In this document: positions 1 to 64,000 of the stretch, piece by piece
Position numbering within the stretch: the stretch's first letter is position 1
Layout: each line of letters starts with the position of its first letter
NCBI RefSeq assembly: GCF_000807255.1
Contig: NZ_CP009268.1
Location: 4,122,384-4,186,383 of the forward strand
DNA length: 64,000 bases
From: Clostridium pasteurianum DSM 525 = ATCC 6013
Lineage (GTDB): Bacteria > Bacillota > Clostridia > Clostridiales > Clostridiaceae
Reading direction: 5' to 3'
The notes under the pieces: model-generated
What the model was told of the DNA's origin: nothing
Seen by the model: the letters and a program-made list of their open reading frames with translations, nothing else
Database searches by the model: none
Program-made: the position numbers and the translations under genes

Positions 1-1510
1 TCGTTTAAATGCTAGGCTATCAGTCAATGCTGTTTCTCCCTATAATTTTTCAGAATTTGTTAGTTCAGAAAGGAGTCCCTATGGCTTTAAAAATCGTGTA
101 CAAAATCTGTTGTGGCATTGATGTCCACAAAACTTTTGTAGCTGCTTGTATTGCATCTACTAATTCTAATGGTGTTACCACCTACAAGAGCCATCGCTTT
201 TCTACCTACACGAAAGGTTTGAAAGAGCTGTTACAATGGCTACTTGATTCCAATTGTAAAGATGTTTGTATGGAATCTACAGGTAAGTACTGGATTCCCG
301 TGTACAATGTCCTTGAAAAAGGTTGTTCCATTGTACTTGCACATCCTAAATACGTTAAAGCTATTCGTGGTAAAAAAACTGATAAGAAAGATGCTAAATG
401 GATTGCTGACCTGTTTAAGCATGATCTTGTTGCCGGCAGCTTTATGCCTCCTGCTGATATTCGCCAGCTTCGTGACTTAATGCGCTATCGTTACAAATTA
501 ACCTGCTTTATGTCTAGTGAAAAGAACCGTCTTCAAAACTGTCTCACAGTTTCCAATATTCAATTGGGAAGCGTTGTTTCGGACACTTTTGGTAAAAGTT
601 CTATGAAAATCCTAGATAAGATTCTTGAAGATCCTCTAAATACTTCTTTTGATTTGGAACCTTTAATTCATGGCTCTATGAAAGATAAAATTCCTGAATT
701 GGAGCTCGCCGTGGATGGATACATTTCTCCTGAACAGGCTGGTAAATTAAAGATTATCAAGAAGCATTGTGAGGATTTGGAATCCCGGAAAGCAGAGTTA
801 GAAAAACTGATTCTTGCGCTCGCCAGTCCCTATCAGCAAGAACTCGACCTAATTCTAACTGCTCCATCATTTAAAAATCCTTTCTCTGCAATTGCTGTCA
901 TTTCAGAGATTGGTGTAAACATGGAAGCTTTTCCTTCGGCGAAACACTTATGCTCATGGGCAGGATTAACACCTACTAACAATGAAAGTGCAGGGAAGAA
1001 AAAATCTGTCCGGGTTTCCAAAGCCGGATGTTTTATAAAGCCGCTCCTTGTACAGTGTGCTACCGCCGTAGTCAAAAGCGAAAAACATCCTGAAATACGT
1101 AACCGTTACCTCCGTATAAGGAAACGTCGCGGTCACAAGAAAGCAATCATTGCTATAGCAAGAATGCTTCTAACAGCATTATACAACATGTTGAAAAATA
1201 AAGAACCATATAATGCTGATTTATATAAAAAATCTGATGTTTTCCCTATACAACGTGAGATTACTGTGGAGCAGGCAATTTTAATTGCGCAGAATCAAGG
1301 TTATAAGATCAAGTCAGCTAGTTGACATTATTGCAACATCTATATTTAATTTTTTTAGTCACCTACGGATGGCTTATTTGTTATGCACTTTTACTCTTGT
1401 GACAGTTCATACTTTTATTTTCAACCTTATTACCTCCACTCTATATTTTCCTCCTGTGCAAAGTACTAACACTTTTATATACCTATATAAACTTCTTCAT
1501 ATCAATGAAT
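1..1510 (+). mobile_element. IS110-family insertion sequence, left part cut by window edge
   Basis: The IS110-type transposase gene with its flanking non-coding DNA. Only 80 bases lie upstream of the start codon in this window, and about 185 bases of non-coding DNA follow the stop before the MarR gene. IS110 elements lack clear terminal inverted repeats, so the outer limits cannot be placed by eye. In this family a structured bridge RNA is encoded in the non-coding end; whether it lies upstream or in 1326-1510 cannot be decided here. The right limit given is only the start of the next gene. Confidence 0.45.
81..1325 (+). CDS. IS110-family DEDD transposase
   Basis: Transposase of about 414 aa, the normal size for IS110. 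The N-terminal RuvC-like DEDD domain opens with GIDVHK (Asp14) and continues with MESTGKYW (Glu) and KTDKKDAKW (Asp, Asp). The C-terminal transposase_20 domain carries SWAGLTPTNNESAGKKK, which holds the conserved serine region. A longer frame runs upstream to base 9, but ATG at 81 follows an AGGAGT ribosome site at 71-76 by a normal distance and starts with the family-typical MALKIVYKICCGIDVHK. The protein looks complete, with no frameshift, so the element may be active. Family assignment is firm; the IS110 versus IS1111 subgroup is not resolved. Confidence 0.95.
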   Translation: MALKIVYKICCGIDVHKTFVAACIASTNSNGVTTYKSHRFSTYTKGLKELLQWLLDSNCKDVCMESTGKYWIPVYNVLEKGCSIVLAHPKYVKAIRGKKTDKKDAKWIADLFKHDLVAGSFMPPADIRQLRDLMRYRYKLTCFMSSEKNRLQNCLTVSNIQLGSVVSDTFGKSSMKILDKILEDPLNTSFDLEPLIHGSMKDKIPELELAVDGYISPEQAGKLKIIKKHCEDLESRKAELEKLILALASPYQQELDLILTAPSFKNPFSAIAVISEIGVNMEAFPSAKHLCSWAGLTPTNNESAGKKKSVRVSKAGCFIKPLLVQCATAVVKSEKHPEIRNRYLRIRKRRGHKKAIIAIARMLLTALYNMLKNKEPYNADLYKKSDVFPIQREITVEQAILIAQNQGYKIKSAS

Positions 1511-1514
1511 CTTA

Positions 1515-1961
1515 CTAATCAAGAGTTCGATTTTCCTCTAGCTTAAAAACTATTTTTCCTAATAAATCGTCTACAATACCATACTGGTTATCATCTTTTA
1601 ATAAGCTTTTTATAAGTAAGTCAAATTTACTATAAAGTTCCTCATCTCCCTCTACAATTTTCTTCCCCTTTTCTGTGAGATTAACATAATAAATTCTCCT
1701 ATCTTCATCAGATTGTTTCTTCTCTATTAGGTCCATTTTAGTTAATTTTTTAATTATTATAGAAATAGCTGGTTTTGTAAGTCCTAAAGCTTCAGCTATT
1801 TCAGAAAAATTGGGCTTTTTTAGATAATAAATAGTAGTTAAATAATAATAATCATTATTACTAAAATTTTTTAGTTCATTTTCTGATAAATGTGTATTTA
1901 AATTTTTAATTGACTCTCTCCATAAATAATTAGCTATAAATGCAAAGTTATCTTTAAGCAT
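1515..1961 (-). CDS. MarR-family transcriptional regulator
   Basis: A 148-aa winged-helix regulator. The helix-turn-helix is visible at about residues 50-75 (FSEIAEALGLTKPAISIIIK), followed by the wing with the MarR-typical DEDRRIYYVNLTEKG motif. AGGAGGGTTAT lies directly before the ATG. A perfect 42-bp palindrome lies 16 bp upstream, which suggests autoregulation. Divergently there is only a decayed FtsX-type permease fragment, so the regulator may have lost its original transporter target. MarR proteins act as dimers that usually repress and are released by small ligands; the ligand cannot be inferred. Confidence 0.93.
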   Translation of the reverse strand: MLKDNFAFIANYLWRESIKNLNTHLSENELKNFSNNDYYYLTTIYYLKKPNFSEIAEALGLTKPAISIIIKKLTKMDLIEKKQSDEDRRIYYVNLTEKGKKIVEGDEELYSKFDLLIKSLLKDDNQYGIVDDLLGKIVFKLEENRTLD

Positions 1962-1977
1962 ATAACCCTCCTAAAGC

Positions 1978-2019
1978 AAATTAGTTAAATAAATTTAATT
2001 AAATTTATTTAACTAATTT
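1978..2019. promoter_or_regulatory. 42-bp perfect palindrome, probable MarR operator
   Basis: AAATTAGTTAAATAAATTTAA is followed immediately by its exact reverse complement. It sits just upstream of the MarR gene start and contains overlapping TTAAATAAATTTAA-like half-sites, so two dimers could bind side by side. The role as autoregulatory operator is inferred from position and symmetry. Confidence 0.65.
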
Positions 2020-2159
2020 ATCATGTATATATCACTATGTCAAGCTATAACTAATTTTATCTTTTGTAAATTAAGTGCTAATAATTATAATAAATATTTA
2101 AAATGTAAATTTAAACTTGGTATCTAATTAGTAAAAACTTTAATTGATTGATGGAGTTA

Positions 2160-2497
2160 AAAAGATCTATGGAAGAAATTTCAAATATATTAATGTTACT
2201 TTTAATGCAGCTAAGTTCACAGAGTGGTCATGAGGGCTATTGGTATGTCCGGAGATCAATTAAAATAAAATGGTTTTAGTTGAAGCCGGAACTTATAGCT
2301 TTACCGACTCTTTAACCGAATGCATCTTAGGTACTTTACTGCAAAAGTTCCTAGTTACAAATTTACTTTCCCAAATGCATATTGTATGGGAATTTCCATT
2401 AGTATAAACAATTTTAATATTTGCTATTATTTTTATTATAACAGTGCTTTCTGTCATAAATCCATTAAAACGAATGAAAATGAATACAGCCGATTAA
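2160..2497 (+). pseudogene. Remnant of an FtsX-type ABC permease (C-terminal part)
   Basis: Fragments of one protein appear in shifting frames: RAIGMSGDQLK near 2233-2265, then from about 2270 MVLVEAGTYSFTDSLTECIL, LGTLLQKFLVTNLL, HIVWEFPLV, an in-frame TAA at about 2403, and TILIFAIIFIITVLSVINPL ending in TAD and a stop at 2497. The 'RAIGMS..QL..MVLVE' block is the cytoplasmic loop typical of FtsX/MacB permeases and the rest reads like the last membrane segments. There is no usable start, at least one frameshift and one internal stop. This fills the gap between the MarR gene and the ABC-2 operon; nothing else was seen there. Confidence 0.6.
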
Positions 2498-2526
2498 TCA
2501 AAACTTAAACATAAATCTTCAACAAT

Positions 2527-3603
2527 TTATGACTCCTTAGCAAAACTAGAATACCTTATACTTCCTGCAGTAAACAGTACTAAAATCATTAATATGATTA
2601 TAAATATATTTGGAAAAACTACCGATTTTTCTATACTGTCCATAGCCCAGTAAAATGGGGTAAACTTACCTAAAGCTGTACTTAAATCAGAGTGATTGCT
2701 AATACTATAAATGTATAAAAAGAACATAGTCATTGATAACAAAATAGAGATTAAAGAACTTGCTTGGTTGTCCTTAAATATCCTTATTACCATTAAAGAT
2801 AAACTTATTGATACCATACTCATCAATGCAATATTTATTATTAGCATCCAAAAATTTTGAAAATTATATTTAAAAACAAAGTTCATTATAATAAATGACA
2901 ATGTATACATAGATACCTGCACTGCTACCATAGAAAGATAAATACTTCCCATTATAGCATAGCCTTTATTTCCTGTAGACAAAAATCTCTCTAATATTTT
3001 ATCCTTTTTAAGCTTTAATAAATCTACACTTATATTAATTGAATAATTCATAATAAAAAACAGAATCATCAAAATAGGCACAAAGGAATCTGCACTTAAT
3101 AACCCTTTTTTCATATTATAGTCTACATAAATAATATTTTTATCCAATTCTTTTTGATTCTCTATAATTCTATTCTTTTCTAAAAGCTTTACCTTTAATA
3201 GGTTATTTAATTTAGCTTGTAAATTAGCTTCAAAAATCTGAGTACTATTTCCCTTTTCTATTTTATATGCATTTATAGTAGGTTTTATATTATTATCTAT
3301 ACTCTCCGAGAAATTTTCAGGAATTTCATATACTACGGAATAATTATAGTTTTTTAACCCTTCAACAGCTGTTTCTTTACTATAAAATACATTATTAACA
3401 CCTAAATCACTAGCTAACTGCTTTCCATAATTTCCTCCATCCATATTTATTATTGCAATTTCAATATTTAATCCCTTTTCACTGTTATTAACTAAAAAAT
3501 TAGTTAAAGCCACACATATTATAGGAAGCAAAAACATAATAGCTATATTTTTATAATCTTTTAAATACCTTTTACTATTGGCAAATACCATTCTAAAAAA
3601 CAT
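2527..3603 (-). CDS. ABC-2 type transporter permease
   Basis: A 358-aa membrane protein and second permease of the ABC-2 exporter encoded here. It has one N-terminal membrane helix (IAIMFLLPIICVALTNF), a long extracytoplasmic domain of about 150 residues, then about five helices in the C-terminal half (from SFVPILMILFFIMNYSI onward): the ABC2_membrane_3 layout. The start at 3603 (MFFRMVFANSKRY) is preferred over a longer frame reaching back into the upstream gene, because GGAGGAGGAATAAC precedes it. It is the last gene of the HK-RR-ATPase-permease-permease operon and probably forms a heterodimer with the permease just upstream. The substrate is unknown. Confidence 0.88.
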   Translation of the reverse strand: MFFRMVFANSKRYLKDYKNIAIMFLLPIICVALTNFLVNNSEKGLNIEIAIINMDGGNYGKQLASDLGVNNVFYSKETAVEGLKNYNYSVVYEIPENFSESIDNNIKPTINAYKIEKGNSTQIFEANLQAKLNNLLKVKLLEKNRIIENQKELDKNIIYVDYNMKKGLLSADSFVPILMILFFIMNYSINISVDLLKLKKDKILERFLSTGNKGYAIMGSIYLSMVAVQVSMYTLSFIIMNFVFKYNFQNFWMLIINIALMSMVSISLSLMVIRIFKDNQASSLISILLSMTMFFLYIYSISNHSDLSTALGKFTPFYWAMDSIEKSVVFPNIFIIILMILVLFTAGSIRYSSFAKES

Positions 3604-3608
3604 CAATG

Positions 3609-4775
3609 TTATTCCTCCTCCCATCTGATTTTCACTTTTATAATACTTATGATATATAAAAAGGCAGAAACCATAATCATTATAGCCAAATCTCTCCACA
3701 GCTTCTCAAAGGAATTAAATAATATACTGCTTCTATAAACCTGTGAAATTATATTACCTGGTGAAAATTCAGATAAAATTATAAAAACTTTATTTGTTAT
3801 TCCCTTTAAAGGAATAAAAGCTCCTCCAAATAATATTTGAAAATATAAAATTAAAATCATTAATAAATTTGAATTCTTTTTACCTAAAAAAGTTACTATA
3901 AGTCCAGATAAAGTTGTCACTATCAAACTCTGACCAATAAGTATCATAAACAAATACAGAGGATTTACATCTCTAAAAGCTAAACCCGAAAAGGCAAAAG
4001 TCAAAATGTATACTGCTCCAAGTATAAAACTATATATAAAAAAACATAAAAGCTCTAAATTAAAGAAAATTTCTTTTGTAATAGGTGTAGACATTAGTCT
4101 CTTAAAGGTTCCATTTTCTTTTTCTAAATAGTAACTGCCAACACATCCCATTGCCATAATAGTAATCATAAAAGTGATAAGAGATGCTGCTTGATTTTCA
4201 TAAGAGCTAAGTATTTTTTTACCTCTTACCATATTAATTTTTAGTGAATTCTCTTTTGAGAAATCATTTATTTCTTTAGCTATATTATTGTATAAATTAT
4301 CTTTATCTGCTACGTCTAAATTTTCTATTTTATTTCCAACAATCAAATTTTCTGTTACATTCTTCCCATATTGCTCTATAATATTCTTTATTATGAGTTC
4401 GTTATCTCTTGATACTCGTTCCTTTTCATCTACAGTAATAGTAACATCTTTAAAGTTCATAAGCTTATTTTCATAGTTCTCTGGTATAGTAATTAAATAA
4501 TCTCCATCCTTAGTTACATTAAATAGTTTTTGCATTTCATTAGCTTTAAACAATTCTCTAAAAACATGAGAACTACTGCTATCATCCTTATCTACAATAG
4601 TTATATTAATCTTGTCTATTTCTGATTCTGTTTTAAAAGAATCCTTTTGAAAATATCCAAGTCCTACAGATAAAATTATTGGAAAAATACAGTACATAAG
4701 CAGCACCTGCTTCCAACTGACAATAGTACCCTTAAGGCAGGTAATTATAGTTGCCTTAATTCTCATCATTATCAC
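3609..4775 (-). CDS. ABC-2 type transporter permease
   Basis: A 388-aa permease with an N-terminal membrane segment (VLLMYCIFPIILSVGLGYF), a large external domain at about residues 45-200, and a C-terminal set of about five helices with the ABC-2 signature region (ENGTFKRLMSTPITKE). Its stop lies 5 bp before the start of the second permease and its start is 2 bp from the ATPase stop, so the genes are translationally packed. Such LiaSR-type operons often export lantibiotics, lipids or drugs, but nothing here identifies the cargo. Confidence 0.88.
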   Translation of the reverse strand: MIMMRIKATIITCLKGTIVSWKQVLLMYCIFPIILSVGLGYFQKDSFKTESEIDKINITIVDKDDSSSSHVFRELFKANEMQKLFNVTKDGDYLITIPENYENKLMNFKDVTITVDEKERVSRDNELIIKNIIEQYGKNVTENLIVGNKIENLDVADKDNLYNNIAKEINDFSKENSLKINMVRGKKILSSYENQAASLITFMITIMAMGCVGSYYLEKENGTFKRLMSTPITKEIFFNLELLCFFIYSFILGAVYILTFAFSGLAFRDVNPLYLFMILIGQSLIVTTLSGLIVTFLGKKNSNLLMILILYFQILFGGAFIPLKGITNKVFIILSEFSPGNIISQVYRSSILFNSFEKLWRDLAIMIMVSAFLYIISIIKVKIRWEEE

Positions 4776-4777
4776 CT

Positions 4778-5716
4778 CTAATCCCTTAATTTCTTTCCAG
4801 TAAGTGACAGGAAGACTTCCTCTAAAGAGGCTTCCTCCAAATTAAAGCTTATTATTTTTTTATCATTGTCAGCTGCAAGTTTAAGCAAATCTTCAAGAAC
4901 AAAATTATTTTCATCTATAAGCAAATTTATTGTATCATCAACAATAAAACCGTCCTTAACCCCCTGCAATTTTTTTATCATAAATATAAATTCTTCATTA
5001 TAATCCTTCACCTTAAATCTTACAGTTCCATGAATATTAGCCATAGATTTAATTTCTTGTTTTGAGCCAGAGGCTATTTCTTTACCAAGATCTAAAATAA
5101 ATATATCATTACATAGACTTTCAACTTCTTCCATGTAATGAGATGTATATATTACTGTTGTATTATTTTTCCTATTTACTTTCTTTATAAACTCAAAAAT
5201 ACAATTTCGTGATTGCGGATCTACCCCTACAGTAGGCTCATCCATTATCAAAATCTTAGGTCTATGCATAATAGCTATTGCCAGATTCAGTCTTCTTTTC
5301 ATGCCCCCTGAAAATTTCTTCACTTTTTCCTTTTTTCTTTCTCTAAGTCCTGTAACCTCTAGTGCTTCTGCTATTCTCTCCTTTAGTAGTTTTCCACCCA
5401 ACCCATAGAAGGCTCCAAAATATTCAAGATTATCATAGGCTGACATAGTCTCCATAATTGCTAACTCTTGAGGTACAAGTCCTATATATTCTTTAGCTTT
5501 TACAGCTTCCTTTAAAACAGAATGTCCTCCAATTTCTATGTCTCCACTGCTAGGCTTCAATAACCCTGTAATTATATTTATTAATGTTGATTTTCCAGCA
5601 CCATTAGGACCTATAAGTCCAAATATATCTCCTTTTTTTATTTCAAAGTCTATATTATTCAATACTAATTTATCATTAAATCTTTTAGTGACATTCTTTA
5701 CCTTTATATTACTCAT
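4778..5716 (-). CDS. ABC transporter ATP-binding protein (ABC-2 exporter)
   Basis: A 312-aa nucleotide-binding protein of the DrrA/CcmA class. Walker A is GPNGAGKST, the signature is FSGGMKRR, Walker B is ILIMDEPTVGVD, and the H-loop is YTSHYMEE. The C-terminal ~90 residues form the accessory domain found in ABC-2 exporters. The frame is open further upstream, but ATG at 5716 (MSNIKVKNVTKRF) is preceded by GAGGAGG. That ribosome site lies inside a predicted hairpin (separate entry). The ATPase follows the response regulator after a 98-bp gap and energises the two downstream permeases. Confidence 0.93.
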   Translation of the reverse strand: MSNIKVKNVTKRFNDKLVLNNIDFEIKKGDIFGLIGPNGAGKSTLINIITGLLKPSSGDIEIGGHSVLKEAVKAKEYIGLVPQELAIMETMSAYDNLEYFGAFYGLGGKLLKERIAEALEVTGLRERKKEKVKKFSGGMKRRLNLAIAIMHRPKILIMDEPTVGVDPQSRNCIFEFIKKVNRKNNTTVIYTSHYMEEVESLCNDIFILDLGKEIASGSKQEIKSMANIHGTVRFKVKDYNEEFIFMIKKLQGVKDGFIVDDTINLLIDENNFVLEDLLKLAADNDKKIISFNLEEASLEEVFLSLTGKKLRD

Positions 5717-5723
5717 AAAAAAC

Positions 5724-5765
5724 CTCCTCAAACTTTCTAATTTCATTTTAGAAAATATTGAGGAG
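5724..5765 (-). promoter_or_regulatory. Hairpin that would mask the ribosome site of the ABC ATPase gene
   Basis: In the minus-strand transcript CTCCTCAA (5765-5758) can pair with TTGAGGAG (5731-5724), which contains the Shine-Dalgarno sequence of the ATPase gene. An inner stem TTTCTAA/TTAGAAA strengthens it. The structure sits in the gap between the response regulator and the ATPase, so it could lower or condition translation of the exporter relative to the regulators. Function is inferred from base pairing only. Confidence 0.45.
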
Positions 5766-5814
5766 TATTCCAAGTACTTAAAGTAACCATAAAAATTACT
5801 TAAGTCACTATTTA

Positions 5815-6471
5815 CTATTCAGCTATATTATTTTTAAAGGCAAATATAGTAAGTTGTGTTCTATCTCTTAAGGAAAGTTTTGATAAAATCATACTTATAT
5901 TATTCTTTATGGTACCTTCAGATAAAAAAAGTTTTTTACCTATCTCTTTGTTGGATAAACCACTTGCAACCTTTTTTATTATATTGATTTCTTTTTCATT
6001 CAAATTAAAATCCTTTGTTACCTTCTCTATAGAAGCTTTTTTATAATAGGATGAACTCTCGCTGATCATTTTAGAAATAACTTCAGGATTAATTACAACA
6101 TTTCCTTTAAGGCTTGCCTTTATGCCTTCGTAAATTAAATCATAATCGCTATCCTTTAAAATATATCCCGAGGCTCCATACTTTAGGGCTTCATGGATAT
6201 ACTGAACATCATTAAAAGTAGTTAAAATAAGTATTTTTATATCCTTAAATTCTTTCTTTACTAGTTTTGTCCCAATTACTCCATCACACTCTGGCATCCT
6301 TATATCCATAAGCACTACATCTGGCTTATGGTTCCTGCATCTATTCAGTGCCTCCTGTCCATTTGAAGCTGTAGCAATAACTTCAATATCTTCATAGGTC
6401 TCCAGTATAATTTTTAGCCCGTCTGCCACTAATTTTTCATCATCAACAAGTATTACTTTAGTTTTCTCCAT
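5815..6471 (-). CDS. NarL/LiaR-type response regulator
   Basis: A 218-aa response regulator. The receiver domain (1-120) has the acidic pair DDE near the N-terminus, the phospho-acceptor in VVLMDIRMP and the conserved Lys in LKDSD. The C-terminal LuxR-type helix-turn-helix (about 150-215) has LNEKEINIIKKVASGLSNKE. Its start overlaps the end of the kinase gene by 14 bp, which shows they form a pair. It probably activates this operon's own exporter in response to envelope stress, as LiaR-like regulators do, although the target sites were not identified. Confidence 0.94.
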   Translation of the reverse strand: MEKTKVILVDDEKLVADGLKIILETYEDIEVIATASNGQEALNRCRNHKPDVVLMDIRMPECDGVIGTKLVKKEFKDIKILILTTFNDVQYIHEALKYGASGYILKDSDYDLIYEGIKASLKGNVVINPEVISKMISESSSYYKKASIEKVTKDFNLNEKEINIIKKVASGLSNKEIGKKLFLSEGTIKNNISMILSKLSLRDRTQLTIFAFKNNIAE

Positions 6472-7645
6472 GCCCTTCCCTCCTTGAATGAATCTTAGGC
6501 TTTTCCCATCTATTCAGTTCTATTTTTACTAGAAATCCCTCACCTGCTTTACTATTGTATTCAAAAAATCCACCAGCTTCCATGACTCGTTCTCTTATAC
6601 TCTTAATTCCAATCCCCTCTACTAAATTATTTACTCCTCTACCGTTATCTTTTAAGGTTAATACAAGCTTTTTTTCACTAAAAGCCATCATTATTCTAAC
6701 AATTGTAGCTCCTCCATGTCTAAGACTGTTAGATAAAAACTCTTGAATTATCCTATAGATTATAAAAGCCTGGTCTGAGTTCAAAGACCATTTCTCTTTA
6801 GTAAAAGATAATCTTACATCTACTCCAGTCATTTTCTTAAAATTATTTATAAGTTCTTCTATATTTAAAATTCCTTCATATACTTCAAATTCTTTCGGCT
6901 TCATTTCTCTAACAGCCATTCTAACATCATTAAGACTCTGCTGGGTAAACTTTCTAAGATTTTTTGTAAGCGTCTCAGCTGCACCAGCATTTTTACTAAT
7001 AGTTTTTTCAATAGCTCCAAGCTGTATCACCATAGTTGAAAGATGATGTCCAACACTATCGTGAATTTCCCTTGATATTCTATTTCGTTCTCTCAGTGAA
7101 GTAATTTCTTCTATAGAAGCAGCATAAATTTCCAATTCCTCATTTGCCTTTTTCAACTTATCTTCAGATATTTTTAATCTATCATATAAATCCTGTGCTT
7201 CAAGTTTTTTATCTCTTTCCTCTCTTGTAAAATAAAGTACAGCTATTACCATTGTTACTATAGCTATATTTAAAAATTGATTTTGTAAACCACTGTATCT
7301 AAGTAGATATAATTCTTCCAATACAATAATCAAATTAAAAATTATGGATATATATTTTTTAAATAACACATTAGAATCTATAGCTAACAAAGCAGAATAT
7401 ATAAATAAATATACTTTAATCCATTTATAAAAAATAAGAACAAATACCATTTCTAAAATAAATGATACTATTTTCTGCCACCCTTTATCTAATGAAAAAA
7501 ATCTCAATTGATTGTTTACTAAAAAAATTAATATAAATATAATCATTTCATTATTAAAATTCATTTGATTGTTCATAAAAATTGCCATTATCATCATGAA
7601 AATAACATAATATCTTATAGCTACCAATACCATTTTATTACCCAT
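6458..7645 (-). CDS. LiaS/DesK-type sensor histidine kinase
   Basis: A 395-aa kinase. The first ~140 residues form five or six membrane helices with very short loops, so it probably senses within the membrane. A short coiled coil (about 145-185) leads to a HisKA_3 domain with the phospho-His in SREIHDSVGHHLST, then a HATPase_c domain with the G-boxes DNGRGV and GIGIKSIRERV. AGGGAGAAACT precedes the ATG. This is the first gene of the five-gene operon running leftward (kinase, regulator, ATPase, two permeases). Confidence 0.94.
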   Translation of the reverse strand: MGNKMVLVAIRYYVIFMMIMAIFMNNQMNFNNEMIIFILIFLVNNQLRFFSLDKGWQKIVSFILEMVFVLIFYKWIKVYLFIYSALLAIDSNVLFKKYISIIFNLIIVLEELYLLRYSGLQNQFLNIAIVTMVIAVLYFTREERDKKLEAQDLYDRLKISEDKLKKANEELEIYAASIEEITSLRERNRISREIHDSVGHHLSTMVIQLGAIEKTISKNAGAAETLTKNLRKFTQQSLNDVRMAVREMKPKEFEVYEGILNIEELINNFKKMTGVDVRLSFTKEKWSLNSDQAFIIYRIIQEFLSNSLRHGGATIVRIMMAFSEKKLVLTLKDNGRGVNNLVEGIGIKSIRERVMEAGGFFEYNSKAGEGFLVKIELNRWEKPKIHSRREGHGEN

Positions 7646-7872
7646 AGTTTCTCCCTAATATTTTATTAATGAAAATATTCATATTAATGATTATACAATA
7701 ATGTGCATAGATTTCGATAAATTTATTTATATTTTTATTGTAGTCCTTTAAAGAACCCTATTTACAATCAGCCATAAAACTTATATTTCTAATATGCCAA
7801 GCAACATCAGCATTCTTAAATTATCTACAACAATCTATACCGAATAAAAACAAACACTTTTTAAATGATTAC

Positions 7873-7900
7873 TTGCATTTATAAAATATTTGTGTATAAT
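7873..7900 (+). promoter_or_regulatory. Sigma-A type promoter of the first mop gene
   Basis: TTGCAT, a 16-bp spacer and TATAAT lie 64 bp before the first mop start. An almost identical promoter with the same spacing precedes the second copy. The remainder of the 7646-7964 gap holds the divergent kinase leader and nothing else recognisable. Confidence 0.7.
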
Positions 7901-7964
7901 AATAACTGTAAAGATTAAAAGCAAATAATACATAACAATAACAAAGAATTAGGAGGAATTAATT

Positions 7965-8171
7965 ATGAGTATAAGTGCAAGAAATCAATTAAAAGGAAAA
8001 GTTGTAGCTGTAAAGAAAGGACTTGTAACTGCTGAAGTAGTTCTTGAAATCGCTGGAGGAGATAAAGTAACTTCAATAATATCTCTTGATTCAATTGAAG
8101 ATCTTGGAGTTAAAGAAGGTACAGAATTAACTGCTGTTATTAAATCAACTGATGTTATGATCTTAGCTTAA
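7965..8171 (+). CDS. mop: Mop-type molybdopterin/molybdate-binding protein (molbindin)
   Basis: A 68-aa single TOBE/Mop domain beginning MSISARNQLKGKV and ending AVIKSTDVMIL, both hallmark molbindin segments that line the oxyanion sites between subunits. Molbindins assemble into hexamers that store molybdate or, as originally described in C. pasteurianum, copurify with a pterin. An ideal GGAGG ribosome site precedes ATG. It has its own promoter and terminator. It is about 87% identical (59 of 68 residues) to the next gene, so the pair is a tandem duplication. No modABC or moeA gene lies in the window. Confidence 0.95.
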   Translation: MSISARNQLKGKVVAVKKGLVTAEVVLEIAGGDKVTSIISLDSIEDLGVKEGTELTAVIKSTDVMILA

Positions 8172-8196
8172 TATTATAATTAATTACTACATGAGA

Positions 8197-8246
8197 AATA
8201 AAGATGCAAATCACACACCTTAATGATTTGCATCTTTATTTTTTTG
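8197..8246 (+). terminator. Rho-independent terminator of first mop gene
   Basis: The 17-bp arm AATAAAGATGCAAATCA (8197-8213) pairs with its exact complement at 8224-8240, followed by a run of T. It separates the two mop transcription units. Confidence 0.85.
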
Positions 8247-8426
8247 TAAATTACAAACCTTATTAAACTATTAGATATCTTAACTTTACAATTTCAAAGC
8301 TCATTAATAAATTAACTATTATGAATATTTTCAAAATTTATCTATCTATTATTAGCTCAAGCAAACCACAGTCAATTTAAACAAATTAAAATCAACAAAA
8401 ATAAATAAAAAATTTTTAATTAGTAC

Positions 8427-8454
8427 TTGTATTTATAAAATATTCATGTATAAT
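8427..8454 (+). promoter_or_regulatory. Sigma-A type promoter of the second mop gene
   Basis: TTGTAT, 16-bp spacer and TATAAT, matching the first mop promoter nearly base for base around the spacer (TTATAAAATATT). This shows that the duplication included the promoter. Confidence 0.7.
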
Positions 8455-8510
8455 AATAAGTATAAAGAACGAAAATAAATAAAAAATTGTAAAACTAGGA
8501 GGAATTAATT

Positions 8511-8717
8511 ATGAGTATAAGTGCAAGAAACCAATTAAAAGGAAAAGTTGTAGGTTTAAAGAAAGGTGTTATAACTGCAGAAGTAGTTCTTGAGATTGCT
8601 GGTGGAAATAAAATCACTTCAATAATATCTCTTGATTCTGTTGAAGAACTGGGTGTTAAAGAAGGAGCAGAATTAACTGCTGTTATTAAATCAACTGACG
8701 TTATGATCTTAGCTTAA
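8511..8717 (+). CDS. mop: Mop-type molybdopterin/molybdate-binding protein (molbindin), second copy
   Basis: A 68-aa TOBE/Mop protein with the same MSISARNQLKGKV start. It differs from the first copy mainly by conservative changes in the middle (GLKKGVI for AVKKGLV, GGNKI for GGDKV). The translation-initiation region AGGAGGAATTAATTATG is identical to copy one. It is transcribed from its own promoter and closed by a hairpin at 8763-8803. Two differing subunits could form homo- or hetero-hexamers. Confidence 0.95.
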   Translation: MSISARNQLKGKVVGLKKGVITAEVVLEIAGGNKITSIISLDSVEELGVKEGAELTAVIKSTDVMILA

Positions 8718-8762
8718 TATTATAGAGATAAATTACTTACATCTTTATTAACATAGATATAT

Positions 8763-8803
8763 AAAAAAAGGAAATCACCAAATAGGCTGATTTCCCTTTT
8801 TTA
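8763..8803 (+). terminator. Terminator of second mop gene
   Basis: AAAAAGGAAATCA pairs with TGATTTCC(C)TTTTT across a 10-base loop and is followed by more T. It may work in both directions, facing the FtsX-type permease gene coming from the right. Confidence 0.7.
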
Positions 8804-8969
8804 ATATTGTTTTCACTTAATAACCAACATAGTATAAAAAATTTATGGATTTTTTCTATTCTATTTTCCCCAAAATCCCTACGTAATAACATACTCTTTC
8901 TAATCTTATATTTCTTTTTTATATAATAGATTATAGATAACAAATTGTAATGATCATTTGTAAGAGAAT

Positions 8970-11345
8970 TTACTCATTATACCTAATCTTATCAATTATG
9001 GATTGCTTTTTAAGCTTATTTTCAATCACATAGGAAATCAATAGTTCAACTATGATAAAAACTAAGACCAACACTATAATAGGCATTAATGGAAATTCAT
9101 ATTCCGCATAGTCAGCTCCAATTTTTCTAAATAGTTTAAAACATAAATATCCTAACGCCGAACCAACAATTAGGGATATTAAAGAACTGGTTAAAGCATA
9201 ATATAGACCTTCAATTTGAAGCATTTTTCTCAGTTGAAACTTAGAAAGACCTACAGCTTCAAGCATTCCATATTCCCTTTTTCTAGTAAGTATACTTGTT
9301 ACCATGGTATTTATAAGATTTAGAACACCGATAAGTCCTATAATTCCCACAACACTTCCAGCGATAATCTGTATTCCCATAAATTGATTTTTAATTTCCT
9401 TTCTATTATCTGTATAGGAATTATACCATATTTGGTTATTATCTCCTATGATAGATTTTATATTGCTCTTTATGGTTTCAAATTTACTATTATCTATATT
9501 TATATAGGCTGCTGCCAGTTTATTATCCTCCGCTGTAGATAATAAATTTTTATATTCATCTCTTTGAAATATATCTTCATGAGTTATAAATGTATCTCCT
9601 CCATTCATCAATCCTAAGTTAGCTATGTTTTTACTAACTATTCCCGCTATGGTAAATTGTTTTTTAATACTTTCACCTGATTTATTATCCTTAACTGTAA
9701 GATTAATTTTGTCTCCAATTTTGTATTTAAAATTTCCCTTATTATAGTTATCATAGTCAGTTACAACCAAAATTTCGTTACTATTTTTTAAATCCTCTAT
9801 AGGTATTTTACCAGCTATTAAATGTCTTTTTAGCTCGTCTAGAAGCTTATCATCATATCCATATAAAATAGACCGTACATTATCTTTAAAAACATTTGTT
9901 GCAAGTTTTTCAGTGCTAACTTCTCTAACTCCATCTATTTTCTTTACTCTATTTATTAAATCATCATTTAAAGGACTGCCTTTTGTATCAATACTTGTTA
10001 AAGCAAATTCATGTTTGAATTCCTGTTTTGTTAAATTGTCTATGTTCATACTTTTAACAACACTGAAAACTGTAATAAATAAAATACCACTCATAGTAAG
10101 GGACAGCATAGTCATAATTGTCCGCTTTTTATTTCTCCAAAGATTTAAATATGCAATTTTAAATATAGTAATTTTCTTAATAGAAGCTCTTTCTTTTCTA
10201 CCCTCATAAAGTTGTACACCATTATATTTTATGGCTTCCACCGCAGGTATTTTTGAAGAAAGCTTTCCTGGTTTTCTAAGAGAAATGCTTACCGTAACTA
10301 GGCTTATTAAAGCTGAAATAACTATTATATAGGGTGAAAATTTTATTTCTATAAAATACTGTGAAAATACTAATTTTATAGCATAACACAGAATATGTCC
10401 CAGTATAATTCCCAGCGGAATTCCTATGATGGATAAAATTAAACCTTCTCTGAATATGAGCTTTCTAATTTGCTTCTTAGTGGCACCAAGGGCTGCAAGT
10501 AATCCAAATTGCCTGATTCTCTCTATAACAGATATATAAAATATATTATAAATAACTATAATCGTTGCAAATATTACAATTAAACCTATAATAACAAAAG
10601 GGATTATTGCTTGAACATCTCCACCACTTGCCTGAATATATGTCTTATTAGCATCTATATCTTTATCCTTAAGACCTATACTGCGTCCAACATCTAAAAC
10701 AGCTTTTTCTATATTTCCATGATTCTTAACTCTTACAAAAAAAGTTCTCTCTACATTTTGTGTATTTTGTAATACAAATTCCTTTGATAATATAGCTGAA
10801 CTTGCATTTTGTGATTTATCCATTTTATTATCCTGAAGTATACCACTTATAACAAAATCATTATTTATAGAGTTAGCTTCATCTTCAATATGAATTGTAT
10901 CTCCTATTTTCCAATTTACTTTTAATTTATCCAGTATCCAACCTTCAATGGCTATTTCATTAATTTTTGTTGGTAATTTTCCTTCCCTTAATTTTGTATT
11001 TGTCATATCTAAGGTTGAAGGACTAGCATATATTAAGGCTATTATTGGATCTCCTGCTTTTGCCTGTTTTACATTTCCAAGTGGAATATATTCACCTACC
11101 TTTTCAACATTTCTATTATTTTTAAGTATTTCAAATTGTTTATCACTTACATTAGTATACCTAGCATGATAATTACCTCCTGCTTGTTCAACTGCTGAGT
11201 TTTTCAACATGTTCTGAATACTATAGGCAAAAATACCCACTGAAGTTACTAGACAGGTAGATAATATTATAGTTAAGATAACTAATATATTTTTAGTTTT
11301 ATAAGCTCTTAAACTTTTTTTAGCAAGATTAGATATAGTGTTCAT
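8970..11345 (-). CDS. FtsX/MacB-type ABC transporter permease
   Basis: A 791-aa permease. An N-terminal helix (VILTIILSTCLVTSVGIFAY) is followed by a MacB-like periplasmic-type domain (about 45-240), a first FtsX core of three helices (about 245-365, with LLAALGATKKQIRKL), a second helix at about 405-430 and external domain, and a final FtsX core (about 665-790, with LEAVGLSKFQLRKM). The two-core layout matches peptide-antibiotic or lipoprotein transporters of the BceB/MacB/YxdM kind. It starts 2 bp from the ATPase stop and is the last gene of an RR-HK-ATPase-permease set. The substrate is unknown, but detoxification of a cell-wall-active peptide is the usual job of such sets. Confidence 0.9.
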   Translation of the reverse strand: MNTISNLAKKSLRAYKTKNILVILTIILSTCLVTSVGIFAYSIQNMLKNSAVEQAGGNYHARYTNVSDKQFEILKNNRNVEKVGEYIPLGNVKQAKAGDPIIALIYASPSTLDMTNTKLREGKLPTKINEIAIEGWILDKLKVNWKIGDTIHIEDEANSINNDFVISGILQDNKMDKSQNASSAILSKEFVLQNTQNVERTFFVRVKNHGNIEKAVLDVGRSIGLKDKDIDANKTYIQASGGDVQAIIPFVIIGLIVIFATIIVIYNIFYISVIERIRQFGLLAALGATKKQIRKLIFREGLILSIIGIPLGIILGHILCYAIKLVFSQYFIEIKFSPYIIVISALISLVTVSISLRKPGKLSSKIPAVEAIKYNGVQLYEGRKERASIKKITIFKIAYLNLWRNKKRTIMTMLSLTMSGILFITVFSVVKSMNIDNLTKQEFKHEFALTSIDTKGSPLNDDLINRVKKIDGVREVSTEKLATNVFKDNVRSILYGYDDKLLDELKRHLIAGKIPIEDLKNSNEILVVTDYDNYNKGNFKYKIGDKINLTVKDNKSGESIKKQFTIAGIVSKNIANLGLMNGGDTFITHEDIFQRDEYKNLLSTAEDNKLAAAYINIDNSKFETIKSNIKSIIGDNNQIWYNSYTDNRKEIKNQFMGIQIIAGSVVGIIGLIGVLNLINTMVTSILTRKREYGMLEAVGLSKFQLRKMLQIEGLYYALTSSLISLIVGSALGYLCFKLFRKIGADYAEYEFPLMPIIVLVLVFIIVELLISYVIENKLKKQSIIDKIRYNE

Positions 11346-11347
11346 TG

Positions 11348-12022
11348 TTATACCTCCCCTGCCTTAACTTTTCCATCTTCTATTCTGATTACCCTATCTC
11401 CCATCTGCGCAATTTTATCATCATGGGTTATCATAATTAAGGTTTGATGATACTTTTTAACAGACATTTTAAGAAGAGACATTACCTCCTGGGCTGTTTT
11501 AGAGTCAAGATTTCCCGTTGGCTCATCTGCCAGTATTATTGATGGCTTTGAAGCAAGAGCTCTTGCAATGGCTGTACGCTGCTGCTGTCCTCCGGATATT
11601 GCATTTGGAAGTGAATTCTTCTTATGATAAATATCTAAAGTTTCCATAAGTTCCCTTACATAGACTTCATCAACTTCCTTGCCATCCAGTCCTATAGGTA
11701 AAATAACATTTTCCCACACATTTAAAATTGGTACAAGATTGTATGCTTGAAAAACAAAGCCTATCCTCCTTCTTCTGAATATGGCAAGCTTTTCATCATC
11801 CATTGAAAATATATCATTATTTTCAATAAGAACCTTTCCTGAAGTAGGTCTGTCCAGTCCTCCAAGCATATTCAAAAGAGTACTTTTACCAGAACCTGAG
11901 GTTCCTATTATAACCACGAATTCTCCTTCTTCTACACTTAAATTAATATCATCCACCGCTTTTACCAAATTTTCATCTTTTCCATAATACTTTTTTAATG
12001 ACTTTGTTTCTAATATTTTCAT
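11348..12022 (-). CDS. ABC transporter ATP-binding protein (LolD/MacB class)
   Basis: A 224-aa ATPase. Walker [11 protein letters not shown]-loop VFQAYNLVP, signature ISGGQQQR, Walker [15 protein letters not shown] and H-loop MITHDDKI are all present. The class is the one that pairs with FtsX-type permeases. ATG at 12022 ([14 protein letters not shown]) is preferred to an ATG 24 bases upstream because GAGGGAT lies 9 bp before it. The gene directly precedes its permease and follows the kinase gene after a 105-bp AT-rich gap. Confidence 0.94.
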
Positions 12023-12127
12023 AAATATTATCCCTCTTTTCTCCATCCTTAAATGTATAAATAATAATTTTAAGATTTCTAATATAATTAGAGGATAACA
12101 CTTTTAAATTACAACTTACTTTCAAAA

Positions 12128-13387
12128 TCACTTACATTTTTGTAAGAAAAGACTGAATTTACTTCCCTTACCTAACAAAGAATCAACCATTATGCTTCCA
12201 CTCTGTTCTTCTAGTATCTTTCTAGAAAGATATAGACCTACACCAGAGCCTTCCTCTTCTTGAACCACGTCAGAATTACCTCTAAAAAATCTTTTAAAAA
12301 TTTTATTGAAATCTTCTTTTGCAATACCAATTCCATGATCTTCAATATCAATTCTTATATAAGAATTTAATTTAGTAACGTTTATGCTTATTTCATCATT
12401 TGCATAGGAATATTTTACTGCATTTTCAAGTACATTCAGTATTGCTTCCTTAGTCCATTTAACATCGTGATAAATAAAAATTTCCTCAATGGGATTAACT
12501 ATTATGTCAATATTTTTGTATAAAGCCTTTGAATATATACCCTCAACAGCCTTATATACAGTATCTTTTATAGATTTATTTTCTTTTTTTAGTTCAATCA
12601 TACCCACTTCAAGCCTTGATAGTTTTATAAGAGAATCCACAAGCCACTGAAGCTTTGCTGCCTCACTTTTAATTGTCATTAAGAATTCGTTTCTTTCCCT
12701 GGTATCCAAATTATTATCTTCAATTAGAAGTGAATTAAAAAGCTTGATAGACGCAAGAGGTGTCTTAATTTGATGTGAAATATCAGTAACCAATGCCTTT
12801 ATATTTGCTTTTTCTTCCTTTATTTTACCAATACTCAATTCAACCCTTCTTGCCATTTGATAAAACTGATTAGATATCTTTGATATAACTCCTTCTTCAT
12901 AATCCTCTATATTAATAGAATAGTTACCAATTATAATATTATCAATATTATTTGAAAGCTTTTTCAGTCTTTTTATAAAATACAAGCTAAAATAACTGAA
13001 AAGTATTGCAGATATAACTATCAGCAAAAGCAAAATAATAAAATCATTGATAATAAAACTTTTAAATTCTCTATTGAAATTATCATCATTCCATACTGCT
13101 GCTGTGTTATCGTAGCCATATTTTTTTAAAATATTTTCTCCATAATCCAAATCTTTTTTATTACTTTCTTTATTAAGTACTGATTTTACTATATCCGTTT
13201 CACTTTCAGGATACAACTTTGTAAGACTTCCTATTAATTGTCTGCTAGAATTAATACGTTCACTGTAAATTTTATTAACAGTATAATAATGTGTAAAAAA
13301 GATTAAAATCCACACAAAGAGAATACTGCCTATTAATAGTAGCAATAACTTTTTTAATAATGGTTCTTCTTTTATATAACTAATCAT
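12128..13387 (-). CDS. Sensor histidine kinase (VanS/PhoR class)
   Basis: A 419-aa kinase with two membrane helices (LLLLLIGSILFVWILIFF and FIILLLLIVISAILFSYF) enclosing an external sensor domain of about 85 residues. They are followed by a HAMP-like linker, HisKA with the phospho-His in TDISHQIKTPLAS, and HATPase_c with NVLENAVKYS, DHGIGI and GSGVGLYLS. ATG at 13387 overlaps the regulator stop as ATGA, the usual coupling; upstream GTG/ATG codons are in frame but would overlap more. Together with the regulator it probably controls the FtsX-type ABC genes immediately downstream. Confidence 0.93.
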   Translation of the reverse strand: MISYIKEEPLLKKLLLLLIGSILFVWILIFFTHYYTVNKIYSERINSSRQLIGSLTKLYPESETDIVKSVLNKESNKKDLDYGENILKKYGYDNTAAVWNDDNFNREFKSFIINDFIILLLLIVISAILFSYFSLYFIKRLKKLSNNIDNIIIGNYSINIEDYEEGVISKISNQFYQMARRVELSIGKIKEEKANIKALVTDISHQIKTPLASIKLFNSLLIEDNNLDTRERNEFLMTIKSEAAKLQWLVDSLIKLSRLEVGMIELKKENKSIKDTVYKAVEGIYSKALYKNIDIIVNPIEEIFIYHDVKWTKEAILNVLENAVKYSYANDEISINVTKLNSYIRIDIEDHGIGIAKEDFNKIFKRFFRGNSDVVQEEEGSGVGLYLSRKILEEQSGSIMVDSLLGKGSKFSLFLQKCK

Positions 13388-14076
13388 CCTTTTACACATC
13401 CTTCTATCCACATATATCCTATACCTCTTATATTTTTTATATACTTAGGCTGTGAAGGCATATCTTCTATTTTTTCTCTCAGCCTTCTTATATTTACAGC
13501 AATAGTATTCTGATCTACAAAATTACCTTCAACATCCCACAACTGGCTTAAAAGCTGTTCTTTAGTTATAATTTGCTTTGCATTATCCATTAAATATTTT
13601 AAAAGCTTAAGTTCAGTTTTACTTAAGACTAATTCCTTGTGATTTTTGAAGACCTTCATGTCCTTTACAGAAAAAACTATATCTCCAGAAGATAATCTTT
13701 CCCCATATTCTTCACTAGAATTTCTTCTCAACAGAGCATTTATCTTTGACATCAGCACCATAAGACTGAAAGGTTTAACTATGTAATCATCTGCACCCAA
13801 ATCAAGTCCTGTAACAATATCAGTCTCTTGATCACAAGCAGTAAGAAAAATAATAAGTACATTGCTCTTTTTTCTAACTTCACTGCAAAAATCAAAGCCA
13901 TCACCATCAGGTAGCCCTACATCAAGTAAAATAAGATCAACATTGTTATTATTAAATATTTTCCAGGCCTCTTCAACTGTTTTAGCTGAAAACACCTTAT
14001 ATCCTTCCTTGCTCAACTTAAAACTAATACCTCTATTTAAAGATTTATCATCTTCTACCAGCAAAATATTTTTCAT
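13384..14076 (-). CDS. OmpR-family response regulator
   Basis: A 230-aa response regulator. Its receiver domain has EDD near residue 9, DLILLDVGLPDGDG for the phospho-acceptor and VKPFS for the conserved Lys, and it ends in an OmpR-type winged helix (KTELKLLKYLMDN, VDQNTIAVNIRRLREK, IRGIGYMW). The start MKNILLVEDD at 14076 matches the family. A frame runs 30 bases further upstream into intron A sequence and should not be taken as native. The group II intron nest ends 6 bases before the ATG, so the gene has no nearby native ribosome site unless intron A is removed (see findings). Confidence 0.94.
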   Translation of the reverse strand: MKNILLVEDDKSLNRGISFKLSKEGYKVFSAKTVEEAWKIFNNNNVDLILLDVGLPDGDGFDFCSEVRKKSNVLIIFLTACDQETDIVTGLDLGADDYIVKPFSLMVLMSKINALLRRNSSEEYGERLSSGDIVFSVKDMKVFKNHKELVLSKTELKLLKYLMDNAKQIITKEQLLSQLWDVEGNFVDQNTIAVNIRRLREKIEDMPSQPKYIKNIRGIGYMWIEGCVKG

Positions 14077-14081
14077 ACAAT

Positions 14082-14181
14082 GTCGAGTAGACAACTCGAC
14101 TTTCACCTCTCTTTCATTAAAGTGAGGGCTAGTCTATTGCCCCTCACAGAACCCAACGTGCCCTACTAAGGCATTAGGCTC
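14082..14181 (-). ncRNA. Domains V and VI of group II intron A
   Basis: Domain V is the 33-base hairpin at 14181-14149, starting GAGCC (with the catalytic AGC triad) and ending GGTTC. It is followed by a stem GTGAGGG...CCCTCAC and a terminal hairpin GTCGAG/CTCGAC ending at the 3' splice site. The catalytic core therefore looks intact. Confidence 0.8.
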
Positions 14182-14198
14182 TTCATATATTCCTTACA

Positions 14199-15001
14199 TT
14201 ACAACCAAATATTTGCATAAATTTTAGGTTCTGATATGGGGTGTTTCTTAAGAAGATACTGATAGCGAGCCCAACTAAGATAGGCTCTTTGGCTTCTTCG
14301 TGTAATCACCTTATACAGTGCAACTTTTACAAATCTATAGAAATTCAGTAATCCTCGATAGTTGCCTGATATTCCATAATAAGCATAATGTCCTTTTATC
14401 TTTCGGTTTAGAAGCTTTATTGTGTCTGATGGTTTCCCATGTATGTTGCTTTTCAGCCATTCCTTTACCTTTAGTTTCTTGGCTTTCAGCTTCTTTCTAC
14501 TGGTTCTGTGTTGAAGTCTATATTTACCTGTTCTTGTCTTACCATTTATATGCGTAAAACCTAGAAAGTCAAAGGTATCTGTTTTGCCGTCCTTGCTATT
14601 TTCAGCAGCAAATCTTCCAAAAGGAATTATTTTACTTTTATCTCTTGCAAGTTCAAGTCCAAATTTCTTAAGTCTTCCTGCCAGAGATTTATAGAAGCTT
14701 TCAGCTTCTTTCTTATACTGAAAGAAGCATACAAAATCATCTGCATAACGCACAATATATGCATCACCTTTGCAATGTTTCTTTACTACAATATCAAACC
14801 ACATATCCAGTACATAGTGGAGATACACATTAGCACAAACAGGTGATATTAAGCCGCCTTGCGGCGTTCCCTTGTCGCTTTCATAAAATTTCATATCTTC
14901 TATAATACCAGCTTTTAGAAACCTTTTAGTATAGCGTAGAAAGTTCTTGTCCTGGATATCATGTTCTAGAAATTTTATTAACCATTCATGATCTACATTA
15001 T
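14199..15001 (-). CDS. ltrA: Group II intron A reverse transcriptase/maturase, C-terminal exon
   Basis: Second half of the intron A protein. After the split the sequence continues NVDHEWLIKFLEHD and carries GTPQGGLISP, the catalytic YADD in IVRYADDFVCFF, the thumb/X maturase domain (FDFLGFTHI, RRSQRAYLSW) and ends NIWL. Joined to the other part (20640-20157) the frame is 1,287 bases, exactly 429 codons. An apparent N-terminal extension up to 15125 is not real coding sequence: it is read from the 3' end of intron B. The expected junction codon gives GFF-DNVDHEW, the usual motif of these enzymes. Confidence 0.88.
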
Positions 15002-15085
15002 GGTTGGTAGAAGGAAGCCTTGGTTTTATCCTTGTACTTCCAGCCCCAATCAGAACCCGGCGTGCAGTTTTTCCGCACCGGGCTC
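15002..15085 (-). ncRNA. Domains V and VI of group II intron B
   Basis: Domain V is 33 bases (15085-15053), GAGCC...GGTTC, with a strong stem CCGGTGC/GCACGCCGG. The DVI-like stem and 3' tail run to 15002. The domain V fold matches the group II consensus, so ribozyme chemistry is plausible. Confidence 0.8.
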
Positions 15086-15111
15086 CCCAAAACAATTCAC
15101 AATTATCATCG

Positions 15112-15626
15112 TTAGACATCTGCATGTATTAATTCTGGATATGGTAATTTAAACCATTCTTTAGTACTTAGATAAGACCAATACATTTTATGCCTTTGGC
15201 TCCTTCTTCTAAGCGACCTAATCCATTGATTAACAACTTCTTCACGAATGTATACAAGTTTATTTCTACAGTGGTATAAGGAAAAGTATTGATAGAAACC
15301 TTTCAACATACTTATTAGTTGCTTCTGCTGGTCTCTTCTTTTCCAGTGACTATGCCCTTTAAGCCATTTATGAGTTTTATCCAGAAACTTTCTACAACTC
15401 TTTACTGTAGGTTTTCGAATTAGTGCAAATTGTCCATTTGTACCAACTCCACTTATATGCTTAAAGCCTAAGAAATCAAATGTTTCCGGCTTTTCGCCAT
15501 ATTGGGCTCTTCTTTCTCTTGCATATCTCCCAAAAGAAAGAAGTCTCGTCTTTTCCTCCGCAAGTTCTAAACTAAACTTGTTCATTCGGTACTTTGAATA
15601 TTTCTGAAACTTTTCTGCATCTCTTT
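15112..15626 (-). pseudogene. ltrA: Group II intron B reverse transcriptase/maturase, C-terminal part (cut by transposon)
   Basis: This part continues from KRDAEKFQKYSKYRMNKFSL through the X/maturase domain (FDFLGFKHI, RRSQRHKMYW) to a stop at 15112, just ahead of domain V. In the ancestral gene it joined FADDYVACFQY of the other half. Adding 19659-18885 and 15626-15112 gives 1,290 bases, exactly 430 codons, which confirms the junction. Because the transposon lies between the halves, no complete intron B protein can be made from this copy. Confidence 0.88.
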
Positions 15627-15632
15627 TGTATT
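15627..15632. repeat. Target-site duplication, left copy (TGTATT)
   Basis: TGTATT at 15627-15632 recurs at 18885-18890, immediately outside the TGTTA...TAACA ends of the transposon. Removing one copy and the element restores the intron B reading frame. Confidence 0.88.
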
Positions 15633-15674
15633 TGTTATTAGGCATTTTACTTAAGCTAAAAAACATTCAAAAAA

Positions 15675-15751
15675 GTCAAATTATTATAGACTTAATTTAT
15701 AGGTCAGATTAAATAATCTGACTCAAAAAGAATAAGATTATTTAATCTGAC
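15675..15751. repeat. Left-end transposase-binding repeats
   Basis: Three related motifs lie at the left transposon end: GTCAAATTATTA at 15675, the near-palindrome GTCAGATTAAATAATCTGAC at 15703-15722, and GATTATTTAATCTGAC at 15736-15751. They resemble the right-end motifs and are likely binding sites for the DDE protein. Confidence 0.65.
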
Positions 15752-15797
15752 GATAATTAGTAAGGAGAAAATTTTTTAATTATGAGAAGAAATAATA

Positions 15798-16370
15798 ATG
15801 ATAAATATAGTAAAAATGCCTTACGGAATAAAAAAATACAATAAACTTTGTAAGTTTAATCAATTTCCAAGTAAATATGGATGCGAAGCATGTGGATTTG
15901 AAGGTAAGCTGTACAGACATGGATTTTATTATAGAAACTTAATTACCCTTAAAGGTGCATACAAGATAGTCATCCTGCGTTGTAAATGTCAATCCTGTGG
16001 TAAAACCTATTCTCTTATACCCAGTTTTATTATTCCTTATAGGCAATATGCTTATGAAGTTATTCTAACTTCTATTATTATGATGCTAAAACTAGGTTAT
16101 TCCTTTAGTAAAATATTAACTCTTATAAAATCTCTTAATATTAACTACTCATCTCTTAATACAACAGATCTATCATTTTGGAAAAATAGGCTAGTAAGCT
16201 CATTATCGAGTATTCGTTTATTTTTTGCACAGTATAAATTCTATAATTCTAACATAAATAGCAAATTACCTATTGATATCATAAAAAAAATTATTATCTT
16301 TTGCCGTTTAAGGCACGATTTTAACTTGGATTATTTTTTACACATGCCTAAGTATTTCTTTTGTAAATGA
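15798..16370 (+). CDS. Zinc-ribbon protein of transposon (DUF6431-like)
   Basis: A 190-aa basic protein with an N-terminal zinc ribbon: CEACGFEG near residue 29 and CKCQSCGK near residue 62, so two Cys pairs about 33 residues apart. The rest is helical and rich in Ile/Leu/Tyr, without a recognised catalytic motif. Proteins of this type occur next to DDE transposase and ExeA-like ATPase genes in Firmicute elements, and DNA binding or target choice is a reasonable guess. The ribosome site is weak (AAGGAG lies 30 bases upstream), so the start is uncertain. An ATG at 15782 is in another frame and soon stops. Confidence 0.7.
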   Translation: MINIVKMPYGIKKYNKLCKFNQFPSKYGCEACGFEGKLYRHGFYYRNLITLKGAYKIVILRCKCQSCGKTYSLIPSFIIPYRQYAYEVILTSIIMMLKLGYSFSKILTLIKSLNINYSSLNTTDLSFWKNRLVSSLSSIRLFFAQYKFYNSNINSKLPIDIIKKIIIFCRLRHDFNLDYFLHMPKYFFCK

Positions 16371-16569
16371 TAATTTAATAGGTACAAATTAGATCTATCT
16401 TTTTTATCAAATTAAATACTTCACACTTTTTTTAATGTCTTTTTATATCAATCTTGTCCTCATTTCTCTTGTTCTATCTAAAATTTTTGTATAATTCCAC
16501 ACAACCTTTAACGGTTTAAATGTCGATTTTAAGTCATAATTATTAATAAAAATAGGAGGTTGATAATCA

Positions 16570-17832
16570 ATGATATTAAAAGAATTTAATCAAAAGATAG
16601 CATTATTTCGTTATTCTCTGATTGCACCCATTATAACCAATACATTTACTCAGACTTCTGTAAAAGATTATTTAGCAGAAATTGCAGCAAAGTCTTATAC
16701 ACTGCCTAACGGCAAGAAAAAAGAGTATTCTCCTGCAACAATCAAAGGATGGCTAGTTCAATATAGGAAATATGGTATTGATGGCTTATATCCAAAATCA
16801 AGAGCTGATAAAGGTACTTCCAGAAAAATTTCAAATGAAACCAAAGAATTTATTATAAACAGTAAATTAAATTCACCTAAAAAAACTGCCAAGTACATAT
16901 ATCATGAAGTTATAGCTAAAGGTTTTGAAAGTGAAACTAGTATTTCCCTGTCAACAGTAACTAGATTTATAAATAAGGCTAAGATAGGTTCTAAAAAGCT
17001 TGTACCTGATGATAGAAGAGCCTTTGAATTTGAGTTTTCCAATGAATGCTGGCAATCTGACGTATCTGTAGGTCCTTACCTTACTATAGAAGATAAAAAA
17101 TTCAAGACTTATATTATAGCTTTTTTAGATGATTCCAGTAGAGTCATTGTAGGATGCAAAGCATTTTTTAAAGATGATCTTTTATCTCTTATGTCTGTAT
17201 TTAAAGATGCGGTAGCATCAAAGGGAATTCCTAAAAAAGTTTTCGTTGATAATGGAAAGATATATAAAAGTGAGCAATTTCATTTGATTTGTGCAGCTCT
17301 TGGTAGTATTTTAAGTTTTGCAAGACCATATTCCCCTCAATCTAAGGGCAAAATTGAAAGATGGTTCCAAACTATGCAAAAACAATGGATGAATTCAATT
17401 AATTGGAATGATTTTAAATCTATAGACCTTTTAAATGAATCCCTGTCGGGTTATGTTAACAGTTATAACAACACTATACATTCCTCAATAAACAAAAAAC
17501 CAATTGATAAGTACATGTCTAATGTTGAAAATATAAGATTTATTGATTCTAAAACTGAACTAGACTATTTATTTTTATATAAAGTACTCCGTACTGTAAA
17601 AAATGACTCCACAGTATCTATAGGTACAAAAATATTTGAAGTACCACTAAAATATGTTGGTGACAAAATAAATATACGCTATGATCCATCATCTATTGAT
17701 AAAGCTTATATTTTTTCACAGGATGGTAAACTTGAAGATACTATTTTCCCTGTTAAAAAAATTGATAATTCAAAAATCAGAAGAACTAACAATACTAATT
17801 CTGTTGATTTTTCTGCCTTTGAAGCTAACTAA
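16570..17832 (+). CDS. DDE transposase (Mu/TniA/IS481-like integrase core)
   Basis: A 420-aa transposase. N-terminal helix-turn-helix DNA-binding domains (about 1-130, with YSPATIKGWLVQYRKYGIDG) precede an rve/RNase H-like core. The catalytic residues are Asp in CWQSDVSVG, Asp in VFVDNGKIY and Glu in QSKGKIERWF; the last two are 35 residues apart (D-35-E). A C-terminal beta-barrel-like region follows (about 340-400). AGGAGGT lies before the ATG. It is followed after 15 bp by the AAA ATPase gene, the arrangement seen with TniA/TniB, TnsB/TnsC and MuA/MuB. Confidence 0.9.
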   Translation: MILKEFNQKIALFRYSLIAPIITNTFTQTSVKDYLAEIAAKSYTLPNGKKKEYSPATIKGWLVQYRKYGIDGLYPKSRADKGTSRKISNETKEFIINSKLNSPKKTAKYIYHEVIAKGFESETSISLSTVTRFINKAKIGSKKLVPDDRRAFEFEFSNECWQSDVSVGPYLTIEDKKFKTYIIAFLDDSSRVIVGCKAFFKDDLLSLMSVFKDAVASKGIPKKVFVDNGKIYKSEQFHLICAALGSILSFARPYSPQSKGKIERWFQTMQKQWMNSINWNDFKSIDLLNESLSGYVNSYNNTIHSSINKKPIDKYMSNVENIRFIDSKTELDYLFLYKVLRTVKNDSTVSIGTKIFEVPLKYVGDKINIRYDPSSIDKAYIFSQDGKLEDTIFPVKKIDNSKIRRTNNTNSVDFSAFEAN

Positions 17833-17847
17833 CCGGAGGTTGATATT

Positions 17848-18654
17848 ATGTATAAAGCTTTTTATGGCTTAACTTTTGATCCTTTTGATAAAAATCTTGA
17901 CTTAAAATACAGTTTTAAATCTGAGGATTTCTCTAAAGCAATGAATAGATTAGAATTTTTAAAATCTGTTTTAGGGATTGGCGTTATTACTGGAGAGCCT
18001 GGAGTTGGTAAGTCTTTCTTGCTCCGCAATTTTGTAGATTCACTAAATCCAAATTTATATAAGTGCGTATACATTCCTATTTCCACTTTAACTGTTATGG
18101 ACTTCTATAGAGCATTATGCGATGGTCTTGGAATAATTCATGCTCAGAAAAAAGTAACTATGTTTAAGCAAATACAAGAGTCTATATACACTTATAGCCA
18201 CAGTAAAAATGTAATTCCAGTTATTATAATTGATGAATGTCAATTTTTAAGCAATTCCATTCTTGATGATTTAAGAATAATATTTAATTTTCATATGGAC
18301 TCAAAGAATTATGCTATGTTAATTCTTTCAGGTCAACCTAATTTTTTACTTCAACTCAGCAGGCAGGTCCATGAAGCACTACGTCAACGAATCATAATGA
18401 ATTATTGCTTAAAAGGGCTAACGCATGATGAATGTAAGCCCTACATAACTTCTATGCTAAAAGCCGCAGGCTGTTCAGAACCAATTTTTACTGATGATGC
18501 TTTTGAACTCATTTATTCAAGCACTAATGGAGCTATAAGACCACTAAATTCTCTAACGAGAATGTGCCTTATCTCTGGTGCTAATGAAAGACTTACTTCT
18601 ATTAATTCAGATACAGTTTATAAATCTCAGAGTGAAATTGATCTTACAATTTAA
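17848..18654 (+). CDS. ExeA/TniB-like AAA ATPase of transposon
   Basis: A 268-aa ATPase. The N-terminal MYKAFYGLTFDPFDK is typical of ExeA-like proteins. Walker A is GEPGVGKSF, Walker B is VIIIDECQFLS, and an arginine-rich sensor region RQVHEALRQRI follows. In transposons of this type the ATPase binds target DNA and activates the transposase, as MuB and TniB do. CGGAGGT precedes the ATG and the gene is coupled to the transposase. A hairpin terminator follows. Confidence 0.9.
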   Translation: MYKAFYGLTFDPFDKNLDLKYSFKSEDFSKAMNRLEFLKSVLGIGVITGEPGVGKSFLLRNFVDSLNPNLYKCVYIPISTLTVMDFYRALCDGLGIIHAQKKVTMFKQIQESIYTYSHSKNVIPVIIIDECQFLSNSILDDLRIIFNFHMDSKNYAMLILSGQPNFLLQLSRQVHEALRQRIIMNYCLKGLTHDECKPYITSMLKAAGCSEPIFTDDAFELIYSSTNGAIRPLNSLTRMCLISGANERLTSINSDTVYKSQSEIDLTI

Positions 18655-18661
18655 AATTTTT

Positions 18662-18690
18662 TACACTGCTTATTCTGAGCAGTGTTTTTC
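18662..18690 (+). terminator. Terminator of transposon genes
   Basis: ACACTGC pairs with GCAGTGT across TTATTCTGA and is followed by TTTTC, 8 bases after the ATPase stop. Confidence 0.75.
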
Positions 18691-18750
18691 TATGCCTATA
18701 TTTATTGACCAATTTTAGAATTTTATACATTGTGGATATTGTGGAGAAAG

Positions 18751-18876
18751 GGTTATTTAATTTGATTTTTGAGACTTAATTTGCCATTAGTAAGATTATT
18801 TAAACTGATTTTTTACCACATTATTACTAATTTTAGGCTGAAATAATTTGACTTTTTAAGGATTAAATAATTTGAC
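18751..18876. repeat. Right-end transposase-binding repeats
   Basis: Four related sites share one orientation: GGTTATTTAATTTGA (18751), GATTATTTAAACTGA (18794), AAATAATTTGAC (18841) and GATTAAATAATTTGAC (18861). The right end holds more sites than the left, an asymmetry common in Tn7-like ends. Confidence 0.65.
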
Positions 18877-18884
18877 ACGTAACA

Positions 18885-19659
18885 TGTATTGGAAGCAAGC
18901 CACATAGTCATCAGCAAACCTTATCAGGTATGCTTCGCCTTGTGCATATGTTTTATATTTCTTTGCAAACCATAAATCTAAAACATAGTGAAGATAAATA
19001 TTTGCAAGTATAGGGCTGATTGGTCCACCTTGAGGAGTTCCTTGTGTATTTATTGTAACTACTCCATTAATCATTACTCCCGCTTTTAGCCATTTCCCTA
19101 TCATATTAATTATTACAGGGTCCGCTATTCTCAGCTTTATCATTTTCATAAGCCACTGATGGTTTATATTATTAAAATATCCTTTAATATCAGCCTCGTA
19201 TATAAATCTTACTTTCTTCTTTACTATGCATTCTCTTAGTGTTTTGAGTGCTTGATGAGGATTTCTTCTTGGTCTGAAGCCATATGAGAAATCCATAAAT
19301 TCCTGTTCATATATGGACTCAAGAATTCTTGCTACCGCACGTTGTACAAGTCTATCTTCTACAGTTGGAATGCCTAATGGTCGTGTTTTTCCATTACCTT
19401 TTGGTATTTCTACACGCCTTACCGGCGGTGCTTTATATTTCTTTTCTTTCATTCTGCTCCATATATCTTTTACTCTTTCATCAATATTACATTCAAATTC
19501 TAGAGTCGTCTCTCCGTCCACACCACTTGATCCTTTTCTATTCATCATTTTCCATGTTTCTTTTAGAAATTCCGGAGTTATAATATGAGCAAGTGATGTA
19601 AATACTGCTTTCCTGTCTTTACGAGCTTTAATTGCTATCTCATTCAATTTTGTTGACAT
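18885..19659 (-). pseudogene. ltrA: Group II intron B reverse transcriptase, N-terminal part (cut by transposon)
   Basis: This part starts MSTKLNEIAIKARKDRK after AGAGGT. It holds the RT0-RT5 blocks: GSSGVDGE, RPLGIPTVEDRLVQ, DFSYGFRP, EADIKGYFNNINHQWL, GTPQGGPISP, and FADD in RFADDYVACFQY, where it stops at the transposon. The last few codons of the open frame (MLRVKLFNP) are read from the transposon end. The 775 bases up to and including one target-site copy join in frame with 15626-15112. Confidence 0.88.
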
Positions 19660-20156
19660 ATCTATCTACCTCTGTTTGTGTAGTTTATGTTTCCTTGCTG
19701 AGAGTTTATTTTGTCCTGTCGCTTCCCCATGTACGTGGCTTTCCCACGCTCCGAGTACTACCAACAGGTCCGACTCCCGCCACAGCTTCCGCTTGCTTGT
19801 GGATGGTCCTTTCGGCTTGCGTACTCTACGTTTTGTAAAGACCATGACGGGTCTCCCGGGTTCCTTGACAATTCCATTTCATCCATGCCATGCTCTCAGA
19901 CCCCGCCGGAGTCTCCATTTCCCTCGCCATTAACAGGAAACTACTATAGCCTTCCAAGTATTCGACCTTGTCGGCCTCCGGACGTACTAACGAGGCTCAA
20001 TCGCTTCACTTGCGTTACGGCCTAGACTCGCTCTGTCTACGCTTAGTCTGTGTCGTTACCTTCACAAACCCAAGACTCGATTTCAGGTGAGGTGGCTTAC
20101 CTCTTTCCTGAGTTGGAATTTCACCAACTGAAATTGCCCGGCTTAGCCCGGCGCAC
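19660..20156 (-). ncRNA. Group II intron B 5' region (domains I-IV)
   Basis: About 500 bases of GC-richer, stem-rich sequence from the 5' end GTGCG to the reverse-transcriptase start, including CCGGGCTAAGCCGGGC and many short dyads. The small open frames seen on the other strand here are not genes. Base composition differs plainly from the AT-rich surroundings, as expected for an incoming ribozyme. Confidence 0.75.
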
Positions 20157-20640
20157 CAAAGAATCCTTTAATATCGGCATCCACAATAAAGTTAATTCTC
20201 TTAGTCATGATTATTTGATTTACTTCTCTAATTGCATCGTGACAACTTTTACCTTCCCTAAACCCATAAGAGAAATCATAAAATTTATTTTCATAGATTT
20301 GGTCAAGTATCTTCCTCATTACTCCTTGAACAAGCTTATCTTCATATGATGGAATTCCAAGAGGTCTAAGCTTATCACTACCTGCTTTAGGAATGTACGT
20401 CCGTCTAACTGCCTGTGGTTTATAACTAAAATTCTTCATTCTTGCTAGTAGATTATCTATATTTTCTTCTAGCTGTTCTCCATAGGTTTCCTTGTTTACT
20501 CCGTCAATTCCCATAGCCTTTCCACTTGTCTGTTTTATGTGTTCCATAATCAAACTTTCTTTGTTGACATAGTGCATTATGGTCTGTACTTTATTATGCT
20601 TTTCTGCTTGTAATGCTATTTCTTCAAACGCATTTGCCAT
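20157..20640 (-). CDS. ltrA: Group II intron A reverse transcriptase, N-terminal exon
   Basis: This part starts at MANAFEEIALQAEKHNK behind GGAGGTGG. The frame is open 42 bases further upstream without a ribosome site. It contains GKAMGIDGVNKETYG, RPLGIPSYEDKLVQ, DFSYGFREGKSCHDA and VDADIKGFF, where intron B interrupts. The open frame then reads GAPG and a stop from intron B. The protein continues at 15001. If intron B is spliced, a complete 428-aa maturase is possible; otherwise the product lacks its catalytic YADD. Confidence 0.87.
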
Positions 20641-21137
20641 TGTCTTCTGCCACCTCCAGTGTGACCAATGTTTTATTTTCAAAACGGCTTATATGTTTGC
20701 CCCTTTCCTCCACTTTCGTTACAAGCTTCTTCGGTACTATGAGCAAATCCGACTCCTTGCATACCATTTCTATCACCTTGGATGAAATGCTCCTTGTGTA
20801 ACAAATACCCTAACGGGAATATGCAAGGTCTCACAGGTATGCCATGTGTAACTATCTTATGCTCGCCGTGCTCTAAGACCCCGATGGAACCTACTTGTTC
20901 TTGCCCTTTACGACCAAGTATTATTACCTGCTACCGAGGTGAGGGTATCGGCTTCCATTCTATATAAACTAACGAGATTCAATCACTTCACGCTTTCGCA
21001 TTACGGCTCGCATAGTTTCTTACCTACGCTTAAACCTAGCCTCACGGCTTCGGCTCCAAGGCTGGATAACGGCGGTTGGCTAGACCTTACCGTGTCGGCT
21101 TCTCACCAACTATACACCTGGCACCGAACTGTCGCAC
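20641..21137 (-). ncRNA. Group II intron A 5' region (domains I-IV)
   Basis: About 500 bases from the 5' end GTGCGACAG at 21137 to the reverse-transcriptase start. It has typical group II blocks such as AGTACCGAAGAAGC and GGGGCAAACATA near the ORF and GC-rich dyads. No protein gene is supported on either strand. Confidence 0.75.
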
Positions 21138-21149
21138 CACCCAATTACA

Positions 21150-21180
21150 ATTATAGCATAGCAATATAACAGCAACCATA
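21150..21180 (-). promoter_or_regulatory. Possible promoter of the response-regulator operon upstream of intron A
   Basis: On the minus strand TATGCTATAAT (21160-21150) is a good extended -10 element with a weak -35 region. It ends only 12 bases before the intron A 5' end. A start about 7 bases downstream would leave a 5' exon of only a few bases, so either another promoter lies further upstream or the intron is poorly placed for splicing. Confidence 0.45.
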
Positions 21181-21221
21181 AGACAAAAGTACTAGATAAA
21201 TAAAATAAAAATATATAAAAC

Positions 21222-21274
21222 AACTGGTGTAAGTAGATTTAATACTATTTTTAATAAATCTACTTACACCAGTT
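21222..21274 (-). terminator. Terminator of the MFS exporter gene
   Basis: The 19-bp arm AACTGGTGTAAGTAGATTT is perfectly complementary to 21256-21274. It lies 24 bases past the MFS stop and is followed on the minus strand by TTTTATATATTTTTATTTT. It also isolates the intron-bearing operon from read-through. Confidence 0.85.
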
Positions 21275-21298
21275 ATTATCTGAATAAAAATTTTTTCA

Positions 21299-22519
21299 TT
21301 AAATATTATTTATAAAAGCTTTCTTCTGCACTAATACCCAACCTATTAAACTAATTCCCCCAATAATTATATACATAAATCCCATTGTAAAAATTCTATT
21401 TCCAGAACTTAAAGAGATAAGCATCATACCTATACTTCCCATAATCGTATAGGAAAAACTCATAAGTGATGAGGCTGTGCCCGTGTCACTCTGCTGTTGT
21501 TCAAGTATCAAATTAGTGCTTGGTGGTCTTATTATATTTCCACCCAAAGTAGCAGGCAAAATTGATAATGCAAATAACCAAGGTGAAAATCTTCCTATAG
21601 TGATAATTAATATACCACTTATAATTATTATTGCAAAGGAAGTCATAATTATAAGTGTATTTTTACAATAAGTTGATATTCTCATATAAAATAATGGTGC
21701 CAGTACTGAAAATATAGCATTAAATGCATAGAAATAACTATACACCTGTTCACTTAATCCAAAACCATCTATATAAATATAAGAAGATACAGAAATATAT
21801 GCTAATAGAGGCAGCATCTGAATTGCAAATATTACTAATAAAACTGTATATCTAGGATTTTTAATTACAACCCCTATTCTTGCGACCGTTCTGAAAATAT
21901 TTTCATTACTATGACTTGGAATTGTCTCCTGCATCAAAATACCGCCTATTAAAGCTATAACTCCCACAATAGACAATATCCAAAATACTCCGTGCCAAGA
22001 GAAAAGTTTAAGTATTACAGCACCAATAACCGGTGCAATAACTGGTGCCAGCATTGCCATAGACTGTACAACTGCCAATATAGCTACACGCTTTCTACCA
22101 TTGTAAGAATCTTTTATAGTTGCTACTGATACAGAAACAACTGCCCCACTGCCAATTGCTTGTAAAATTCTAAATATAATAAGCATATGTACGGATCCCG
22201 CTAGAGCACATAGTGTACTTGACAAAGTATAAATACTAAGTCCTGTCAACAATATGGGCCGTCTTCCATACTTATCACTTAAAGGACCCCATAAAAGCAT
22301 TCCAACTGCGTAAAATATAAAAAATAAAATTAGAGTCATGTTTAACAATCCAATAGTAGTTTGGAAACTTTCTACCATCCGTGGAAGTGCTGGAAGATAT
22401 AAATCTGTAGATAGAGGAACAAATGCACTTAAAAAAGCAATAAATATTACAAATCCTCTACTTCCTAAATATTTTTGTGCCTTTATACTATCATTATCCA
22501 TTTTTTCTTCTGTAATCAT
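21299..22519 (-). CDS. MFS drug-resistance transporter, Bcr/CflA type
   Basis: A 406-aa 12-helix MFS protein. The N-terminal LSAFVPLSTDLYLPALPRM and the motif A loop GPLSDKYGRRPILLTG are characteristic of the Bcr/CflA (drug:H+ antiporter-1) branch, as is RILQAIGSGAVVSVS. It probably exports small hydrophobic compounds using the proton gradient. It stands alone, with its own terminator and no adjacent regulator. The start MITEEKMDNDS has only a moderate ribosome site, and MDNDS six residues on is an alternative. Confidence 0.92.
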   Translation of the reverse strand: MITEEKMDNDSIKAQKYLGSRGFVIFIAFLSAFVPLSTDLYLPALPRMVESFQTTIGLLNMTLILFFIFYAVGMLLWGPLSDKYGRRPILLTGLSIYTLSSTLCALAGSVHMLIIFRILQAIGSGAVVSVSVATIKDSYNGRKRVAILAVVQSMAMLAPVIAPVIGAVILKLFSWHGVFWILSIVGVIALIGGILMQETIPSHSNENIFRTVARIGVVIKNPRYTVLLVIFAIQMLPLLAYISVSSYIYIDGFGLSEQVYSYFYAFNAIFSVLAPLFYMRISTYCKNTLIIMTSFAIIIISGILIITIGRFSPWLFALSILPATLGGNIIRPPSTNLILEQQQSDTGTASSLMSFSYTIMGSIGMMLISLSSGNRIFTMGFMYIIIGGISLIGWVLVQKKAFINNI

Positions 22520-22670
22520 TTAAACCGTTAAATTAAATCTACTTAAAATATATAATATCCTATAATTATCGTAAGTCATAAAAAAATACAAATAATAAAT
22601 CAATATACTTAAAGTTATTTTAGTAAATTAATAACGGAATCCACCACCTTTTCCATATAATTTTTATCTA

Positions 22671-22829
22671 AGGCATATTCAAATAAATAACTAGTCAGTA
22701 TGCTAGCCTATTTTGAATCCTACTGCGTCAGCAGAACCCTCAGATAGGCCACTATCCTGGTCACCTGCTTCCTTGTTGGATTCAAAATATTCGTTGCCTC
22801 TTTCACTTACTATTTATTTTCACATGCCT
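22671..22829 (-). repeat. 159-bp MITE-like repeat, copy 1
   Basis: Read on the minus strand it begins AGGCATGTGAAAATAAATA and ends TTATTTATTTGAATATGCCT; the two ends are imperfect inverted repeats. The same 159-bp unit occurs at 43441-43599 on the plus strand with about 14 differences. The GC-richer core forms two small hairpins. It encodes nothing. Its edge overlaps the stop codon of the chimeric winged-helix ORF. The rest of the 22520-22670 gap shows no feature. Confidence 0.8.
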
Positions 22830-23262
22830 AATCTCTAAACCTATATCCAGTTCCCCATAGTGTTTCTATAAATTCCGGGTTTGATGGATTTTTTTCTATC
22901 TTTTTTCTTATTTTTTGAATATGAACTGCTACTGTTGCCATATCACCACAAAATTCATCTCCCCATATTCTATCAAAAATATGCTCTTTAGTAAAAACAA
23001 TATTAGGATTTGAAGCAAAAAATACTAATATCAAAAACCATAAGATCACATTAAAAATTATAGTAAATATACGTGAATATTTAACATGTTTATAATACCA
23101 CTGAAATTCATCGTCTTCCATATATTCTTTTTTAATCTTTCTATTGATTTCACTTTGTATTTCGTGAAATCTTTCATGATTTTTTTTTGCTCTGTATCTA
23201 TATTGACGTATCGCTGCAATTCTTTTATGAACAACTTCTATAAATTTTATATTTTTCTTCAT
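22828..23262 (-). CDS. Chimeric ORF: unknown membrane segment joined to the end of an OmpR-type winged helix
   Basis: A 144-aa ORF. Residues about 1-60 are highly basic (KRIAAIRQYRYRAKKNHERF), residues about 65-85 form one membrane helix (IFTIIFNVILWFLILVFF), and from about residue 88 the sequence is the C-terminal half of an OmpR-type DNA-binding domain (VFTKEHIFDRIWGDE, ATVAVHIQKIRKKIE, ETLWGTGYRF). The receiver domain and first part of the effector are missing. ATG at 23262 follows AGGTGAT; an upstream in-frame ATG at 23283 lacks one. The likeliest origin is a deletion fusing two genes; whether the product is used is unknown. Confidence 0.6.
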   Translation of the reverse strand: MKKNIKFIEVVHKRIAAIRQYRYRAKKNHERFHEIQSEINRKIKKEYMEDDEFQWYYKHVKYSRIFTIIFNVILWFLILVFFASNPNIVFTKEHIFDRIWGDEFCGDMATVAVHIQKIRKKIEKNPSNPEFIETLWGTGYRFRD

Positions 23263-23436
23263 TTTATCACCTGATTTTTTCATAAATATATTCTATATAA
23301 TTTTAAAGTTAAATATTAAAAATCCTTTAAATCAATTATAAAAATTTTATAAAATACTTTCCTTTTCAATATATTAATTACTATTTTAACTCAATCTCAA
23401 TTACATAATAGCTACTAATTATTGTTCTTAAATTTA

Positions 23437-23460
23437 CTCATATAAATTTTTATTTATGAG
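23437..23460. promoter_or_regulatory. Inverted repeat in the divergent intergenic region
   Basis: CTCATA and TATGAG are separated by 12 AT bases between the chimeric ORF and the DrrA-type gene. A TATAAT-like -10 follows at about 23521. It could be an operator for the exporter genes; support is limited to symmetry and position. Confidence 0.3.
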
Positions 23461-23580
23461 ATTGTATCAATAAAAAATTCAAATAATTTTATAAAATCTT
23501 TAAAAACAATTTAAGGGAATTTTATAATGGGACATTAGTATAAGGAACATAGACAATATAAAAGCAGGAGGTAAAAAATT

Positions 23581-24504
23581 ATGTCAAATATAATTGAAGT
23601 GAAAAATTTCACTAAAAGATTTGGTGACTTTGTTGCTGTAAATGATATTTCTTTTACTGTGGAAGAAGGCTCTATTTTTGGTTTTCTTGGTTCCAATGGT
23701 GCTGGTAAAAGTACAACCATTAATACACTCTGCACCATATTAGACAAAACTAAAGGGAATGTAAAAATTAATGGATATGATATATCTAGACAAAAGGATA
23801 AAGTCAGAAATGAAATAGGAATAGTATTTCAAGAATCTACACTAGACAATAAACTCACAATTGAAGAAAATATAAAATTCCATTGCGAATTTTACAGTGT
23901 ACCAAAAAACGAAATTAAAGAACGAATTGATTTTGTACTGAATCTAGTAGATCTTACAGACTGGAGAAAAGCTCCTGTAGGAAGTCTTTCTGGAGGTATG
24001 AAAAGAAGAGTTGAGCTGGCAAGAGGCCTTGTTCATTACCCAAAGGTTCTATTCTTAGACGAGCCTACTACAGGACTTGATCCTCAGACCAGAGCAAATA
24101 TATGGAGTTATATTTACAAATTACAAAAGGAAAAGAATATTACTATTTTTTTAACTACACATTATATGGATGAAGCCGAGATATGCAATAAAGTAGCTAT
24201 TATGGACCATGGAAAGATAGTAGCTTACGACAGTCCTTATAATCTTGAAAAAAAATATACTTCAAATGTAACTAGAATAAAAGTTTCCAATATGGATTTA
24301 TTCATTCAGTACCTTGAAGCTAATTCTATAAAATATAAACTGAGTGAAGATTTATTTAAAATATATTCAACAAATATAAAAGATATATTATCAATGGTAT
24401 CCCTATTTAAAGACTCCATTACAGACTTTGAAACAACTAAAGGAACCCTAAACGATGTATTTTTAACCGTAACAGGAAAGGAGATAGAACAATGCGTGGA
24501 ATGA
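23581..24504 (+). CDS. ABC transporter ATP-binding protein, DrrA (daunorubicin resistance) type
   Basis: A 307-aa ATPase. Walker A GSNGAGKST, signature SLSGGMKRRVE, Walker B KVLFLDEPTTGLDPQ and H-loop TTHYMDEAE are clear, and a C-terminal DrrA-type extension (about 220-305) is present. AGGAGGT precedes the ATG. It overlaps the start of a permease gene by 13 bases. Because that permease is broken, the exporter is probably inactive unless another permease complements it. Confidence 0.93.
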   Translation: MSNIIEVKNFTKRFGDFVAVNDISFTVEEGSIFGFLGSNGAGKSTTINTLCTILDKTKGNVKINGYDISRQKDKVRNEIGIVFQESTLDNKLTIEENIKFHCEFYSVPKNEIKERIDFVLNLVDLTDWRKAPVGSLSGGMKRRVELARGLVHYPKVLFLDEPTTGLDPQTRANIWSYIYKLQKEKNITIFLTTHYMDEAEICNKVAIMDHGKIVAYDSPYNLEKKYTSNVTRIKVSNMDLFIQYLEANSIKYKLSEDLFKIYSTNIKDILSMVSLFKDSITDFETTKGTLNDVFLTVTGKEIEQCVE

Positions 24505-25020
24505 TTGCCATTTTAAAAAGAAATTTAACTAATTTTGTACGTGATAAACTTAGACTAGTATTTTCAATAATTATGTCAGTATTTTTCTTATTTGTTTTTT
24601 CCTTTGTAATGAAATCTTCTACCACGGGAGTTGCTCAGCCACTTAACTATCTGATTTCAGGAATAATCATCATGACAGTATTCCAAGCTGCTTTAAGTAA
24701 CTCCACAAGTATAATAGAGGATATGTCCATGGGTTTTATGAAAGAAATTATAGTATCCCCTATTAAAAGATGGCAAATATCAATAGGACAAGTTCTTTCA
24801 GCTACAACTATAGCTTTTATTCAGGGCCTCATAGTTATTATACTAGGTATGTTCCTGGGGTTAAAACTAGATGTACTTCAATTTTCAGATATATTACCTT
24901 GAGCATGTGAAATCTCAGTACAGAATCCTTAGTAAAGGCTGGAGTAGCTTTTGATATAAATGGTTTTATAATAAAACCTTATCTAGGTCTGTTCATAATA
25001 CTAGGCCTAGTGTTTAAATA
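24492..25020 (+). pseudogene. Truncated ABC-2 permease, DrrB type
   Basis: The open frame gives 136 aa (24492-24902): N-terminal helix, SGIIIMTVFQAAL and the ABC-2 motif SMGFMKEIIVSPIKRWQ, ending at LQFSDILP and a stop. A full DrrB has about 250 residues. A later in-frame piece (VKAGVAFDINGF, YLGLFIILGLVFK, stop at about 25020) looks like its original C-terminus, so there has been internal deletion or frameshift. The upstream ATPase remains intact. Confidence 0.8.
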
Positions 25021-25031
25021 ATCAATTAAAA

Positions 25032-25069
25032 ATATTTCTCTCCGTAGATTCACATAAGGTGAGAAATAT
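25032..25069. terminator. Hairpin after the broken permease gene
   Basis: ATATTTCTC (25032-25040) pairs with GAGAAATAT (25061-25069). It lies between convergent genes and may end transcription from either side; the T-run is weak. Confidence 0.4.
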
Positions 25070-25092
25070 ATCCTTTTACCCTTACATATTTA

Positions 25093-26049
25093 CTATACAC
25101 ATATAACATTCTGAGGCTTACCTTTAAGCCATTTATCAATATTGTCAAATACTATTTGTGCACGAATATAAAGAGCTTCCTCAGTTGCAAAAGCAACATG
25201 TGGTGTTAATACAGTATTTTTGGCACTTACAAGAGGGTGTACACTTTCTATTGGAGGTTCATTTTCAAACACATCAATACCTGCACCTGCAATTTTACCT
25301 TCGTTAAGGGCTTTAGCCAAAGCTGTATTATCTACAACAGGTCCTCTTGCTGTATTTATTAATATAGCTGAAGATTTTAAAAGATTTATTTTTTTCTCAT
25401 CAATTAAGTTTTTAGTACTTTCATTTAAAGGTACGTGTAATGATACAATATCACTTTCTTTTAAAAGGGTATCAAGATCAACATACTTTACACCTTTTTC
25501 AACAGCATCTGTTCTTTGAGTTCTGCTGTAAGCTAATACTTCACAACCAAAAGCACTTGCTATTTCAGCTACTCTTAATCCAATTGCTCCCGTTCCAACA
25601 ACACCAAACTTCTTATTAAATAATTCCGTACCTACAAGGCCATTTTTAGTTTTTTCAGTTCTTGTTGCATTGTCACAAGGTACAATATTACGTATTACTG
25701 ATATAGCAAGACCATATACAAGTTCTGCCACTGCATTTGTTGAATATCCAGCCGCATTGCAAACAGTAATTCCCTTTTCTCTGCATACATCCATATCCAC
25801 ATGGTCAACTCCTGTAAATGCTACAGATATCATTTTTAGCTTAGGACAATTTTCAATAACTTCTCTTCTAAAAGGTAAATTTGCTAACATAACAATCTCA
25901 GCATTTGCAGCTCTTTCAATTAATTCTTTTGTATCTTCTGTTCTTGTATCATAATAAACAAACTCATGACCACAACTCACCAATTTTTCTGCAAGTTCAT
26001 TAATTTTTTCTTTGCTAACTCCTAAGGGTTCTATCATAACAACGTTCAT
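25093..26049 (-). CDS. D-isomer specific 2-hydroxyacid dehydrogenase
   Basis: A 318-aa NAD-dependent dehydrogenase. The Rossmann motif is VGTGAIGLRVAE, with Arg in NTARGPVVD, Glu in DVFENEPPI and the catalytic His in LTPHVAFATEEA, the full set for the family. It reduces 2-ketoacids or oxidises D-2-hydroxyacids (glycerate, phosphoglycerate or related), but sequence reading alone does not settle the substrate. It stands alone, with AGGAGG ahead of the ATG and the hairpin at 25032-25069 just downstream. Confidence 0.9.
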   Translation of the reverse strand: MNVVMIEPLGVSKEKINELAEKLVSCGHEFVYYDTRTEDTKELIERAANAEIVMLANLPFRREVIENCPKLKMISVAFTGVDHVDMDVCREKGITVCNAAGYSTNAVAELVYGLAISVIRNIVPCDNATRTEKTKNGLVGTELFNKKFGVVGTGAIGLRVAEIASAFGCEVLAYSRTQRTDAVEKGVKYVDLDTLLKESDIVSLHVPLNESTKNLIDEKKINLLKSSAILINTARGPVVDNTALAKALNEGKIAGAGIDVFENEPPIESVHPLVSAKNTVLTPHVAFATEEALYIRAQIVFDNIDKWLKGKPQNVICV

Positions 26050-26161
26050 AAATAAAAAATCCTCCTATTTTTATTATTATATAAATTACTTTTATTATAT
26101 CACTCGTAAAATTAAAATTACCAAAATAAACCTATAATAACTATTTGTTTACGAAAAAATC

Positions 26162-26201
26162 ATATAATCCTCTATATGATTAATCATATAGAGGATTATA
26201 T
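26162..26201 (-). terminator. 40-bp perfect palindrome after the DUF4097 gene
   Basis: ATATAATCCTCTATATGATT is followed by its exact complement. It lies 11 bases beyond the DUF4097 stop and is followed on the minus strand by GATTTTTTCG, so it probably terminates the PadR operon. An operator role for the dehydrogenase on its other side cannot be excluded. Confidence 0.65.
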
Positions 26202-26211
26202 ACTAAAATAA

Positions 26212-27150
26212 TTACTTAGAAATATCTATATTTCCAGAACTTGTTGTTACATTTATCTTCTTATAAGGGGCACTGCCAACCTGACCTGTTGCTTCATTAC
26301 CTCTTTTATTTTTATAATTCAGATCAAAGTTTGAATCTATATCACCGGAATTGCACTTTCCATTGAATTCAAAACTTAATTCCTCTGGAACTACCAAATT
26401 AACATTTCCAGAATTTGCACTAACATTTGAATACTCACTAATATCCTTATAACTTATCCTGACATTTCCTGAAGATGCAGTTACCTCACCGGAACCAGAA
26501 ATAGAGCCTATATGAATATTACCAGAAGAAGTATTTACTTTATAGCTTTTGCTCATTAAATTTTCTACATTAATGTTGCCTGAGTTGGCTTTTAAATTAA
26601 TATTATTTGCATTTATATTAGTTTCACTTTGTAAATTTCCTGATCTGGCTACACAGCTTATATTATTTAAATTTATATTTGAATTGAATATGATATTTCC
26701 AGAAGAAGATTGTATATCTAAATCTTTAGCATAGTTTTTAGGTATATATATTTCTATACTTTCTTGAAGGTTTCCAATATTAAATATACTAAATACTTTA
26801 TGGGAAGTACTTCTTTTAACTAAAATGCTGTTATTTTCTTTATTAATGGCAAACTTTTCTTCTTCCTTTAATTTACCTCTGGATTTTTGAACAATTCTAA
26901 GATTAGATTCATCTGTACTCTGTACTATTATATCTGCACTTGAGAAATTCACTTCTATTTTATTAAAATTATCTATAGATATGCTTTCATCCTTCTGAAC
27001 AGTTAGCATAGAATTATTATCCCATTTGAAAATTCTAAAGGCATCTCCTGCACTTCTGTTATAACTTATATTGTAAACCAGAAATACTGTGAGTACCAAT
27101 GCAATACAAGTCCATATTCCAATTAATATCTTTATTAAATTTCTACTCAT
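26212..27150 (-). CDS. DUF4097-family beta-repeat protein with N-terminal membrane anchor
   Basis: A 312-aa protein with one N-terminal helix (ILIGIWTCIALVLTVFLVYN). The rest is a repetitive beta solenoid-like domain in which the pattern xxSSGNIxx / NSGNVxL recurs at least eight times (SSSGNIIF, ANSGNINV, TSSGNIHI, ASSGNVRI, ANSGNVNL, TSSGNIDI). This is the DUF4097/DUF4098 architecture found beside DUF1700 membrane proteins and PadR regulators in Firmicutes, where relatives take part in envelope-stress control. It is the last gene of the three-gene unit. The molecular role is unknown. Confidence 0.88.
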   Translation of the reverse strand: MSRNLIKILIGIWTCIALVLTVFLVYNISYNRSAGDAFRIFKWDNNSMLTVQKDESISIDNFNKIEVNFSSADIIVQSTDESNLRIVQKSRGKLKEEEKFAINKENNSILVKRSTSHKVFSIFNIGNLQESIEIYIPKNYAKDLDIQSSSGNIIFNSNINLNNISCVARSGNLQSETNINANNINLKANSGNINVENLMSKSYKVNTSSGNIHIGSISGSGEVTASSGNVRISYKDISEYSNVSANSGNVNLVVPEELSFEFNGKCNSGDIDSNFDLNYKNKRGNEATGQVGSAPYKKINVTTSSGNIDISK

Positions 27151-27154
27151 ATTA

Positions 27155-27811
27155 TCACTTCCTTAATTGAAATGCTAAAGTAATAATTCTCTCTAAAGCA
27201 GCCCCTATAATAAATATAACCCAGGAATACGCCCAACTGCCAAATTCAAAACTCAATACAAAATATAGAACTACAATTAACATCCACAGTATAGATTTTA
27301 TCGATTTTAGTATCTCCTTATCTTTACTATTAGCAGATTTCCATTCTTTAAATTCTTCTACTATAGTGTCATCAGCTTTTAAATATTTAGGTTTTGAAAT
27401 TGCATTGTATACTATAAGACAAGTAGCTATTGCATCTATGGTTAACATTACACAAACACTGATATTATCATCAATTTGAAAAACTTCGCTAAATAGTATT
27501 AAAATAACTACACTTATAATATATAATCCTACAGAAGTAGATATAATTAATGCACTTTTCTTTCTACTCTTTTCTATCTGTGCATAATCAAGTACATCCT
27601 TTTCCTTAAGTCCCCTTATGAGTTCATCTACATCTCCTATACCTGAAACGGCAATATTAAAGGCTTCTTCATCATTTTTACCAGAAGCTATCAAGTCATT
27701 GTACTTATCTATTAGATTTGCTAATAATTCTTCCTTTAACTCTCTTGCCCTATTAGTTTCTGGTGCATTTTCAAATAATTCATCCAATTTTTTTTGAAAT
27801 TTTTCATACAT
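27155..27811 (-). CDS. DUF1700/permease-prefix-type membrane protein
   Basis: A 218-aa protein. The N-terminal ~75 residues form a helical prefix with the motif EAFNIAVSGIGDVDELI typical of DUF1700/permease-prefix domains, followed by two pairs of membrane helices (about 90-135 and 180-215). Its ATG at 27811 overlaps the PadR stop (ATGTATGA), so translation is coupled. It ends 4 bases before the DUF4097 start. Its role is probably as a membrane partner of the DUF4097 protein, inferred only from this common neighbourhood. Confidence 0.85.
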   Translation of the reverse strand: MYEKFQKKLDELFENAPETNRARELKEELLANLIDKYNDLIASGKNDEEAFNIAVSGIGDVDELIRGLKEKDVLDYAQIEKSRKKSALIISTSVGLYIISVVILILFSEVFQIDDNISVCVMLTIDAIATCLIVYNAISKPKYLKADDTIVEEFKEWKSANSKDKEILKSIKSILWMLIVVLYFVLSFEFGSWAYSWVIFIIGAALERIITLAFQLRK

Positions 27812-28145
27812 CTCCATCCCCTCCATAGATCAATTTATCAATTAACTGTTTTGCTTCTTCCCAATCCAATTTATTTTGTTTTAAAGCCGCTTTTCCAAGC
27901 GCTGTTATGGAATAATATCGTCTTCTTGCCCCTGTTGTTTCATTTCCCCAATAGGAAGCTATTAGTCCTGCTTGTTCTAGTCTTCTAAAGGCTGAATACA
28001 GGGTTGCCTCTTTAAGTTCATATTGGTTATCTGTCTTTTGCTGTATTGATTTGTTAATTTCATACCCATAACTGTCATTTTCTACAAGATGAGATAAAAT
28101 TATAGTTTCTGTATGACCTCTTATTATATCCGAAGTTATAGACAT
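27804..28145 (-). CDS. PadR-family transcriptional regulator
   Basis: A 113-aa PadR protein: the winged helix has GHTETIILSHLVENDSYGYE, LKEATLYSAFRRLEQAGLI and RRRYYSITALGKAAL, followed by the short C-terminal dimerisation helix of the small (subfamily 2) PadR proteins. It opens the operon with the DUF1700 and DUF4097 genes, a layout in which PadR usually represses its own operon. The promoter upstream overlaps an inverted repeat that fits this. Confidence 0.93.
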   Translation of the reverse strand: MSITSDIIRGHTETIILSHLVENDSYGYEINKSIQQKTDNQYELKEATLYSAFRRLEQAGLIASYWGNETTGARRRYYSITALGKAALKQNKLDWEEAKQLIDKLIYGGDGDV

Positions 28146-28194
28146 ACCCTCACTCCTCTCTTCAGTTCATTATATAAACTCTTTCTATACTTAT

Positions 28195-28231
28195 ATAGTA
28201 ATATAATATACATCGTCTGTCAATGTATATT
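28195..28231 (-). promoter_or_regulatory. Promoter and probable PadR operator
   Basis: On the minus strand TTGACA (28223-28218), a 17-bp spacer and TACTAT (28200-28195) form a good promoter. It is overlapped by the inverted repeat AATATACAT-N9-ATGTATATT (28205-28231), suited for repression by the adjacent PadR protein. Confidence 0.65.
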
Positions 28232-28305
28232 TTGTTATATTATATATTTAATATACGATATAGCTTGTGATTTTTTATATTTTACTGAGATACATCAAAA
28301 TACAT

Positions 28306-28350
28306 ATAAAAACAGGCCACATTTTGGAAATAGAATCCATTATGTGGCCT
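28306..28350 (-). terminator. Terminator of the nitrogenase-like operon
   Basis: AGGCCACA pairs with TGTGGCCT around a 21-base loop and is followed on the minus strand by GTTTTTAT, about 45 bases after the stop of the NifK-like gene. Confidence 0.75.
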
Positions 28351-28395
28351 TTAATTATAAATTATATGTTTTATATTTAATTAATTCTACAATTT

Positions 28396-29712
28396 TTATC
28401 TATAGGTATCCAGTACTCTATCATATATATCTTCAATAACCCTTAATCCTCCATTATATCCTGCATAGCCACAATTAAGAATTAGCCTATAGTTTACTGG
28501 TGCACTTACTATTAAAAGATCTGCTCCTATATCTTTCGCAAGATCTCTCTCCCAGCCGCTTCCAAGTATCAATGCTCTATTATTTTGAGGTTCTTTTCTT
28601 ATTTCTTCCTGAATTTCTCCTCCGTCAATGGAGAAAGTAACCTCTGCAGACCTATATGGAGATATGGTTTTAAATTGATCAATTATTTGCTGTTGATACT
28701 TTTGAGGAGTATCATCAATTACAAATTGTTTAGCAGGTATAATTCCAAGCTCATTTAAAAGAAACTTTGCAAAACCCACAGCATAACTGGCATCTAATAT
28801 AGTGTAGAATCTTCTTGGTATGCCATATCTAAATTCCAGCATAAAGTCAGCAGTTCTCTCAATATGAGAATAGAACTTTTCTTCTTCCTTAGCAATAAAA
28901 GCGTCTACTTTAGTTTTATCCAGCTTTGCATAATCCGCTACCTGCCTTAAAAACTTTGTAGTTTCTTCTCCTCCTATAGGTAGGTATGGAAAATGAAAGT
29001 ATGGTGTATTATATTTATCTTTTAGATGGTTAGCTATATTAAGTCCAACCCAGGAACTTACCACAATATTAAATTCTGCTTTAGGTATTGTTTTCCATTC
29101 TTCAACTCCACCAGATTCATTACCAAATAATATATTGACTTTAAGTCCTATACCTTGCAAAATTCTTTTTATCTCTTCAAGATTACCATTCCAATAAGGA
29201 TCTTGGTAGGGAATAGTAACAAATACATTTACCAGTCCCTTTTCTACAGTTTTGTCTTCTGCAAACTTATCTACATATTGATCTATTATTGCATTTACTA
29301 CAATATCATGACTTACATAATTATTGCTCTTAAATCCTCCGGTTTCAGCAAAGGCAATTGGCTTATCCTGTTTTTGGTATTCACCAGTAACACTCTCTAT
29401 GTTATCCCCCACAATATCAGAAGTACATCCTGAAAGAACTACATAAAGATCTGCATCTATAACTTTAAAGGAACCATCAATTACTGTCCTCAGCTTTTTT
29501 TCTCCACCAAAGACAATTTCTGATTCACTGGAATTAGTACATGGTATTGTACTTCCTCCTGCATAGCCTTCTCCCTGACCTATCAATCTACTTATTTTCG
29601 TACTGCATCCCGGACCAGCATGCACTATAGGTACTGCTCTTTTTATAGCTATTACAGTTTGCTGTACTCCTAATGCACAGGAGTACCTAGGCTGCTCAAT
29701 AATTTTTGACAT
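28396..29712 (-). CDS. Nitrogenase-like component 1 protein, beta (NifK/NifN-fold) subunit
   Basis: A 438-aa member of the oxidoreductase/nitrogenase component 1 family. Cysteines sit where P-cluster ligands are expected: Cys12 (RYSCALG), Cys36 (AGPGCSTKI) and Cys96 (SGCTSDIVGDN). The 60-residue spacing between the last two is close to that of NifK. The start MSKIIEQPRYS is chosen because a longer frame to 29790 would only read through the alpha gene; the true overlap with the alpha gene is 17 bases, so the two are translationally coupled. It is shorter than NifK (about 520 aa). It presumably forms a heterotetramer with the alpha-like protein. Its reaction is unknown; neither a NifH-like reductase nor a cofactor-assembly gene lies within the window. 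Confidence 0.85.
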   Translation of the reverse strand: MSKIIEQPRYSCALGVQQTVIAIKRAVPIVHAGPGCSTKISRLIGQGEGYAGGSTIPCTNSSESEIVFGGEKKLRTVIDGSFKVIDADLYVVLSGCTSDIVGDNIESVTGEYQKQDKPIAFAETGGFKSNNYVSHDIVVNAIIDQYVDKFAEDKTVEKGLVNVFVTIPYQDPYWNGNLEEIKRILQGIGLKVNILFGNESGGVEEWKTIPKAEFNIVVSSWVGLNIANHLKDKYNTPYFHFPYLPIGGEETTKFLRQVADYAKLDKTKVDAFIAKEEEKFYSHIERTADFMLEFRYGIPRRFYTILDASYAVGFAKFLLNELGIIPAKQFVIDDTPQKYQQQIIDQFKTISPYRSAEVTFSIDGGEIQEEIRKEPQNNRALILGSGWERDLAKDIGADLLIVSAPVNYRLILNCGYAGYNGGLRVIEDIYDRVLDTYR

Positions 29713-31177
29713 GTGCTCCACCTCCAAGAAAAGTGAAAGGATCTTGATCCAGCCACCATTTTGTATAAGGCATAGTGCTGTGTTTTGCAAGATTAGTTAC
29801 AAATTCTTTATTATCTATAGTTTCTGCAATTCTTCCTGCATAGTTAAGCACACCTTGATATCCAAAACCAAATTGCTCATCTCCAATAAGAAGTGTAGGT
29901 ATTCCCAGCTTAGCTCCCCACAGAGTCATACCACCATGTCTTGCAATCATAATATCAGGTCTTACCCTATTGAGTATGTTAACCAATTCATAAGACTGTT
30001 TATTACATACATTATAATTTTTAATATCACCATAATTCTTAACATCCTGAGCTAGTGCATCAGAAGCTTTATCCCCATTATCATATATTGGATCATGATG
30101 GAAAATAGCTGCTCCCTGTACCTCTAGTCCTAATTCCCTAAGCAGTGCAATTATAGCATGCCCATGAGCTGCTCCTGCTGTAAGATAAGCAGTTTTACCT
30201 TTAAGCTGTTCTCTGTATTCATTGAGTTTAGGTATTACTCTTTCATGTTCCTCTTTTATAATTTCTTCTATCTCTTTTTCCCTATTAAGAACTTTTCCAA
30301 GATCTCTTAACCATTGATCTGTACCAGCTATTCCATAGGCAGGAGGTGATTTTATTTCTGGAACACCGTATACCTGTTCCAGAGCTGCCCCCATATAGGT
30401 TCCAAGCGTTGAACATACCTGAATAGTTGCTGCTGCTTCAGATATATATTCTAAGTCTGCAACTGTTGAAAAGGGAACAACATATTGAGCCTCATAACCT
30501 ATTCTACTTAGAATATCGTCAAAAATATGACTACCCCAAAAATTTATAATATTTACTTTGTTGGTCTTTTTTCTTGGTGGCTTAACTATCTTTCTCACTA
30601 TTGTATGATAAGCGGCATCAAAACCTGAAGTCCATATCTTTGATCTAAAACCTTCACAAAAACATGCGACTACTGGTATACCAAGTTCTTTAGATAATTC
30701 TTCAGTTTCAGTCTCCACATCTTCTCCTATTATTCCAGTAGCACAGGAAGTTGTAACAAAAATAGCCTTAGGATTTGCCCTTTTATATGCTGTTCTTACC
30801 GTAGCTTTCAGCTTTTCTCCTGCTCCAAAAACCGTATCCTTTTCTTCTATATTAGTATTAAAATATCTACCATTTGTTGAAGGTAAATTTCTTTCTGTCT
30901 GACCAACTCTGTATACAAAGTTAAAGCCAAAGAAATCTCCTGCACAACCTACTGGTGCATGATTCACCATTGCTGCATCCTTTATCATAGAAAGCTGACA
31001 AAAAGCCTGCCCTGAACTACAACCCATACATTGACTAAAGCTTCTTGAAGAATCCTTAAGCTTTCCTGATTGAGAACATTTAACAAGTTCACCGGCCGTA
31101 CCATTAAAACCCGTAATAGAGCCAAGACGTTTTTCACGAATCTCAACTTCTGGAACTTTTAAATTTATTTTTCCCAT
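29696..31177 (-). CDS. Nitrogenase-like component 1 protein, alpha (NifD/NifE-fold) subunit
   Basis: A 493-aa NifD-fold protein. Cysteine-rich SQCMGCSSGQAFCQL (Cys50, 53, 60), APVGC (Cys78) and TTSCATGIIGED (Cys145) match P-cluster positions. Cys255 (QVCSTLGTYMG) lines up with the FeMo-cofactor ligand Cys275 of NifD. Aligned from memory against Azotobacter NifD, the position of His442 is Gln441 (FGFGYQG), His195 is Phe186 and Gln191 is Trp182. The protein is therefore unlikely to fix nitrogen and belongs with uncharacterised nitrogenase-like groups, whose known members reduce tetrapyrroles, thioethers or other unsaturated or sulfur substrates. It is the first gene of a two-gene operon with its own promoter and an attenuator-like leader. 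Confidence 0.87.
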   Translation of the reverse strand: MGKINLKVPEVEIREKRLGSITGFNGTAGELVKCSQSGKLKDSSRSFSQCMGCSSGQAFCQLSMIKDAAMVNHAPVGCAGDFFGFNFVYRVGQTERNLPSTNGRYFNTNIEEKDTVFGAGEKLKATVRTAYKRANPKAIFVTTSCATGIIGEDVETETEELSKELGIPVVACFCEGFRSKIWTSGFDAAYHTIVRKIVKPPRKKTNKVNIINFWGSHIFDDILSRIGYEAQYVVPFSTVADLEYISEAAATIQVCSTLGTYMGAALEQVYGVPEIKSPPAYGIAGTDQWLRDLGKVLNREKEIEEIIKEEHERVIPKLNEYREQLKGKTAYLTAGAAHGHAIIALLRELGLEVQGAAIFHHDPIYDNGDKASDALAQDVKNYGDIKNYNVCNKQSYELVNILNRVRPDIMIARHGGMTLWGAKLGIPTLLIGDEQFGFGYQGVLNYAGRIAETIDNKEFVTNLAKHSTMPYTKWWLDQDPFTFLGGGAHVKNY

Positions 31178-31284
31178 ATCTGATTCCTCCTATTTCATAA
31201 TCATAAATTTTCAAATAAAAATCTTTCTGATGGTCAATTTTAAATTTCAATATATCTGCCATCAAAATTCTATAAAAAGAGCCA

Positions 31285-31320
31285 TAAAAAAGGGTATACT
31301 TCTCCTAAGAAGTATACCCT
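31285..31320 (-). terminator. Terminator or attenuator in the leader of the nitrogenase-like operon
   Basis: A 13-bp perfect stem (AGGGTATACTTCT/AGAAGTATACCCT), loop CCTA, then TTTTTT on the minus strand. It lies downstream of the -10/-35 at 31393-31421 and about 110 bases before the alpha gene start. It is preceded by a small hairpin CTGG-AAAAA-CCAG. It could attenuate the operon, or end transcripts from the upstream thiamine-binding gene. Confidence 0.75.
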
Positions 31321-31392
31321 CTGGTTTTTCCAGTCAGATATATTAACAAATGTATATTTACATTATTCCTATTTGTTTAATTGGTTACAATT

Positions 31393-31421
31393 AATATATA
31401 CCAATTTGCTATGTTTGTCAA
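31393..31421 (-). promoter_or_regulatory. Sigma-A promoter of the nitrogenase-like operon
   Basis: On the minus strand TTGACA, exactly 17 bases, and TATATT, starting 7 bases past the stop of the thiamine-binding gene. It would give a leader of about 205 bases with two hairpins, one of them a terminator. Confidence 0.7.
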
Positions 31422-31427
31422 CAAAAT

Positions 31428-31730
31428 TTAATCTAATTTTTCTTTTACTGAATTTAACTTCTGACTCATAGATGCTTCCTTATCTCTTCTATCATCTATA
31501 TTTATAGTTGTTAATACCCTTTCAGCACCATTTTTAAAAGGTATTTCATGCATTTTCCTTATAACTTCTAAAACCACATCCAAATCACCTTCAAAAACTG
31601 TTGCCATAGGTGTAAGTTCATATTTAATGCGTTTTTCATCTTTTAAAATTTGATGACAACCTGCCACATATTTACTTACACTGGTAGAACCTGTACCTAA
31701 GGGTACTATTGTTGCCTGAGCTATAGCCAT
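31428..31730 (-). CDS. MTH1187/YkoF-like thiamine-binding family protein
   Basis: A 100-aa protein of the MTH1187 family (small ferredoxin-like fold): MAIAQATIVPLGTGSTSVSKYV at the start and ELTPMATVFEGDL in the middle are diagnostic. Members bind thiamine or related pyrimidines, though a physiological role is rarely proven. ATG at 31730 follows AGGAGATGATTTT; the six codons further upstream lack a ribosome site. It may be transcribed with the unknown gene just upstream. Confidence 0.87.
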   Translation of the reverse strand: MAIAQATIVPLGTGSTSVSKYVAGCHQILKDEKRIKYELTPMATVFEGDLDVVLEVIRKMHEIPFKNGAERVLTTINIDDRRDKEASMSQKLNSVKEKLD

Positions 31731-31764
31731 AAAATCATCTCCTATCATTATTTTTTTATTAGCA

Positions 31765-32244
31765 TTAACCAGATTTCAAATAAAACAAATTCTCTTTTTT
31801 ACTATCCTCATTTTCTGAAAATCTATTAATCATCACTTTATCATAGTTTTTAGCTTCTATAATAATCTTATCTATAATGCACTTATTGAATTTTATTTGA
31901 TTCTCATATTTGACCTCTTTAATAACGGAATATTCTATATGTGATGGTACATTACCTGTAATATATAAAGGAAATAATTTTTCTATTCTTTTATTTATAA
32001 GTGCAAATTCATATATTGAAGCATCTATAATATCCATTCCTCTCGTATTAAAGCAATGAGCATATTGCCTTCTATATCCATTTACTTCTACAAATATCAA
32101 TCCTTCTACAGCCGGTACATCTAATCCAAGTTCTTTAGAATATTGATAAATTAAACTTGATATAATTTTCCCACTATTCATAATTTGATAGTTATTTATA
32201 ATATATTTACATAGATTATGAAATAAAGTCATATCTCTATTCAT
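31765..32244 (-). CDS. Uncharacterised protein with a possible transglutaminase/papain-like motif
   Basis: A 159-aa protein with no signal peptide or membrane helix. The segment YAHCFNTRGMDIIDASIYEF has the spacing His/Cys-x-N...D-IIDA-S-x-Y-x-F often seen in papain-fold (transglutaminase-like) proteins, where a 'DGxIIDAT' strand follows the catalytic His. The resemblance is weak and the catalytic set is not evident. It lies directly upstream of the MTH1187-type gene with a 34-bp gap. The family was not recognised. Confidence 0.6.
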   Translation of the reverse strand: MNRDMTLFHNLCKYIINNYQIMNSGKIISSLIYQYSKELGLDVPAVEGLIFVEVNGYRRQYAHCFNTRGMDIIDASIYEFALINKRIEKLFPLYITGNVPSHIEYSVIKEVKYENQIKFNKCIIDKIIIEAKNYDKVMINRFSENEDSKKENLFYLKSG

Positions 32245-32308
32245 TGTATCACCCTGTTAAAAATACTTTTTTATACTGATATTACATCTAAATATTAATA
32301 TTATTCAT

Positions 32309-32347
32309 AAAAAAACAAGAAGAACCTTACTATAAAAGGTTCCTCTT
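32309..32347 (-). terminator. Terminator downstream of the decayed gene and tpx
   Basis: AAGAAGAACCTT (32317-32328) pairs with AAGGTTCCTCTT (one mismatch), followed on the minus strand by GTTTTTTTATG. A second hairpin, GCATCAGGTG...CACTTGATGC, lies at 32375-32406. Confidence 0.7.
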
Positions 32348-32431
32348 ATCTTTGCTGTATAAACAAAATTCTTTGCATCAGGTGAAGTTTTTATTCCACT
32401 TGATGCTTAGAAGTCGTTATCCAAGGACGTA

Positions 32432-32640
32432 TCAACCGTTATCTCCAACTTTGTAGAAGATTGCAGTATTACGGTTGATATTCATCGGATAAATATCCTC
32501 TATAAAACTTACCTTATAGTGAGCAGATATAACATTCATATATTCCTTGTACAATTCATTCAAACTTATTGAAAACGAAAGCTCCTGTAAAGTAAAATTT
32601 ATCCATTTCCTATAATTAAGATTACAACTTTTTATAGAAT
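32432..32640 (-). pseudogene. Unidentified coding remnant downstream of tpx
   Basis: An open stretch without a start reads SIKSCNLNYRKWINFTLQEL, then SFSISLNELYKEYMNVISAH, YKVSFIEDIYPMNINRNTAI, FYKVGDNG and a stop at 32432. Codon use and composition look protein-like and the end is clean, so it is probably the C-terminus of a lost gene. The family was not recognised. Confidence 0.45.
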
Positions 32641-32654
32641 TATATTATAAATTT

Positions 32655-33149
32655 TTATTTAGCAGCCTTAGCTGCACTTAATATTTCATCATAATTAGGA
32701 TAATCTGTAATTTCGCTTAAATATTTTGCATAAGTTACTTTATTATCACTGCCTACAACAAAAGCTGTTCTTGCAAGAAGGCCCAACTCTTTAACATAAG
32801 TGCCTGTATTTTCACCAAAAACTCTATCTTTATAATCTGAAAGAGTAACTACTTTTTCAATACCTTCTGCTCCACACCATCTAGATAGAGCAAAAGGTAA
32901 ATCCATAGATACAGTGTATACAGTAACATTTTCTATTTCAGCTGCTTTTTCATTAAAAGTTCTTACTTCAAGATCGCATACTGGAGTATCTACAGAAGGT
33001 ACAGTTAAAAATATCCTAACTCCTTTAGTATCCTTTAATGAAATTGATTCTAGTGAATTATTGGCTGTTGTAAAGTCAGGAAATGTATCTCCTACCTTAA
33101 CTTCTTTTCCCTGTAATGTAACTTCATTTCCTTGAAAAGTAACTTTCAT
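32655..33149 (-). CDS. tpx: Thiol peroxidase (atypical 2-Cys peroxiredoxin)
   Basis: A 164-aa peroxiredoxin of the Tpx family. The peroxidatic Cys58 is in [15 protein letters not shown] with the conserved Thr55, and the resolving Cys92 is in SRWCGAEGI, the standard Tpx spacing. It reduces peroxides with electrons from thioredoxin in the cytosol. The start [10 protein letters not shown] is family-typical, but no ribosome site lies next to it. The nearest AGGTG is about 71 bases upstream, on the far side of a hairpin (see next entry). Confidence 0.94.
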
Positions 33150-33156
33150 ATACTTA

Positions 33157-33225
33157 GCTTATTTATAGTTACAATCTATTATGTATCCATTACATAATAA
33201 AGATTTTAAATAAGCCCTTTCACCT
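33157..33225 (-). promoter_or_regulatory. Hairpin separating a ribosome site from the tpx start
   Basis: In the tpx transcript, AGGTGAAAGG is followed by GCTTATTT...AAATAAGC (33215-33208 with 33164-33157), which encloses a second stem TATTATGTA/TACATAATA. Folding would bring the ribosome site to about 12 bases from ATG. It may be an RNA switch or simply an inserted hairpin. Confidence 0.4.
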
Positions 33226-33325
33226 CACTTTATATTAATATTTAATATTAATTAACATTATTTATCTATTACCAATTCTACTACATATGTTTAAATTTGT
33301 AAACCTAAAATTTATATTACAAATT

Positions 33326-33613
33326 TTAAATACAGCTATTATAAATATTTATATCCATATCTTTTTCTTGGAATTTAGAAAGCTTTGCCATAGAATCTAC
33401 AAAATGAGAAGTTTTCATGTGTTTGTCTAAAGCAGACTGATCCTTCCATTCTTCTATGAAAGTCAGTATTTGTTCATTATTAGCATCTTGATACAAACCA
33501 TAAGATATATTTTCTTCCTCTTTTCTACTTTCTTTTACTAATACGGAAGCGATTTCTTTAAACTTATCTACTTCTCCTAGTTTAATATAACCTTTTGCTA
33601 TAACTTTAATCAT
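33326..33613 (-). CDS. Antibiotic biosynthesis monooxygenase (ABM/YgiN) domain protein
   Basis: A 95-aa single-domain protein. MIKVIAKGYIKLGEVDKF opens the first beta strand and EEWKDQSALDKHMKTSHF is the conserved ABM segment with the His pair. YgiN-like proteins act on quinols or small aromatics, or serve unknown roles. AGGGGAGAAAAAAT precedes the ATG. A single gene oriented like tpx, 176 bp away. Confidence 0.88.
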   Translation of the reverse strand: MIKVIAKGYIKLGEVDKFKEIASVLVKESRKEEENISYGLYQDANNEQILTFIEEWKDQSALDKHMKTSHFVDSMAKLSKFQEKDMDINIYNSCI

Positions 33614-33714
33614 ATTTTTTCTCCCCTTCTTTACATTTTTAAACAGATAATTATACTGTATATCATATTTACAATCACCTTATTTTACATATACAATACA
33701 TAATTGATTATATT

Positions 33715-33763
33715 GCTAAAAATTTAAAAGTACAAGTTTTTATATGTTTAAACTTGTAAATTA
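33715..33763 (+). repeat. Direct repeat flanking the GABA cluster, copy 1
   Basis: About 49 bases starting GCTAAAAATTTAAAA, about 90% identical to 37791-37839 in the same orientation; all differences seen are transitions. It contains the dyad ACAAGTTT-N10-AAACTTGT. A shorter relative occurs at 33286-33305. Confidence 0.7.
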
Positions 33764-33800
33764 TCCACATTGAGAATAAACTGTTATTCACAATGTGGAT
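33763..33800 (-). terminator. Hairpin downstream of the 4-hydroxybutyrate dehydrogenase gene
   Basis: ATCCACATTG-A-GAATAA, loop CTG, TTATTC-A-CAATGTGGAT gives a near-perfect 17-bp stem. It lies about 110 bases past the gene stop. The rest of 33614-33911 shows nothing further. Confidence 0.6.
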
Positions 33801-33911
33801 AGTTTATTTATTACTGAAATTTTAAAATGAGACAGACTCTTTTGCCACAATATACTATTTTCTTCATTATTTATTATGCCATTTTTAATATTGAATATTT
33901 TTTATGATTCT

Positions 33912-35027
33912 TTAATAGAGCTTTTCATATATATCAGTTACACATCTCTCTGATAATTCTGTATAGTTATTAGCCATTAATCTTCCCTGTTCTGTCATAA
34001 CTATGTTTGTAAAATCTGCTATTTCGCACTTCTTCATTCCATATTCACGAAGTGACTTTTTCTGTATAATATGATTAAGCAATTCTTCTAACTTCTCATA
34101 TACCGTATCTGTAGAGCATTCTAAAAGATTACTTAATATTTTATTTAGTTCTTCTATTTTGCCTACTGGTTGTAGCTTTTGATACATATAGTATACACCA
34201 GTAAAAATAGCATAGTTTGCCTCTCCATGGGGTACATGGTAAGTTGAACCCAAAGGATAACTCATGGCATGTACAGCAGCACACCCTGCATTACCAAAGG
34301 CAATTCCAGCATAGGTACTGGCTATTAAAAAATCGGTAAGAATATCCTTTCTGGCCTCTGGACCATTCTTGGCAATAATTTGATATCCTTTTAATATAAT
34401 ATTTATTGCTTTTATAGAGTAAATCTCAGTCATCAAAGAAGCTTTTGGAGACATATAGGACTCTACTGCGTGGATAAGAGCATCGATAGAACTGGTTGCA
34501 AAAAAGGAAAATGGAAGATTATTTAGTAACTCCGGAATCAGTACGGCATAATCTGCATATAATTCATCTACTGCCAATCCCATCTTGGTATGTCTGGACT
34601 TTAACTCTAAAATTGAAATATTAGTCACTTCACTTCCAGTTCCACAAGTGGTAGGCACCAAAATTAACTTTTTAGTCTTTTTTATATCTATCTTTTTCTC
34701 AAACAAATCCACTACTGGCGTAATTGTTCTCAATGCAAATAGTTTAGCTACATCGAGAACTGAACCGCCTCCAATTGCAAATACTCTTCTATAGGTATAA
34801 TCTTTCACATCTTCATATATCTTCTCCACCATCTCATCAGAGGGCTCTCCCTTTTGGTAATTTCCTCTAAAGATAACCAAGGCACCTTCCATTTGGTTTT
34901 CAAAATAATTATAATAGGTAGACTCACTGGTAATAACCAGATCTCCTCTTCCTATTGCAAAATCCTCACAAAAGCTTTTACTTTCTTCATATTGTCTTAT
35001 AATAGGAACTACTTTAAATTCTTTCAC
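33912..35027 (-). CDS. 4hbD: 4-Hydroxybutyrate dehydrogenase (iron-containing alcohol dehydrogenase family)
   Basis: A 371-aa type III alcohol dehydrogenase. AIGGGSVLDVAKLFAL is the NAD site, and metal ligands lie in SSIDALIHAVESY, CAAVHAMSYPLG and YHVPHGEANY. It closely resembles my memory of the C. kluyveri 4-hydroxybutyrate dehydrogenase (also 371 aa), which reduces succinate semialdehyde to 4-hydroxybutyrate. The GTG at 35027 behind AAGGAGGATGCC is preferred; the ATG nine codons earlier overlaps the transaminase stop. Adjacent to a GABA transaminase, it completes 4-aminobutyrate to 4-hydroxybutyrate. Confidence 0.87.
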   Translation of the reverse strand: MKEFKVVPIIRQYEESKSFCEDFAIGRGDLVITSESTYYNYFENQMEGALVIFRGNYQKGEPSDEMVEKIYEDVKDYTYRRVFAIGGGSVLDVAKLFALRTITPVVDLFEKKIDIKKTKKLILVPTTCGTGSEVTNISILELKSRHTKMGLAVDELYADYAVLIPELLNNLPFSFFATSSIDALIHAVESYMSPKASLMTEIYSIKAINIILKGYQIIAKNGPEARKDILTDFLIASTYAGIAFGNAGCAAVHAMSYPLGSTYHVPHGEANYAIFTGVYYMYQKLQPVGKIEELNKILSNLLECSTDTVYEKLEELLNHIIQKKSLREYGMKKCEIADFTNIVMTEQGRLMANNYTELSERCVTDIYEKLY

Positions 35028-35044
35028 GGCATCCTCCTTATGAG

Positions 35045-36396
35045 TTACATACATTTTACAATAGCGTCTTCTAATATTGCTAGTCCTGCTTCTAACTGCT
35101 CATCAGTAATTACTAGTGGTGCTAAAAATCGAATGACATTTCCATAGATACCTGCACTTTCTACCATTAATCCATTTTGAACACATTCTGCAACTACCGC
35201 ACTTACCAGTGGCGCATTTGGAGTTTTGCTTTCTTGATCTGTTACAAATTCAAGTCCAACCATTCCACCCAGACCTCTTATATCTCCAATCACCTGATAT
35301 TTTTCCATCCATTTGTGGTATGTATCCATTACTTTTTTTCCAATTTGCATGGATCTATTTTCCAAGTGATCTCTTTCCATAATTTCAATAGTTTTTAGTG
35401 CAGAGGCACAGGCCATGCATTACCACAAAACGTTCCACCAATTACTCCTGATGTAACCCCATCCATTATCTCTGCTCTTGCAGTAATTGCACTTAGAGGA
35501 AGTCCTGCAGCTATTGATTTAGCAGTGGCTAGAATATCTGGTGCTGCACCCGCCTCTGCCCAATATTCAGATGCAAACATCTTACCAGTACGACAAAAAC
35601 CTGTTTGTACCTCATCTGCAATTAATAAAATCCCATATTTATCACAGATTTGACGCACTGCTTTCACCCATTCAATAGGAGCTGGAATAAATCCGCCTTC
35701 TCCTTGCAGTGGCTCTACTACAATGGCTGCTACATTATCCGCTGGAGAACACTCTTCAAATATTTTCTCTAAACGTTCCACATAATACGCAATAGCATCT
35801 TCATCATTCATGCCCTTTGGTTTTCTATAAAGATAAGGGAATTCAGCACGATATACACCATCTGGGAAAGGCCCCATGCCAATTACATAAGCTTTTTTAG
35901 ACGTCATAGCCATAGTCAACATAGTTCTTCCATGAAAAGCTCCTGAAAAAACTATAATATTATTTCTTTTTGTGTAAGATTTTGCAACTTTAACTGCATT
36001 CTCATCAGCTTCTGCACCACTGTTTGCAAAATAGGTTTTCTTCTTTTCTCCTTTTACAGGAACAATTTCGTTCATTTTCTTTGCCAATTCCACATATCCT
36101 TCGTGGGTTACCACATTGGCCATTCCATGAAAATATTTCTCAGATTGAACCTTTACTGCTTCAATAATTTCTGGATGACTAAAACCAATATTCAGCACAC
36201 CTACACCGCCAATCCAATCTAGAAAATGGTTTCCATCTACATCTTCTATCATGGCGTCTTCTCCCCGTTTAATAACGACAGGATATAAGCATTTAATAGC
36301 ATTCGGAATGTTTTCTTTTCTTTCTCTTATCACTACGTGTGCTTTTGGTCCTGGTACTGTTTCTGTAATAATTCTTGGTAACTCTGTTCTTAGCAT
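35045..36396 (-). pseudogene. gabT: 4-Aminobutyrate transaminase, frameshifted
   Basis: Together the two frames give about 450 aa of a class III aminotransferase. The first part (to 35395) includes NSGAEADENAVKVAK, SGAFHGRTMLTM, LIADEVQTGFCRTG and the PLP lysine in ATAKSIAAGLP. The second (from 35416) continues ACASALKTIEIMERDH to LEDAIVKCM. The frame breaks at about 35416, where GGTAATGCATGGCC lacks one base relative to the expected GNA-MACASA. The catalytic lysine precedes the break, but the C-terminal domain that shapes the active site would be lost. It is either a real mutation or a one-base assembly error. AGGGGG precedes the ATG; the gene leads the operon with 4hbD. Confidence 0.85.
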
Positions 36397-36590
36397 AAAA
36401 ATTCCCCCTCACTCTTATAACAAAAAAAGTATAAACTTCATTATTCTGTATAATTATCACTTGATTAAATATATTCTAACACAGTAAAATACAATATCAA
36501 CGGTCATACAGCCTACTATTATAGTGATTTTTTGTGCTGGATAAACTAATTTTATTATGATAGAATACAAGCATCAGGAGGAAATAAGCT

Positions 36591-37766
36591 ATGATTAATC
36601 TACAAACTGTTTATGAAGATACTAAGTATGCCTTTCATTTGAAATTACTTGCAGGTAACAAAGGTCTTTCCAACATTATGAATTGGGTTTATCTACTTGA
36701 GGATATTAATAATTTTTCTTTTTTAAAGGAAAGCGAGTTAATTATAACCACTGGATTAGGATATAGTGGTGAACAATGGCTAATCCAATTTATAAAATCT
36801 TTGATAGGTCATCATTCTTGCGGATTAATAATTAATAACGGCAAGTATATACATTCAATTCCTAATTCAGTAATTGACCTTTGTAACAAAGAATCTTTTC
36901 CTCTATTTACTATGCCCTGGGATGTACATATTGCTGAGTTAACCAGAGACTATTGTACACGTATCTTTCATAATGAAACTATTAAACAAAGTTTGAAAGA
37001 TGCCTTTACGTATATATTAACTAAACCTGAGGACACTTATACTTACGAGCATACTTTAAAAGCTCATAATTTTCAATTAGATAGCAACTATTGCTGCATA
37101 TTAATAAATGTTGCTAAACAATTACAAAACAACTATGCATTTTTACAACACATTGAGATTCTCTGTCGTAACAACATCAATCATTTAACCTATAATTATA
37201 CTTTGTTTTATTACAAGAAAAGAATGATGCTAATCCTCCAGGATTCACCTAAAAATGATATTGTAGAACTTATGAAATCCCTGCATATTAAACTGATTAA
37301 GCAGTCTAGCAACTGCCAGCCCTATATTGGCATTGGCAGTATTGTGAAAGGGGTTAGGAACCTTACCAAGAGCTATCAGCAAGCTTATGCTGCCCTAATG
37401 GTTTCTATGAAAGGAGAGCATCCCATTCGACTATTCGATAATATTGGCATATATAAAATTCTGCTTTCTATAAAAGATATGAACATTTTAGAAGAGTACT
37501 ATAAAGATATTCTATCACCAATTATTGTCTATGATCAGGCACATAAATCTGACTATTTGACCACTTTACGCTTATATATTAAGTATAATGCCAGCGTTCA
37601 AAAAGTTGCTGATGAGACCTTTTCACATAGAAATACTATCAATTATCGCATTCGAAAAATAAAGGAATTACTTCATAGTGATTTATCTACCTTGGAAGAA
37701 CGTTTTCCATACCAAATGGCTTTTTATATTTTGGATATATGGGATGACAATCTTGTAATTCAATAA
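36591..37766 (+). CDS. PucR-family transcriptional regulator
   Basis: A 391-aa regulator. The N-terminal PucR domain (about 1-120) reads LLAGNKGLSNIMNWVYLLED, ELIITTGLGYSGEQWLIQF and ends before a GGDEF-like middle region. The C-terminal HTH_30 domain reads VQKVADETFSHRNTINYRIR KIKELL in two blocks. Such proteins typically activate purine or amino-acid catabolic genes in response to the substrate. It is divergent from gabT with a 194-bp shared upstream region, so it probably controls GABA use. AGGAGGAAATAAGCT precedes the ATG. Confidence 0.9.
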   Translation: MINLQTVYEDTKYAFHLKLLAGNKGLSNIMNWVYLLEDINNFSFLKESELIITTGLGYSGEQWLIQFIKSLIGHHSCGLIINNGKYIHSIPNSVIDLCNKESFPLFTMPWDVHIAELTRDYCTRIFHNETIKQSLKDAFTYILTKPEDTYTYEHTLKAHNFQLDSNYCCILINVAKQLQNNYAFLQHIEILCRNNINHLTYNYTLFYYKKRMMLILQDSPKNDIVELMKSLHIKLIKQSSNCQPYIGIGSIVKGVRNLTKSYQQAYAALMVSMKGEHPIRLFDNIGIYKILLSIKDMNILEEYYKDILSPIIVYDQAHKSDYLTTLRLYIKYNASVQKVADETFSHRNTINYRIRKIKELLHSDLSTLEERFPYQMAFYILDIWDDNLVIQ

Positions 37767-37790
37767 TTTTATTTTCAAATAAATGCATTT

Positions 37791-37839
37791 GCTAAAAATT
37801 TAAAAATACAAATTTTTATATGCTTAAACTTGTAAACTA
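37791..37839 (+). repeat. Direct repeat flanking the GABA cluster, copy 2
   Basis: Partner of 33715-33763, same orientation, 4.08 kb apart. It begins GCTAAAAATTTAAAA and contains the dyad with one mismatch. The pair brackets 4hbD, gabT and the PucR gene. Confidence 0.7.
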
Positions 37840-37905
37840 CCCCCATTGCTGTCCAATAAAAGTTCCAAAGGGTACACCAACTATATTAGCCACTGGATAT
37901 TTTTG
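37837..37905 (-). pseudogene. Fragment of an MFS permease
   Basis: On the minus strand an open stretch reads KYPVANIVGVPFGTFIGQQWG and then a stop at 37837. The GVPxGTxIGQxxG block is typical of arabinose-efflux-type MFS proteins. Only about 20 codons survive, cut at the direct repeat. Confidence 0.45.
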
Positions 37906-37939
37906 ATAAAACTTCACCTCTCTTCCTTAAGTCTAATCA

Positions 37940-37994
37940 ATAAATTTCATATAATTAAAATTTATTTCTTTATTTTTAATTATATGAAATTTAT
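37940..37994 (+). terminator. 21-bp perfect inverted repeat after the PucR gene
   Basis: ATAAATTTCATATAATTAAAA pairs perfectly with 37974-37994 across 13 bases. It lies 170 bases after the PucR stop and just before the asd promoter. It is AT-only apart from one pair, so terminator function is uncertain. Confidence 0.4.
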
Positions 37995-38072
37995 ACGTTA
38001 TGTAAATAGATATTTAACATAAATATTTAGATTTCATCCAACATTTTACATGGATAAATTATTAATAAATAT

Positions 38073-38101
38073 TTGCTTATTACTACTTTTTAGTGTACAA
38101 T
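38073..38101 (+). promoter_or_regulatory. Promoter of the lysine riboswitch-asd unit
   Basis: TTGCTT, 17-bp spacer, TACAAT. The predicted start lies about 25 bases before the first riboswitch helix. Confidence 0.65.
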
Positions 38102-38129
38102 GTTACTTGTAATAATAATATACGAATGT

Positions 38130-38297
38130 TAGAGATAGAGGCGCGATGCTTAAGAGTACCTTTGTGGAGATAAGCACTATGAAACAATGTGAAAGGAATC
38201 ATCGCCGAAGTTATATAGTTAATGCTTTGAGACTATATTGCTGGTTGTGCATATAATATATGTATAACTGTCACAATTTTGTGGAGAGCTATCCTGA
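38130..38297 (+). ncRNA. Lysine riboswitch (L box) aptamer
   Basis: The five-helix L-box layout is present: P1 arms GATAG (38134-38138) and CTATC (38289-38293), the conserved AGAGGCGCGATGCTTAAGAGTA block, AGGAATCATCGCCGAAG, GCTGGTTGTGCA, and ACTGTCACAATTTTGTGGAGAG before P1 closes. It regulates lysine synthesis or transport genes; here asd lies directly downstream. Binding of lysine should favour the terminator at 38331-38368. Confidence 0.93.
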
Positions 38298-38330
38298 GCA
38301 ACTTTTATTCTTATGTAATTTGTGTGAATA

Positions 38331-38368
38331 GAAAAGCCTTGGGGTTAGCCTTGGCTTTTATTTTTTAA
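38331..38368 (+). terminator. Riboswitch-controlled terminator before asd
   Basis: AAAAGCC pairs with GGCTTTT around TTGGGGTTAGCCTT and is followed by ATTTTTT. It is the expression platform of the lysine riboswitch, 27 bases before the asd start. Confidence 0.85.
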
Positions 38369-38395
38369 TAACATTCATTCTGGAGGGATTTTATA

Positions 38396-39475
38396 ATGAA
38401 CAAAAAATTAAAAGTAGGTTTACTTGGAGGTACTGGTCTTGTTGGACAAAGGTTTGTAACTCTTCTTAATAATCATCCTTACTTTGAAGTTGCAGCTGTT
38501 GCAGCAAGCAAACGTTCTGCTGGCAAAAAATATTATGACACTGTAAAAGACAGATGGAAGCTTAGTATACCTATGCCCGATTATATTAAAGATATAGTTG
38601 TAAAAGATATTTATGAAATAGATGAAATTGCTAAAGAAGTAGACTTTGTGTTCTGTGCAGTAGATATGCCTAAAGATGAAATAAGAAAAATAGAAGAAAC
38701 TTATGCAAAACACGAAATACCTGTAGTATCAAACAATTCTGCTCATAGATTTACTGAAGATGTTCCTGTTGTTATCCCTGAAGTAAACCCAGATCATCTT
38801 AAAATAATCGATAAACAAAAAGAAAGACTTGGAACAAAAAAAGGTTTTATCACTGCTAAGCCAAATTGTTCAATACAAAGTTATGTACCTGCACTAAGTG
38901 CACTTTTAGAATATAAACCAACAAAAATACTTGTATGTACTTATCAGGCCATATCAGGAAGCGGAAAAACTTTTAAAGAATTTCCTGAAATACTTGATAA
39001 TGTTATCCCTTATATTCCTGGCGAAGAAGATAAGAGCGAAAAAGAACCTCTAAAAGTATGGGGTCATATTGAAGACAATAAAATAGTTTGTGCTAACAAT
39101 CCAACAATAACTTCTCAGTGTTTAAGAGTACCTGTAGCTGATGGTCATATGGCTGCTGTATTTGTTTCCTTTGAAAAGAAACCTTCAAAAGAGGTTATGC
39201 TTGAACACTTTAAGAACTTTAAAGGAAAACCTCAAACTTTAGAGCTTCCAACTGCTCCTGAAAACTTCTTAACTTATTTTGAAGATGATTTCAGACCACA
39301 ACCAAAGCTTGACAGAGAATTAGAAAAGGGAATGGGAGTAACTATAGGAAGGCTTAGAGAAGATACTGTATTCGACTATAAATTTGTATGTCTATCTCAC
39401 AACGCACTACGTGGTGCAGCAGGTGGAGCACTTCTAACTGCTGAACTTTTATATAGAGAAGGTTATTTATACTAA
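38396..39475 (+). CDS. asd: Aspartate-semialdehyde dehydrogenase
   Basis: A 359-aa enzyme. GLLGGTGLVGQRF is the NADP site, Cys158 in AKPNCSIQSY the catalytic nucleophile and His251 in LRVPVADGHMAAV the base. Length and motifs match the archaeal/fungal-type branch rather than the E. coli type. It converts aspartyl phosphate to the semialdehyde at the head of lysine, threonine and methionine synthesis. Regulation by the lysine riboswitch is plain. It stands alone rather than with dapA/dapB. GGAGGGATTTTATA precedes the ATG. Confidence 0.96.
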   Translation: MNKKLKVGLLGGTGLVGQRFVTLLNNHPYFEVAAVAASKRSAGKKYYDTVKDRWKLSIPMPDYIKDIVVKDIYEIDEIAKEVDFVFCAVDMPKDEIRKIEETYAKHEIPVVSNNSAHRFTEDVPVVIPEVNPDHLKIIDKQKERLGTKKGFITAKPNCSIQSYVPALSALLEYKPTKILVCTYQAISGSGKTFKEFPEILDNVIPYIPGEEDKSEKEPLKVWGHIEDNKIVCANNPTITSQCLRVPVADGHMAAVFVSFEKKPSKEVMLEHFKNFKGKPQTLELPTAPENFLTYFEDDFRPQPKLDRELEKGMGVTIGRLREDTVFDYKFVCLSHNALRGAAGGALLTAELLYREGYLY

Positions 39476-39520
39476 GTAATATTACTTTACTAAAAAATAA
39501 ATGATTGTTATTTAAAAATT

Positions 39521-39564
39521 GAAGGTTGTAATATAGATGAAACCTCATTTATATTACAACCTTC
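39521..39564 (+). terminator. Terminator after asd
   Basis: A 15-bp perfect stem GAAGGTTGTAATATA/TATATTACAACCTTC with a 14-base loop; no long T-run, so it may be bidirectional. In 39590-39702 a short minus-strand stretch (VPHVTNEVYRDYLKAVENN) may be a coding remnant; nothing else was seen. Confidence 0.6.
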
Positions 39565-39702
39565 GACTATTATTTTCAACAGCCTTTAAATAGTCTCTAT
39601 ACACTTCATTAGTTACATGAGGAACTCCTCAAAGAAAGTATGAACAACCTTATCAATTCCTTTAAAAATAAATATTCCTTCATCTGAGTCGCTTCATAAG
39701 AT

Positions 39703-41064
39703 TTATTTTGTCACAGCATAAATATAAGTTTTGCCCTTAACACTATTACCTTTTTGAAAAAAATACACTCTAAAAATAAATTTATCACCTTTTCCATTGT
39801 ATATTATATCTGCTAAGCCTGGTGTCATATCCGTCGTTTCCCCTGGAGAAATATTTTCAATAGCTTTTAGCTTCCCATCCTTTATAGTACCTAAAAAATA
39901 CATACGCCCATTACCTGTTTTTGTATTCTCATTAGGATACTCATAGTAAATCAGCCCCAATTTATAATTATATCTAACAGCAAAATATCCAGAGTCCTGT
40001 TTCTCCTGAAATAGCTTGTAATAAGTATTTTTAGTTGTATCAAGTCTTATTATGCTATTAATTGAACTTCCTGTTCCGGTACTCCTGCTGTTATTAAAAT
40101 AAATATATTTCCCGTCCTCTGATATTTCAGCATCCTGAAAACCAAGTCCCATTAATTCAATGACTTTATTAAATTTATCTGGTTCTCCTAATGAAAATTC
40201 ATAGACATCAGTTTTCTCTTCAGTATTTGCTTTTATCCCCTCATATATACTAGTGTAGAAGGTATTTTTTATTTTGTCATAAATTACAGTTTCAAAGTTA
40301 CCGAGAAAATAGTCTCCCTCATCTGTCATGTGATTAACAAGATTACTTGTAGATAATTTAATTACTTTTCCACTATCAATATCTAATACTTTTAAACCAC
40401 TAAGTGAATTTAAGTATACATATTTATTACTACCTGCTACAAAATCTGCCGCAAATCCCATATTAAAATCAGAAGAATACTCCACCTTAAAAAGGGTTGT
40501 ATCTCCTTCTTTTTTTGGATAACTACTTGAAATACCTGTTGACCTGCCAGCTTTGTCAGTGGTTCTCTCTATACTATAATGAGAATACTTTTCTTCAATT
40601 TCACTTTTTACTTCTGATAAACCATATATAATCTTTGAAGTACCACTGCTAGTATCATAAATCCATAATTTAAAATCTCTTATAAATAATAGTTTTTTAT
40701 TGGGATTCTTACCCAAAAAATATTTACCTATAATGTAAGCGTCATTTAATTCATCAATTTTTGTTACTTGTGAAGTCTTTATATTAACATTATATATATT
40801 ATAATTATTACTAAAATTACCTGCAGAATTAATGGCAATGAAATTCTCATCATCTTTCCAGTAAAGAGGATCATATTCTGAGTTATCCATGGGCAATTCT
40901 TTGATTTTGTCCAATTTTATTGTGCTCTTTTCCTGAACTGTGACATCCTTTTTCACATCATTACTTAAAATAACTTTTTTATGATCATAACAAGCAGTCA
41001 TTCCAAATATAAATACAAAAATTAGTAAAAATAGCAAAACTTTTTTCTTCCAATACAACTTCAT
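39703..41064 (-). CDS. Lipoprotein with WD/TolB-like repeat character, linked to a two-component system
   Basis: A 453-aa protein with a lipoprotein signal (LLFLLIFVFIFGMTAC, Cys about 25). The rest consists of repeated beta blades (YWKDDENFIAINSAG, KYFLGKNPNKKLLFIRD, ISEDGKYIYFNNSRS, YNGKGDKFIFRVYF) that suggest a beta-propeller. It probably sits outside the membrane. It follows the kinase gene by 119 bp and may be a sensor partner or a target. The family was not identified. Confidence 0.8.
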   Translation of the reverse strand: MKLYWKKKVLLFLLIFVFIFGMTACYDHKKVILSNDVKKDVTVQEKSTIKLDKIKELPMDNSEYDPLYWKDDENFIAINSAGNFSNNYNIYNVNIKTSQVTKIDELNDAYIIGKYFLGKNPNKKLLFIRDFKLWIYDTSSGTSKIIYGLSEVKSEIEEKYSHYSIERTTDKAGRSTGISSSYPKKEGDTTLFKVEYSSDFNMGFAADFVAGSNKYVYLNSLSGLKVLDIDSGKVIKLSTSNLVNHMTDEGDYFLGNFETVIYDKIKNTFYTSIYEGIKANTEEKTDVYEFSLGEPDKFNKVIELMGLGFQDAEISEDGKYIYFNNSRSTGTGSSINSIIRLDTTKNTYYKLFQEKQDSGYFAVRYNYKLGLIYYEYPNENTKTGNGRMYFLGTIKDGKLKAIENISPGETTDMTPGLADIIYNGKGDKFIFRVYFFQKGNSVKGKTYIYAVTK

Positions 41065-41183
41065 AAAATACTCCCTCCAGTTTAAACATTCACAAATAAA
41101 CAGCTAAAATGCTTCTTATATTTTTCATAAACTATTTATCTTAACATGTCTTAATTTAACTTAATGATAGTTTCCATCCTTCA

Positions 41184-42638
41184 TTAAGTTGTTTCCAAAG
41201 TGTTTCCGGAGGAAGGAATTTTTACTATTACTCTAATTACTTCACCATTTTCTATATGAATATATCCATTATGCTCCTTCACAATTTCGCTGCATATATA
41301 AAGGCCTAACCCCCTACTAGAACTTTCCTCTGTCTTTATTCCTCTTATAAAGGGTTCGAAAATATTGTTATAAACCTCCTGAGGGATCATTTCACCTTTG
41401 TTTGTAACCTGGAGAACAAAAAACTTATCCTCACTGAAGGTCTCTATGAGTATCTGTTCATCCCTTAGGGAGTATTTTATGGCATTATCCAAAATATTTA
41501 TAACAAGCTGCCTTATTTTATTATTTTGACCTAAGATAAAGCCTGTACTTATATGTCTATTAAAGCTCAAAAAGTATTTTTCAGCCTTTATCTCCATGTC
41601 ATCACATATTTCATTTATCAGCTTTGACATATCTATTATCTTTTTTTCCTCATCTTCAAAAGATACGCCTTTAGATACGTTGATTAAATCCAGAACCAAT
41701 TCATGCATTCTTTCACTTTCCATATAAATACGCTGTATGGCTCTTTCCTTAAACTGTGGATCTTCCAGCTTTTTATCTAAAAGCATTTGTGCATATCCTG
41801 AAATTGCTGTCAGCGGAGTTTTAAGTTCATGAGTTACATTATTGAAGAACTCCTTTCTCTCTCTTTCCAGCCTTAATGTCTTCTCCTTTTCCGAATTTAT
41901 TATACCAATCTGGTTTTTTATACTTAACTTCATATTCATAAATTCACTGGAAAGCCTGCCTATTTCATCTTTACTCTTCACTATAAGCTTGACATCATAA
42001 TTTCCTTCTCCAAAACTTTTTAAGGCATCAGTCAAATTCTTTAAAGGTTTGATAATATAAGATAAGTATACAAAGGAAATAATAAAAATAAGAAAAAAAA
42101 CGGAGAGTTCTATAATGGTAATGAAATTTATTGCCATAGTATTATAATTGTATAAATCACTATAGCTTTTATTTATTATGATTATACCTATATATTGATC
42201 ATTGTAAAATAATGGAAAAGACAACATACCATTCACATCTTTTTTGCTATAAGAAATATTAATAACCGCCTTGCCTTCTTTAGCAGTCTCAACGGCTTTA
42301 TCTACACTATTACTGGTTTTCAGACTGCTGTCATATTCTAATACGGATCCATCCATATCCAATACCTGACTCTGACTACTGTAAGTAGCCATAAAGTAAT
42401 CGGATATTTCTCCCGCCTCAATTGTAAGTCCCTGCCTATTAAAAGGCAATCTCTTATAAATCATTCTGTAGTTTATATATTCTCTTGAGTTATTCATAAT
42501 ATCCTTCATGGAAACTCTTATAGCATTTTCAAGATTATTTTCAAACACCTGACGTATTAGTAAATTCAATGCTATTCCCATAATCAATAGTATTACAGTC
42601 AATCCAACTGTAAACTTTATCCTTATACTGCTCCTCAT
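41184..42638 (-). CDS. Sensor histidine kinase with HAMP domain
   Basis: A 484-aa kinase with two membrane helices (about 8-28 and 170-195) around an extracytoplasmic sensor domain of about 140 residues, HAMP (IKPLKNLTDALKSFGEGNYD), HisKA with NNVTHELKTPLTAISGY and HATPase_c with DNAIKYS and SSRGLGLYICSEIV. It starts 4 bases after the response regulator stop. The signal is unknown. Confidence 0.93.
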   Translation of the reverse strand: MRSSIRIKFTVGLTVILLIMGIALNLLIRQVFENNLENAIRVSMKDIMNNSREYINYRMIYKRLPFNRQGLTIEAGEISDYFMATYSSQSQVLDMDGSVLEYDSSLKTSNSVDKAVETAKEGKAVINISYSKKDVNGMLSFPLFYNDQYIGIIIINKSYSDLYNYNTMAINFITIIELSVFFLIFIISFVYLSYIIKPLKNLTDALKSFGEGNYDVKLIVKSKDEIGRLSSEFMNMKLSIKNQIGIINSEKEKTLRLERERKEFFNNVTHELKTPLTAISGYAQMLLDKKLEDPQFKERAIQRIYMESERMHELVLDLINVSKGVSFEDEEKKIIDMSKLINEICDDMEIKAEKYFLSFNRHISTGFILGQNNKIRQLVINILDNAIKYSLRDEQILIETFSEDKFFVLQVTNKGEMIPQEVYNNIFEPFIRGIKTEESSSRGLGLYICSEIVKEHNGYIHIENGEVIRVIVKIPSSGNTLETT

Positions 42639-42642
42639 AACT

Positions 42643-43329
42643 TCACCTCAGGGCATATCCCACACCAAATATAGTTTCAATAAAAGTTTGTCCACTGTCA
42701 AGCTGAAGCCTTGCACGAAGTCTCCTAACATGAACATCAATAGTTCTAAGTTCCCCTTCATAATCCATTCCCCAAACCTTGTCCCAAATCTCTTCCCTTG
42801 AAAAAACTCTATTTTTATTTCTCAATAAAAATACCAAAAGTTCATATTCTTTAGGCTTTAACTTAATTTCTTCATCATTCTTAAAAACTTTTCTACTGTG
42901 CAAATTGATACTTATTTCTTTGCTTAATTTAACAAAACTTTCACTATATCCCAAATCACTATATTTTTCAACTCTTCTTAATGCCACCTTTACTCTTGTC
43001 ATTACTTCTTTTATATTGAAGGGCTTTGTAATATAATCATCTGCTCCAAGTTCCAGCCCTAGTACCCTGTCAATTACATCATTTCTAGCCGTGAGCATAA
43101 TAACTGGCAGCTTATACTCAGCATTAACATATCTGCATAGTTCAAAACCACTTTCATCTGGCAGATTAATATCAAGCAATATTAAATCAGGCTTGTATAC
43201 CTCCATTAATCTTCTTGCCTCTTTAGATGAAAAAACACTTTTAACTTTATAGCCTTCACTGGTGAGGGCAACTGTTAATATGTCATTTATTGAAAACTCA
43301 TCCTCTACCACCAATATATTATAATCCAT
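42643..43329 (-). CDS. OmpR-family response regulator
   Basis: A 228-aa regulator. The receiver domain has VVEDEFSI, DLILLDINLPDESG and ITKPFN; the winged helix has KPKEYELLVFLLRNKN, LRTIDVHVRRLRAR and TIFGVGYALR. First gene of the regulator-kinase-lipoprotein set. The upstream 43330-43666 stretch contains only the second MITE copy, whose edge is about 110 bases from the start codon. Confidence 0.94.
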   Translation of the reverse strand: MDYNILVVEDEFSINDILTVALTSEGYKVKSVFSSKEARRLMEVYKPDLILLDINLPDESGFELCRYVNAEYKLPVIMLTARNDVIDRVLGLELGADDYITKPFNIKEVMTRVKVALRRVEKYSDLGYSESFVKLSKEISINLHSRKVFKNDEEIKLKPKEYELLVFLLRNKNRVFSREEIWDKVWGMDYEGELRTIDVHVRRLRARLQLDSGQTFIETIFGVGYALR

Positions 43330-43440
43330 ACTTCCACTCCACCTATTTTCTATTATAGTAAAACATAAAATTTATTTTTATAAGTATATCATATATGTAC
43401 ATACTAAATTTTTCAAAGCCTTATTTGTAGTATTTCCTTA

Positions 43441-43599
43441 AGGCATGTGAAAATAAATAGTAAGTCAAAGATGCGACGAATATTTTGAATCTAACAAGGA
43501 AGCAGGTTCCGAGGATAGTGAGCTATCTGAGGGTTCTACTGACGTAGTAGGATTGAAAATAGGCTAGTATACTGACTAGTTATTTATTTGAATATGCCT
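43441..43599 (+). repeat. 159-bp MITE-like repeat, copy 2
   Basis: Same length and about 91% identity to the reverse complement of 22671-22829. The ends are AGGCATGTGAAAATAAATA and its imperfect inverted partner. In the core the hairpin CTAC-TGAC-GTAG here is CTGC-TGAC-GCAG in copy 1, a paired change. The rest of 43330-43666 is featureless AT-rich DNA. Confidence 0.8.
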
Positions 43600-43666
43600 A
43601 AATATAACTAAGGACTTACTTATAAAAAGCAAATCCTACTCACTCATCTGTATATAATGTTTTTTA

Positions 43667-44251
43667 TTATAAACCTATATTTTTGAAATAATTATATATT
43701 TTATTCAGTTTTTCCACCTGTTTTCCATTTTCACTTTCCATATTCCCAAATTCAAAAAATTTTACTTTCTTAATTCCTACATAATTAAATAAAGCTTTTT
43801 TCATCAAAACTTTGTGTGCATCGTGCAGAAAAAATAATGGATAATTAGTTGGTCCTCTCATAGTTGATATACATACTGCTGATCTTCCCTCTAATAGACC
43901 TTCTGATGTAAATCCTTTATACCTATAGGCAAAATTTGATGCAAATATTTGATCTATATATCCTAAAAGCATAGCAGGAGGTCTCCCCCACCATATAGGA
44001 TATATAAAAACCAGTTTATCTGCCCATATAATCTGTTGTCTATATTTTTCTAATTCAGCATCACAATATAAATTTCTCCTTGGTTTGTCCCTATTAAATA
44101 CCAACAGTGGATTAAATTTTTCTTCATATAAATCTAATACTTTTATATCTTTAACATTTGAATTTTCATTACTTCCCTGTAATATCTTCTGTAGAAATGA
44201 ATAGCACAAGCTTTCGTGATTAGGATGTGTATAAATAATTAACAATTTCAT
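43667..44251 (-). CDS. NAD(P)H:quinone oxidoreductase-like flavodoxin-fold protein
   Basis: A 194-aa member of the Flavodoxin_2 (KefF/NQO1/MdaB-like) family: MKLLIIYTHPNHESLC for the FMN phosphate loop, WADKLVFIYPIWWGRPPAMLLGYIDQIF for the conserved WW motif, and CISTMRGP for the second flavin loop. It would reduce quinones or electrophiles by two electrons. It is divergent from a MarR gene, with two operator-like dyads between, a common arrangement for electrophile-responsive reductases. Confidence 0.9.
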   Translation of the reverse strand: MKLLIIYTHPNHESLCYSFLQKILQGSNENSNVKDIKVLDLYEEKFNPLLVFNRDKPRRNLYCDAELEKYRQQIIWADKLVFIYPIWWGRPPAMLLGYIDQIFASNFAYRYKGFTSEGLLEGRSAVCISTMRGPTNYPLFFLHDAHKVLMKKALFNYVGIKKVKFFEFGNMESENGKQVEKLNKIYNYFKNIGL

Positions 44252-44268
44252 TATTTCACCTCATTTAC

Positions 44269-44322
44269 TTATCAAATGATAATAAAATCATAGCATATTG
44301 AAATTTACTTGTCAAATGATAA
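44269..44322. promoter_or_regulatory. Two operator-like dyads between the oxidoreductase and MarR genes
   Basis: TTATCAAATGATAA (44269-44282) and TTGTCAAATGATAA (44309-44322) repeat with a 40-bp period, about four helical turns. They are likely MarR binding sites controlling both divergent genes. Confidence 0.6.
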
Positions 44323-44371
44323 TTGTTTTTTGATATGTATTTTGATATGTTATAGCAAGAGGTGATTATTA

Positions 44372-44803
44372 TTGGATAAAAAAATTCTTTTTAATAAATT
44401 AATAACATTTACAGCCTCAGTGGAGCGTACTGTACAAGAATTGTCAAAGGATGCAAAACCAGACATGGTTACCCCAGTCCAATTTAGCATTCTTCAATAT
44501 ATAACTATTAACAAACTAGTTACTCTCAGCCAAATTAGTCATTGTGAAGATATATCCATGTCAAATGCCAGCCGGGAAATAAAGAAATTAGAAAATATGG
44601 ATTTAATAGAAAAGATTGATGATATAGAAGATAAACGAAAGCAATTCATCAGACTTTCAAGAAATGGAGAAATCATAATGAATACAGCTTTCAGCCATAT
44701 TGAGAGTAGATTTCTCAATATAATTAATAAACTTTGTGAAAATAATTTAGAGGATATATATAATGCCATAGATCTGCTTAATCATAGTTTGTTTATTAGG
44801 TAA
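44372..44803 (+). CDS. MarR-family transcriptional regulator
   Basis: A 143-aa regulator starting at TTG (44372) behind AAGAGGTGATTATTA. The winged helix reads VTLSQISHCEDISMSNASREIKKL followed by the DIEDKRKQFIRLSRNG wing. It probably represses the divergent flavodoxin-fold oxidoreductase and itself through the two dyads. The ligand is unknown. Confidence 0.9.
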   Translation: MDKKILFNKLITFTASVERTVQELSKDAKPDMVTPVQFSILQYITINKLVTLSQISHCEDISMSNASREIKKLENMDLIEKIDDIEDKRKQFIRLSRNGEIIMNTAFSHIESRFLNIINKLCENNLEDIYNAIDLLNHSLFIR

Positions 44804-44847
44804 ATTTATAAGCATTAACTATTATACGCTGTTAGCAAGGAGCTATT

Positions 44848-45939
44848 ATGGATATAAAAGAAAAAATCAAAAAATTACCTTATTCTCCTGGAGTGTACTT
44901 TATGAAAGATTCATTAAATAGTACAATTTATGTAGGTAAATCAAAGAACTTAAAGAGCAGAGTAAGCTCATATTTTCAAAACTCAAAATCACATTCTCCA
45001 AAAGTTTTAAAATTAGTTAAAAATCTAAAAAATTTTGACTATATAACTACAGACACCGAATTTGAAGCTTTTATATTAGAGTGCAAGTTAATAAGAATTA
45101 TTAAACCCATATATAATAGACAAATGAAAAATCCAAAATCCTATTGTTATATAAAAATAGCATTAGATGAAAAATATCCAGACATTGAAATATGTAATAC
45201 TTTAGATAAATTTGACAAAAGTATTTATTTTGGACCTTACACCAGTAAAAATACCGTAGAAAGAGCCATTAACGGAATTAAAGAATTTTATAAAATATTG
45301 TGCAATACTAACTTTAAAGCATCTGATTCCTGCATGAATTATTCTATGGATTTATGTATAGGTGTTTGCTTAAATGATAATGGAAAAAAGCAGCACAAAA
45401 CTATCTTAAATAGAATAATACAGCTTTTAAAAGGTGAAGACAAAACTATACTTATAGAGATGGAACAGAAAATGAATACCCTATCAGACAATTTTCACTT
45501 TGAAAAAGCTGCCAAATATAGAGATTATATAAATGCGATTAGCTATATGCTTAACAATATAAAAGTAATAAATTTTGCAAAAGAAAACAAAAATATTGCC
45601 TTACTGGAAATTCTAAATGAAGATAGTTTCAAATTTTTTCTTATTAGTGATAACAAATTACTTTTTAGCAGTAAATACAATTTAAAAAATATCAAATATA
45701 AAAACTTGGAGATTTTATTAAAATCTAAAATTTTATTTTATTTTAAAGATACAAATCTTAGAAAAAGTTTAGAAATTACTCATGAGGAAATAGATGAAGC
45801 TCAAATAATCTATAGCTACTTAAAAAATAAATCTAACAACTGCAGATATATAATAATTAAAGAAATGTGGCTGCATGATTTATTCAATGACTATATTGAT
45901 ATACATCTAAAAGAGTTTCTTACTCAATTCACCATATAA
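44848..45939 (+). CDS. Short UvrC-like nuclease (GIY-YIG plus UVR domain)
   Basis: A 363-aa protein. Its N-terminal GIY-YIG domain reads LPYSPGVYFMKDSLNSTIYVGKSKNL in outline, with FGPYTSKNTVERAI following. A Cys-containing segment (SCMNYSMDLCIGVC) resembles the UvrC iron-sulfur region, and a UVR motif (MNTLSDNFHFEKAAKYRDYI) lies near residue 215. The RNase H-like second nuclease and helix-hairpin-helix domains of full UvrC (about 600 aa) are absent. Cho of E. coli is a comparable short UvrC homologue. It may assist nucleotide excision repair. GGAGCTATT precedes the ATG, 44 bp after the MarR gene. Confidence 0.85.
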   Translation: MDIKEKIKKLPYSPGVYFMKDSLNSTIYVGKSKNLKSRVSSYFQNSKSHSPKVLKLVKNLKNFDYITTDTEFEAFILECKLIRIIKPIYNRQMKNPKSYCYIKIALDEKYPDIEICNTLDKFDKSIYFGPYTSKNTVERAINGIKEFYKILCNTNFKASDSCMNYSMDLCIGVCLNDNGKKQHKTILNRIIQLLKGEDKTILIEMEQKMNTLSDNFHFEKAAKYRDYINAISYMLNNIKVINFAKENKNIALLEILNEDSFKFFLISDNKLLFSSKYNLKNIKYKNLEILLKSKILFYFKDTNLRKSLEITHEEIDEAQIIYSYLKNKSNNCRYIIIKEMWLHDLFNDYIDIHLKEFLTQFTI

Positions 45940-45977
45940 AATGTTTTAATTAAAATAAGCTGTAAATAAATTTAGGA

Positions 45978-46011
45978 AAAATATGTATATAGCAACCTAT
46001 ATACATATTTT
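45978..46011 (-). terminator. Terminator overlapping the end of the CorC/HlyC-type gene
   Basis: ATATGTATATAG pairs with CTATATACATAT around CAAC; on the minus strand TTTTT follows. The stop codon of the membrane-protein gene lies inside the stem. Confidence 0.75.
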
Positions 46012-47310
46012 AACTTTTTCTATTCTCTTTTTATTGACTTCCTCTATTTGAAATATTATATTTTCATATTCTATAACTTTTTCTTCATCCTTTTTAGGGA
46101 TTCTTCCCAGCATACTAACTAAAAAACCCCCTATGGTGTCATAACTTTTTGATACCAAATTCAAGTTAAGACGATCATTTAAATCATTTAATGAAAGTAA
46201 TCCATTTACTATATAAGTATTATTATCGACTTTCCTTATATTAGGTTCATAGTCATCATATTCGTCTTCAATATCTCCCATAACTTCCTCTATAAGATCT
46301 TCAATGGTAACTATTCCTGAAAAACCGCCATATTCATCTATTAATACAGCCATATGATTCCTAAAATTTTTTAGTTCCTTAAATAACTTATTTATATTTT
46401 TATTTTCATAAACAAAATAAGGTGTATGCAGTATACTTCTAATGTCTATACTTTCAAAACCTTTTTTATGGGCCTCAATTACAACATCTTTAATATTAAG
46501 TATACCTATAATATTATCAATATCATCTTCATATACTGGTATTCTTGAATATTTTTCTTCCAATAAGCTATCTAACAAAAGTGTGATAGGTCGATTTACA
46601 TCAATTAAAAACACTTCAGGCCTTGGTGTCATAACTTCTTTAGCTAATTTATCTTCAAATTCAAATATTCCATTTATCATATCCTTTTCTGCTTCATCTA
46701 TAACACCCTGTTCCTTTCCTGTTTCTATAAGATATTTTATATCTTCTTTTGATAGTTTTTCATCTGAATCTTCCTTATCTAATCCAGTGATACTTACTAA
46801 ACTATTGGTAGATACAGAAAGCAATTTTACAAAAGGTATCATTACTTTAGATATATAGAAAATAGGGACTACAGAAAATAATGCAATTGTTTCTGGTTTC
46901 TGCAAGGCTATACGTTTAGGAAATAATTCTCCAAACACAAGTGTTATATAAGATAGAGCAATTGTTATAAGTACTAAAGCTATTTCTTTGCTGTAGGGTA
47001 TATTCAAATTAATCAAAACTGCTGAAAATTTATTAGATATACCTGTAGCAGCAGAAGCACTGGAAAAAAATCCTGCGAAAGTAATTCCCACTTGAATGGT
47101 TGATAAAAATTTAGTTGGATCTTCCATGAGTTTTTCTAACAATTTTGCTTTTTTGTTTCCATCTTCTGAAAGAAACTTAATTTTATTTTTATTTAAGGAT
47201 ACTATTGCCATTTCTGCAGATGCAAAAAATGCATTTATTAAAGTCAAAATAGCAATTAATATAAATTGAGATGTCATATGATTAGGCTCAGGTTCGGGTT
47301 CTGGTTCCAT
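45997..47310 (-). CDS. CNNM/CorC-type membrane protein (DUF21, CBS pair, CorC_HlyC)
   Basis: A 437-aa protein. The N-terminal DUF21/CNNM domain has about three to four helices (ILIAILTLINAFFASAEMAI, ALVLITIALSYITLVFGELFPKR), followed by a CBS pair (VMTPRPEVFLIDVN; SIDIRSILHTPYFV, AVLIDEYGGFSGIVTIEDL) and a CorC_HlyC domain at the C-terminus. Relatives function in Mg2+ (or other cation) efflux; 'hemolysin' in annotations is historical. The N-terminus carries an odd acidic-proline run, MEPEPEPEPNHM; translation from the second Met (MTSQF) is possible but has no better ribosome site. Confidence 0.9.
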   Translation of the reverse strand: MEPEPEPEPNHMTSQFILIAILTLINAFFASAEMAIVSLNKNKIKFLSEDGNKKAKLLEKLMEDPTKFLSTIQVGITFAGFFSSASAATGISNKFSAVLINLNIPYSKEIALVLITIALSYITLVFGELFPKRIALQKPETIALFSVVPIFYISKVMIPFVKLLSVSTNSLVSITGLDKEDSDEKLSKEDIKYLIETGKEQGVIDEAEKDMINGIFEFEDKLAKEVMTPRPEVFLIDVNRPITLLLDSLLEEKYSRIPVYEDDIDNIIGILNIKDVVIEAHKKGFESIDIRSILHTPYFVYENKNINKLFKELKNFRNHMAVLIDEYGGFSGIVTIEDLIEEVMGDIEDEYDDYEPNIRKVDNNTYIVNGLLSLNDLNDRLNLNLVSKSYDTIGGFLVSMLGRIPKKDEEKVIEYENIIFQIEEVNKKRIEKVKICI

Positions 47311-47531
47311 TAAAATTCCTCCTGTTAAATAAATTTTGTATTATTATAATAATATCATAAAATTCAGTCTTTTTGTAATAATTTTTTTATTTTTTCTGCA
47401 TTTTTAACAACATATTACTAATTTATTTTCTATTTGTCAATTACTTTCTGTAATGCTTCATAATCTAAATATGTATGTACTGCTGATAAAACCATATATT
47501 AAAACTTAATTTAAAACTGCTTCAATATAAT

Positions 47532-47588
47532 AATAGATAGGCTTGTTTCACAATAAATATATATTCATTGCGAAGCAGCCTATCTATT
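47532..47588 (-). terminator. Terminator of the Gfo/Idh/MocA gene
   Basis: AATAGATAGGCT-x-TTC pairs with GAAGCAGCCTATCTATT across AT-rich loop sequence, 22 bases past the gene stop. The rest of 47311-47609 contains only a 21-codon open scrap (MVLSAVHTYLDYEALQKVID, minus strand, 47430-47495), probably a remnant. Confidence 0.7.
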
Positions 47589-47609
47589 ACTATTTATATA
47601 TTTAAAGGT

Positions 47610-48581
47610 TTATTCAAAAGGATATACAAATCCCCATTGATTTCTTACTTCACTTAATAAGTGAGTAACATCAATCGATAATTGAAGCTGTTCATGACCT
47701 GTTTTATTAGTAATATATTCCTGCATATCTTCTACTTCATAATTAAGGGCTTTTGCTGTTTCTCCTAGTTTAATTTCCTCTGTTCTTCCATCTTCTGTAT
47801 AAGTTATAGTTGCCTTATCAGCTCTTGGATAATTGTTTACTTCAATATATCCAAGTTCTCCTGCTACAACACCACGTTTTGGCTGCTTTGCCCTCATAGT
47901 TAAAGCCATTACTGCCATTTGATCACGGTCATTTTTCATAATAATACCAGATTGTTCATCTACTCCAGTTTCAAAATACTTTGCAGTAGTGAGAATTACA
48001 TTTGGCTTACTCTCCAAGAAATATCTTGCAAAAGAAGTTGCATAGACTCCTATATCAAGTAATGCTCCACCAGCTAGTTCTTTGCTAAAGAAACGATTTT
48101 TAACATCATACTCTTTACAGCTTCCAAAATTAACCTGGACCATTTTTACTTTACCTATAGCGCCTGAATCAACAATTTCCTTTAATTTTTTGTATAAAGG
48201 CATATGATATAATGTCATTCCCTCTGTTACAACCAAGTTTTTCTCTTTTGCAATTGCAACTACCTTATCTAATTGCTTTGCATTTACTGTAATTGCCTTT
48301 TCACAGAAAACATGTTTACCATTTTTAACTGCCTTTAATAAAAATTCATAGTGAAGATTATGTGGAGTTGATATATATACAATATCAATCTCTGGATTTG
48401 CAATCATCTTATCAGCATCATTATAGACATTTGACACATGAAATTTATTTGCAAAATCCTGTGCTTTTTCTAAATTAATATCACATACTGCATAGATTTC
48501 ACCATTTACTTCATTCAATGCAGTTGCCATTTCCCCACCAATATTACCTGTTCCTAAAATAGCCCAATTGTACTTTTTCAT
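47610..48581 (-). CDS. Gfo/Idh/MocA-family NAD(P)-dependent oxidoreductase
   Basis: A 323-aa enzyme. The Rossmann motif is AILGTGNIGGEMATAL, and the catalytic EKAITVNAKQ (family EKP-like, here with Ala for Pro) is in HVFCEKAITV. The C-terminal alpha/beta domain with GGALLDIGVYATSFA is typical. These enzymes oxidise or reduce sugars, polyols or cyclitols; the substrate cannot be deduced. It stands alone between the membrane protein and the fructose PTS genes; both run the same way but each has its own upstream region. Confidence 0.88.
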   Translation of the reverse strand: MKKYNWAILGTGNIGGEMATALNEVNGEIYAVCDINLEKAQDFANKFHVSNVYNDADKMIANPEIDIVYISTPHNLHYEFLLKAVKNGKHVFCEKAITVNAKQLDKVVAIAKEKNLVVTEGMTLYHMPLYKKLKEIVDSGAIGKVKMVQVNFGSCKEYDVKNRFFSKELAGGALLDIGVYATSFARYFLESKPNVILTTAKYFETGVDEQSGIIMKNDRDQMAVMALTMRAKQPKRGVVAGELGYIEVNNYPRADKATITYTEDGRTEEIKLGETAKALNYEVEDMQEYITNKTGHEQLQLSIDVTHLLSEVRNQWGFVYPFE

Positions 48582-48686
48582 ATAAATTCTCCTTCTTTCT
48601 AAACTATAAAATTAATTTTATCTAAAATAATGAAATACAAATATATAAATCTTAACTTATTATTATACAGAAGTTACTAACATTAA

Positions 48687-50612
48687 TTATTCAGTAACTG
48701 CTAGAGGCTTCTTTAAAAATGCCAGCACAATACAGCCAACTATAGCTCCAATTACTAATGATATAAGATATCCAAAGGGATTCCCTATTAGAGGAAGAAC
48801 AAATATTCCACCATGAGGAGCTCTGAGTGTACATCCAAAGAACATAGATAGTCCACCAGCTACAGCTGAACCCGCTACACAGGCAGGAATAACTCTTAAA
48901 GGATCCTGTGCTGCAAAAGGTATAGCCCCCTCTGATATAAAAGATAATCCTAAAACATAGTTTACAACTCCAGATTTTCTTTCCTTCTCAGTAAATCTAT
49001 TTTTAAAAAATGTGGTACATAAAGCAATTGCCAGTGGTGGAATCATTCCACCTGCCATAACAGCCGCCATAATTTCATAATTACCTGATGCTAGTTGTGA
49101 TGTAGCAAACACATAGGATGTTTTATTAATAGGGCCACCCATATCTGTTGACTGCATACCAGCAACAATTATTCCTAGAAGTATTTTACTTGAACCATTC
49201 ATATTATTTAAAAAGCCAGTTAATCCTGTATTAATCATTCCCATAAATGGATTGATAAAAGTTGTAACTATAGCAACTATCAATATTCCAAGAACCGGAT
49301 AAATTAAAATTGGTTTAATTCCTGCTATGGCATTAGGCAGCTTGCTAAATAATTTTTTTAATCCCAGTACAACATATCCACCAATAAATCCTGCTAATAG
49401 CGCTCCTAGAAAACCTGCATTAATATCTCCTCCTGCTGGATTGGCAAAGGTAATTCCCATCTTTGCAACCATTCCACCAATAAATCCAACGGCAAGTCCT
49501 GGTCTATCAGCAATACTCATTCCTATATATCCTGCTAACACAGGTAACATAAGTCCAAATGCCTGCTGACCAATTGTAAGAAGATAAGCCGCAACAGGTG
49601 TATTTTTACCAAAATTTGCAGGATTTATAGAATAATCATCAAGTAGAAAAGCCAATGCAATGAGTATTCCTCCACCTATAACAAAAGGAAGCATATGTGA
49701 TACACCATTCATAAGATGCTTATAAATAGAACGACCAATTCCCTCTTTTTCTTCGGCATTTTCAGATTCTTTTGATTTATTAGAACTATGATAAATAGGA
49801 ACATCTCCACTTATGGCACGATTTATTAATTCTTCTCCCTTATGAATACCATCAGATACTTTAGTAATAATGACTTTTTTACCATCAAAACGATCCATTT
49901 CAACATTTTTATCTGCTGCAACTATAATACCTTCTGCTGCTTCAATTTCTTCTTTCGTTAAAACATTTTTTGCTCCATCTGCACCATTAGTTTCTACTTT
50001 TATCGAAATTCCAAGTTTTTTACCCTTCTGTTCTAAGTTTTCTGCTGCCATAAAAGTATGTGCTATACCAGTAGGACACGCTGTAACAGCTAAAACTCTA
50101 TATCCACCCTTTGAAGAATTCTTTTCTTCTTTAGCCTCCTCTGGAAATTTCTCAGTTTCCTTTTCATCAATAATACTCAAAAATTCTTTTTTACTTTTTG
50201 CTGAAATTAACTTGTCTTTAAAATCTTCATCCATAAGTATGGTAGATAATCTAGCTAAAACTTGAAGATGTATATCTCCGCCACCTTCTGGTGCAGCAAT
50301 CATAAAAAATAATTTAGAAGGCTCACCATCAAGTGCATCATAATCTACTCCTTCTGGAATTACCATAGCTGAAAGTGTTGCTGTTTTTACAGCTTTATTT
50401 TTAGCATGAGGAATAGCTATTCCTCCTCCAATACCCGTTGAACAATGTTCTTCTCTTTGCAACACACCTTTTTTATATTCTTCAATATCTTCAATATTGC
50501 CTGAATTATTCATTAACTCTAACAATCTACCGATAACGTTTTCTTTTGTGTTAATATTTTTGTCAGCATTGAGTTCAATACATTGTTCTTTTAATAGATC
50601 CTTAATACGCAT
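48687..50612 (-). CDS. fruA: Fructose-type PTS permease EIIABC
   Basis: A 641-aa fused transporter. EIIA (about 1-150) has the phospho-His in GGGIAIPHAKNKA; EIIB (about 175-270) has the phospho-Cys in VTACPTGIAHTFMAAE; EIIC (about 295-640) has 8-10 membrane segments (HMLPFVIGGGILIALAFLLD, GVVNYVLGLSFISEGAIPF). It imports fructose with phosphorylation at C1. Unusually for Firmicutes no fruR or fruK gene is adjacent. AAGGAGG precedes the ATG. The gene may instead serve a related sugar; the class is secure. Confidence 0.93.
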   Translation of the reverse strand: MRIKDLLKEQCIELNADKNINTKENVIGRLLELMNNSGNIEDIEEYKKGVLQREEHCSTGIGGGIAIPHAKNKAVKTATLSAMVIPEGVDYDALDGEPSKLFFMIAAPEGGGDIHLQVLARLSTILMDEDFKDKLISAKSKKEFLSIIDEKETEKFPEEAKEEKNSSKGGYRVLAVTACPTGIAHTFMAAENLEQKGKKLGISIKVETNGADGAKNVLTKEEIEAAEGIIVAADKNVEMDRFDGKKVIITKVSDGIHKGEELINRAISGDVPIYHSSNKSKESENAEEKEGIGRSIYKHLMNGVSHMLPFVIGGGILIALAFLLDDYSINPANFGKNTPVAAYLLTIGQQAFGLMLPVLAGYIGMSIADRPGLAVGFIGGMVAKMGITFANPAGGDINAGFLGALLAGFIGGYVVLGLKKLFSKLPNAIAGIKPILIYPVLGILIVAIVTTFINPFMGMINTGLTGFLNNMNGSSKILLGIIVAGMQSTDMGGPINKTSYVFATSQLASGNYEIMAAVMAGGMIPPLAIALCTTFFKNRFTEKERKSGVVNYVLGLSFISEGAIPFAAQDPLRVIPACVAGSAVAGGLSMFFGCTLRAPHGGIFVLPLIGNPFGYLISLVIGAIVGCIVLAFLKKPLAVTE

Positions 50613-51143
50613 ATAAAAATCCTCCTTAATAGTATAATAATTTTTATCTAAATTTCTAATTCTTAAATTTAAAACTAAAAAATATGATGACTAAACTATT
50701 TTAAATAAATAAAACTTCATAAATTCTCATATAAAATAATTCAATACAACTAACTATATAAAATAATATTAACTTTAGAGTCAGACTTACTTTTACATAA
50801 AAATTATATTTATATTGCATTCCTATATTCATTTATGTTTTTTTATTAGTAAATATATGAATCTTTTTTCTTACCTCCTATAATATTTTTTTCTTTTGTT
50901 TATATATCTAATATATTATGATAGATTAATTTTGTCAATATACTTTATATAAAAATTATTTTCATATATGATTATAAATGATTTTTATGGGATATATATA
51001 GTTATTCTTATGTAAAAATTTGCATATATAGGTTGTTAGTATACAAATATTAACAATATATAAATATAATCTTATAAATTATCTATCTATTTTATTGCAT
51101 TACGAAAATCATCCCTTAAACAATAATTTTAAAGCTCTATAAT
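50613..51143. other. Gene-free AT-rich stretch upstream of the fructose PTS gene
   Basis: About 530 bases of very AT-rich DNA. It must contain the fruA promoter, but no single -10/-35 pair stands out, and no convincing catabolite-response element was seen. No coding remnant was recognised. Confidence 0.5.
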
Positions 51144-51215
51144 ATAAAAAACCTCCAATATAGAATAGAAGCAGTGTTAGTAATTTACTCACTACAACTA
51201 AAATATATTGAAGGT
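51144..51215 (-). terminator. Terminator of the pxp operon
   Basis: A long cruciform: ACCTCCAATATA (51151-51162) with TATATTGAAGGT (51204-51215), one mismatch, enclosing AGTG...CACT. On the minus strand TTTTTT follows. It lies 109 bases past the pxpC stop. Confidence 0.6.
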
Positions 51216-51324
51216 ATGTCCAAAATGGACAATAACAGTTTAGCACATATTAAATATACCATACTTATACTCGTAATTGCCAGCTATATTATATTAGATA
51301 TATGACAATTTACAATTCATAAAT

Positions 51325-52329
51325 TTACCTGTAAACTTTAAATTTCAGGGCATTTCTTATATCATTAATGGACTTTTCTCTTTTAAAATATAAAATTTTA
51401 GCTTCCTCCAAAGAAATTTTCTTAAATATAACTTTTTCATTAGGTTTTAATTGTACAATTTTAGAAATATCTACAGAAGCTATTTGAGCAATTTTAGGAT
51501 ATCCCCCTATAGTCTGCCTATCTGCCAAAAGTATAATGGGATTTCCATCTGGAGGTACTTGAATAGTTCCAAGATATACTGGTTCAGAAATCATCTCCAG
51601 TGGTTCTCTTAAATTTAATTTAACTCCATTCAATCGATAACCCATTCTATCAGACTTTACTGATATATTAAATTGTGACTTAAAAAATTCATTTATACTC
51701 TCCTGGGTAAAGTTTTCAAATTGTCTTTCTCTAAAAACTCTTATACTATTAACTTTACCTTTAGTACGTTTTATATGATTTACATACCATTTAGGAAATA
51801 TGTACTTGTTCATAGAAGATATTGAAGAAATTCTTTTTATAATATCAATTGATGCTTCTTTAGAATTTTCAAGTTCTATTATATCATCTTTTTTCAAAGT
51901 TCTTCCTTTATACCCTCCAATTCCAGCTTTAATGTAGGTACTCTTACTTTCCATAATATTTTTCAATTTAAATCCTCCAGCAAAAGCTAAATAAGATCTG
52001 CATCCAGATTTACAAGGGCCAAATTTTAATAAACTATCTTCCTTTAAATAGATGGGTCTCCACATGGGCGCATCCCGTCCATCTATTGTAGGTGAAATAT
52101 CAGCTCCCGTTATGGCAAGAAGAGTTCCTTTTTCAAGCATTAATTCTGGGCCAATCAATGTAATCTCAAAAGCTGCCTCTCCTTCCTTATTTCCAACTAA
52201 AATATTTGCAATTCGCAGTGCTTCCAAATCCATTGCCCCACCAACTACAACACCATATTTTTGAAATCCCGGCCTTCCTAAATCCTGAATAGTTGTAAAT
52301 AGTCCTGGATTTAAAACTTTTATATTCAC
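51325..52329 (-). CDS. pxpC: 5-Oxoprolinase subunit C (biotin-dependent carboxyltransferase-like, KipA)
   Basis: A 334-aa AHS2/KipA-type protein: MNIKVLNPGLFTTIQDLGRPGFQKYGV at the N-terminus in outline, GAMDLEALRIANILVGN, and PILLADRQTIGGYPKIA near residue 265. With PxpA and PxpB it cleaves 5-oxoproline to glutamate using ATP. Its start overlaps the pxpB stop by 4 bases. It is the last gene of the operon. Confidence 0.93.
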   Translation of the reverse strand: MNIKVLNPGLFTTIQDLGRPGFQKYGVVVGGAMDLEALRIANILVGNKEGEAAFEITLIGPELMLEKGTLLAITGADISPTIDGRDAPMWRPIYLKEDSLLKFGPCKSGCRSYLAFAGGFKLKNIMESKSTYIKAGIGGYKGRTLKKDDIIELENSKEASIDIIKRISSISSMNKYIFPKWYVNHIKRTKGKVNSIRVFRERQFENFTQESINEFFKSQFNISVKSDRMGYRLNGVKLNLREPLEMISEPVYLGTIQVPPDGNPIILLADRQTIGGYPKIAQIASVDISKIVQLKPNEKVIFKKISLEEAKILYFKREKSINDIRNALKFKVYR

Positions 52330-53003
52330 TTTTTATTCCCCATCTCTTCATATTCCTCAAAGGAAATTGGATAAAATTTCACTATATCTCCTGCCCTAAG
52401 CAAAGTTGGCGGCTCTTCTTCAGGTCTAAACAATTTTAATGGCGTACTGCCAATAATCTGCCAGCCGCCAGGAGTACTTATAGGATATACTCCAGTTTGC
52501 TCTCCTGCAATACCTACAGCTCCTTTCGGAATAGCAGTACGAGGTGATTTACGCCTTGGAGTAGCTATACTTTTACTCATTCCTCCCAAGTAAGGAAATC
52601 CTGGTGCAAACCCAATCATGTAGACAATATATTTGCCCTTAGAGTGAATTTTTACTACTTCATCTATTGAGATCTTATTATAATCTGCTACATATTGAAT
52701 ATCTGGTCCAAATTTATCTCCATAGCATACTGGAATTTTAACAATTCTTCTATTCTTTTCATAAGGTAATTTTAAATTGCAAAGTATATTTTTAAGAATT
52801 AAGTACACTTCTTCATAATTTGATTCCATTGGATTATAGATTACAGCTACACTTGAAAAAGCTGGTATGTATTCAACCATTCCCTTAAAAGGATGTTTAT
52901 CCAAATACTCACAAAATGCTTTTACTATTTCCTGTATATCTTCATTAATAGTTTCCCCAAATTCAATTAGAATTGATGTTTCATTTACTTCAATAATATC
53001 CAT
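52326..53003 (-). CDS. pxpB: 5-Oxoprolinase subunit B (KipI-type)
   Basis: A 225-aa AHS1/KipI domain protein with YMIGFAPGFPYLGGM, ATPRRKSPRTAIPKGAVGIA and STPGGWQIIGSTPLKLF, all family signatures. ATG at 53003 behind TTGGAGTACTGAT is chosen; the open frame reaches a TTG 42 bases upstream without a ribosome site. In Bacillus the KipI name reflects an effect on KinA, but the operon context here points to the oxoprolinase role. Confidence 0.92.
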   Translation of the reverse strand: MDIIEVNETSILIEFGETINEDIQEIVKAFCEYLDKHPFKGMVEYIPAFSSVAVIYNPMESNYEEVYLILKNILCNLKLPYEKNRRIVKIPVCYGDKFGPDIQYVADYNKISIDEVVKIHSKGKYIVYMIGFAPGFPYLGGMSKSIATPRRKSPRTAIPKGAVGIAGEQTGVYPISTPGGWQIIGSTPLKLFRPEEEPPTLLRAGDIVKFYPISFEEYEEMGNKK

Positions 53004-53050
53004 ATCAGTACTCCAAAAAATTAATATTAATTCTATACTTTTCAAATAAA

Positions 53051-53812
53051 TTATATACTAAAATTATTTATTTCTATATTACATTTTTCAAGAGATTCTT
53101 TAATTTGACTTGTAAATTCCAGTGCATGTTTACCATCCCCGTGAACGCAAACTGTATCTGCTTTTATTTCTATATCTTTACCTTGCTGACATTTAACCAG
53201 TCCTTCTTTTATCATGCGCACTACTCTGGTTACTGCCTCATTGGTATTAGTAATCATCGCCTCTGGATTGCTTCTAGAAGTAAGAGATCCATCCCGTTGA
53301 TAAGTTCTATCTGCAAATACTTCACTGGCAATTTTAACCCCAACTTTTTCTCCCTGAATAATAAGTTCACTGCCAGCTAATCCAAATAAAATCAGTTCAG
53401 GATCCACCTTATATACTGCTTCTGCAACAGCTCTTGCAATTTTGCTGTCCCTTGCCGCTATATTATAAAGTGCTCCATGAGGTTTTACATGCTGCAATTT
53501 ACTTCCTTCCGATTTTACAAATCCATAGAGTGCCCCTATTTGATACACAACTATATTATAGGCATCCTCTGGAGATATGTTTATATTACGTCTTCCAAAG
53601 CCAACTAAATCCTGAATTCCAGGATGTGCTCCAATGGCTACATTATTTAAAAGAGCTAATTTTACAGTTTTTCTCATTACGCTTGGATCACCAGCATGAA
53701 ATCCACAGGCAATATTAGCAGATGTAATATATGGCAATACCAATTCGTCATTACCTAATTTATAAACTCCAAAGCTCTCTCCTAAATCGCAATTTAAATC
53801 TACTTTGTACAT
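53051..53812 (-). CDS. pxpA: 5-Oxoprolinase subunit A (LamB/YcsF family)
   Basis: A 253-aa protein: [53 protein letters not shown] and [11 protein letters not shown] are the family hallmarks, with His and Asp residues in the presumed active site. First gene of pxpABC, which recycles 5-oxoproline formed spontaneously from glutamine or glutamate. The gap to pxpB is small and co-transcription is likely. The upstream 53813-54047 stretch is AT-rich promoter DNA without other features. Confidence 0.94.
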
Positions 53813-54047
53813 AATAACCTTCCTCTTTTACCCTGCAATTTCTTCTATATATAAATCCTTTTTATACTTTACAGTTACATTTTCAATGTTTTTAGCAGTA
53901 ACTATTTACCACAAAATATTCTCACAATAATAGTGAAATTTTATTTATGTTTTTTTGTCTTTTATTAACAAACTCATAATATCATATTATTTTCAATAAT
54001 CCAATCAATCTATCATTATGTAGATTTCTCTATATAATGTGATATAA

Positions 54048-54080
54048 ATAAAGACACTAAATTTATATTAGCATCTTTAT
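54048..54080 (-). terminator. Hairpin after the LysM-GH18 gene
   Basis: ATAAAGA-x-TAA pairs with TTA-x-TCTTTAT, followed on the minus strand by TTTATATC. It lies about 57 bases past the stop. AT-rich and therefore weak. Confidence 0.4.
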
Positions 54081-54136
54081 AAAACTTCATAATTAATTTA
54101 TTTTCACTTTTACATCAATATATTATTGTATTCATA

Positions 54137-55417
54137 TTAAATAACCTTTTTAACATCATACAGAGAATTTAAAACTAACCAATTCTGTGGAAAATATCTC
54201 CCTATAGTCCAATAACTTATACCTGCAAGTTTAAATTCATTAGCCAATTCCAGCTTTGCTCTGATACTTCTAGCATCCTCAAACCAAACTTCATGCTCTC
54301 TTCCATTACTTTCATAATAATTAAAATAGGGAGCTTGAGACAATCTATCATATTGTATTTCTGCCCCTACTCTAGCTGCAAGATTAACTGCTCCTACATT
54401 TGAAACAGTATTTGCTCTATTACCTCTTTTAAAAGGCAGAGGCCAATCATATCCATAGTTTGGTATACCCATAAATATTTTATTCCTAGGTATAACAGTA
54501 ACAGCATAATCTAAAACTCTCCTTACAGAATTGATGGGTGCTACTGCCATTGGTGGTCCATAGGTATATCCCCATTCATAGGTCATCAATATAACATGAG
54601 ATACGACTTCACCGTGAACAGGATAATCATGCCCTTCATATAAAATTCCTGTCTGATTACCTGATATTTTAGGTGCCAATGCAGTTGTAACAGGATAACC
54701 TAATGGTTTTAATTTTTCCACAGCTTTTCTAAGAAAATTATTGTATAATTCTCTATCCTCAGCATAGATATACTCAAAATCAACATCTAATCCATAATAG
54801 TTTTTTGCTTTTAAAGTTTCAATCACATTATTTAAAAGTTTATTCTGCAGCTGTTCACTGGACAAAATTGTTCTGGCTAAGTCACTGCTAAAACCTCCTC
54901 CTGGCAGGAGATTACTGATGACTAAAAGGGGAGCAACTCCTGCTGCTCTTGCTGCTTCTATTAACGGCGTATCATTAATCTCTCTTAGCGAACCATCTTC
55001 CTTTACTTCATGGCTAAATATACTCAAATATGTCAAATTAGGTAAAGTCTTTCTCAACACTTCCATATTTATATTGGGGAAGGCATATCCATTTACTTCA
55101 ATGGTTCCAAATTTTCTTGTCCTAGAAGGTATTCTTAAAACCTGCCCTGGATATATTAAATCTGGATTAGTTATTTGAGGATTTGCAGCAATTAATTCAT
55201 TAACAGTCATTCCATAAGCTGCGGCAATTGAATATAAACTCTCATTAGGAGTTACAATATGTTTTCTTATGCCTTCAAGAATCACCAAAGTTTGACCTAC
55301 TACTAGCCTATCAGGATTTGTAAGTTCATTATCTGATATTATTTTATCAGCAGAAACTTTATATAACCGCGATATAGAATAAACAGATTCACCATTATTC
55401 ACAACATGTATAATCAA
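54137..55417 (-). CDS. LysM-GH18 cortex-lytic-type glycosidase (SleL/YaaH-like)
   Basis: A 426-aa protein with two LysM domains (about 1-47 and 52-96; each ends PGQxLxIP- or VGQTLVI-like) followed by a GH18 barrel. The catalytic motif YYGLDVDFEYI (D-x-D-x-E) is complete, and MTYEWGYTYGPPMAVAP is typical of SleL/YaaH. There is no signal peptide, as in spore-coat enzymes of this group. It acts on cortex muropeptides during germination, N-acetylglucosaminidase being the known activity. It stands alone; no sigma-factor-specific promoter could be assigned. Confidence 0.9.
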   Translation of the reverse strand: MIIHVVNNGESVYSISRLYKVSADKIISDNELTNPDRLVVGQTLVILEGIRKHIVTPNESLYSIAAAYGMTVNELIAANPQITNPDLIYPGQVLRIPSRTRKFGTIEVNGYAFPNINMEVLRKTLPNLTYLSIFSHEVKEDGSLREINDTPLIEAARAAGVAPLLVISNLLPGGGFSSDLARTILSSEQLQNKLLNNVIETLKAKNYYGLDVDFEYIYAEDRELYNNFLRKAVEKLKPLGYPVTTALAPKISGNQTGILYEGHDYPVHGEVVSHVILMTYEWGYTYGPPMAVAPINSVRRVLDYAVTVIPRNKIFMGIPNYGYDWPLPFKRGNRANTVSNVGAVNLAARVGAEIQYDRLSQAPYFNYYESNGREHEVWFEDARSIRAKLELANEFKLAGISYWTIGRYFPQNWLVLNSLYDVKKVI

Positions 55418-55538
55418 CTAACTTACCACCTTTTACATACTTAAAATTATTATATGAATACTAATAAATATTTAATACAATTTCTATAATATTTGCTATT
55501 CATCCCCAATAATATATGACTTAGGAAAATTTCCTTCT

Positions 55539-55662
55539 TTAAGGCATCTTAATAAAAGTTAGCTTATACATGTTTAAATGTATAGTAACAACTTTAACTT
55601 CAGCCTTTCTAGTTTCTTTAAACAAGCTTTCACTAAAATGATTAATTCCCTCTTTTGCAGCT
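55539..55662 (-). pseudogene. C-terminal fragment of a short-chain dehydrogenase
   Basis: On the minus strand an open stretch reads AFSAAKEGINHFSESLFKET, RKAEVKVVTIHLNMYKL, TFIKMP and a stop at 55539. The (Y)SAxKxGxxxFSESLxxE block is the classical SDR segment after the catalytic Tyr. No start and no Rossmann part remain, so it is a gene scrap overlapping the polC terminator. Nothing else was seen in 55418-55751. Confidence 0.5.
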
Positions 55663-55691
55663 GAAAAAGCCCTGGGAAGTTTCCCAAGGCT
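55663..55691 (-). terminator. Terminator of polC
   Basis: AGCC(T)TTGGGAA pairs with TTCCCA(G)GGCT around a 2-4 base loop and is followed on the minus strand by TTTTTC, about 60 bases past the polC stop. Confidence 0.8.
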
Positions 55692-55751
55692 ACTTTGGTT
55701 ATTAATTCATACTTTATAGTTTAATAATATTTGCCATTATCATAAAAATAA

Positions 55752-58700
55752 CTAAATTGCATCAAAAAAACTTAATTGATCTTTTTCAGGAAGACCTTTT
55801 AAACATCCAAACTTTCTTAGTGAATCTATAGCTGAATTACCTATTTTAGCACGTTTTTTCAAATCTTCTACAGAGTTTATAGGTATTTCCTCTTGGGCTG
55901 CATTATATATCCCCTCTGCTGCCACATTTCCCATACCTGATATACTATTTATAGGAGGCCTCAATCCCTCTTCCTCCACCAAAAATTGTGTGGCATGAGA
56001 TTTATACAAATCAATAGGAAGAATTTTAATGCCTCTTTCATACATTTCCAAAACCAATTCCAAATCATCATACATATCCTTATCCTTAGGAGGAGCCTGC
56101 ATACCCATACTTTCAATTTCCTTCATCTTTGCTTTAACCTTTTCTTTTCCAAAAATCATAAATTCTGCATCGAAAGCTTTTGCTCTGATGGTGAAGTATG
56201 CTGCATAATAAGCCTTAGGTATGTGAACCTTAAACCAGGCTATTCTAAAGGCCATCATTACATAAGCTGCAGCATGAGCCTTAGGAAACATATACTTTAT
56301 CTTTTTACAGGATTCTATATACCATTCCGGTACTTCATGCTCCCTCATTAAGGCCTCATATTCCACAAATTTAGGCTCCTTTAATGCCTTTCCCTTACGT
56401 ACTGTCTCCATTATCTTAAAGGCAGAGTTTGGAGGCAGACCTTTTTTGATAAGATAAACCATGATATCATCTCTTGTACATACTGCTTCACTTATACTGG
56501 TGACTATTCCCTCATCAATTAAGTCCTTGGCATTTCCAAGCCACACATCAGTACCATGGGAAAGTCCTGATATACATATTAAATCTGTAAAGGTCTTTGG
56601 CATAATATCTAAAAGCATTCCTCTTACAAACTTGGTACCAAACTCAGGTATACCGAAAGTTCCCACCTTTGAATTTACCTGCTCAGGTGTTACTCCTAGA
56701 GCTTCTGTAGATGAAAATATAGACATAGTTTTCTTTTCATCCATAGGTATAGTTTTTGGATCTACTCCAGTTATATCCTGCAGCATTCTTATAACTGTTG
56801 GATCGTCATGCCCCAATATATCCAGCTTCAATAGATTCTGATCAATAGAGTGATAATCAAAATGGGTTGTTATAATATCCGAATTTGGATCATCAGCAGG
56901 ATGCTGAACGGGACAAAATTCGAAAATTTCTCTTCCCTTAGGCACAACAATTATTCCACCAGGATGCTGACCTGAAGTTCTTTTTATTCCTGTACAGCCT
57001 TTTGAGATTCTAGTAATCTCTGCCTTATTTACTGTAAGATTCTTTTCATCCAAATACTTTTTTACATATCCAAAGGCTGTTTTTTCCGCTACAGTACCTA
57101 TAGTTCCGGCCTTAAAAGTTGTGCCCTTTCCAAAGATAACCTCTGTATATTTATGTGCCTTTGCCTGGTATTCTCCTGAAAAGTTTAAGTCTATATCTGG
57201 TTCTTTGTCTCCATTGAACCCTAAGAAAGTTTCAAAGGGAATATCTATTCCATCCTTAGCCATTTGCTCTCCACATACAGGACAACATTTATCCGGCAAG
57301 TCGAAACCATTTTTAAAACCATAATCTTTAAAATCAGAATGCTTGCATTTTGGACACCTGTAATGAGGCGGCAGTGCATTTACCTCTGTTATACCAGTCA
57401 TATATGCTACTACAGAGGAACCAACGGAACCTCTGGAACCGACTAGATATCCATCTTCATTTGATTTCCATACTAGTTTTTGAGCAATTATATACATTAC
57501 GGAGAAACCATTTTTTATAATGGATTCCAGCTCCTTATCCAGTCTTTGCTTAACTAGTTCAGGAAGTGGATCTCCATACAGTTCATGAGCTTTTTCATAG
57601 GTAATATCCTTAATGGTCTGTTCACAGCCATCTATATGTGGTGTAGCTTTTACTGGTGATATTGGACTTATTCTCTCGCACATATCCGATATTTTATTAG
57701 TATTTGTAACTACAACCTCATAAGCCTTTTCTTTACCTAAATAGGAAAACTCCTGAAGCATTTCCTCGGTAGTCCTTAAATATAATGGAGCCTGATTATC
57801 TGCATCTTTAAAGCCCTGACCGGCTTCAAGTATACGCCTATATATCTCATCCTCAGGATCCATGAAATGAACATCACCTGTAGCTACTACAAGTTTATTC
57901 AGTTTTTCTCCAAGATGTATAATTTTTTTATTAATTTCCTTTAGATATTCTCTGTTAGGTACCTGTTCCTGCCTTACTAAATAATCATTATTGCCTAGAG
58001 GCTGAATTTCCAGATAATCATATTCTTCTGCAATAGCTTCAATTTCCTCATCTGATTTTCCAAGAAGTATTGCCTGATATAATTCTCCTTCACTACAAGC
58101 ACTACCAAGAATTAAACCCTCTGAATATTTTTTATACATACTCTTTAATATACGAGGCTTTTTATAGAAATAATCTAAATTGGAATAAGATACAAGTCTG
58201 TATAAATTCTTTAAGCCCACATAATTTTTTGCAAATATTATTGCATGATAAGTCCTAAGCTTTTTATATTCCTGCTTTTTAGACTCTTCATCTGAAGCAT
58301 ATAAATCTATATCCTCAATGGTTTGGCATCCTCTTTCCCTTAGTTTTCCAAGCATTACTTCAAAAACCTTAACAGTAGTATCAACATCATCTAAAGCTCT
58401 GTGAGCAACTTCCACCTTTATACCAAGGTGTTTTGCAATTCTTCCTAATTTATAGGTTTTAAAATCAGGGAAAACCTCCTGTGCCAGAGACAAAGTATCT
58501 AAATATGTAAAGTCAAAGTCATAGCCTAAAACTCTAGCATTATGCTTTAAAAATCCCACATCAAATCCAGCATTGTGAGCAACTAAAACACTCCCCTTAA
58601 TAAACTCCAACATTTTAGGAAAAACCTGTTCTATAGTTTCAGCATTTCTCACCATATCATCAGTTATATTAGTAACCTCTACAACCCTTGCAGGAATAGG

Positions 58701-60101
58701 CTTTTCAGGATTTACAAAACAGCTGAACTGGTCTATTACCTTACCCTCTTTATATTTCATGATTCCTATTTCAGTAATTTTTTCAGTTACTGGTGAAAAT
58801 CCGGTGGTTTCTAAATCCAGCACACAATACGTGGTGTCAATACTTTGGCCCTTAGTATTTGTTACTGATGGCTTTTTATCCGGAGCCAAATAGGCCTCTA
58901 CTCCATACAGCACCTTCATATCAGGATTATCTCTACCTAAAAGCTTATGTGCCTCTGGAAAGGCCTGAACTACTCCATGATCTGTTATGGCAATTGACCT
59001 CATGCCCCAGCTCATAGCTCTTTTAATCAAGTCAGTAGCACTGGTCATGGCATCCATTTGACTCATCTGTGTATGCATATGCAGCTCAACTCTCTTCACC
59101 TCTGTATTATCCTGTCTCTTAGCTCTCTTTACACCTTGAGTTTCTATTATGGTATTAGCAATCATCTCAACTTCCCCAGAAAATTTACTATAACCTGCAT
59201 TTCCTACAAGCTTAACGCCCTTAGCTTTTTTAAGCTTAGGTAATACTTTATCATCTTCACCTGGCTTCAAGAAAGTCTTACAAGTCATAGAACTTGAACC
59301 ATCGTACAGATCAAAGGAAACTAATGTCTTTCCGCTCTTCAATTCCTTTGCTTCCATATTGGATATTTCACCCTCTAAGGCTATCCTACCCTCATCGGGT
59401 GTAATGTCAGTAATCTTTATTACAGTTTCCTTAATTTTAGCATTTCTTCCTACTATCAAGGATGAATCAATCTTTTTACCATTGGTCTCTATTTCTGCTT
59501 TTACTTCCTGTTTTTTATTTCCAACTTCCTTAGACAATTTAGGACTATTACTGTTTAAATCCTTCTTAATCTTATTTATAACCTCAAACATTTTCTTATT
59601 ATTTATTTCCTCTTGTAAGTTTAATTCTCCACTATTTACCTTATCAACAAAATTTATTTTATATGTAGTACCATAAAATGTTTTTATAGCCTTATAAAGT
59701 TGCTTGTCATAATTCATAGATTTTAAAAAATTTGATACAGCAATTTTAAAATTAAAATTTATAGTATTTTCATCTACCTGAAATTCACTATTATTTAAAA
59801 TTGTCTTTAAAACAGGATGTTTATCCGCCAGTAAAAATACAATATTTTTAAGTTCCTCTTCTATAGGCTTTTTATCCGTTCCATCAGCATACTTTACAGA
59901 AATTATAGAATCTCTTAATGAAAATCTTTTTCTTATAAATCTGTTAAGATCTTGAAATTCCCTTATTTCAATATATTTATCTGAACTAATTTTCATCTCC
60001 AGACGTTTACTTTTCTTGCTTAATACTACCGATTCTACAAGGGCAGTATTTATATTACCCTTTACTGTATAATCACTAAAAATTTCATTTATTCTTTTCA
60101 T
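55752..60101 (-). CDS. polC: DNA polymerase III alpha subunit, PolC type
   Basis: A 1,449-aa replicative polymerase of Gram-positive bacteria. In order: N-terminal domain, OB fold (EGRIALEGEISNMEAKEL), PHP domain (RVELHMHTQMSQMDAMTS), DnaQ-like 3'-5' exonuclease inserted in PHP (CVLDLETTGFSPVTEKITEIG, HNAGFDVGFL, HRALDDVDTT), a zinc finger (CPKCKHSD and CCPVCGEQ), the palm with DxD in EPDIDLNFSGEYQ, and a C-terminal thumb/clamp-binding region ending LSFFDAI, which resembles a beta-clamp motif. Full length for the family. TCTTTTCAT at the 5' end and AGAGAGGTAAAG before ATG support the start. It is flanked by its own terminator and a terminator for rlmH. Confidence 0.98.
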   Translation of the reverse strand: MKRINEIFSDYTVKGNINTALVESVVLSKKSKRLEMKISSDKYIEIREFQDLNRFIRKRFSLRDSIISVKYADGTDKKPIEEELKNIVFLLADKHPVLKTILNNSEFQVDENTINFNFKIAVSNFLKSMNYDKQLYKAIKTFYGTTYKINFVDKVNSGELNLQEEINNKKMFEVINKIKKDLNSNSPKLSKEVGNKKQEVKAEIETNGKKIDSSLIVGRNAKIKETVIKITDITPDEGRIALEGEISNMEAKELKSGKTLVSFDLYDGSSSMTCKTFLKPGEDDKVLPKLKKAKGVKLVGNAGYSKFSGEVEMIANTIIETQGVKRAKRQDNTEVKRVELHMHTQMSQMDAMTSATDLIKRAMSWGMRSIAITDHGVVQAFPEAHKLLGRDNPDMKVLYGVEAYLAPDKKPSVTNTKGQSIDTTYCVLDLETTGFSPVTEKITEIGIMKYKEGKVIDQFSCFVNPEKPIPARVVEVTNITDDMVRNAETIEQVFPKMLEFIKGSVLVAHNAGFDVGFLKHNARVLGYDFDFTYLDTLSLAQEVFPDFKTYKLGRIAKHLGIKVEVAHRALDDVDTTVKVFEVMLGKLRERGCQTIEDIDLYASDEESKKQEYKKLRTYHAIIFAKNYVGLKNLYRLVSYSNLDYFYKKPRILKSMYKKYSEGLILGSACSEGELYQAILLGKSDEEIEAIAEEYDYLEIQPLGNNDYLVRQEQVPNREYLKEINKKIIHLGEKLNKLVVATGDVHFMDPEDEIYRRILEAGQGFKDADNQAPLYLRTTEEMLQEFSYLGKEKAYEVVVTNTNKISDMCERISPISPVKATPHIDGCEQTIKDITYEKAHELYGDPLPELVKQRLDKELESIIKNGFSVMYIIAQKLVWKSNEDGYLVGSRGSVGSSVVAYMTGITEVNALPPHYRCPKCKHSDFKDYGFKNGFDLPDKCCPVCGEQMAKDGIDIPFETFLGFNGDKEPDIDLNFSGEYQAKAHKYTEVIFGKGTTFKAGTIGTVAEKTAFGYVKKYLDEKNLTVNKAEITRISKGCTGIKRTSGQHPGGIIVVPKGREIFEFCPVQHPADDPNSDIITTHFDYHSIDQNLLKLDILGHDDPTVIRMLQDITGVDPKTIPMDEKKTMSIFSSTEALGVTPEQVNSKVGTFGIPEFGTKFVRGMLLDIMPKTFTDLICISGLSHGTDVWLGNAKDLIDEGIVTSISEAVCTRDDIMVYLIKKGLPPNSAFKIMETVRKGKALKEPKFVEYEALMREHEVPEWYIESCKKIKYMFPKAHAAAYVMMAFRIAWFKVHIPKAYYAAYFTIRAKAFDAEFMIFGKEKVKAKMKEIESMGMQAPPKDKDMYDDLELVLEMYERGIKILPIDLYKSHATQFLVEEEGLRPPINSISGMGNVAAEGIYNAAQEEIPINSVEDLKKRAKIGNSAIDSLRKFGCLKGLPEKDQLSFFDAI

Positions 60102-60281
60102 AGAATTCTTTACCTCTCTTCAAAATTTTTAGCACTTTATTATTATATAGAAAGACTTATAATTTGTCATGTAGAAAATTTTATATGTCATATATAATAA
60201 GTATACCCTTTTATTGGTTAAATCACTATATGTAAATATTATTATAATTCATCAAAATTCATACACAAATTGGAAAAAAAG

Positions 60282-60318
60282 AAAAAAGCACTCATTTTCT
60301 TAATTAGTGTGCTTTTTT
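60282..60318 (-). terminator. Terminator of rlmH, upstream of polC
   Basis: AAAAAAGCAC pairs with GTGCTTTTTT across about 17 bases; on the minus strand the stem ends in T6. It separates rlmH from polC. The polC promoter must lie in 60102-60281, where no clear match was picked out. Confidence 0.75.
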
Positions 60319-60410
60319 CTTAATCAAATCCATTCGCTTATAGTCAAATTTAGAGTAGTAATACGGCTCTTAAAGACATCAAATATAAATAATTTTGAGA
60401 ATAACCTAAG

Positions 60411-60890
60411 TCATTTATGATACGGTTCACCCTTCATTATCCTAAAACCTCTATAAATTTGCTCCAGCAGCATAACTCTAAATAACTGATGAGGAAAAGT
60501 CATCTTTGAAAAACAAAGTCTATAATTAGCTCTATTTAAAACTGATTCCGATAATCCCAAAGAACCTCCAATGAGAAAAGCTATATTGCTTTCTCCTTTT
60601 ACTCCTAAGTCCTTAATAAAACCTGACAATTCTTCAGAAGATAACATTTTGCCCTTTAAATCTAAAGCCACCACGTGCATATTATCTTTAATATATTTTA
60701 ATATAAGCTGACCTTCTTTATTCTTTATAATTTCCTCATCTTTAGCTGAAGCATTATCTGGGGTCTTCTCATCTTGAAGCTCTATTATATCCAATTTGCA
60801 GTATCTAGAAAGTCTCTTTTTATATTCCGCTATAGCCTCTCTAAGATATTTTTCCTTTATTTTGCCTACAGTGATTAGAGTTATATTCAA
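60411..60890 (-). CDS. rlmH: 23S rRNA (pseudouridine-1915-N3)-methyltransferase RlmH
   Basis: A 159-aa SPOUT methyltransferase, exactly the usual length when started at the TTG (60890) behind GGAGAAACAACT. NITLITVGKIKEKYLREAI, FLIGGSLGLSESVL (the SAM-binding knot) and the C-terminal FRVMLLEQIYRGFRIMKGEPYHK are diagnostic. It methylates pseudouridine 1915 of helix 69 in the ribosome. It lies 23 bases after the aminotransferase gene and is probably co-transcribed with it. Confidence 0.96.
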   Translation of the reverse strand: MNITLITVGKIKEKYLREAIAEYKKRLSRYCKLDIIELQDEKTPDNASAKDEEIIKNKEGQLILKYIKDNMHVVALDLKGKMLSSEELSGFIKDLGVKGESNIAFLIGGSLGLSESVLNRANYRLCFSKMTFPHQLFRVMLLEQIYRGFRIMKGEPYHK

Positions 60891-60913
60891 AGTTGTTTCT
60901 CCTAACAAAAAAA

Positions 60914-62086
60914 TTAAATTCTCGTAAGTTTTGCCTTTTCCCTTAAAGTCTTCAACCTCTTAATTGCCTCAAGCAACGTATCTTCATTTTTAGCAAAATG
61001 AAATCTTATATAGTTGTTTACATCTTCTTTAAAAAAACTTGATCCCGGTACTGCAGCAACTCCTACTTCCTTAGCTAACCACTCACAGAATTCTACATCA
61101 CTACCATCAGTGAACTCTGATATATCTATCATGACATAATAAGCCCCTTCTGGTTTTGTGTATTTAAGTCCTGCTTCGTCTAATCCTTTTAAAAATAATT
61201 CTCTTTTCTTTGTATACAGTTCTGTTAAATCCTCATAGTACTTATCGGGAAGATTAATTCCAGCTAATATAGCTGCTTGAAGCGGTGCTGCTGCTCCAAC
61301 AGTTAAAAAGTCATGAACCTTTTTAGCATTTTCAATTATATTCTCGGGGGCAATGACATATCCTATTCTCCAACCAGTTATTGCATAAGTTTTAGATAGA
61401 GAACTACAGGAAATAGTACGTTCAAACATTCCTGGCAGCGAAGCCATGTAATGATGTTTGTTAGGCTTCATAACTATATGTTCATAGACTTCATCTGTGA
61501 TTACAAAAGTATCGTATTTCTTTGCTAAATCTGCTATAAACTGAAGTTCTTCCATTGTAAATACTTTACCTGTGGGATTAGATGGATTACATAGTATAAT
61601 TGCTTTAGGTCTTTGCTCAAATGCTTTTATTAATTCTTCTTTATCAAAATTGAATTCTGGTGGATTAAGTGGTACGTATATAGGTTCTGCTCCACAAAGT
61701 ATTGCATCTGCTCCATAATTCTCATAAAAGGGTGAGAATACAACAACTTTATCCCCTGGATTGCACACAGTCATCATGGAAACCATCATTGCCTCAGTAC
61801 TTCCACAGGTGATAACAATTTCTTTATTAGGATCTATGGCAATACCCATAAACTTCCTTTGTTTTTTTGATAGTGCTTCTCTTAACTTTTGGGATCCCCA
61901 AGTAATTTCATATTGATGAGGTCCTTCGTCTGCTACTTTTATAAGTTCTTCTTTAATTTCTTTTGGAGGATCAAAATCAGGAAATCCCTGTGACAAATTT
62001 ACAGCTCCATATTTATTTGCTATTCTTGTCATTTTTCTTATAATAGATTCCGTAAATCCATTTAGTCTTTCACTCATTTTAGGCAT
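60914..62086 (-). CDS. Class I/II pyridoxal-phosphate aminotransferase
   Basis: A 390-aa fold-type I aminotransferase. The PLP lysine is in CSSLSKTYAITGWRIGY; NPSNPTGKVF, ITDEVYEHIV and the C-terminal Arg in IRFHFAKN are conserved. It resembles the aspartate/aromatic/MalY-like group near kynurenine or methionine aminotransferases (NLSQGFPDFDPP, GPHQYEITWG). Donor and acceptor cannot be assigned by reading. It is followed by rlmH. Confidence 0.92.
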   Translation of the reverse strand: MPKMSERLNGFTESIIRKMTRIANKYGAVNLSQGFPDFDPPKEIKEELIKVADEGPHQYEITWGSQKLREALSKKQRKFMGIAIDPNKEIVITCGSTEAMMVSMMTVCNPGDKVVVFSPFYENYGADAILCGAEPIYVPLNPPEFNFDKEELIKAFEQRPKAIILCNPSNPTGKVFTMEELQFIADLAKKYDTFVITDEVYEHIVMKPNKHHYMASLPGMFERTISCSSLSKTYAITGWRIGYVIAPENIIENAKKVHDFLTVGAAAPLQAAILAGINLPDKYYEDLTELYTKKRELFLKGLDEAGLKYTKPEGAYYVMIDISEFTDGSDVEFCEWLAKEVGVAAVPGSSFFKEDVNNYIRFHFAKNEDTLLEAIKRLKTLREKAKLTRI

Positions 62087-62294
62087 ATTTAATCCATCCT
62101 CTCATTATACTAATACAATTGTTATGTGTAATTATTATTTAAAGCATCATTAATAATTAACTATTTACACATTCAATCAGGCAAATGGTATAAAATAACT
62201 ATAAAACTTAATCTTTTATTTATCTCTTTTCAATATATTCTAATCTGACTGCCATCTATTTGTAACAATTTAACTTAACAGATTTATATAACCT

Positions 62295-62795
62295 CTAGTT
62301 TTTACCACAGCACTGCTTATATTTTTTACCACTACCACAAGGGCAAGGTTCATTTCTCCCAATTTTGTTTTTATTAACTACAGTCTTGGAATTCTTCCAG
62401 TTATTATGTATTTCCTTTCTTTTTTCTTTTGAAAAGATCCCATCCCATTGAGAAAGGCCATAAAGATAATCTGCTTTTGCTTCAAGCATATTAAAGTATA
62501 ATTTTTCAAAGTCTACATTTGCATTTATAGTATCTTCTTTATTTATATTTTCTAGATCTAATTGTTCATTTAAACTATCGTTTATTCCATCTAAAAATCC
62601 CATAAAAAAGATATCATCCACTTCAAACTCTTTTGCCAAATCTTCAAATTTACCTTCTAAATCTTTTTTACGATCTGCTAATAGCTTAGTATATATTTTT
62701 GTTTCTATTGTCCCATATTCTTTCCAAAAAGCCGCTTCTCCTCTTGTTTTTACATACTCCACTACCATATCTGTCCAACTTTTATATAAACTCAT
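62295..62795 (-). CDS. SEC-C zinc-binding motif protein
   Basis: A 166-aa mainly helical protein ending in a SEC-C motif, [18 protein letters not shown], which binds zinc as in the C-terminus of SecA. The helical N-terminal part is not recognised. AAAGGAGAAATACGT precedes the ATG and overlaps the region just after the small CxxC gene upstream, so the two are probably co-transcribed. A role in protein quality control or binding to SecB-like partners is only a guess. Confidence 0.85.
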
Positions 62796-62809
62796 ACGTA
62801 TTTCTCCTT

Positions 62810-62971
62810 TTATTCATCTCTACACAATTTATATTCCGATTGTTTTTGACAATAATTACATTTGTGCTCCGTATCTTCTACTACATTCGGGAACCTTTCA
62901 TTTTCCAAAAGATAATCATCAAAGGCCTTGTCTAAATGCTCTTTACAAAAGTACTTATTTTCTTCTTGCAC
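62810..62971 (-). CDS. Small CxxH/CxxC zinc-binding protein
   Basis: A 53-aa protein starting at GTG (62971) behind GGAAGGATGATATAA. It has [15 protein letters not shown] near the N-terminus and [15 protein letters not shown] near the C-terminus: a Cys-x2-His and Cys-x2-Cys arrangement plus a further Cys. This matches the CxxH/CxxC small protein family known from Bacilli and Clostridia. The start overlaps the end of the GerMN lipoprotein gene by 17 bases, and the SEC-C gene follows 14 bases after its stop, forming a compact three-gene run. Confidence 0.8.
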
Positions 62972-63518
62972 TTATATCATCCTTCCCAAAAGGTTTTGAT
63001 ATATCATAGTTACCACCAAGTACATCTGTATCTTTATTATTGATTTGTATTTTTATTTTTTTTACAGAAGATAGTTGTTCCAAAGACATAGTTAAACTCT
63101 TTAGTATAGCTTCTTCTTTAACTGGAGTCATAGGAACTTTTGCATCCTCACTAAAGTTTATAAAGGCAATATCATTATTTATAGAAAAACTTAAAAGTTT
63201 AGTAGTCTTAGGCAAGATAGGTTTTAGTTTGCTTTCTATTCCCGGTCCTTTTATGAGTTCATTAATAATAAGCTCTCCTATGAATTCTTCTTTTTTTATT
63301 AATCTCTCTTCCATACCTACTTCTGCCTTGTTTTCATTTTTTGATGCATCAAAATATAAATTCAAGTCAAGTGCCTGACCTTTCTCTTTATATAACTTCA
63401 CATTTTCTACTTTATTGTTTAAATTTTGATTGTTATCTCTAAATGAACATGCACTAAATATTAAATTAGAACATATAAATATAATACCCATACTGGAAGC
63501 TAATACTTTTTTTTTCAT
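62955..63518 (-). CDS. GerMN-domain lipoprotein
   Basis: A 187-aa lipoprotein: the signal sequence ends IFSACSF with Cys23 or so. The rest is a GerMN domain (LNLYFDASKNENKAEVG, ELIINELIKGPG, SINNDIAFINFSEDA, LTMSLEQLSSVKKIKIQINN). GerMN proteins occur in sporulation (GerM) and as envelope lipoproteins. AGGAGATTTTT precedes the ATG. Confidence 0.9.
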   Translation of the reverse strand: MKKKVLASSMGIIFICSNLIFSACSFRDNNQNLNNKVENVKLYKEKGQALDLNLYFDASKNENKAEVGMEERLIKKEEFIGELIINELIKGPGIESKLKPILPKTTKLLSFSINNDIAFINFSEDAKVPMTPVKEEAILKSLTMSLEQLSSVKKIKIQINNKDTDVLGGNYDISKPFGKDDISARRK

Positions 63519-63644
63519 AAAAATCTCCTCTCATCAATAACCTGTACTTAAATAAGCCTATATACCTTATTTAAATTACTTTCAATATGCTGTTGTGAGT
63601 TTTTATGTAACATTATAACAACAATTAATTATAAAACAAAAGTA

Positions 63645-64000
63645 TTAAAATTCAGTATACCCACTTGGCATATCTCTTTTTGCCATGGTTATCGCTATAT
63701 CCTTTTCTATTCTTATTCCTTCATCACTTAAAACATTTACTACTGTCTTAAATGCCAATTCTGGATAGTTATTTGTTTTACTTAAATGTCCTAGAATAAT
63801 TTTCTTCTTCTTATAGCCACCTATTATATCCATAATAGCTTTACCGCAATCTTCATTAGATAAATGCCCAACATTACTAAGTATTCTTCTTTTTAAACTA
63901 TATGGATAGGGTCCAAATTTCAACATCTCCACATCATGATTGCTCTCTAGAAGTATCACATCAGCATCTGCAAGCTGTTCTTTAATCTGATCAGAAAAAT
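63645..64000 (-). CDS. Metallo-beta-lactamase-fold hydrolase (WalJ/YycJ-like), C-terminal part
   Basis: Partial gene running off the right edge. The visible end reads DQIKEQLADADVILLESNHD, VEMLKFGPYPYSLKRRILS, GHLSNEDCGKAI and LGHLSKTNNYPELAF, which matches the C-terminal half of WalJ/YycJ-type exonuclease-like hydrolases (ESNHD and GHLS motifs with metal-binding His/Asp). The start lies outside the window. An apparent start at 63959 is an internal Val codon. Confidence 0.85.
   Translation of the reverse strand, partial: FSDQIKEQLADADVILLESNHDVEMLKFGPYPYSLKRRILSNVGHLSNEDCGKAIMDIIGGYKKKKIILGHLSKTNNYPELAFKTVVNVLSDEGIRIEKDIAITMAKRDMPSGYTEF

What the first reader, a model, noticed from the sequence alone, without database searches (positions are those of the whole stretch)
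14082..21137. Three-level nest: a transposon inside a group II intron inside another group II intron
Seen directly: intron A's reverse-transcriptase gene is cut after DADIKGFF by a sequence starting GTGCG and resumes at NVDHEW 5,155 bp later; the inserted intron B has its own domain V and reverse transcriptase, itself cut by a 3,252-bp transposon with a 6-bp target duplication. The arithmetic closes: A and B without inserts are 1,901 and 1,897 bp, and the two maturase genes rejoin to exactly 429 and 430 codons. Twintron-like nests are known, but a nest of two introns plus a DDE/AAA transposon in one locus is rare and gives a clear relative order of insertion (A, then B, then transposon).
Basis: partly seen in the sequence, partly recalled or inferred. 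Interest (0 to 1): 0.85.

Follow-up and report, generated by a model that had tools for sequence, protein, structure and literature searches.

The report
Nested introns homing to gene starts
In a clostridial genome, a mobile self-splicing intron whose targeting guide matches the ribosome's own start-site probe has been invaded by a second intron that aims at intron enzymes, and that one by a transposon.

Summary
The nest is real to the base: intron A (14082-21137, minus) holds intron B (15002-20156), which holds a 3252-bp transposon (15633-18884). A natural uninterrupted copy of A in the same genome is B's empty site. Such nests are a known kind.

New is why two layers sit where they do. A belongs to a small clade whose exon-binding site EBS1 contains UCACCU, the anti-Shine-Dalgarno of 16S rRNA. 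Of eight members, all six with a readable 5' flank follow a Shine-Dalgarno-like GGTG, and all seven with a readable 3' flank end 5-6 nt before the start codon of unrelated genes; 0 of 12 resolved outgroup copies do. An orthologous empty site confirms this for the second copy. Domain VI carries an invariant GAGGUG, perhaps a replacement ribosome-binding site (inferred).

B's closest relative also cuts a reverse-transcriptase gene of another intron, at the homologous codon; a third relative shows this on its 3' side only. The transposon layer looks ordinary.

Nine paper searches showed no ribosome-site-homing intron lineage. Splicing and translation were not tested.

The parts
14082..21137 (-). 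Group II intron A (outer), GUGCG...CUCGAC, 7056 bp with inserts, 1901 bp without
   Evidence: Rfam D1-D4 and D5-D6; second copy A2; ends shared by the A-clade
21138..21142 (-). IBS1 / Shine-Dalgarno-like GGGTG, last bases of A's 5' exon
21150..21155 (-). TATAAT (-10-like) box, 7 nt upstream of GGGTG
20936..20943 (-). EBS1 loop of A, CUCACCUC (contains UCACCUC, as in the 16S anti-SD)
20955..20973 (-). Internal loop of A with a candidate EBS2 (UUAUA); weak
20157..20682 (-). 5' part of A's RT/maturase gene, up to B
   Evidence: TIGR04416 positions 8-135, scanned as ORF 20143-20682, which reads a few codons into B
14199..15001 (-). 3' part of A's RT/maturase gene, after B
   Evidence: TIGR04416 positions 136-352, RVT_1 and GIIM, scanned as ORF 14199-15125
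15002..20156 (-). Group II intron B, GUGCG...CCAACC, 5155 bp with transposon, 1897 bp without
   Evidence: Rfam; natural empty site A2
19956..19969 (-). EBS1 hairpin of B (loop GUCGAAUA)
18885..19659 (-). 5' part of B's RT gene
   Evidence: TIGR04416 4-222, scanned as ORF 18856-19659
15112..15632 (-). 3' part of B's RT gene
   Evidence: ORF 15112-15666, no Pfam family; same residues in the uninterrupted RT of G129
15633..18884 (+). Transposon TGTTA...TAACA, 3252 bp
   Evidence: ten copies compared
15627..15632 (.). Target duplication TGTATT, left copy (right copy 18885-18890)
15798..16370 (+). DUF6431 protein of the transposon
16570..17832 (+). DDE transposase (rve, Mu-transpos_C)
17848..18654 (+). 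AAA ATPase of the transposon
14149..14181 (-). Domain V of A
14082..14148 (-). Enlarged domain VI of A (arms GUGAGGGGC and GUCUACUCGAC with 46 nt between)
14104..14109 (-). SD-like GAGGUG inside domain VI, invariant in the clade sequences aligned
15053..15085 (-). Domain V of B
13384..14076 (-). Response regulator gene whose ATG lies 5 nt after intron A

Best explanation
The nest was built in three steps, two of them targeted. (1) Intron A retrohomed into the ribosome-binding site of the response-regulator gene: its EBS1 (UCACCUC) has the sequence of the 16S anti-Shine-Dalgarno, so its natural targets are Shine-Dalgarno sequences, and it inserts between SD and start codon. Splicing would rejoin SD and start; in unspliced RNA the GAGGUG carried in the enlarged domain VI could act as substitute SD, with the domain VI end as folded spacer. 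(2) Intron B, from a lineage found at the F-D^N codon of group II intron RT genes, then homed into A's RT gene (in domain IV, outside the catalytic core). (3) A multicopy DDE/AAA transposon then landed in B's RT gene. Shown: boundaries, order, EBS1-IBS1 complementarity and covariation, SD and start-codon context, conserved GAGGUG, homologous RT position for B. Inferred: that homing by these pairings caused the insertions, that splicing occurs (A perhaps helped in trans by A2's uninterrupted RT), and that the internal SD works.
For: EBS1-IBS1: 101 of 108 pairs over 18 introns; permutation mean 61.8, maximum 84 of 20000. A 16S-end pattern that includes the anti-SD matches ten places in the genome. 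A-clade: 6 of 6 readable 5' exons end in GGTG; 7 of 7 readable 3' exons reach a start codon 5-6 nt on, opening ORFs of 74-507 aa of unrelated kinds. Control: 0 of 12 outgroup copies with a resolved 3' end, from seven genomes, of 30 loci given. Only 27 of 311 [AG]GGTG sites in 137,664 background bases precede an ORF start in this way. Orthologous empty site for A2, TTTAGGTG^GTAATATG. Four A-clade RTs form one branch, 100/100. B: both flanks of the window and G129 copies, and the 3' flank of G580, meet at TIGR04416 135/136, in RTs that are only 27-38% identical to each other where compared. Transposon duplications.
Against: Eight A-clade introns in about three clusters of near relatives. A and A2 pair at 5 of 6, not 6. 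No orthologous empty site for A itself, only a 47% identical homologue with GGGGTGATTTTATG. EBS2 is not established (within-clade permutation p = 0.31). The start-codon context could reflect survival of harmless insertions rather than targeting. A promoter scan found no -35/-10 pair at A. The open fold of domain VI frees GAGGUG fully in A, A2 and G205C35 only. The B lineage rests on three loci, one with a non-RT 5' flank; B129 pairs at 4 of 6. More distant B relatives (G819, G878) are not in RT genes. No RNA data.
Confidence: 0.8

Rival explanations
1. A-clade introns insert wherever EBS1 finds GGTG, and selection keeps only copies in 5' leaders, where they do not break proteins; there is no start-site targeting beyond the EBS1 motif.
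For: EBS1-IBS1 pairing is a general rule in the 18 introns tested; RBS sites are 16 of 98 [AG]GGTGA and 7 of 25 GAGGTGA sites in background DNA.
Against: 7 of 7 against a background of 9-28% needs strong selection; related introns with other EBS1 sequences persist elsewhere and none of 12 resolved copies sits at a start. EBS1 still equals the anti-SD.
Confidence: 0.3
2. The GAGGUG in domain VI is not a ribosome-binding site but a mimic of the 5' exon: it pairs with EBS1 in cis and regulates splicing or re-targeting.
For: Exact complement of EBS1 CACCUC; invariant in six distinct sequences; mostly paired inside domain VI in the predicted main fold of all but UBA4916, and there two thirds paired as well.
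Against: Its distance to the start codon, with the last hairpin folded out, is 8-9 nt in all seven members (counted), which an SD would need and a cis mimic would not.
Confidence: 0.35
3. The enlarged 3' end is a class-B 3' extension behind domain VI (as reported for Bacillus B.c.I4), not an insertion within domain VI.
For: The GUGAGGGGC...CCUCAC hairpin can be read as a short domain VI followed by about 40 nt or more; extensions of about 50-70 nt are in print (PMC4028801, passage).
Against: Outgroups with a short domain VI have the same two arms (GUGAGG and CUACUCGAC) around a simple loop, and both arms are invariant in the clade sequences aligned.
Confidence: 0.2
4. The nest is a chance pile-up of unrelated insertions with no targeting logic.
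For: The transposon's target duplications share no obvious motif.
Against: A's and B's positions recur in relatives at other loci.
Confidence: 0.05

Closest known systems
Thermosynechococcus elongatus twintrons (F3 introns in F1 introns; TeI4g cut by an insertion element) (PMC2882425, passages seen)
   Same: An intron family homing to a conserved site in the RT ORF of other introns; an insertion element in an intron RT gene
   Different: [quoted passage not shown] here B has its own (broken) RT and its lineage is found at the F-D^N codon of RTs only 27-38% alike, and all three layers are in one locus
Methanosarcina acetivorans nested introns (PMC4424553, passages seen)
   Same: Repeated site-specific homing of introns into introns
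   Different: [quoted passage not shown] here the outer intron sits at a gene's RBS and a DNA transposon is the innermost layer
Group IIC introns at transcription terminators (PMC4424553, passage seen)
   Same: A lineage specialised on a generic expression signal rather than one gene
   Different: IIC introns use terminator motifs; A's clade uses a Shine-Dalgarno sequence read by EBS1
Azotobacter intron at the groEL termination codon (PMC4465626, passage seen; Michel et al. 2007 seen only as a reference)
   Same: Insertion at a translation signal
   Different: Stop codon of one gene versus RBS of unrelated genes
Class B introns with 3' extension, B.c.I4 (PMC4028801 and PMC4424553, passages seen)
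   Same: Extra sequence near the 3' end
   Different: Here it appears to lie between the two arms of domain VI and carries an invariant SD-like hexamer
C.te.I1 of Clostridium tetani (PMC3919590, passages seen)
   Same: Start codons of downstream ORFs tied to D5/D6
   Different: ORF-less, alternative splicing by several D5/D6 copies

Membership tests
Group II intron (A) | Domain I and D5-D6 found by covariance models | tested here: met
   RF02005 113.5 bits; RF00029 38.6 bits, below gathering 40 but E 5.8e-5 in place
Group II intron (A) | Intron-encoded RT/maturase | tested here: met
   RVT_1, GIIM, TIGR04416 on the pieces apart; natural copy A2 362.9 bits against cut-off 300
Group II intron (A) | EBS1-IBS1 pairing | tested here: met
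   5 of 6 pairs
Group II intron (A) | Splicing in vivo or in vitro | not testable with these tools
   No RNA data
Group II intron (B) | D1-D4, D5-D6, RT, empty site | tested here: met
   141.3 and 42.3 bits; A2 as empty site; RT gene cut by the transposon, uninterrupted relative in G129 367.6 bits
Twintron | Intron inserted in intron | tested here: met
Twintron | Inner intron splices before or apart from the outer | not testable with these tools
   B's RT gene is broken; no second close B was found in the genome
RBS-homing A-clade (defined here) | Anti-SD EBS1 (UCACCU) | tested here: met
   6 of 6 with readable domain I, UCACCUC in five, UCACCUG in G621
RBS-homing A-clade (defined here) | Insertion between SD and start codon | tested here: met
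RBS-homing A-clade (defined here) | EBS2 pairing with the -10 box | tested here: inconclusive
   within-clade permutation p = 0.31
IS481 transposase (transposon) | NCBIfam score above cut-off | tested here: not met
   169.2 bits against 224
Class B 3'-extension introns | Extension after domain VI | tested here: inconclusive
   Outgroup arms argue for insertion inside domain VI

The most novel reading that the evidence does not exclude
The A-clade is a ribosome-mimicking retroelement: guided by an anti-Shine-Dalgarno EBS1 it homes to ribosome-binding sites just behind promoters, and its domain VI is a two-state switch. One fold (arms paired) is splicing-competent and hides the internal SD; the other (two local hairpins) breaks domain VI, presents the SD at 8-9 nt effective spacing and lets the invaded gene be translated without splicing.
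Probability: 0.25. Interest if true: 0.88.

Novelty: new variant of a known kind. Interest (0 to 1): 0.72.

Why it matters
Group II introns are known to specialise on terminators, attC sites or single genes. A lineage that uses the ribosome's own recognition sequence as its targeting guide would have a general way to enter almost any gene where protein is not damaged, and might stay compatible with translation by carrying its own ribosome-binding site. It makes testable whether intron splicing can gate translation start in bacteria. The B lineage, found at a codon that intron reverse transcriptases must keep, would be a clear case of a parasite of parasites.

Tried and rejected
Named relatives of A: the one scan of genome contigs gave one close relative, UBA4916 (84%), and one distant fragment. 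Viral contigs: no relative of A's or B's RT, no match to two clade DNA patterns. Plasmids: RT relatives of A in 4409 records, all below 60% identity; of B three, below 60%; domain I of A none. Phages: six RT matches, all below 60%. Class-wide DNA pattern for the domain VI end: own genome only, 1 of 391; the pattern cannot match G843 or G621, and G205 is not in the list of genomes drawn. Order of G843: 1 of 4, G843 itself. Class of G621: 0 of 37 at E 1e-150, a limit that G621's own truncated copy (5.9e-149) also misses.

EBS2 pairing with TATAAT looked attractive for A, A2 and G621 but fails a within-clade permutation (p = 0.31); over all 18 introns p = 0.001, uncorrected for relatedness. A TATAAT box 11-13 nt upstream of the junction occurs exactly in 4 of 6 (within one mismatch in 5 of 6) against 0 (3) of 87 background genes; it was noticed first and tested afterwards, on a small mixed background, so it is a lead only. 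A promoter scan of 21000-21400 found two sites against 1.8 expected, neither at A.

Two-state domain VI: MAFFT misaligned its middle, so no covariation count was made. Energies favour the arms-paired fold in five of six distinct sequences (by 2.0 to 6.8 kcal/mol) and the other fold in UBA4916. In the forced open fold GAGGUG is free in A/A2 and G205C35, in five of six bases in G205C65, in two of six in UBA4916, and paired with neighbours in G843 and G621.

Rows left out: the EBS1 test uses 18 introns with clear 5' ends, picked by eye from the loci fetched; the outgroup control resolves 12 distinct 3' ends, from seven genomes, of 30 loci given; the tree holds 16 of 23 RTs asked for (7 not extracted by the script, G205C65 among them), and the broken RT genes of A, B, G621 and G709 were not put in. 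The background includes loci of the clade itself.

Host name: no tool names it. The label class B for these introns is recalled too.
Full report
The observation. The window lies at 4122384-4186383 of a single-contig genome of 4352101 bp. On the minus strand a group II intron A begins GUGCG at 21137 and ends CUCGAC at 14082. Rfam models place its D1-D4 at 20869-21103 and D5-D6 at 14082-14183, and B's at 19891-20121 and 15002-15087. A search of the genome with the nest found a second copy of A, A2, which runs through without interruption: the match jumps from window 20157 to 15001 with no base between. This natural empty site fixes B at 15002-20156. Ten copies of the transposon were compared; all share the ends TGTTATTAGG and CGTAACA; eight are flanked by a 6-bp repeat, one by 7 bp, one by none. 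The window copy is 15633-18884 with TGTATT on both sides. The order A, B, transposon follows from the nesting.

Inside the transposon. It codes a DUF6431 protein, a DDE transposase with rve and Mu-transpos_C domains, and an AAA ATPase. The transposase scores 169.2 bits against IS481 (cut-off 224), so I do not name a family. The duplications share no obvious motif; I regard this layer as ordinary transposition.

Where intron A sits. A ends 5 nt before the ATG of a response-regulator gene (230 aa), A2 5 nt before the ATG of a PRC-barrel gene. This led to A's relatives. Searches of 206 family genomes, 398 phylum genomes and the named genome collection gave six more introns with RTs 72-84% identical to A2: two in G205, one each in G843, G621 and G709, and one in MAG UBA4916. 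Four clade RTs that could be used (A2, UBA4916, G205C35, G843) form one branch with 100/100 support. Seven of the eight introns have a readable 3' flank, and in all seven the intron is followed by A plus 4-5 nt and then ATG (six) or GTG (one) of an ORF of 74-507 aa. The genes are unrelated: response regulator, PRC-barrel protein, IS200-like transposase, MazE-like protein, HTH regulator, MurJ, methyltransferase. Six have a readable 5' flank, and all six end in GGTG (A GGGTG, A2 AGGTG, G621 GGGGTG, the others GAGGTG). Of outgroup introns, 12 distinct copies (48-55% RT identity, seven genomes, 30 loci given) had a resolvable 3' end; none opened into an ORF of 60 aa or more at 3-9 nt.

Empty site. 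In G003 the likely orthologue (71% identical) of A2's gene has no intron and reads TTTAGGTG^GTAATATGTATAAG, with a similar upstream stretch; A2's flanks read TTTAGGTG | intron | ATTGTATGTATAG. So A2 lies between the SD core and the start codon of a gene that has both without the intron. For A itself only a 47% identical homologue is at hand (GGGGTGATTTTATG).

How it finds the site. In an alignment of 18 domain I sequences, the EBS1 loop pairs with the last six bases of each intron's own 5' exon: 101 of 108 possible pairs, against a mean of 61.8 and a maximum of 84 in 20000 permutations. The permutations do not correct for relatedness, but outgroups with quite different loops (CAAUUG, GGGACG, UGCCUG, GACCCA, CACAGC, UAAGCG, UACACA, AAUUGG) each fit their own exon at 5 or 6 of 6. 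In the A-clade the loop is [CU]UCACCUC (G621 UUCACCUG). A pattern for the 16S rRNA 3' end that includes the anti-SD, GGNTGGATCACCTCCTTTCT, matches ten places in the genome (that this is the 16S end is recalled). It contains the same UCACCUC. So the guide of this intron has the sequence of the ribosome's anti-Shine-Dalgarno. In 137,664 background bases 27 of 311 [AG]GGTG, 16 of 98 [AG]GGTGA and 7 of 25 GAGGTGA sites precede an ORF start at 4-8 nt. Seven of seven is therefore more than EBS1 alone predicts, by targeting or by selection.

Domain VI. In outgroups with a short domain VI it is a simple hairpin with arms such as GUGAGG and CUACUCGAC; G875 has 69 nt and G592 and G666 about 120 nt. In the A-clade both arms are kept and 46-58 nt lie between them. 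Within this stretch GAGGUG is invariant in six distinct sequences while its surroundings change. With the arms paired, GAGGUG is mostly buried. In an alternative fold two local hairpins (GUGAGG:CCUCAC and GUCGAG:CUCGAC) stand on either side of it, 8-9 nt from the start codon if the last hairpin is not counted. The predicted difference favours the first fold by 2.2 (A), 2.0 (G843), 4.3 (G621), 5.5 and 6.8 kcal/mol (G205), while for UBA4916 the second is the minimum; but in the second fold GAGGUG is really free only in A, A2 and G205C35, nearly so in G205C65, and partly or wholly paired in UBA4916, G843 and G621. I infer, without proof, that GAGGUG can serve as substitute SD in unspliced RNA; the switch is a weaker guess. 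Its match to EBS1 is an alternative reason for its conservation.

The -10 box. TATAAT ends 11-13 nt upstream of the junction exactly in A, A2, G843 and G621, with one mismatch in UBA4916 and two in G709; of 87 background genes with an SD none has it exactly there and three have it with one mismatch. This was seen before it was tested and the sample is small; a sigma-70-type scan finds no promoter pair there. It could mean promoter-proximal homing, or an EBS2 that reads the box, but the EBS2 test is negative within the clade.

Where intron B sits. B cuts A's RT gene at the F-D^N codon; A's two RT pieces align to TIGR04416 up to position 135 and from position 136. The closest relative of B (94% over 263 residues), in G129, is itself inside a group II RT gene, again up to 135 and from 136. 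That outer RT is 38% identical to A2's over 128 residues, the alignment ending at the same FF/YF. A relative in G580 (75% identical to the G129 protein) has an RT from position 136 on its 3' side, 29% identical to A2's and 27% to the outer RT of G129, but a membrane-protein-like frame on its 5' side, which may be a recombinant or an assembly join. Relatives at 63% (G819) and 52% (G878) of the G129 protein are not in RT genes. B thus looks like an intron that lives on intron RT genes; three loci are few.

Function of the nest today. A's RT gene is cut by B and B's by the transposon. A2's RT, 97-98% identical to A's pieces, is uninterrupted and might serve A in trans; no second close B was found in the genome. 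Whether the response-regulator gene is translated through splicing, through the internal SD or at all is not known.

Known or new. Twintrons and an insertion element in an intron RT gene are known. I saw no description of an RBS-homing or anti-SD-guided group II intron in the listings of nine searches of the open-access library (for some only the top 10-25 of up to 196 papers were listed). Subscription papers such as Michel et al. 2007 are not in it, and I saw passages only of PMC2882425, PMC4028801, PMC4465626, PMC4424553 and PMC3919590. I rate the finding a new variant of a known kind.

Noticed in passing
L069 about 2255 (G709:C5): The A-clade RT gene of G709 breaks off in the YADD motif at a GTGCGCC sequence, apparently another intron and so an independent twintron; the contig ends inside it. 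Not tested with Rfam.
   Followed up: partly
L034 (G000:C1:1477311-1481952): One transposon copy is itself interrupted by about 1.4 kb; the two matches overlap by 5 bases of the query, as a 5-bp target duplication would give.
   Followed up: no
L027 (G000:C1:696687-699942): This transposon copy has no target duplication, as if formed by recombination between copies.
   Followed up: no
L098 (G580:C28, about 1616-3504): B relative with an RT gene on the 3' side only and a membrane-protein-like frame on the 5' side.
   Followed up: partly
L066, L087 (G592) and L075, L084 (G666): Introns at 48-52% identity have a domain VI of about 120 nt without start-codon context.
   Followed up: partly
window 21202-21294: Long imperfect inverted repeat between the Bcr/CflA-type MFS gene and intron A, possibly a two-way terminator.
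   Followed up: no
window 38128-38299: Lysine riboswitch (114.6 bits).
   Followed up: no
L014 (G000:C1:976050-976233): Short stretch 69% identical to part of A's RT gene; nature not examined.
   Followed up: no
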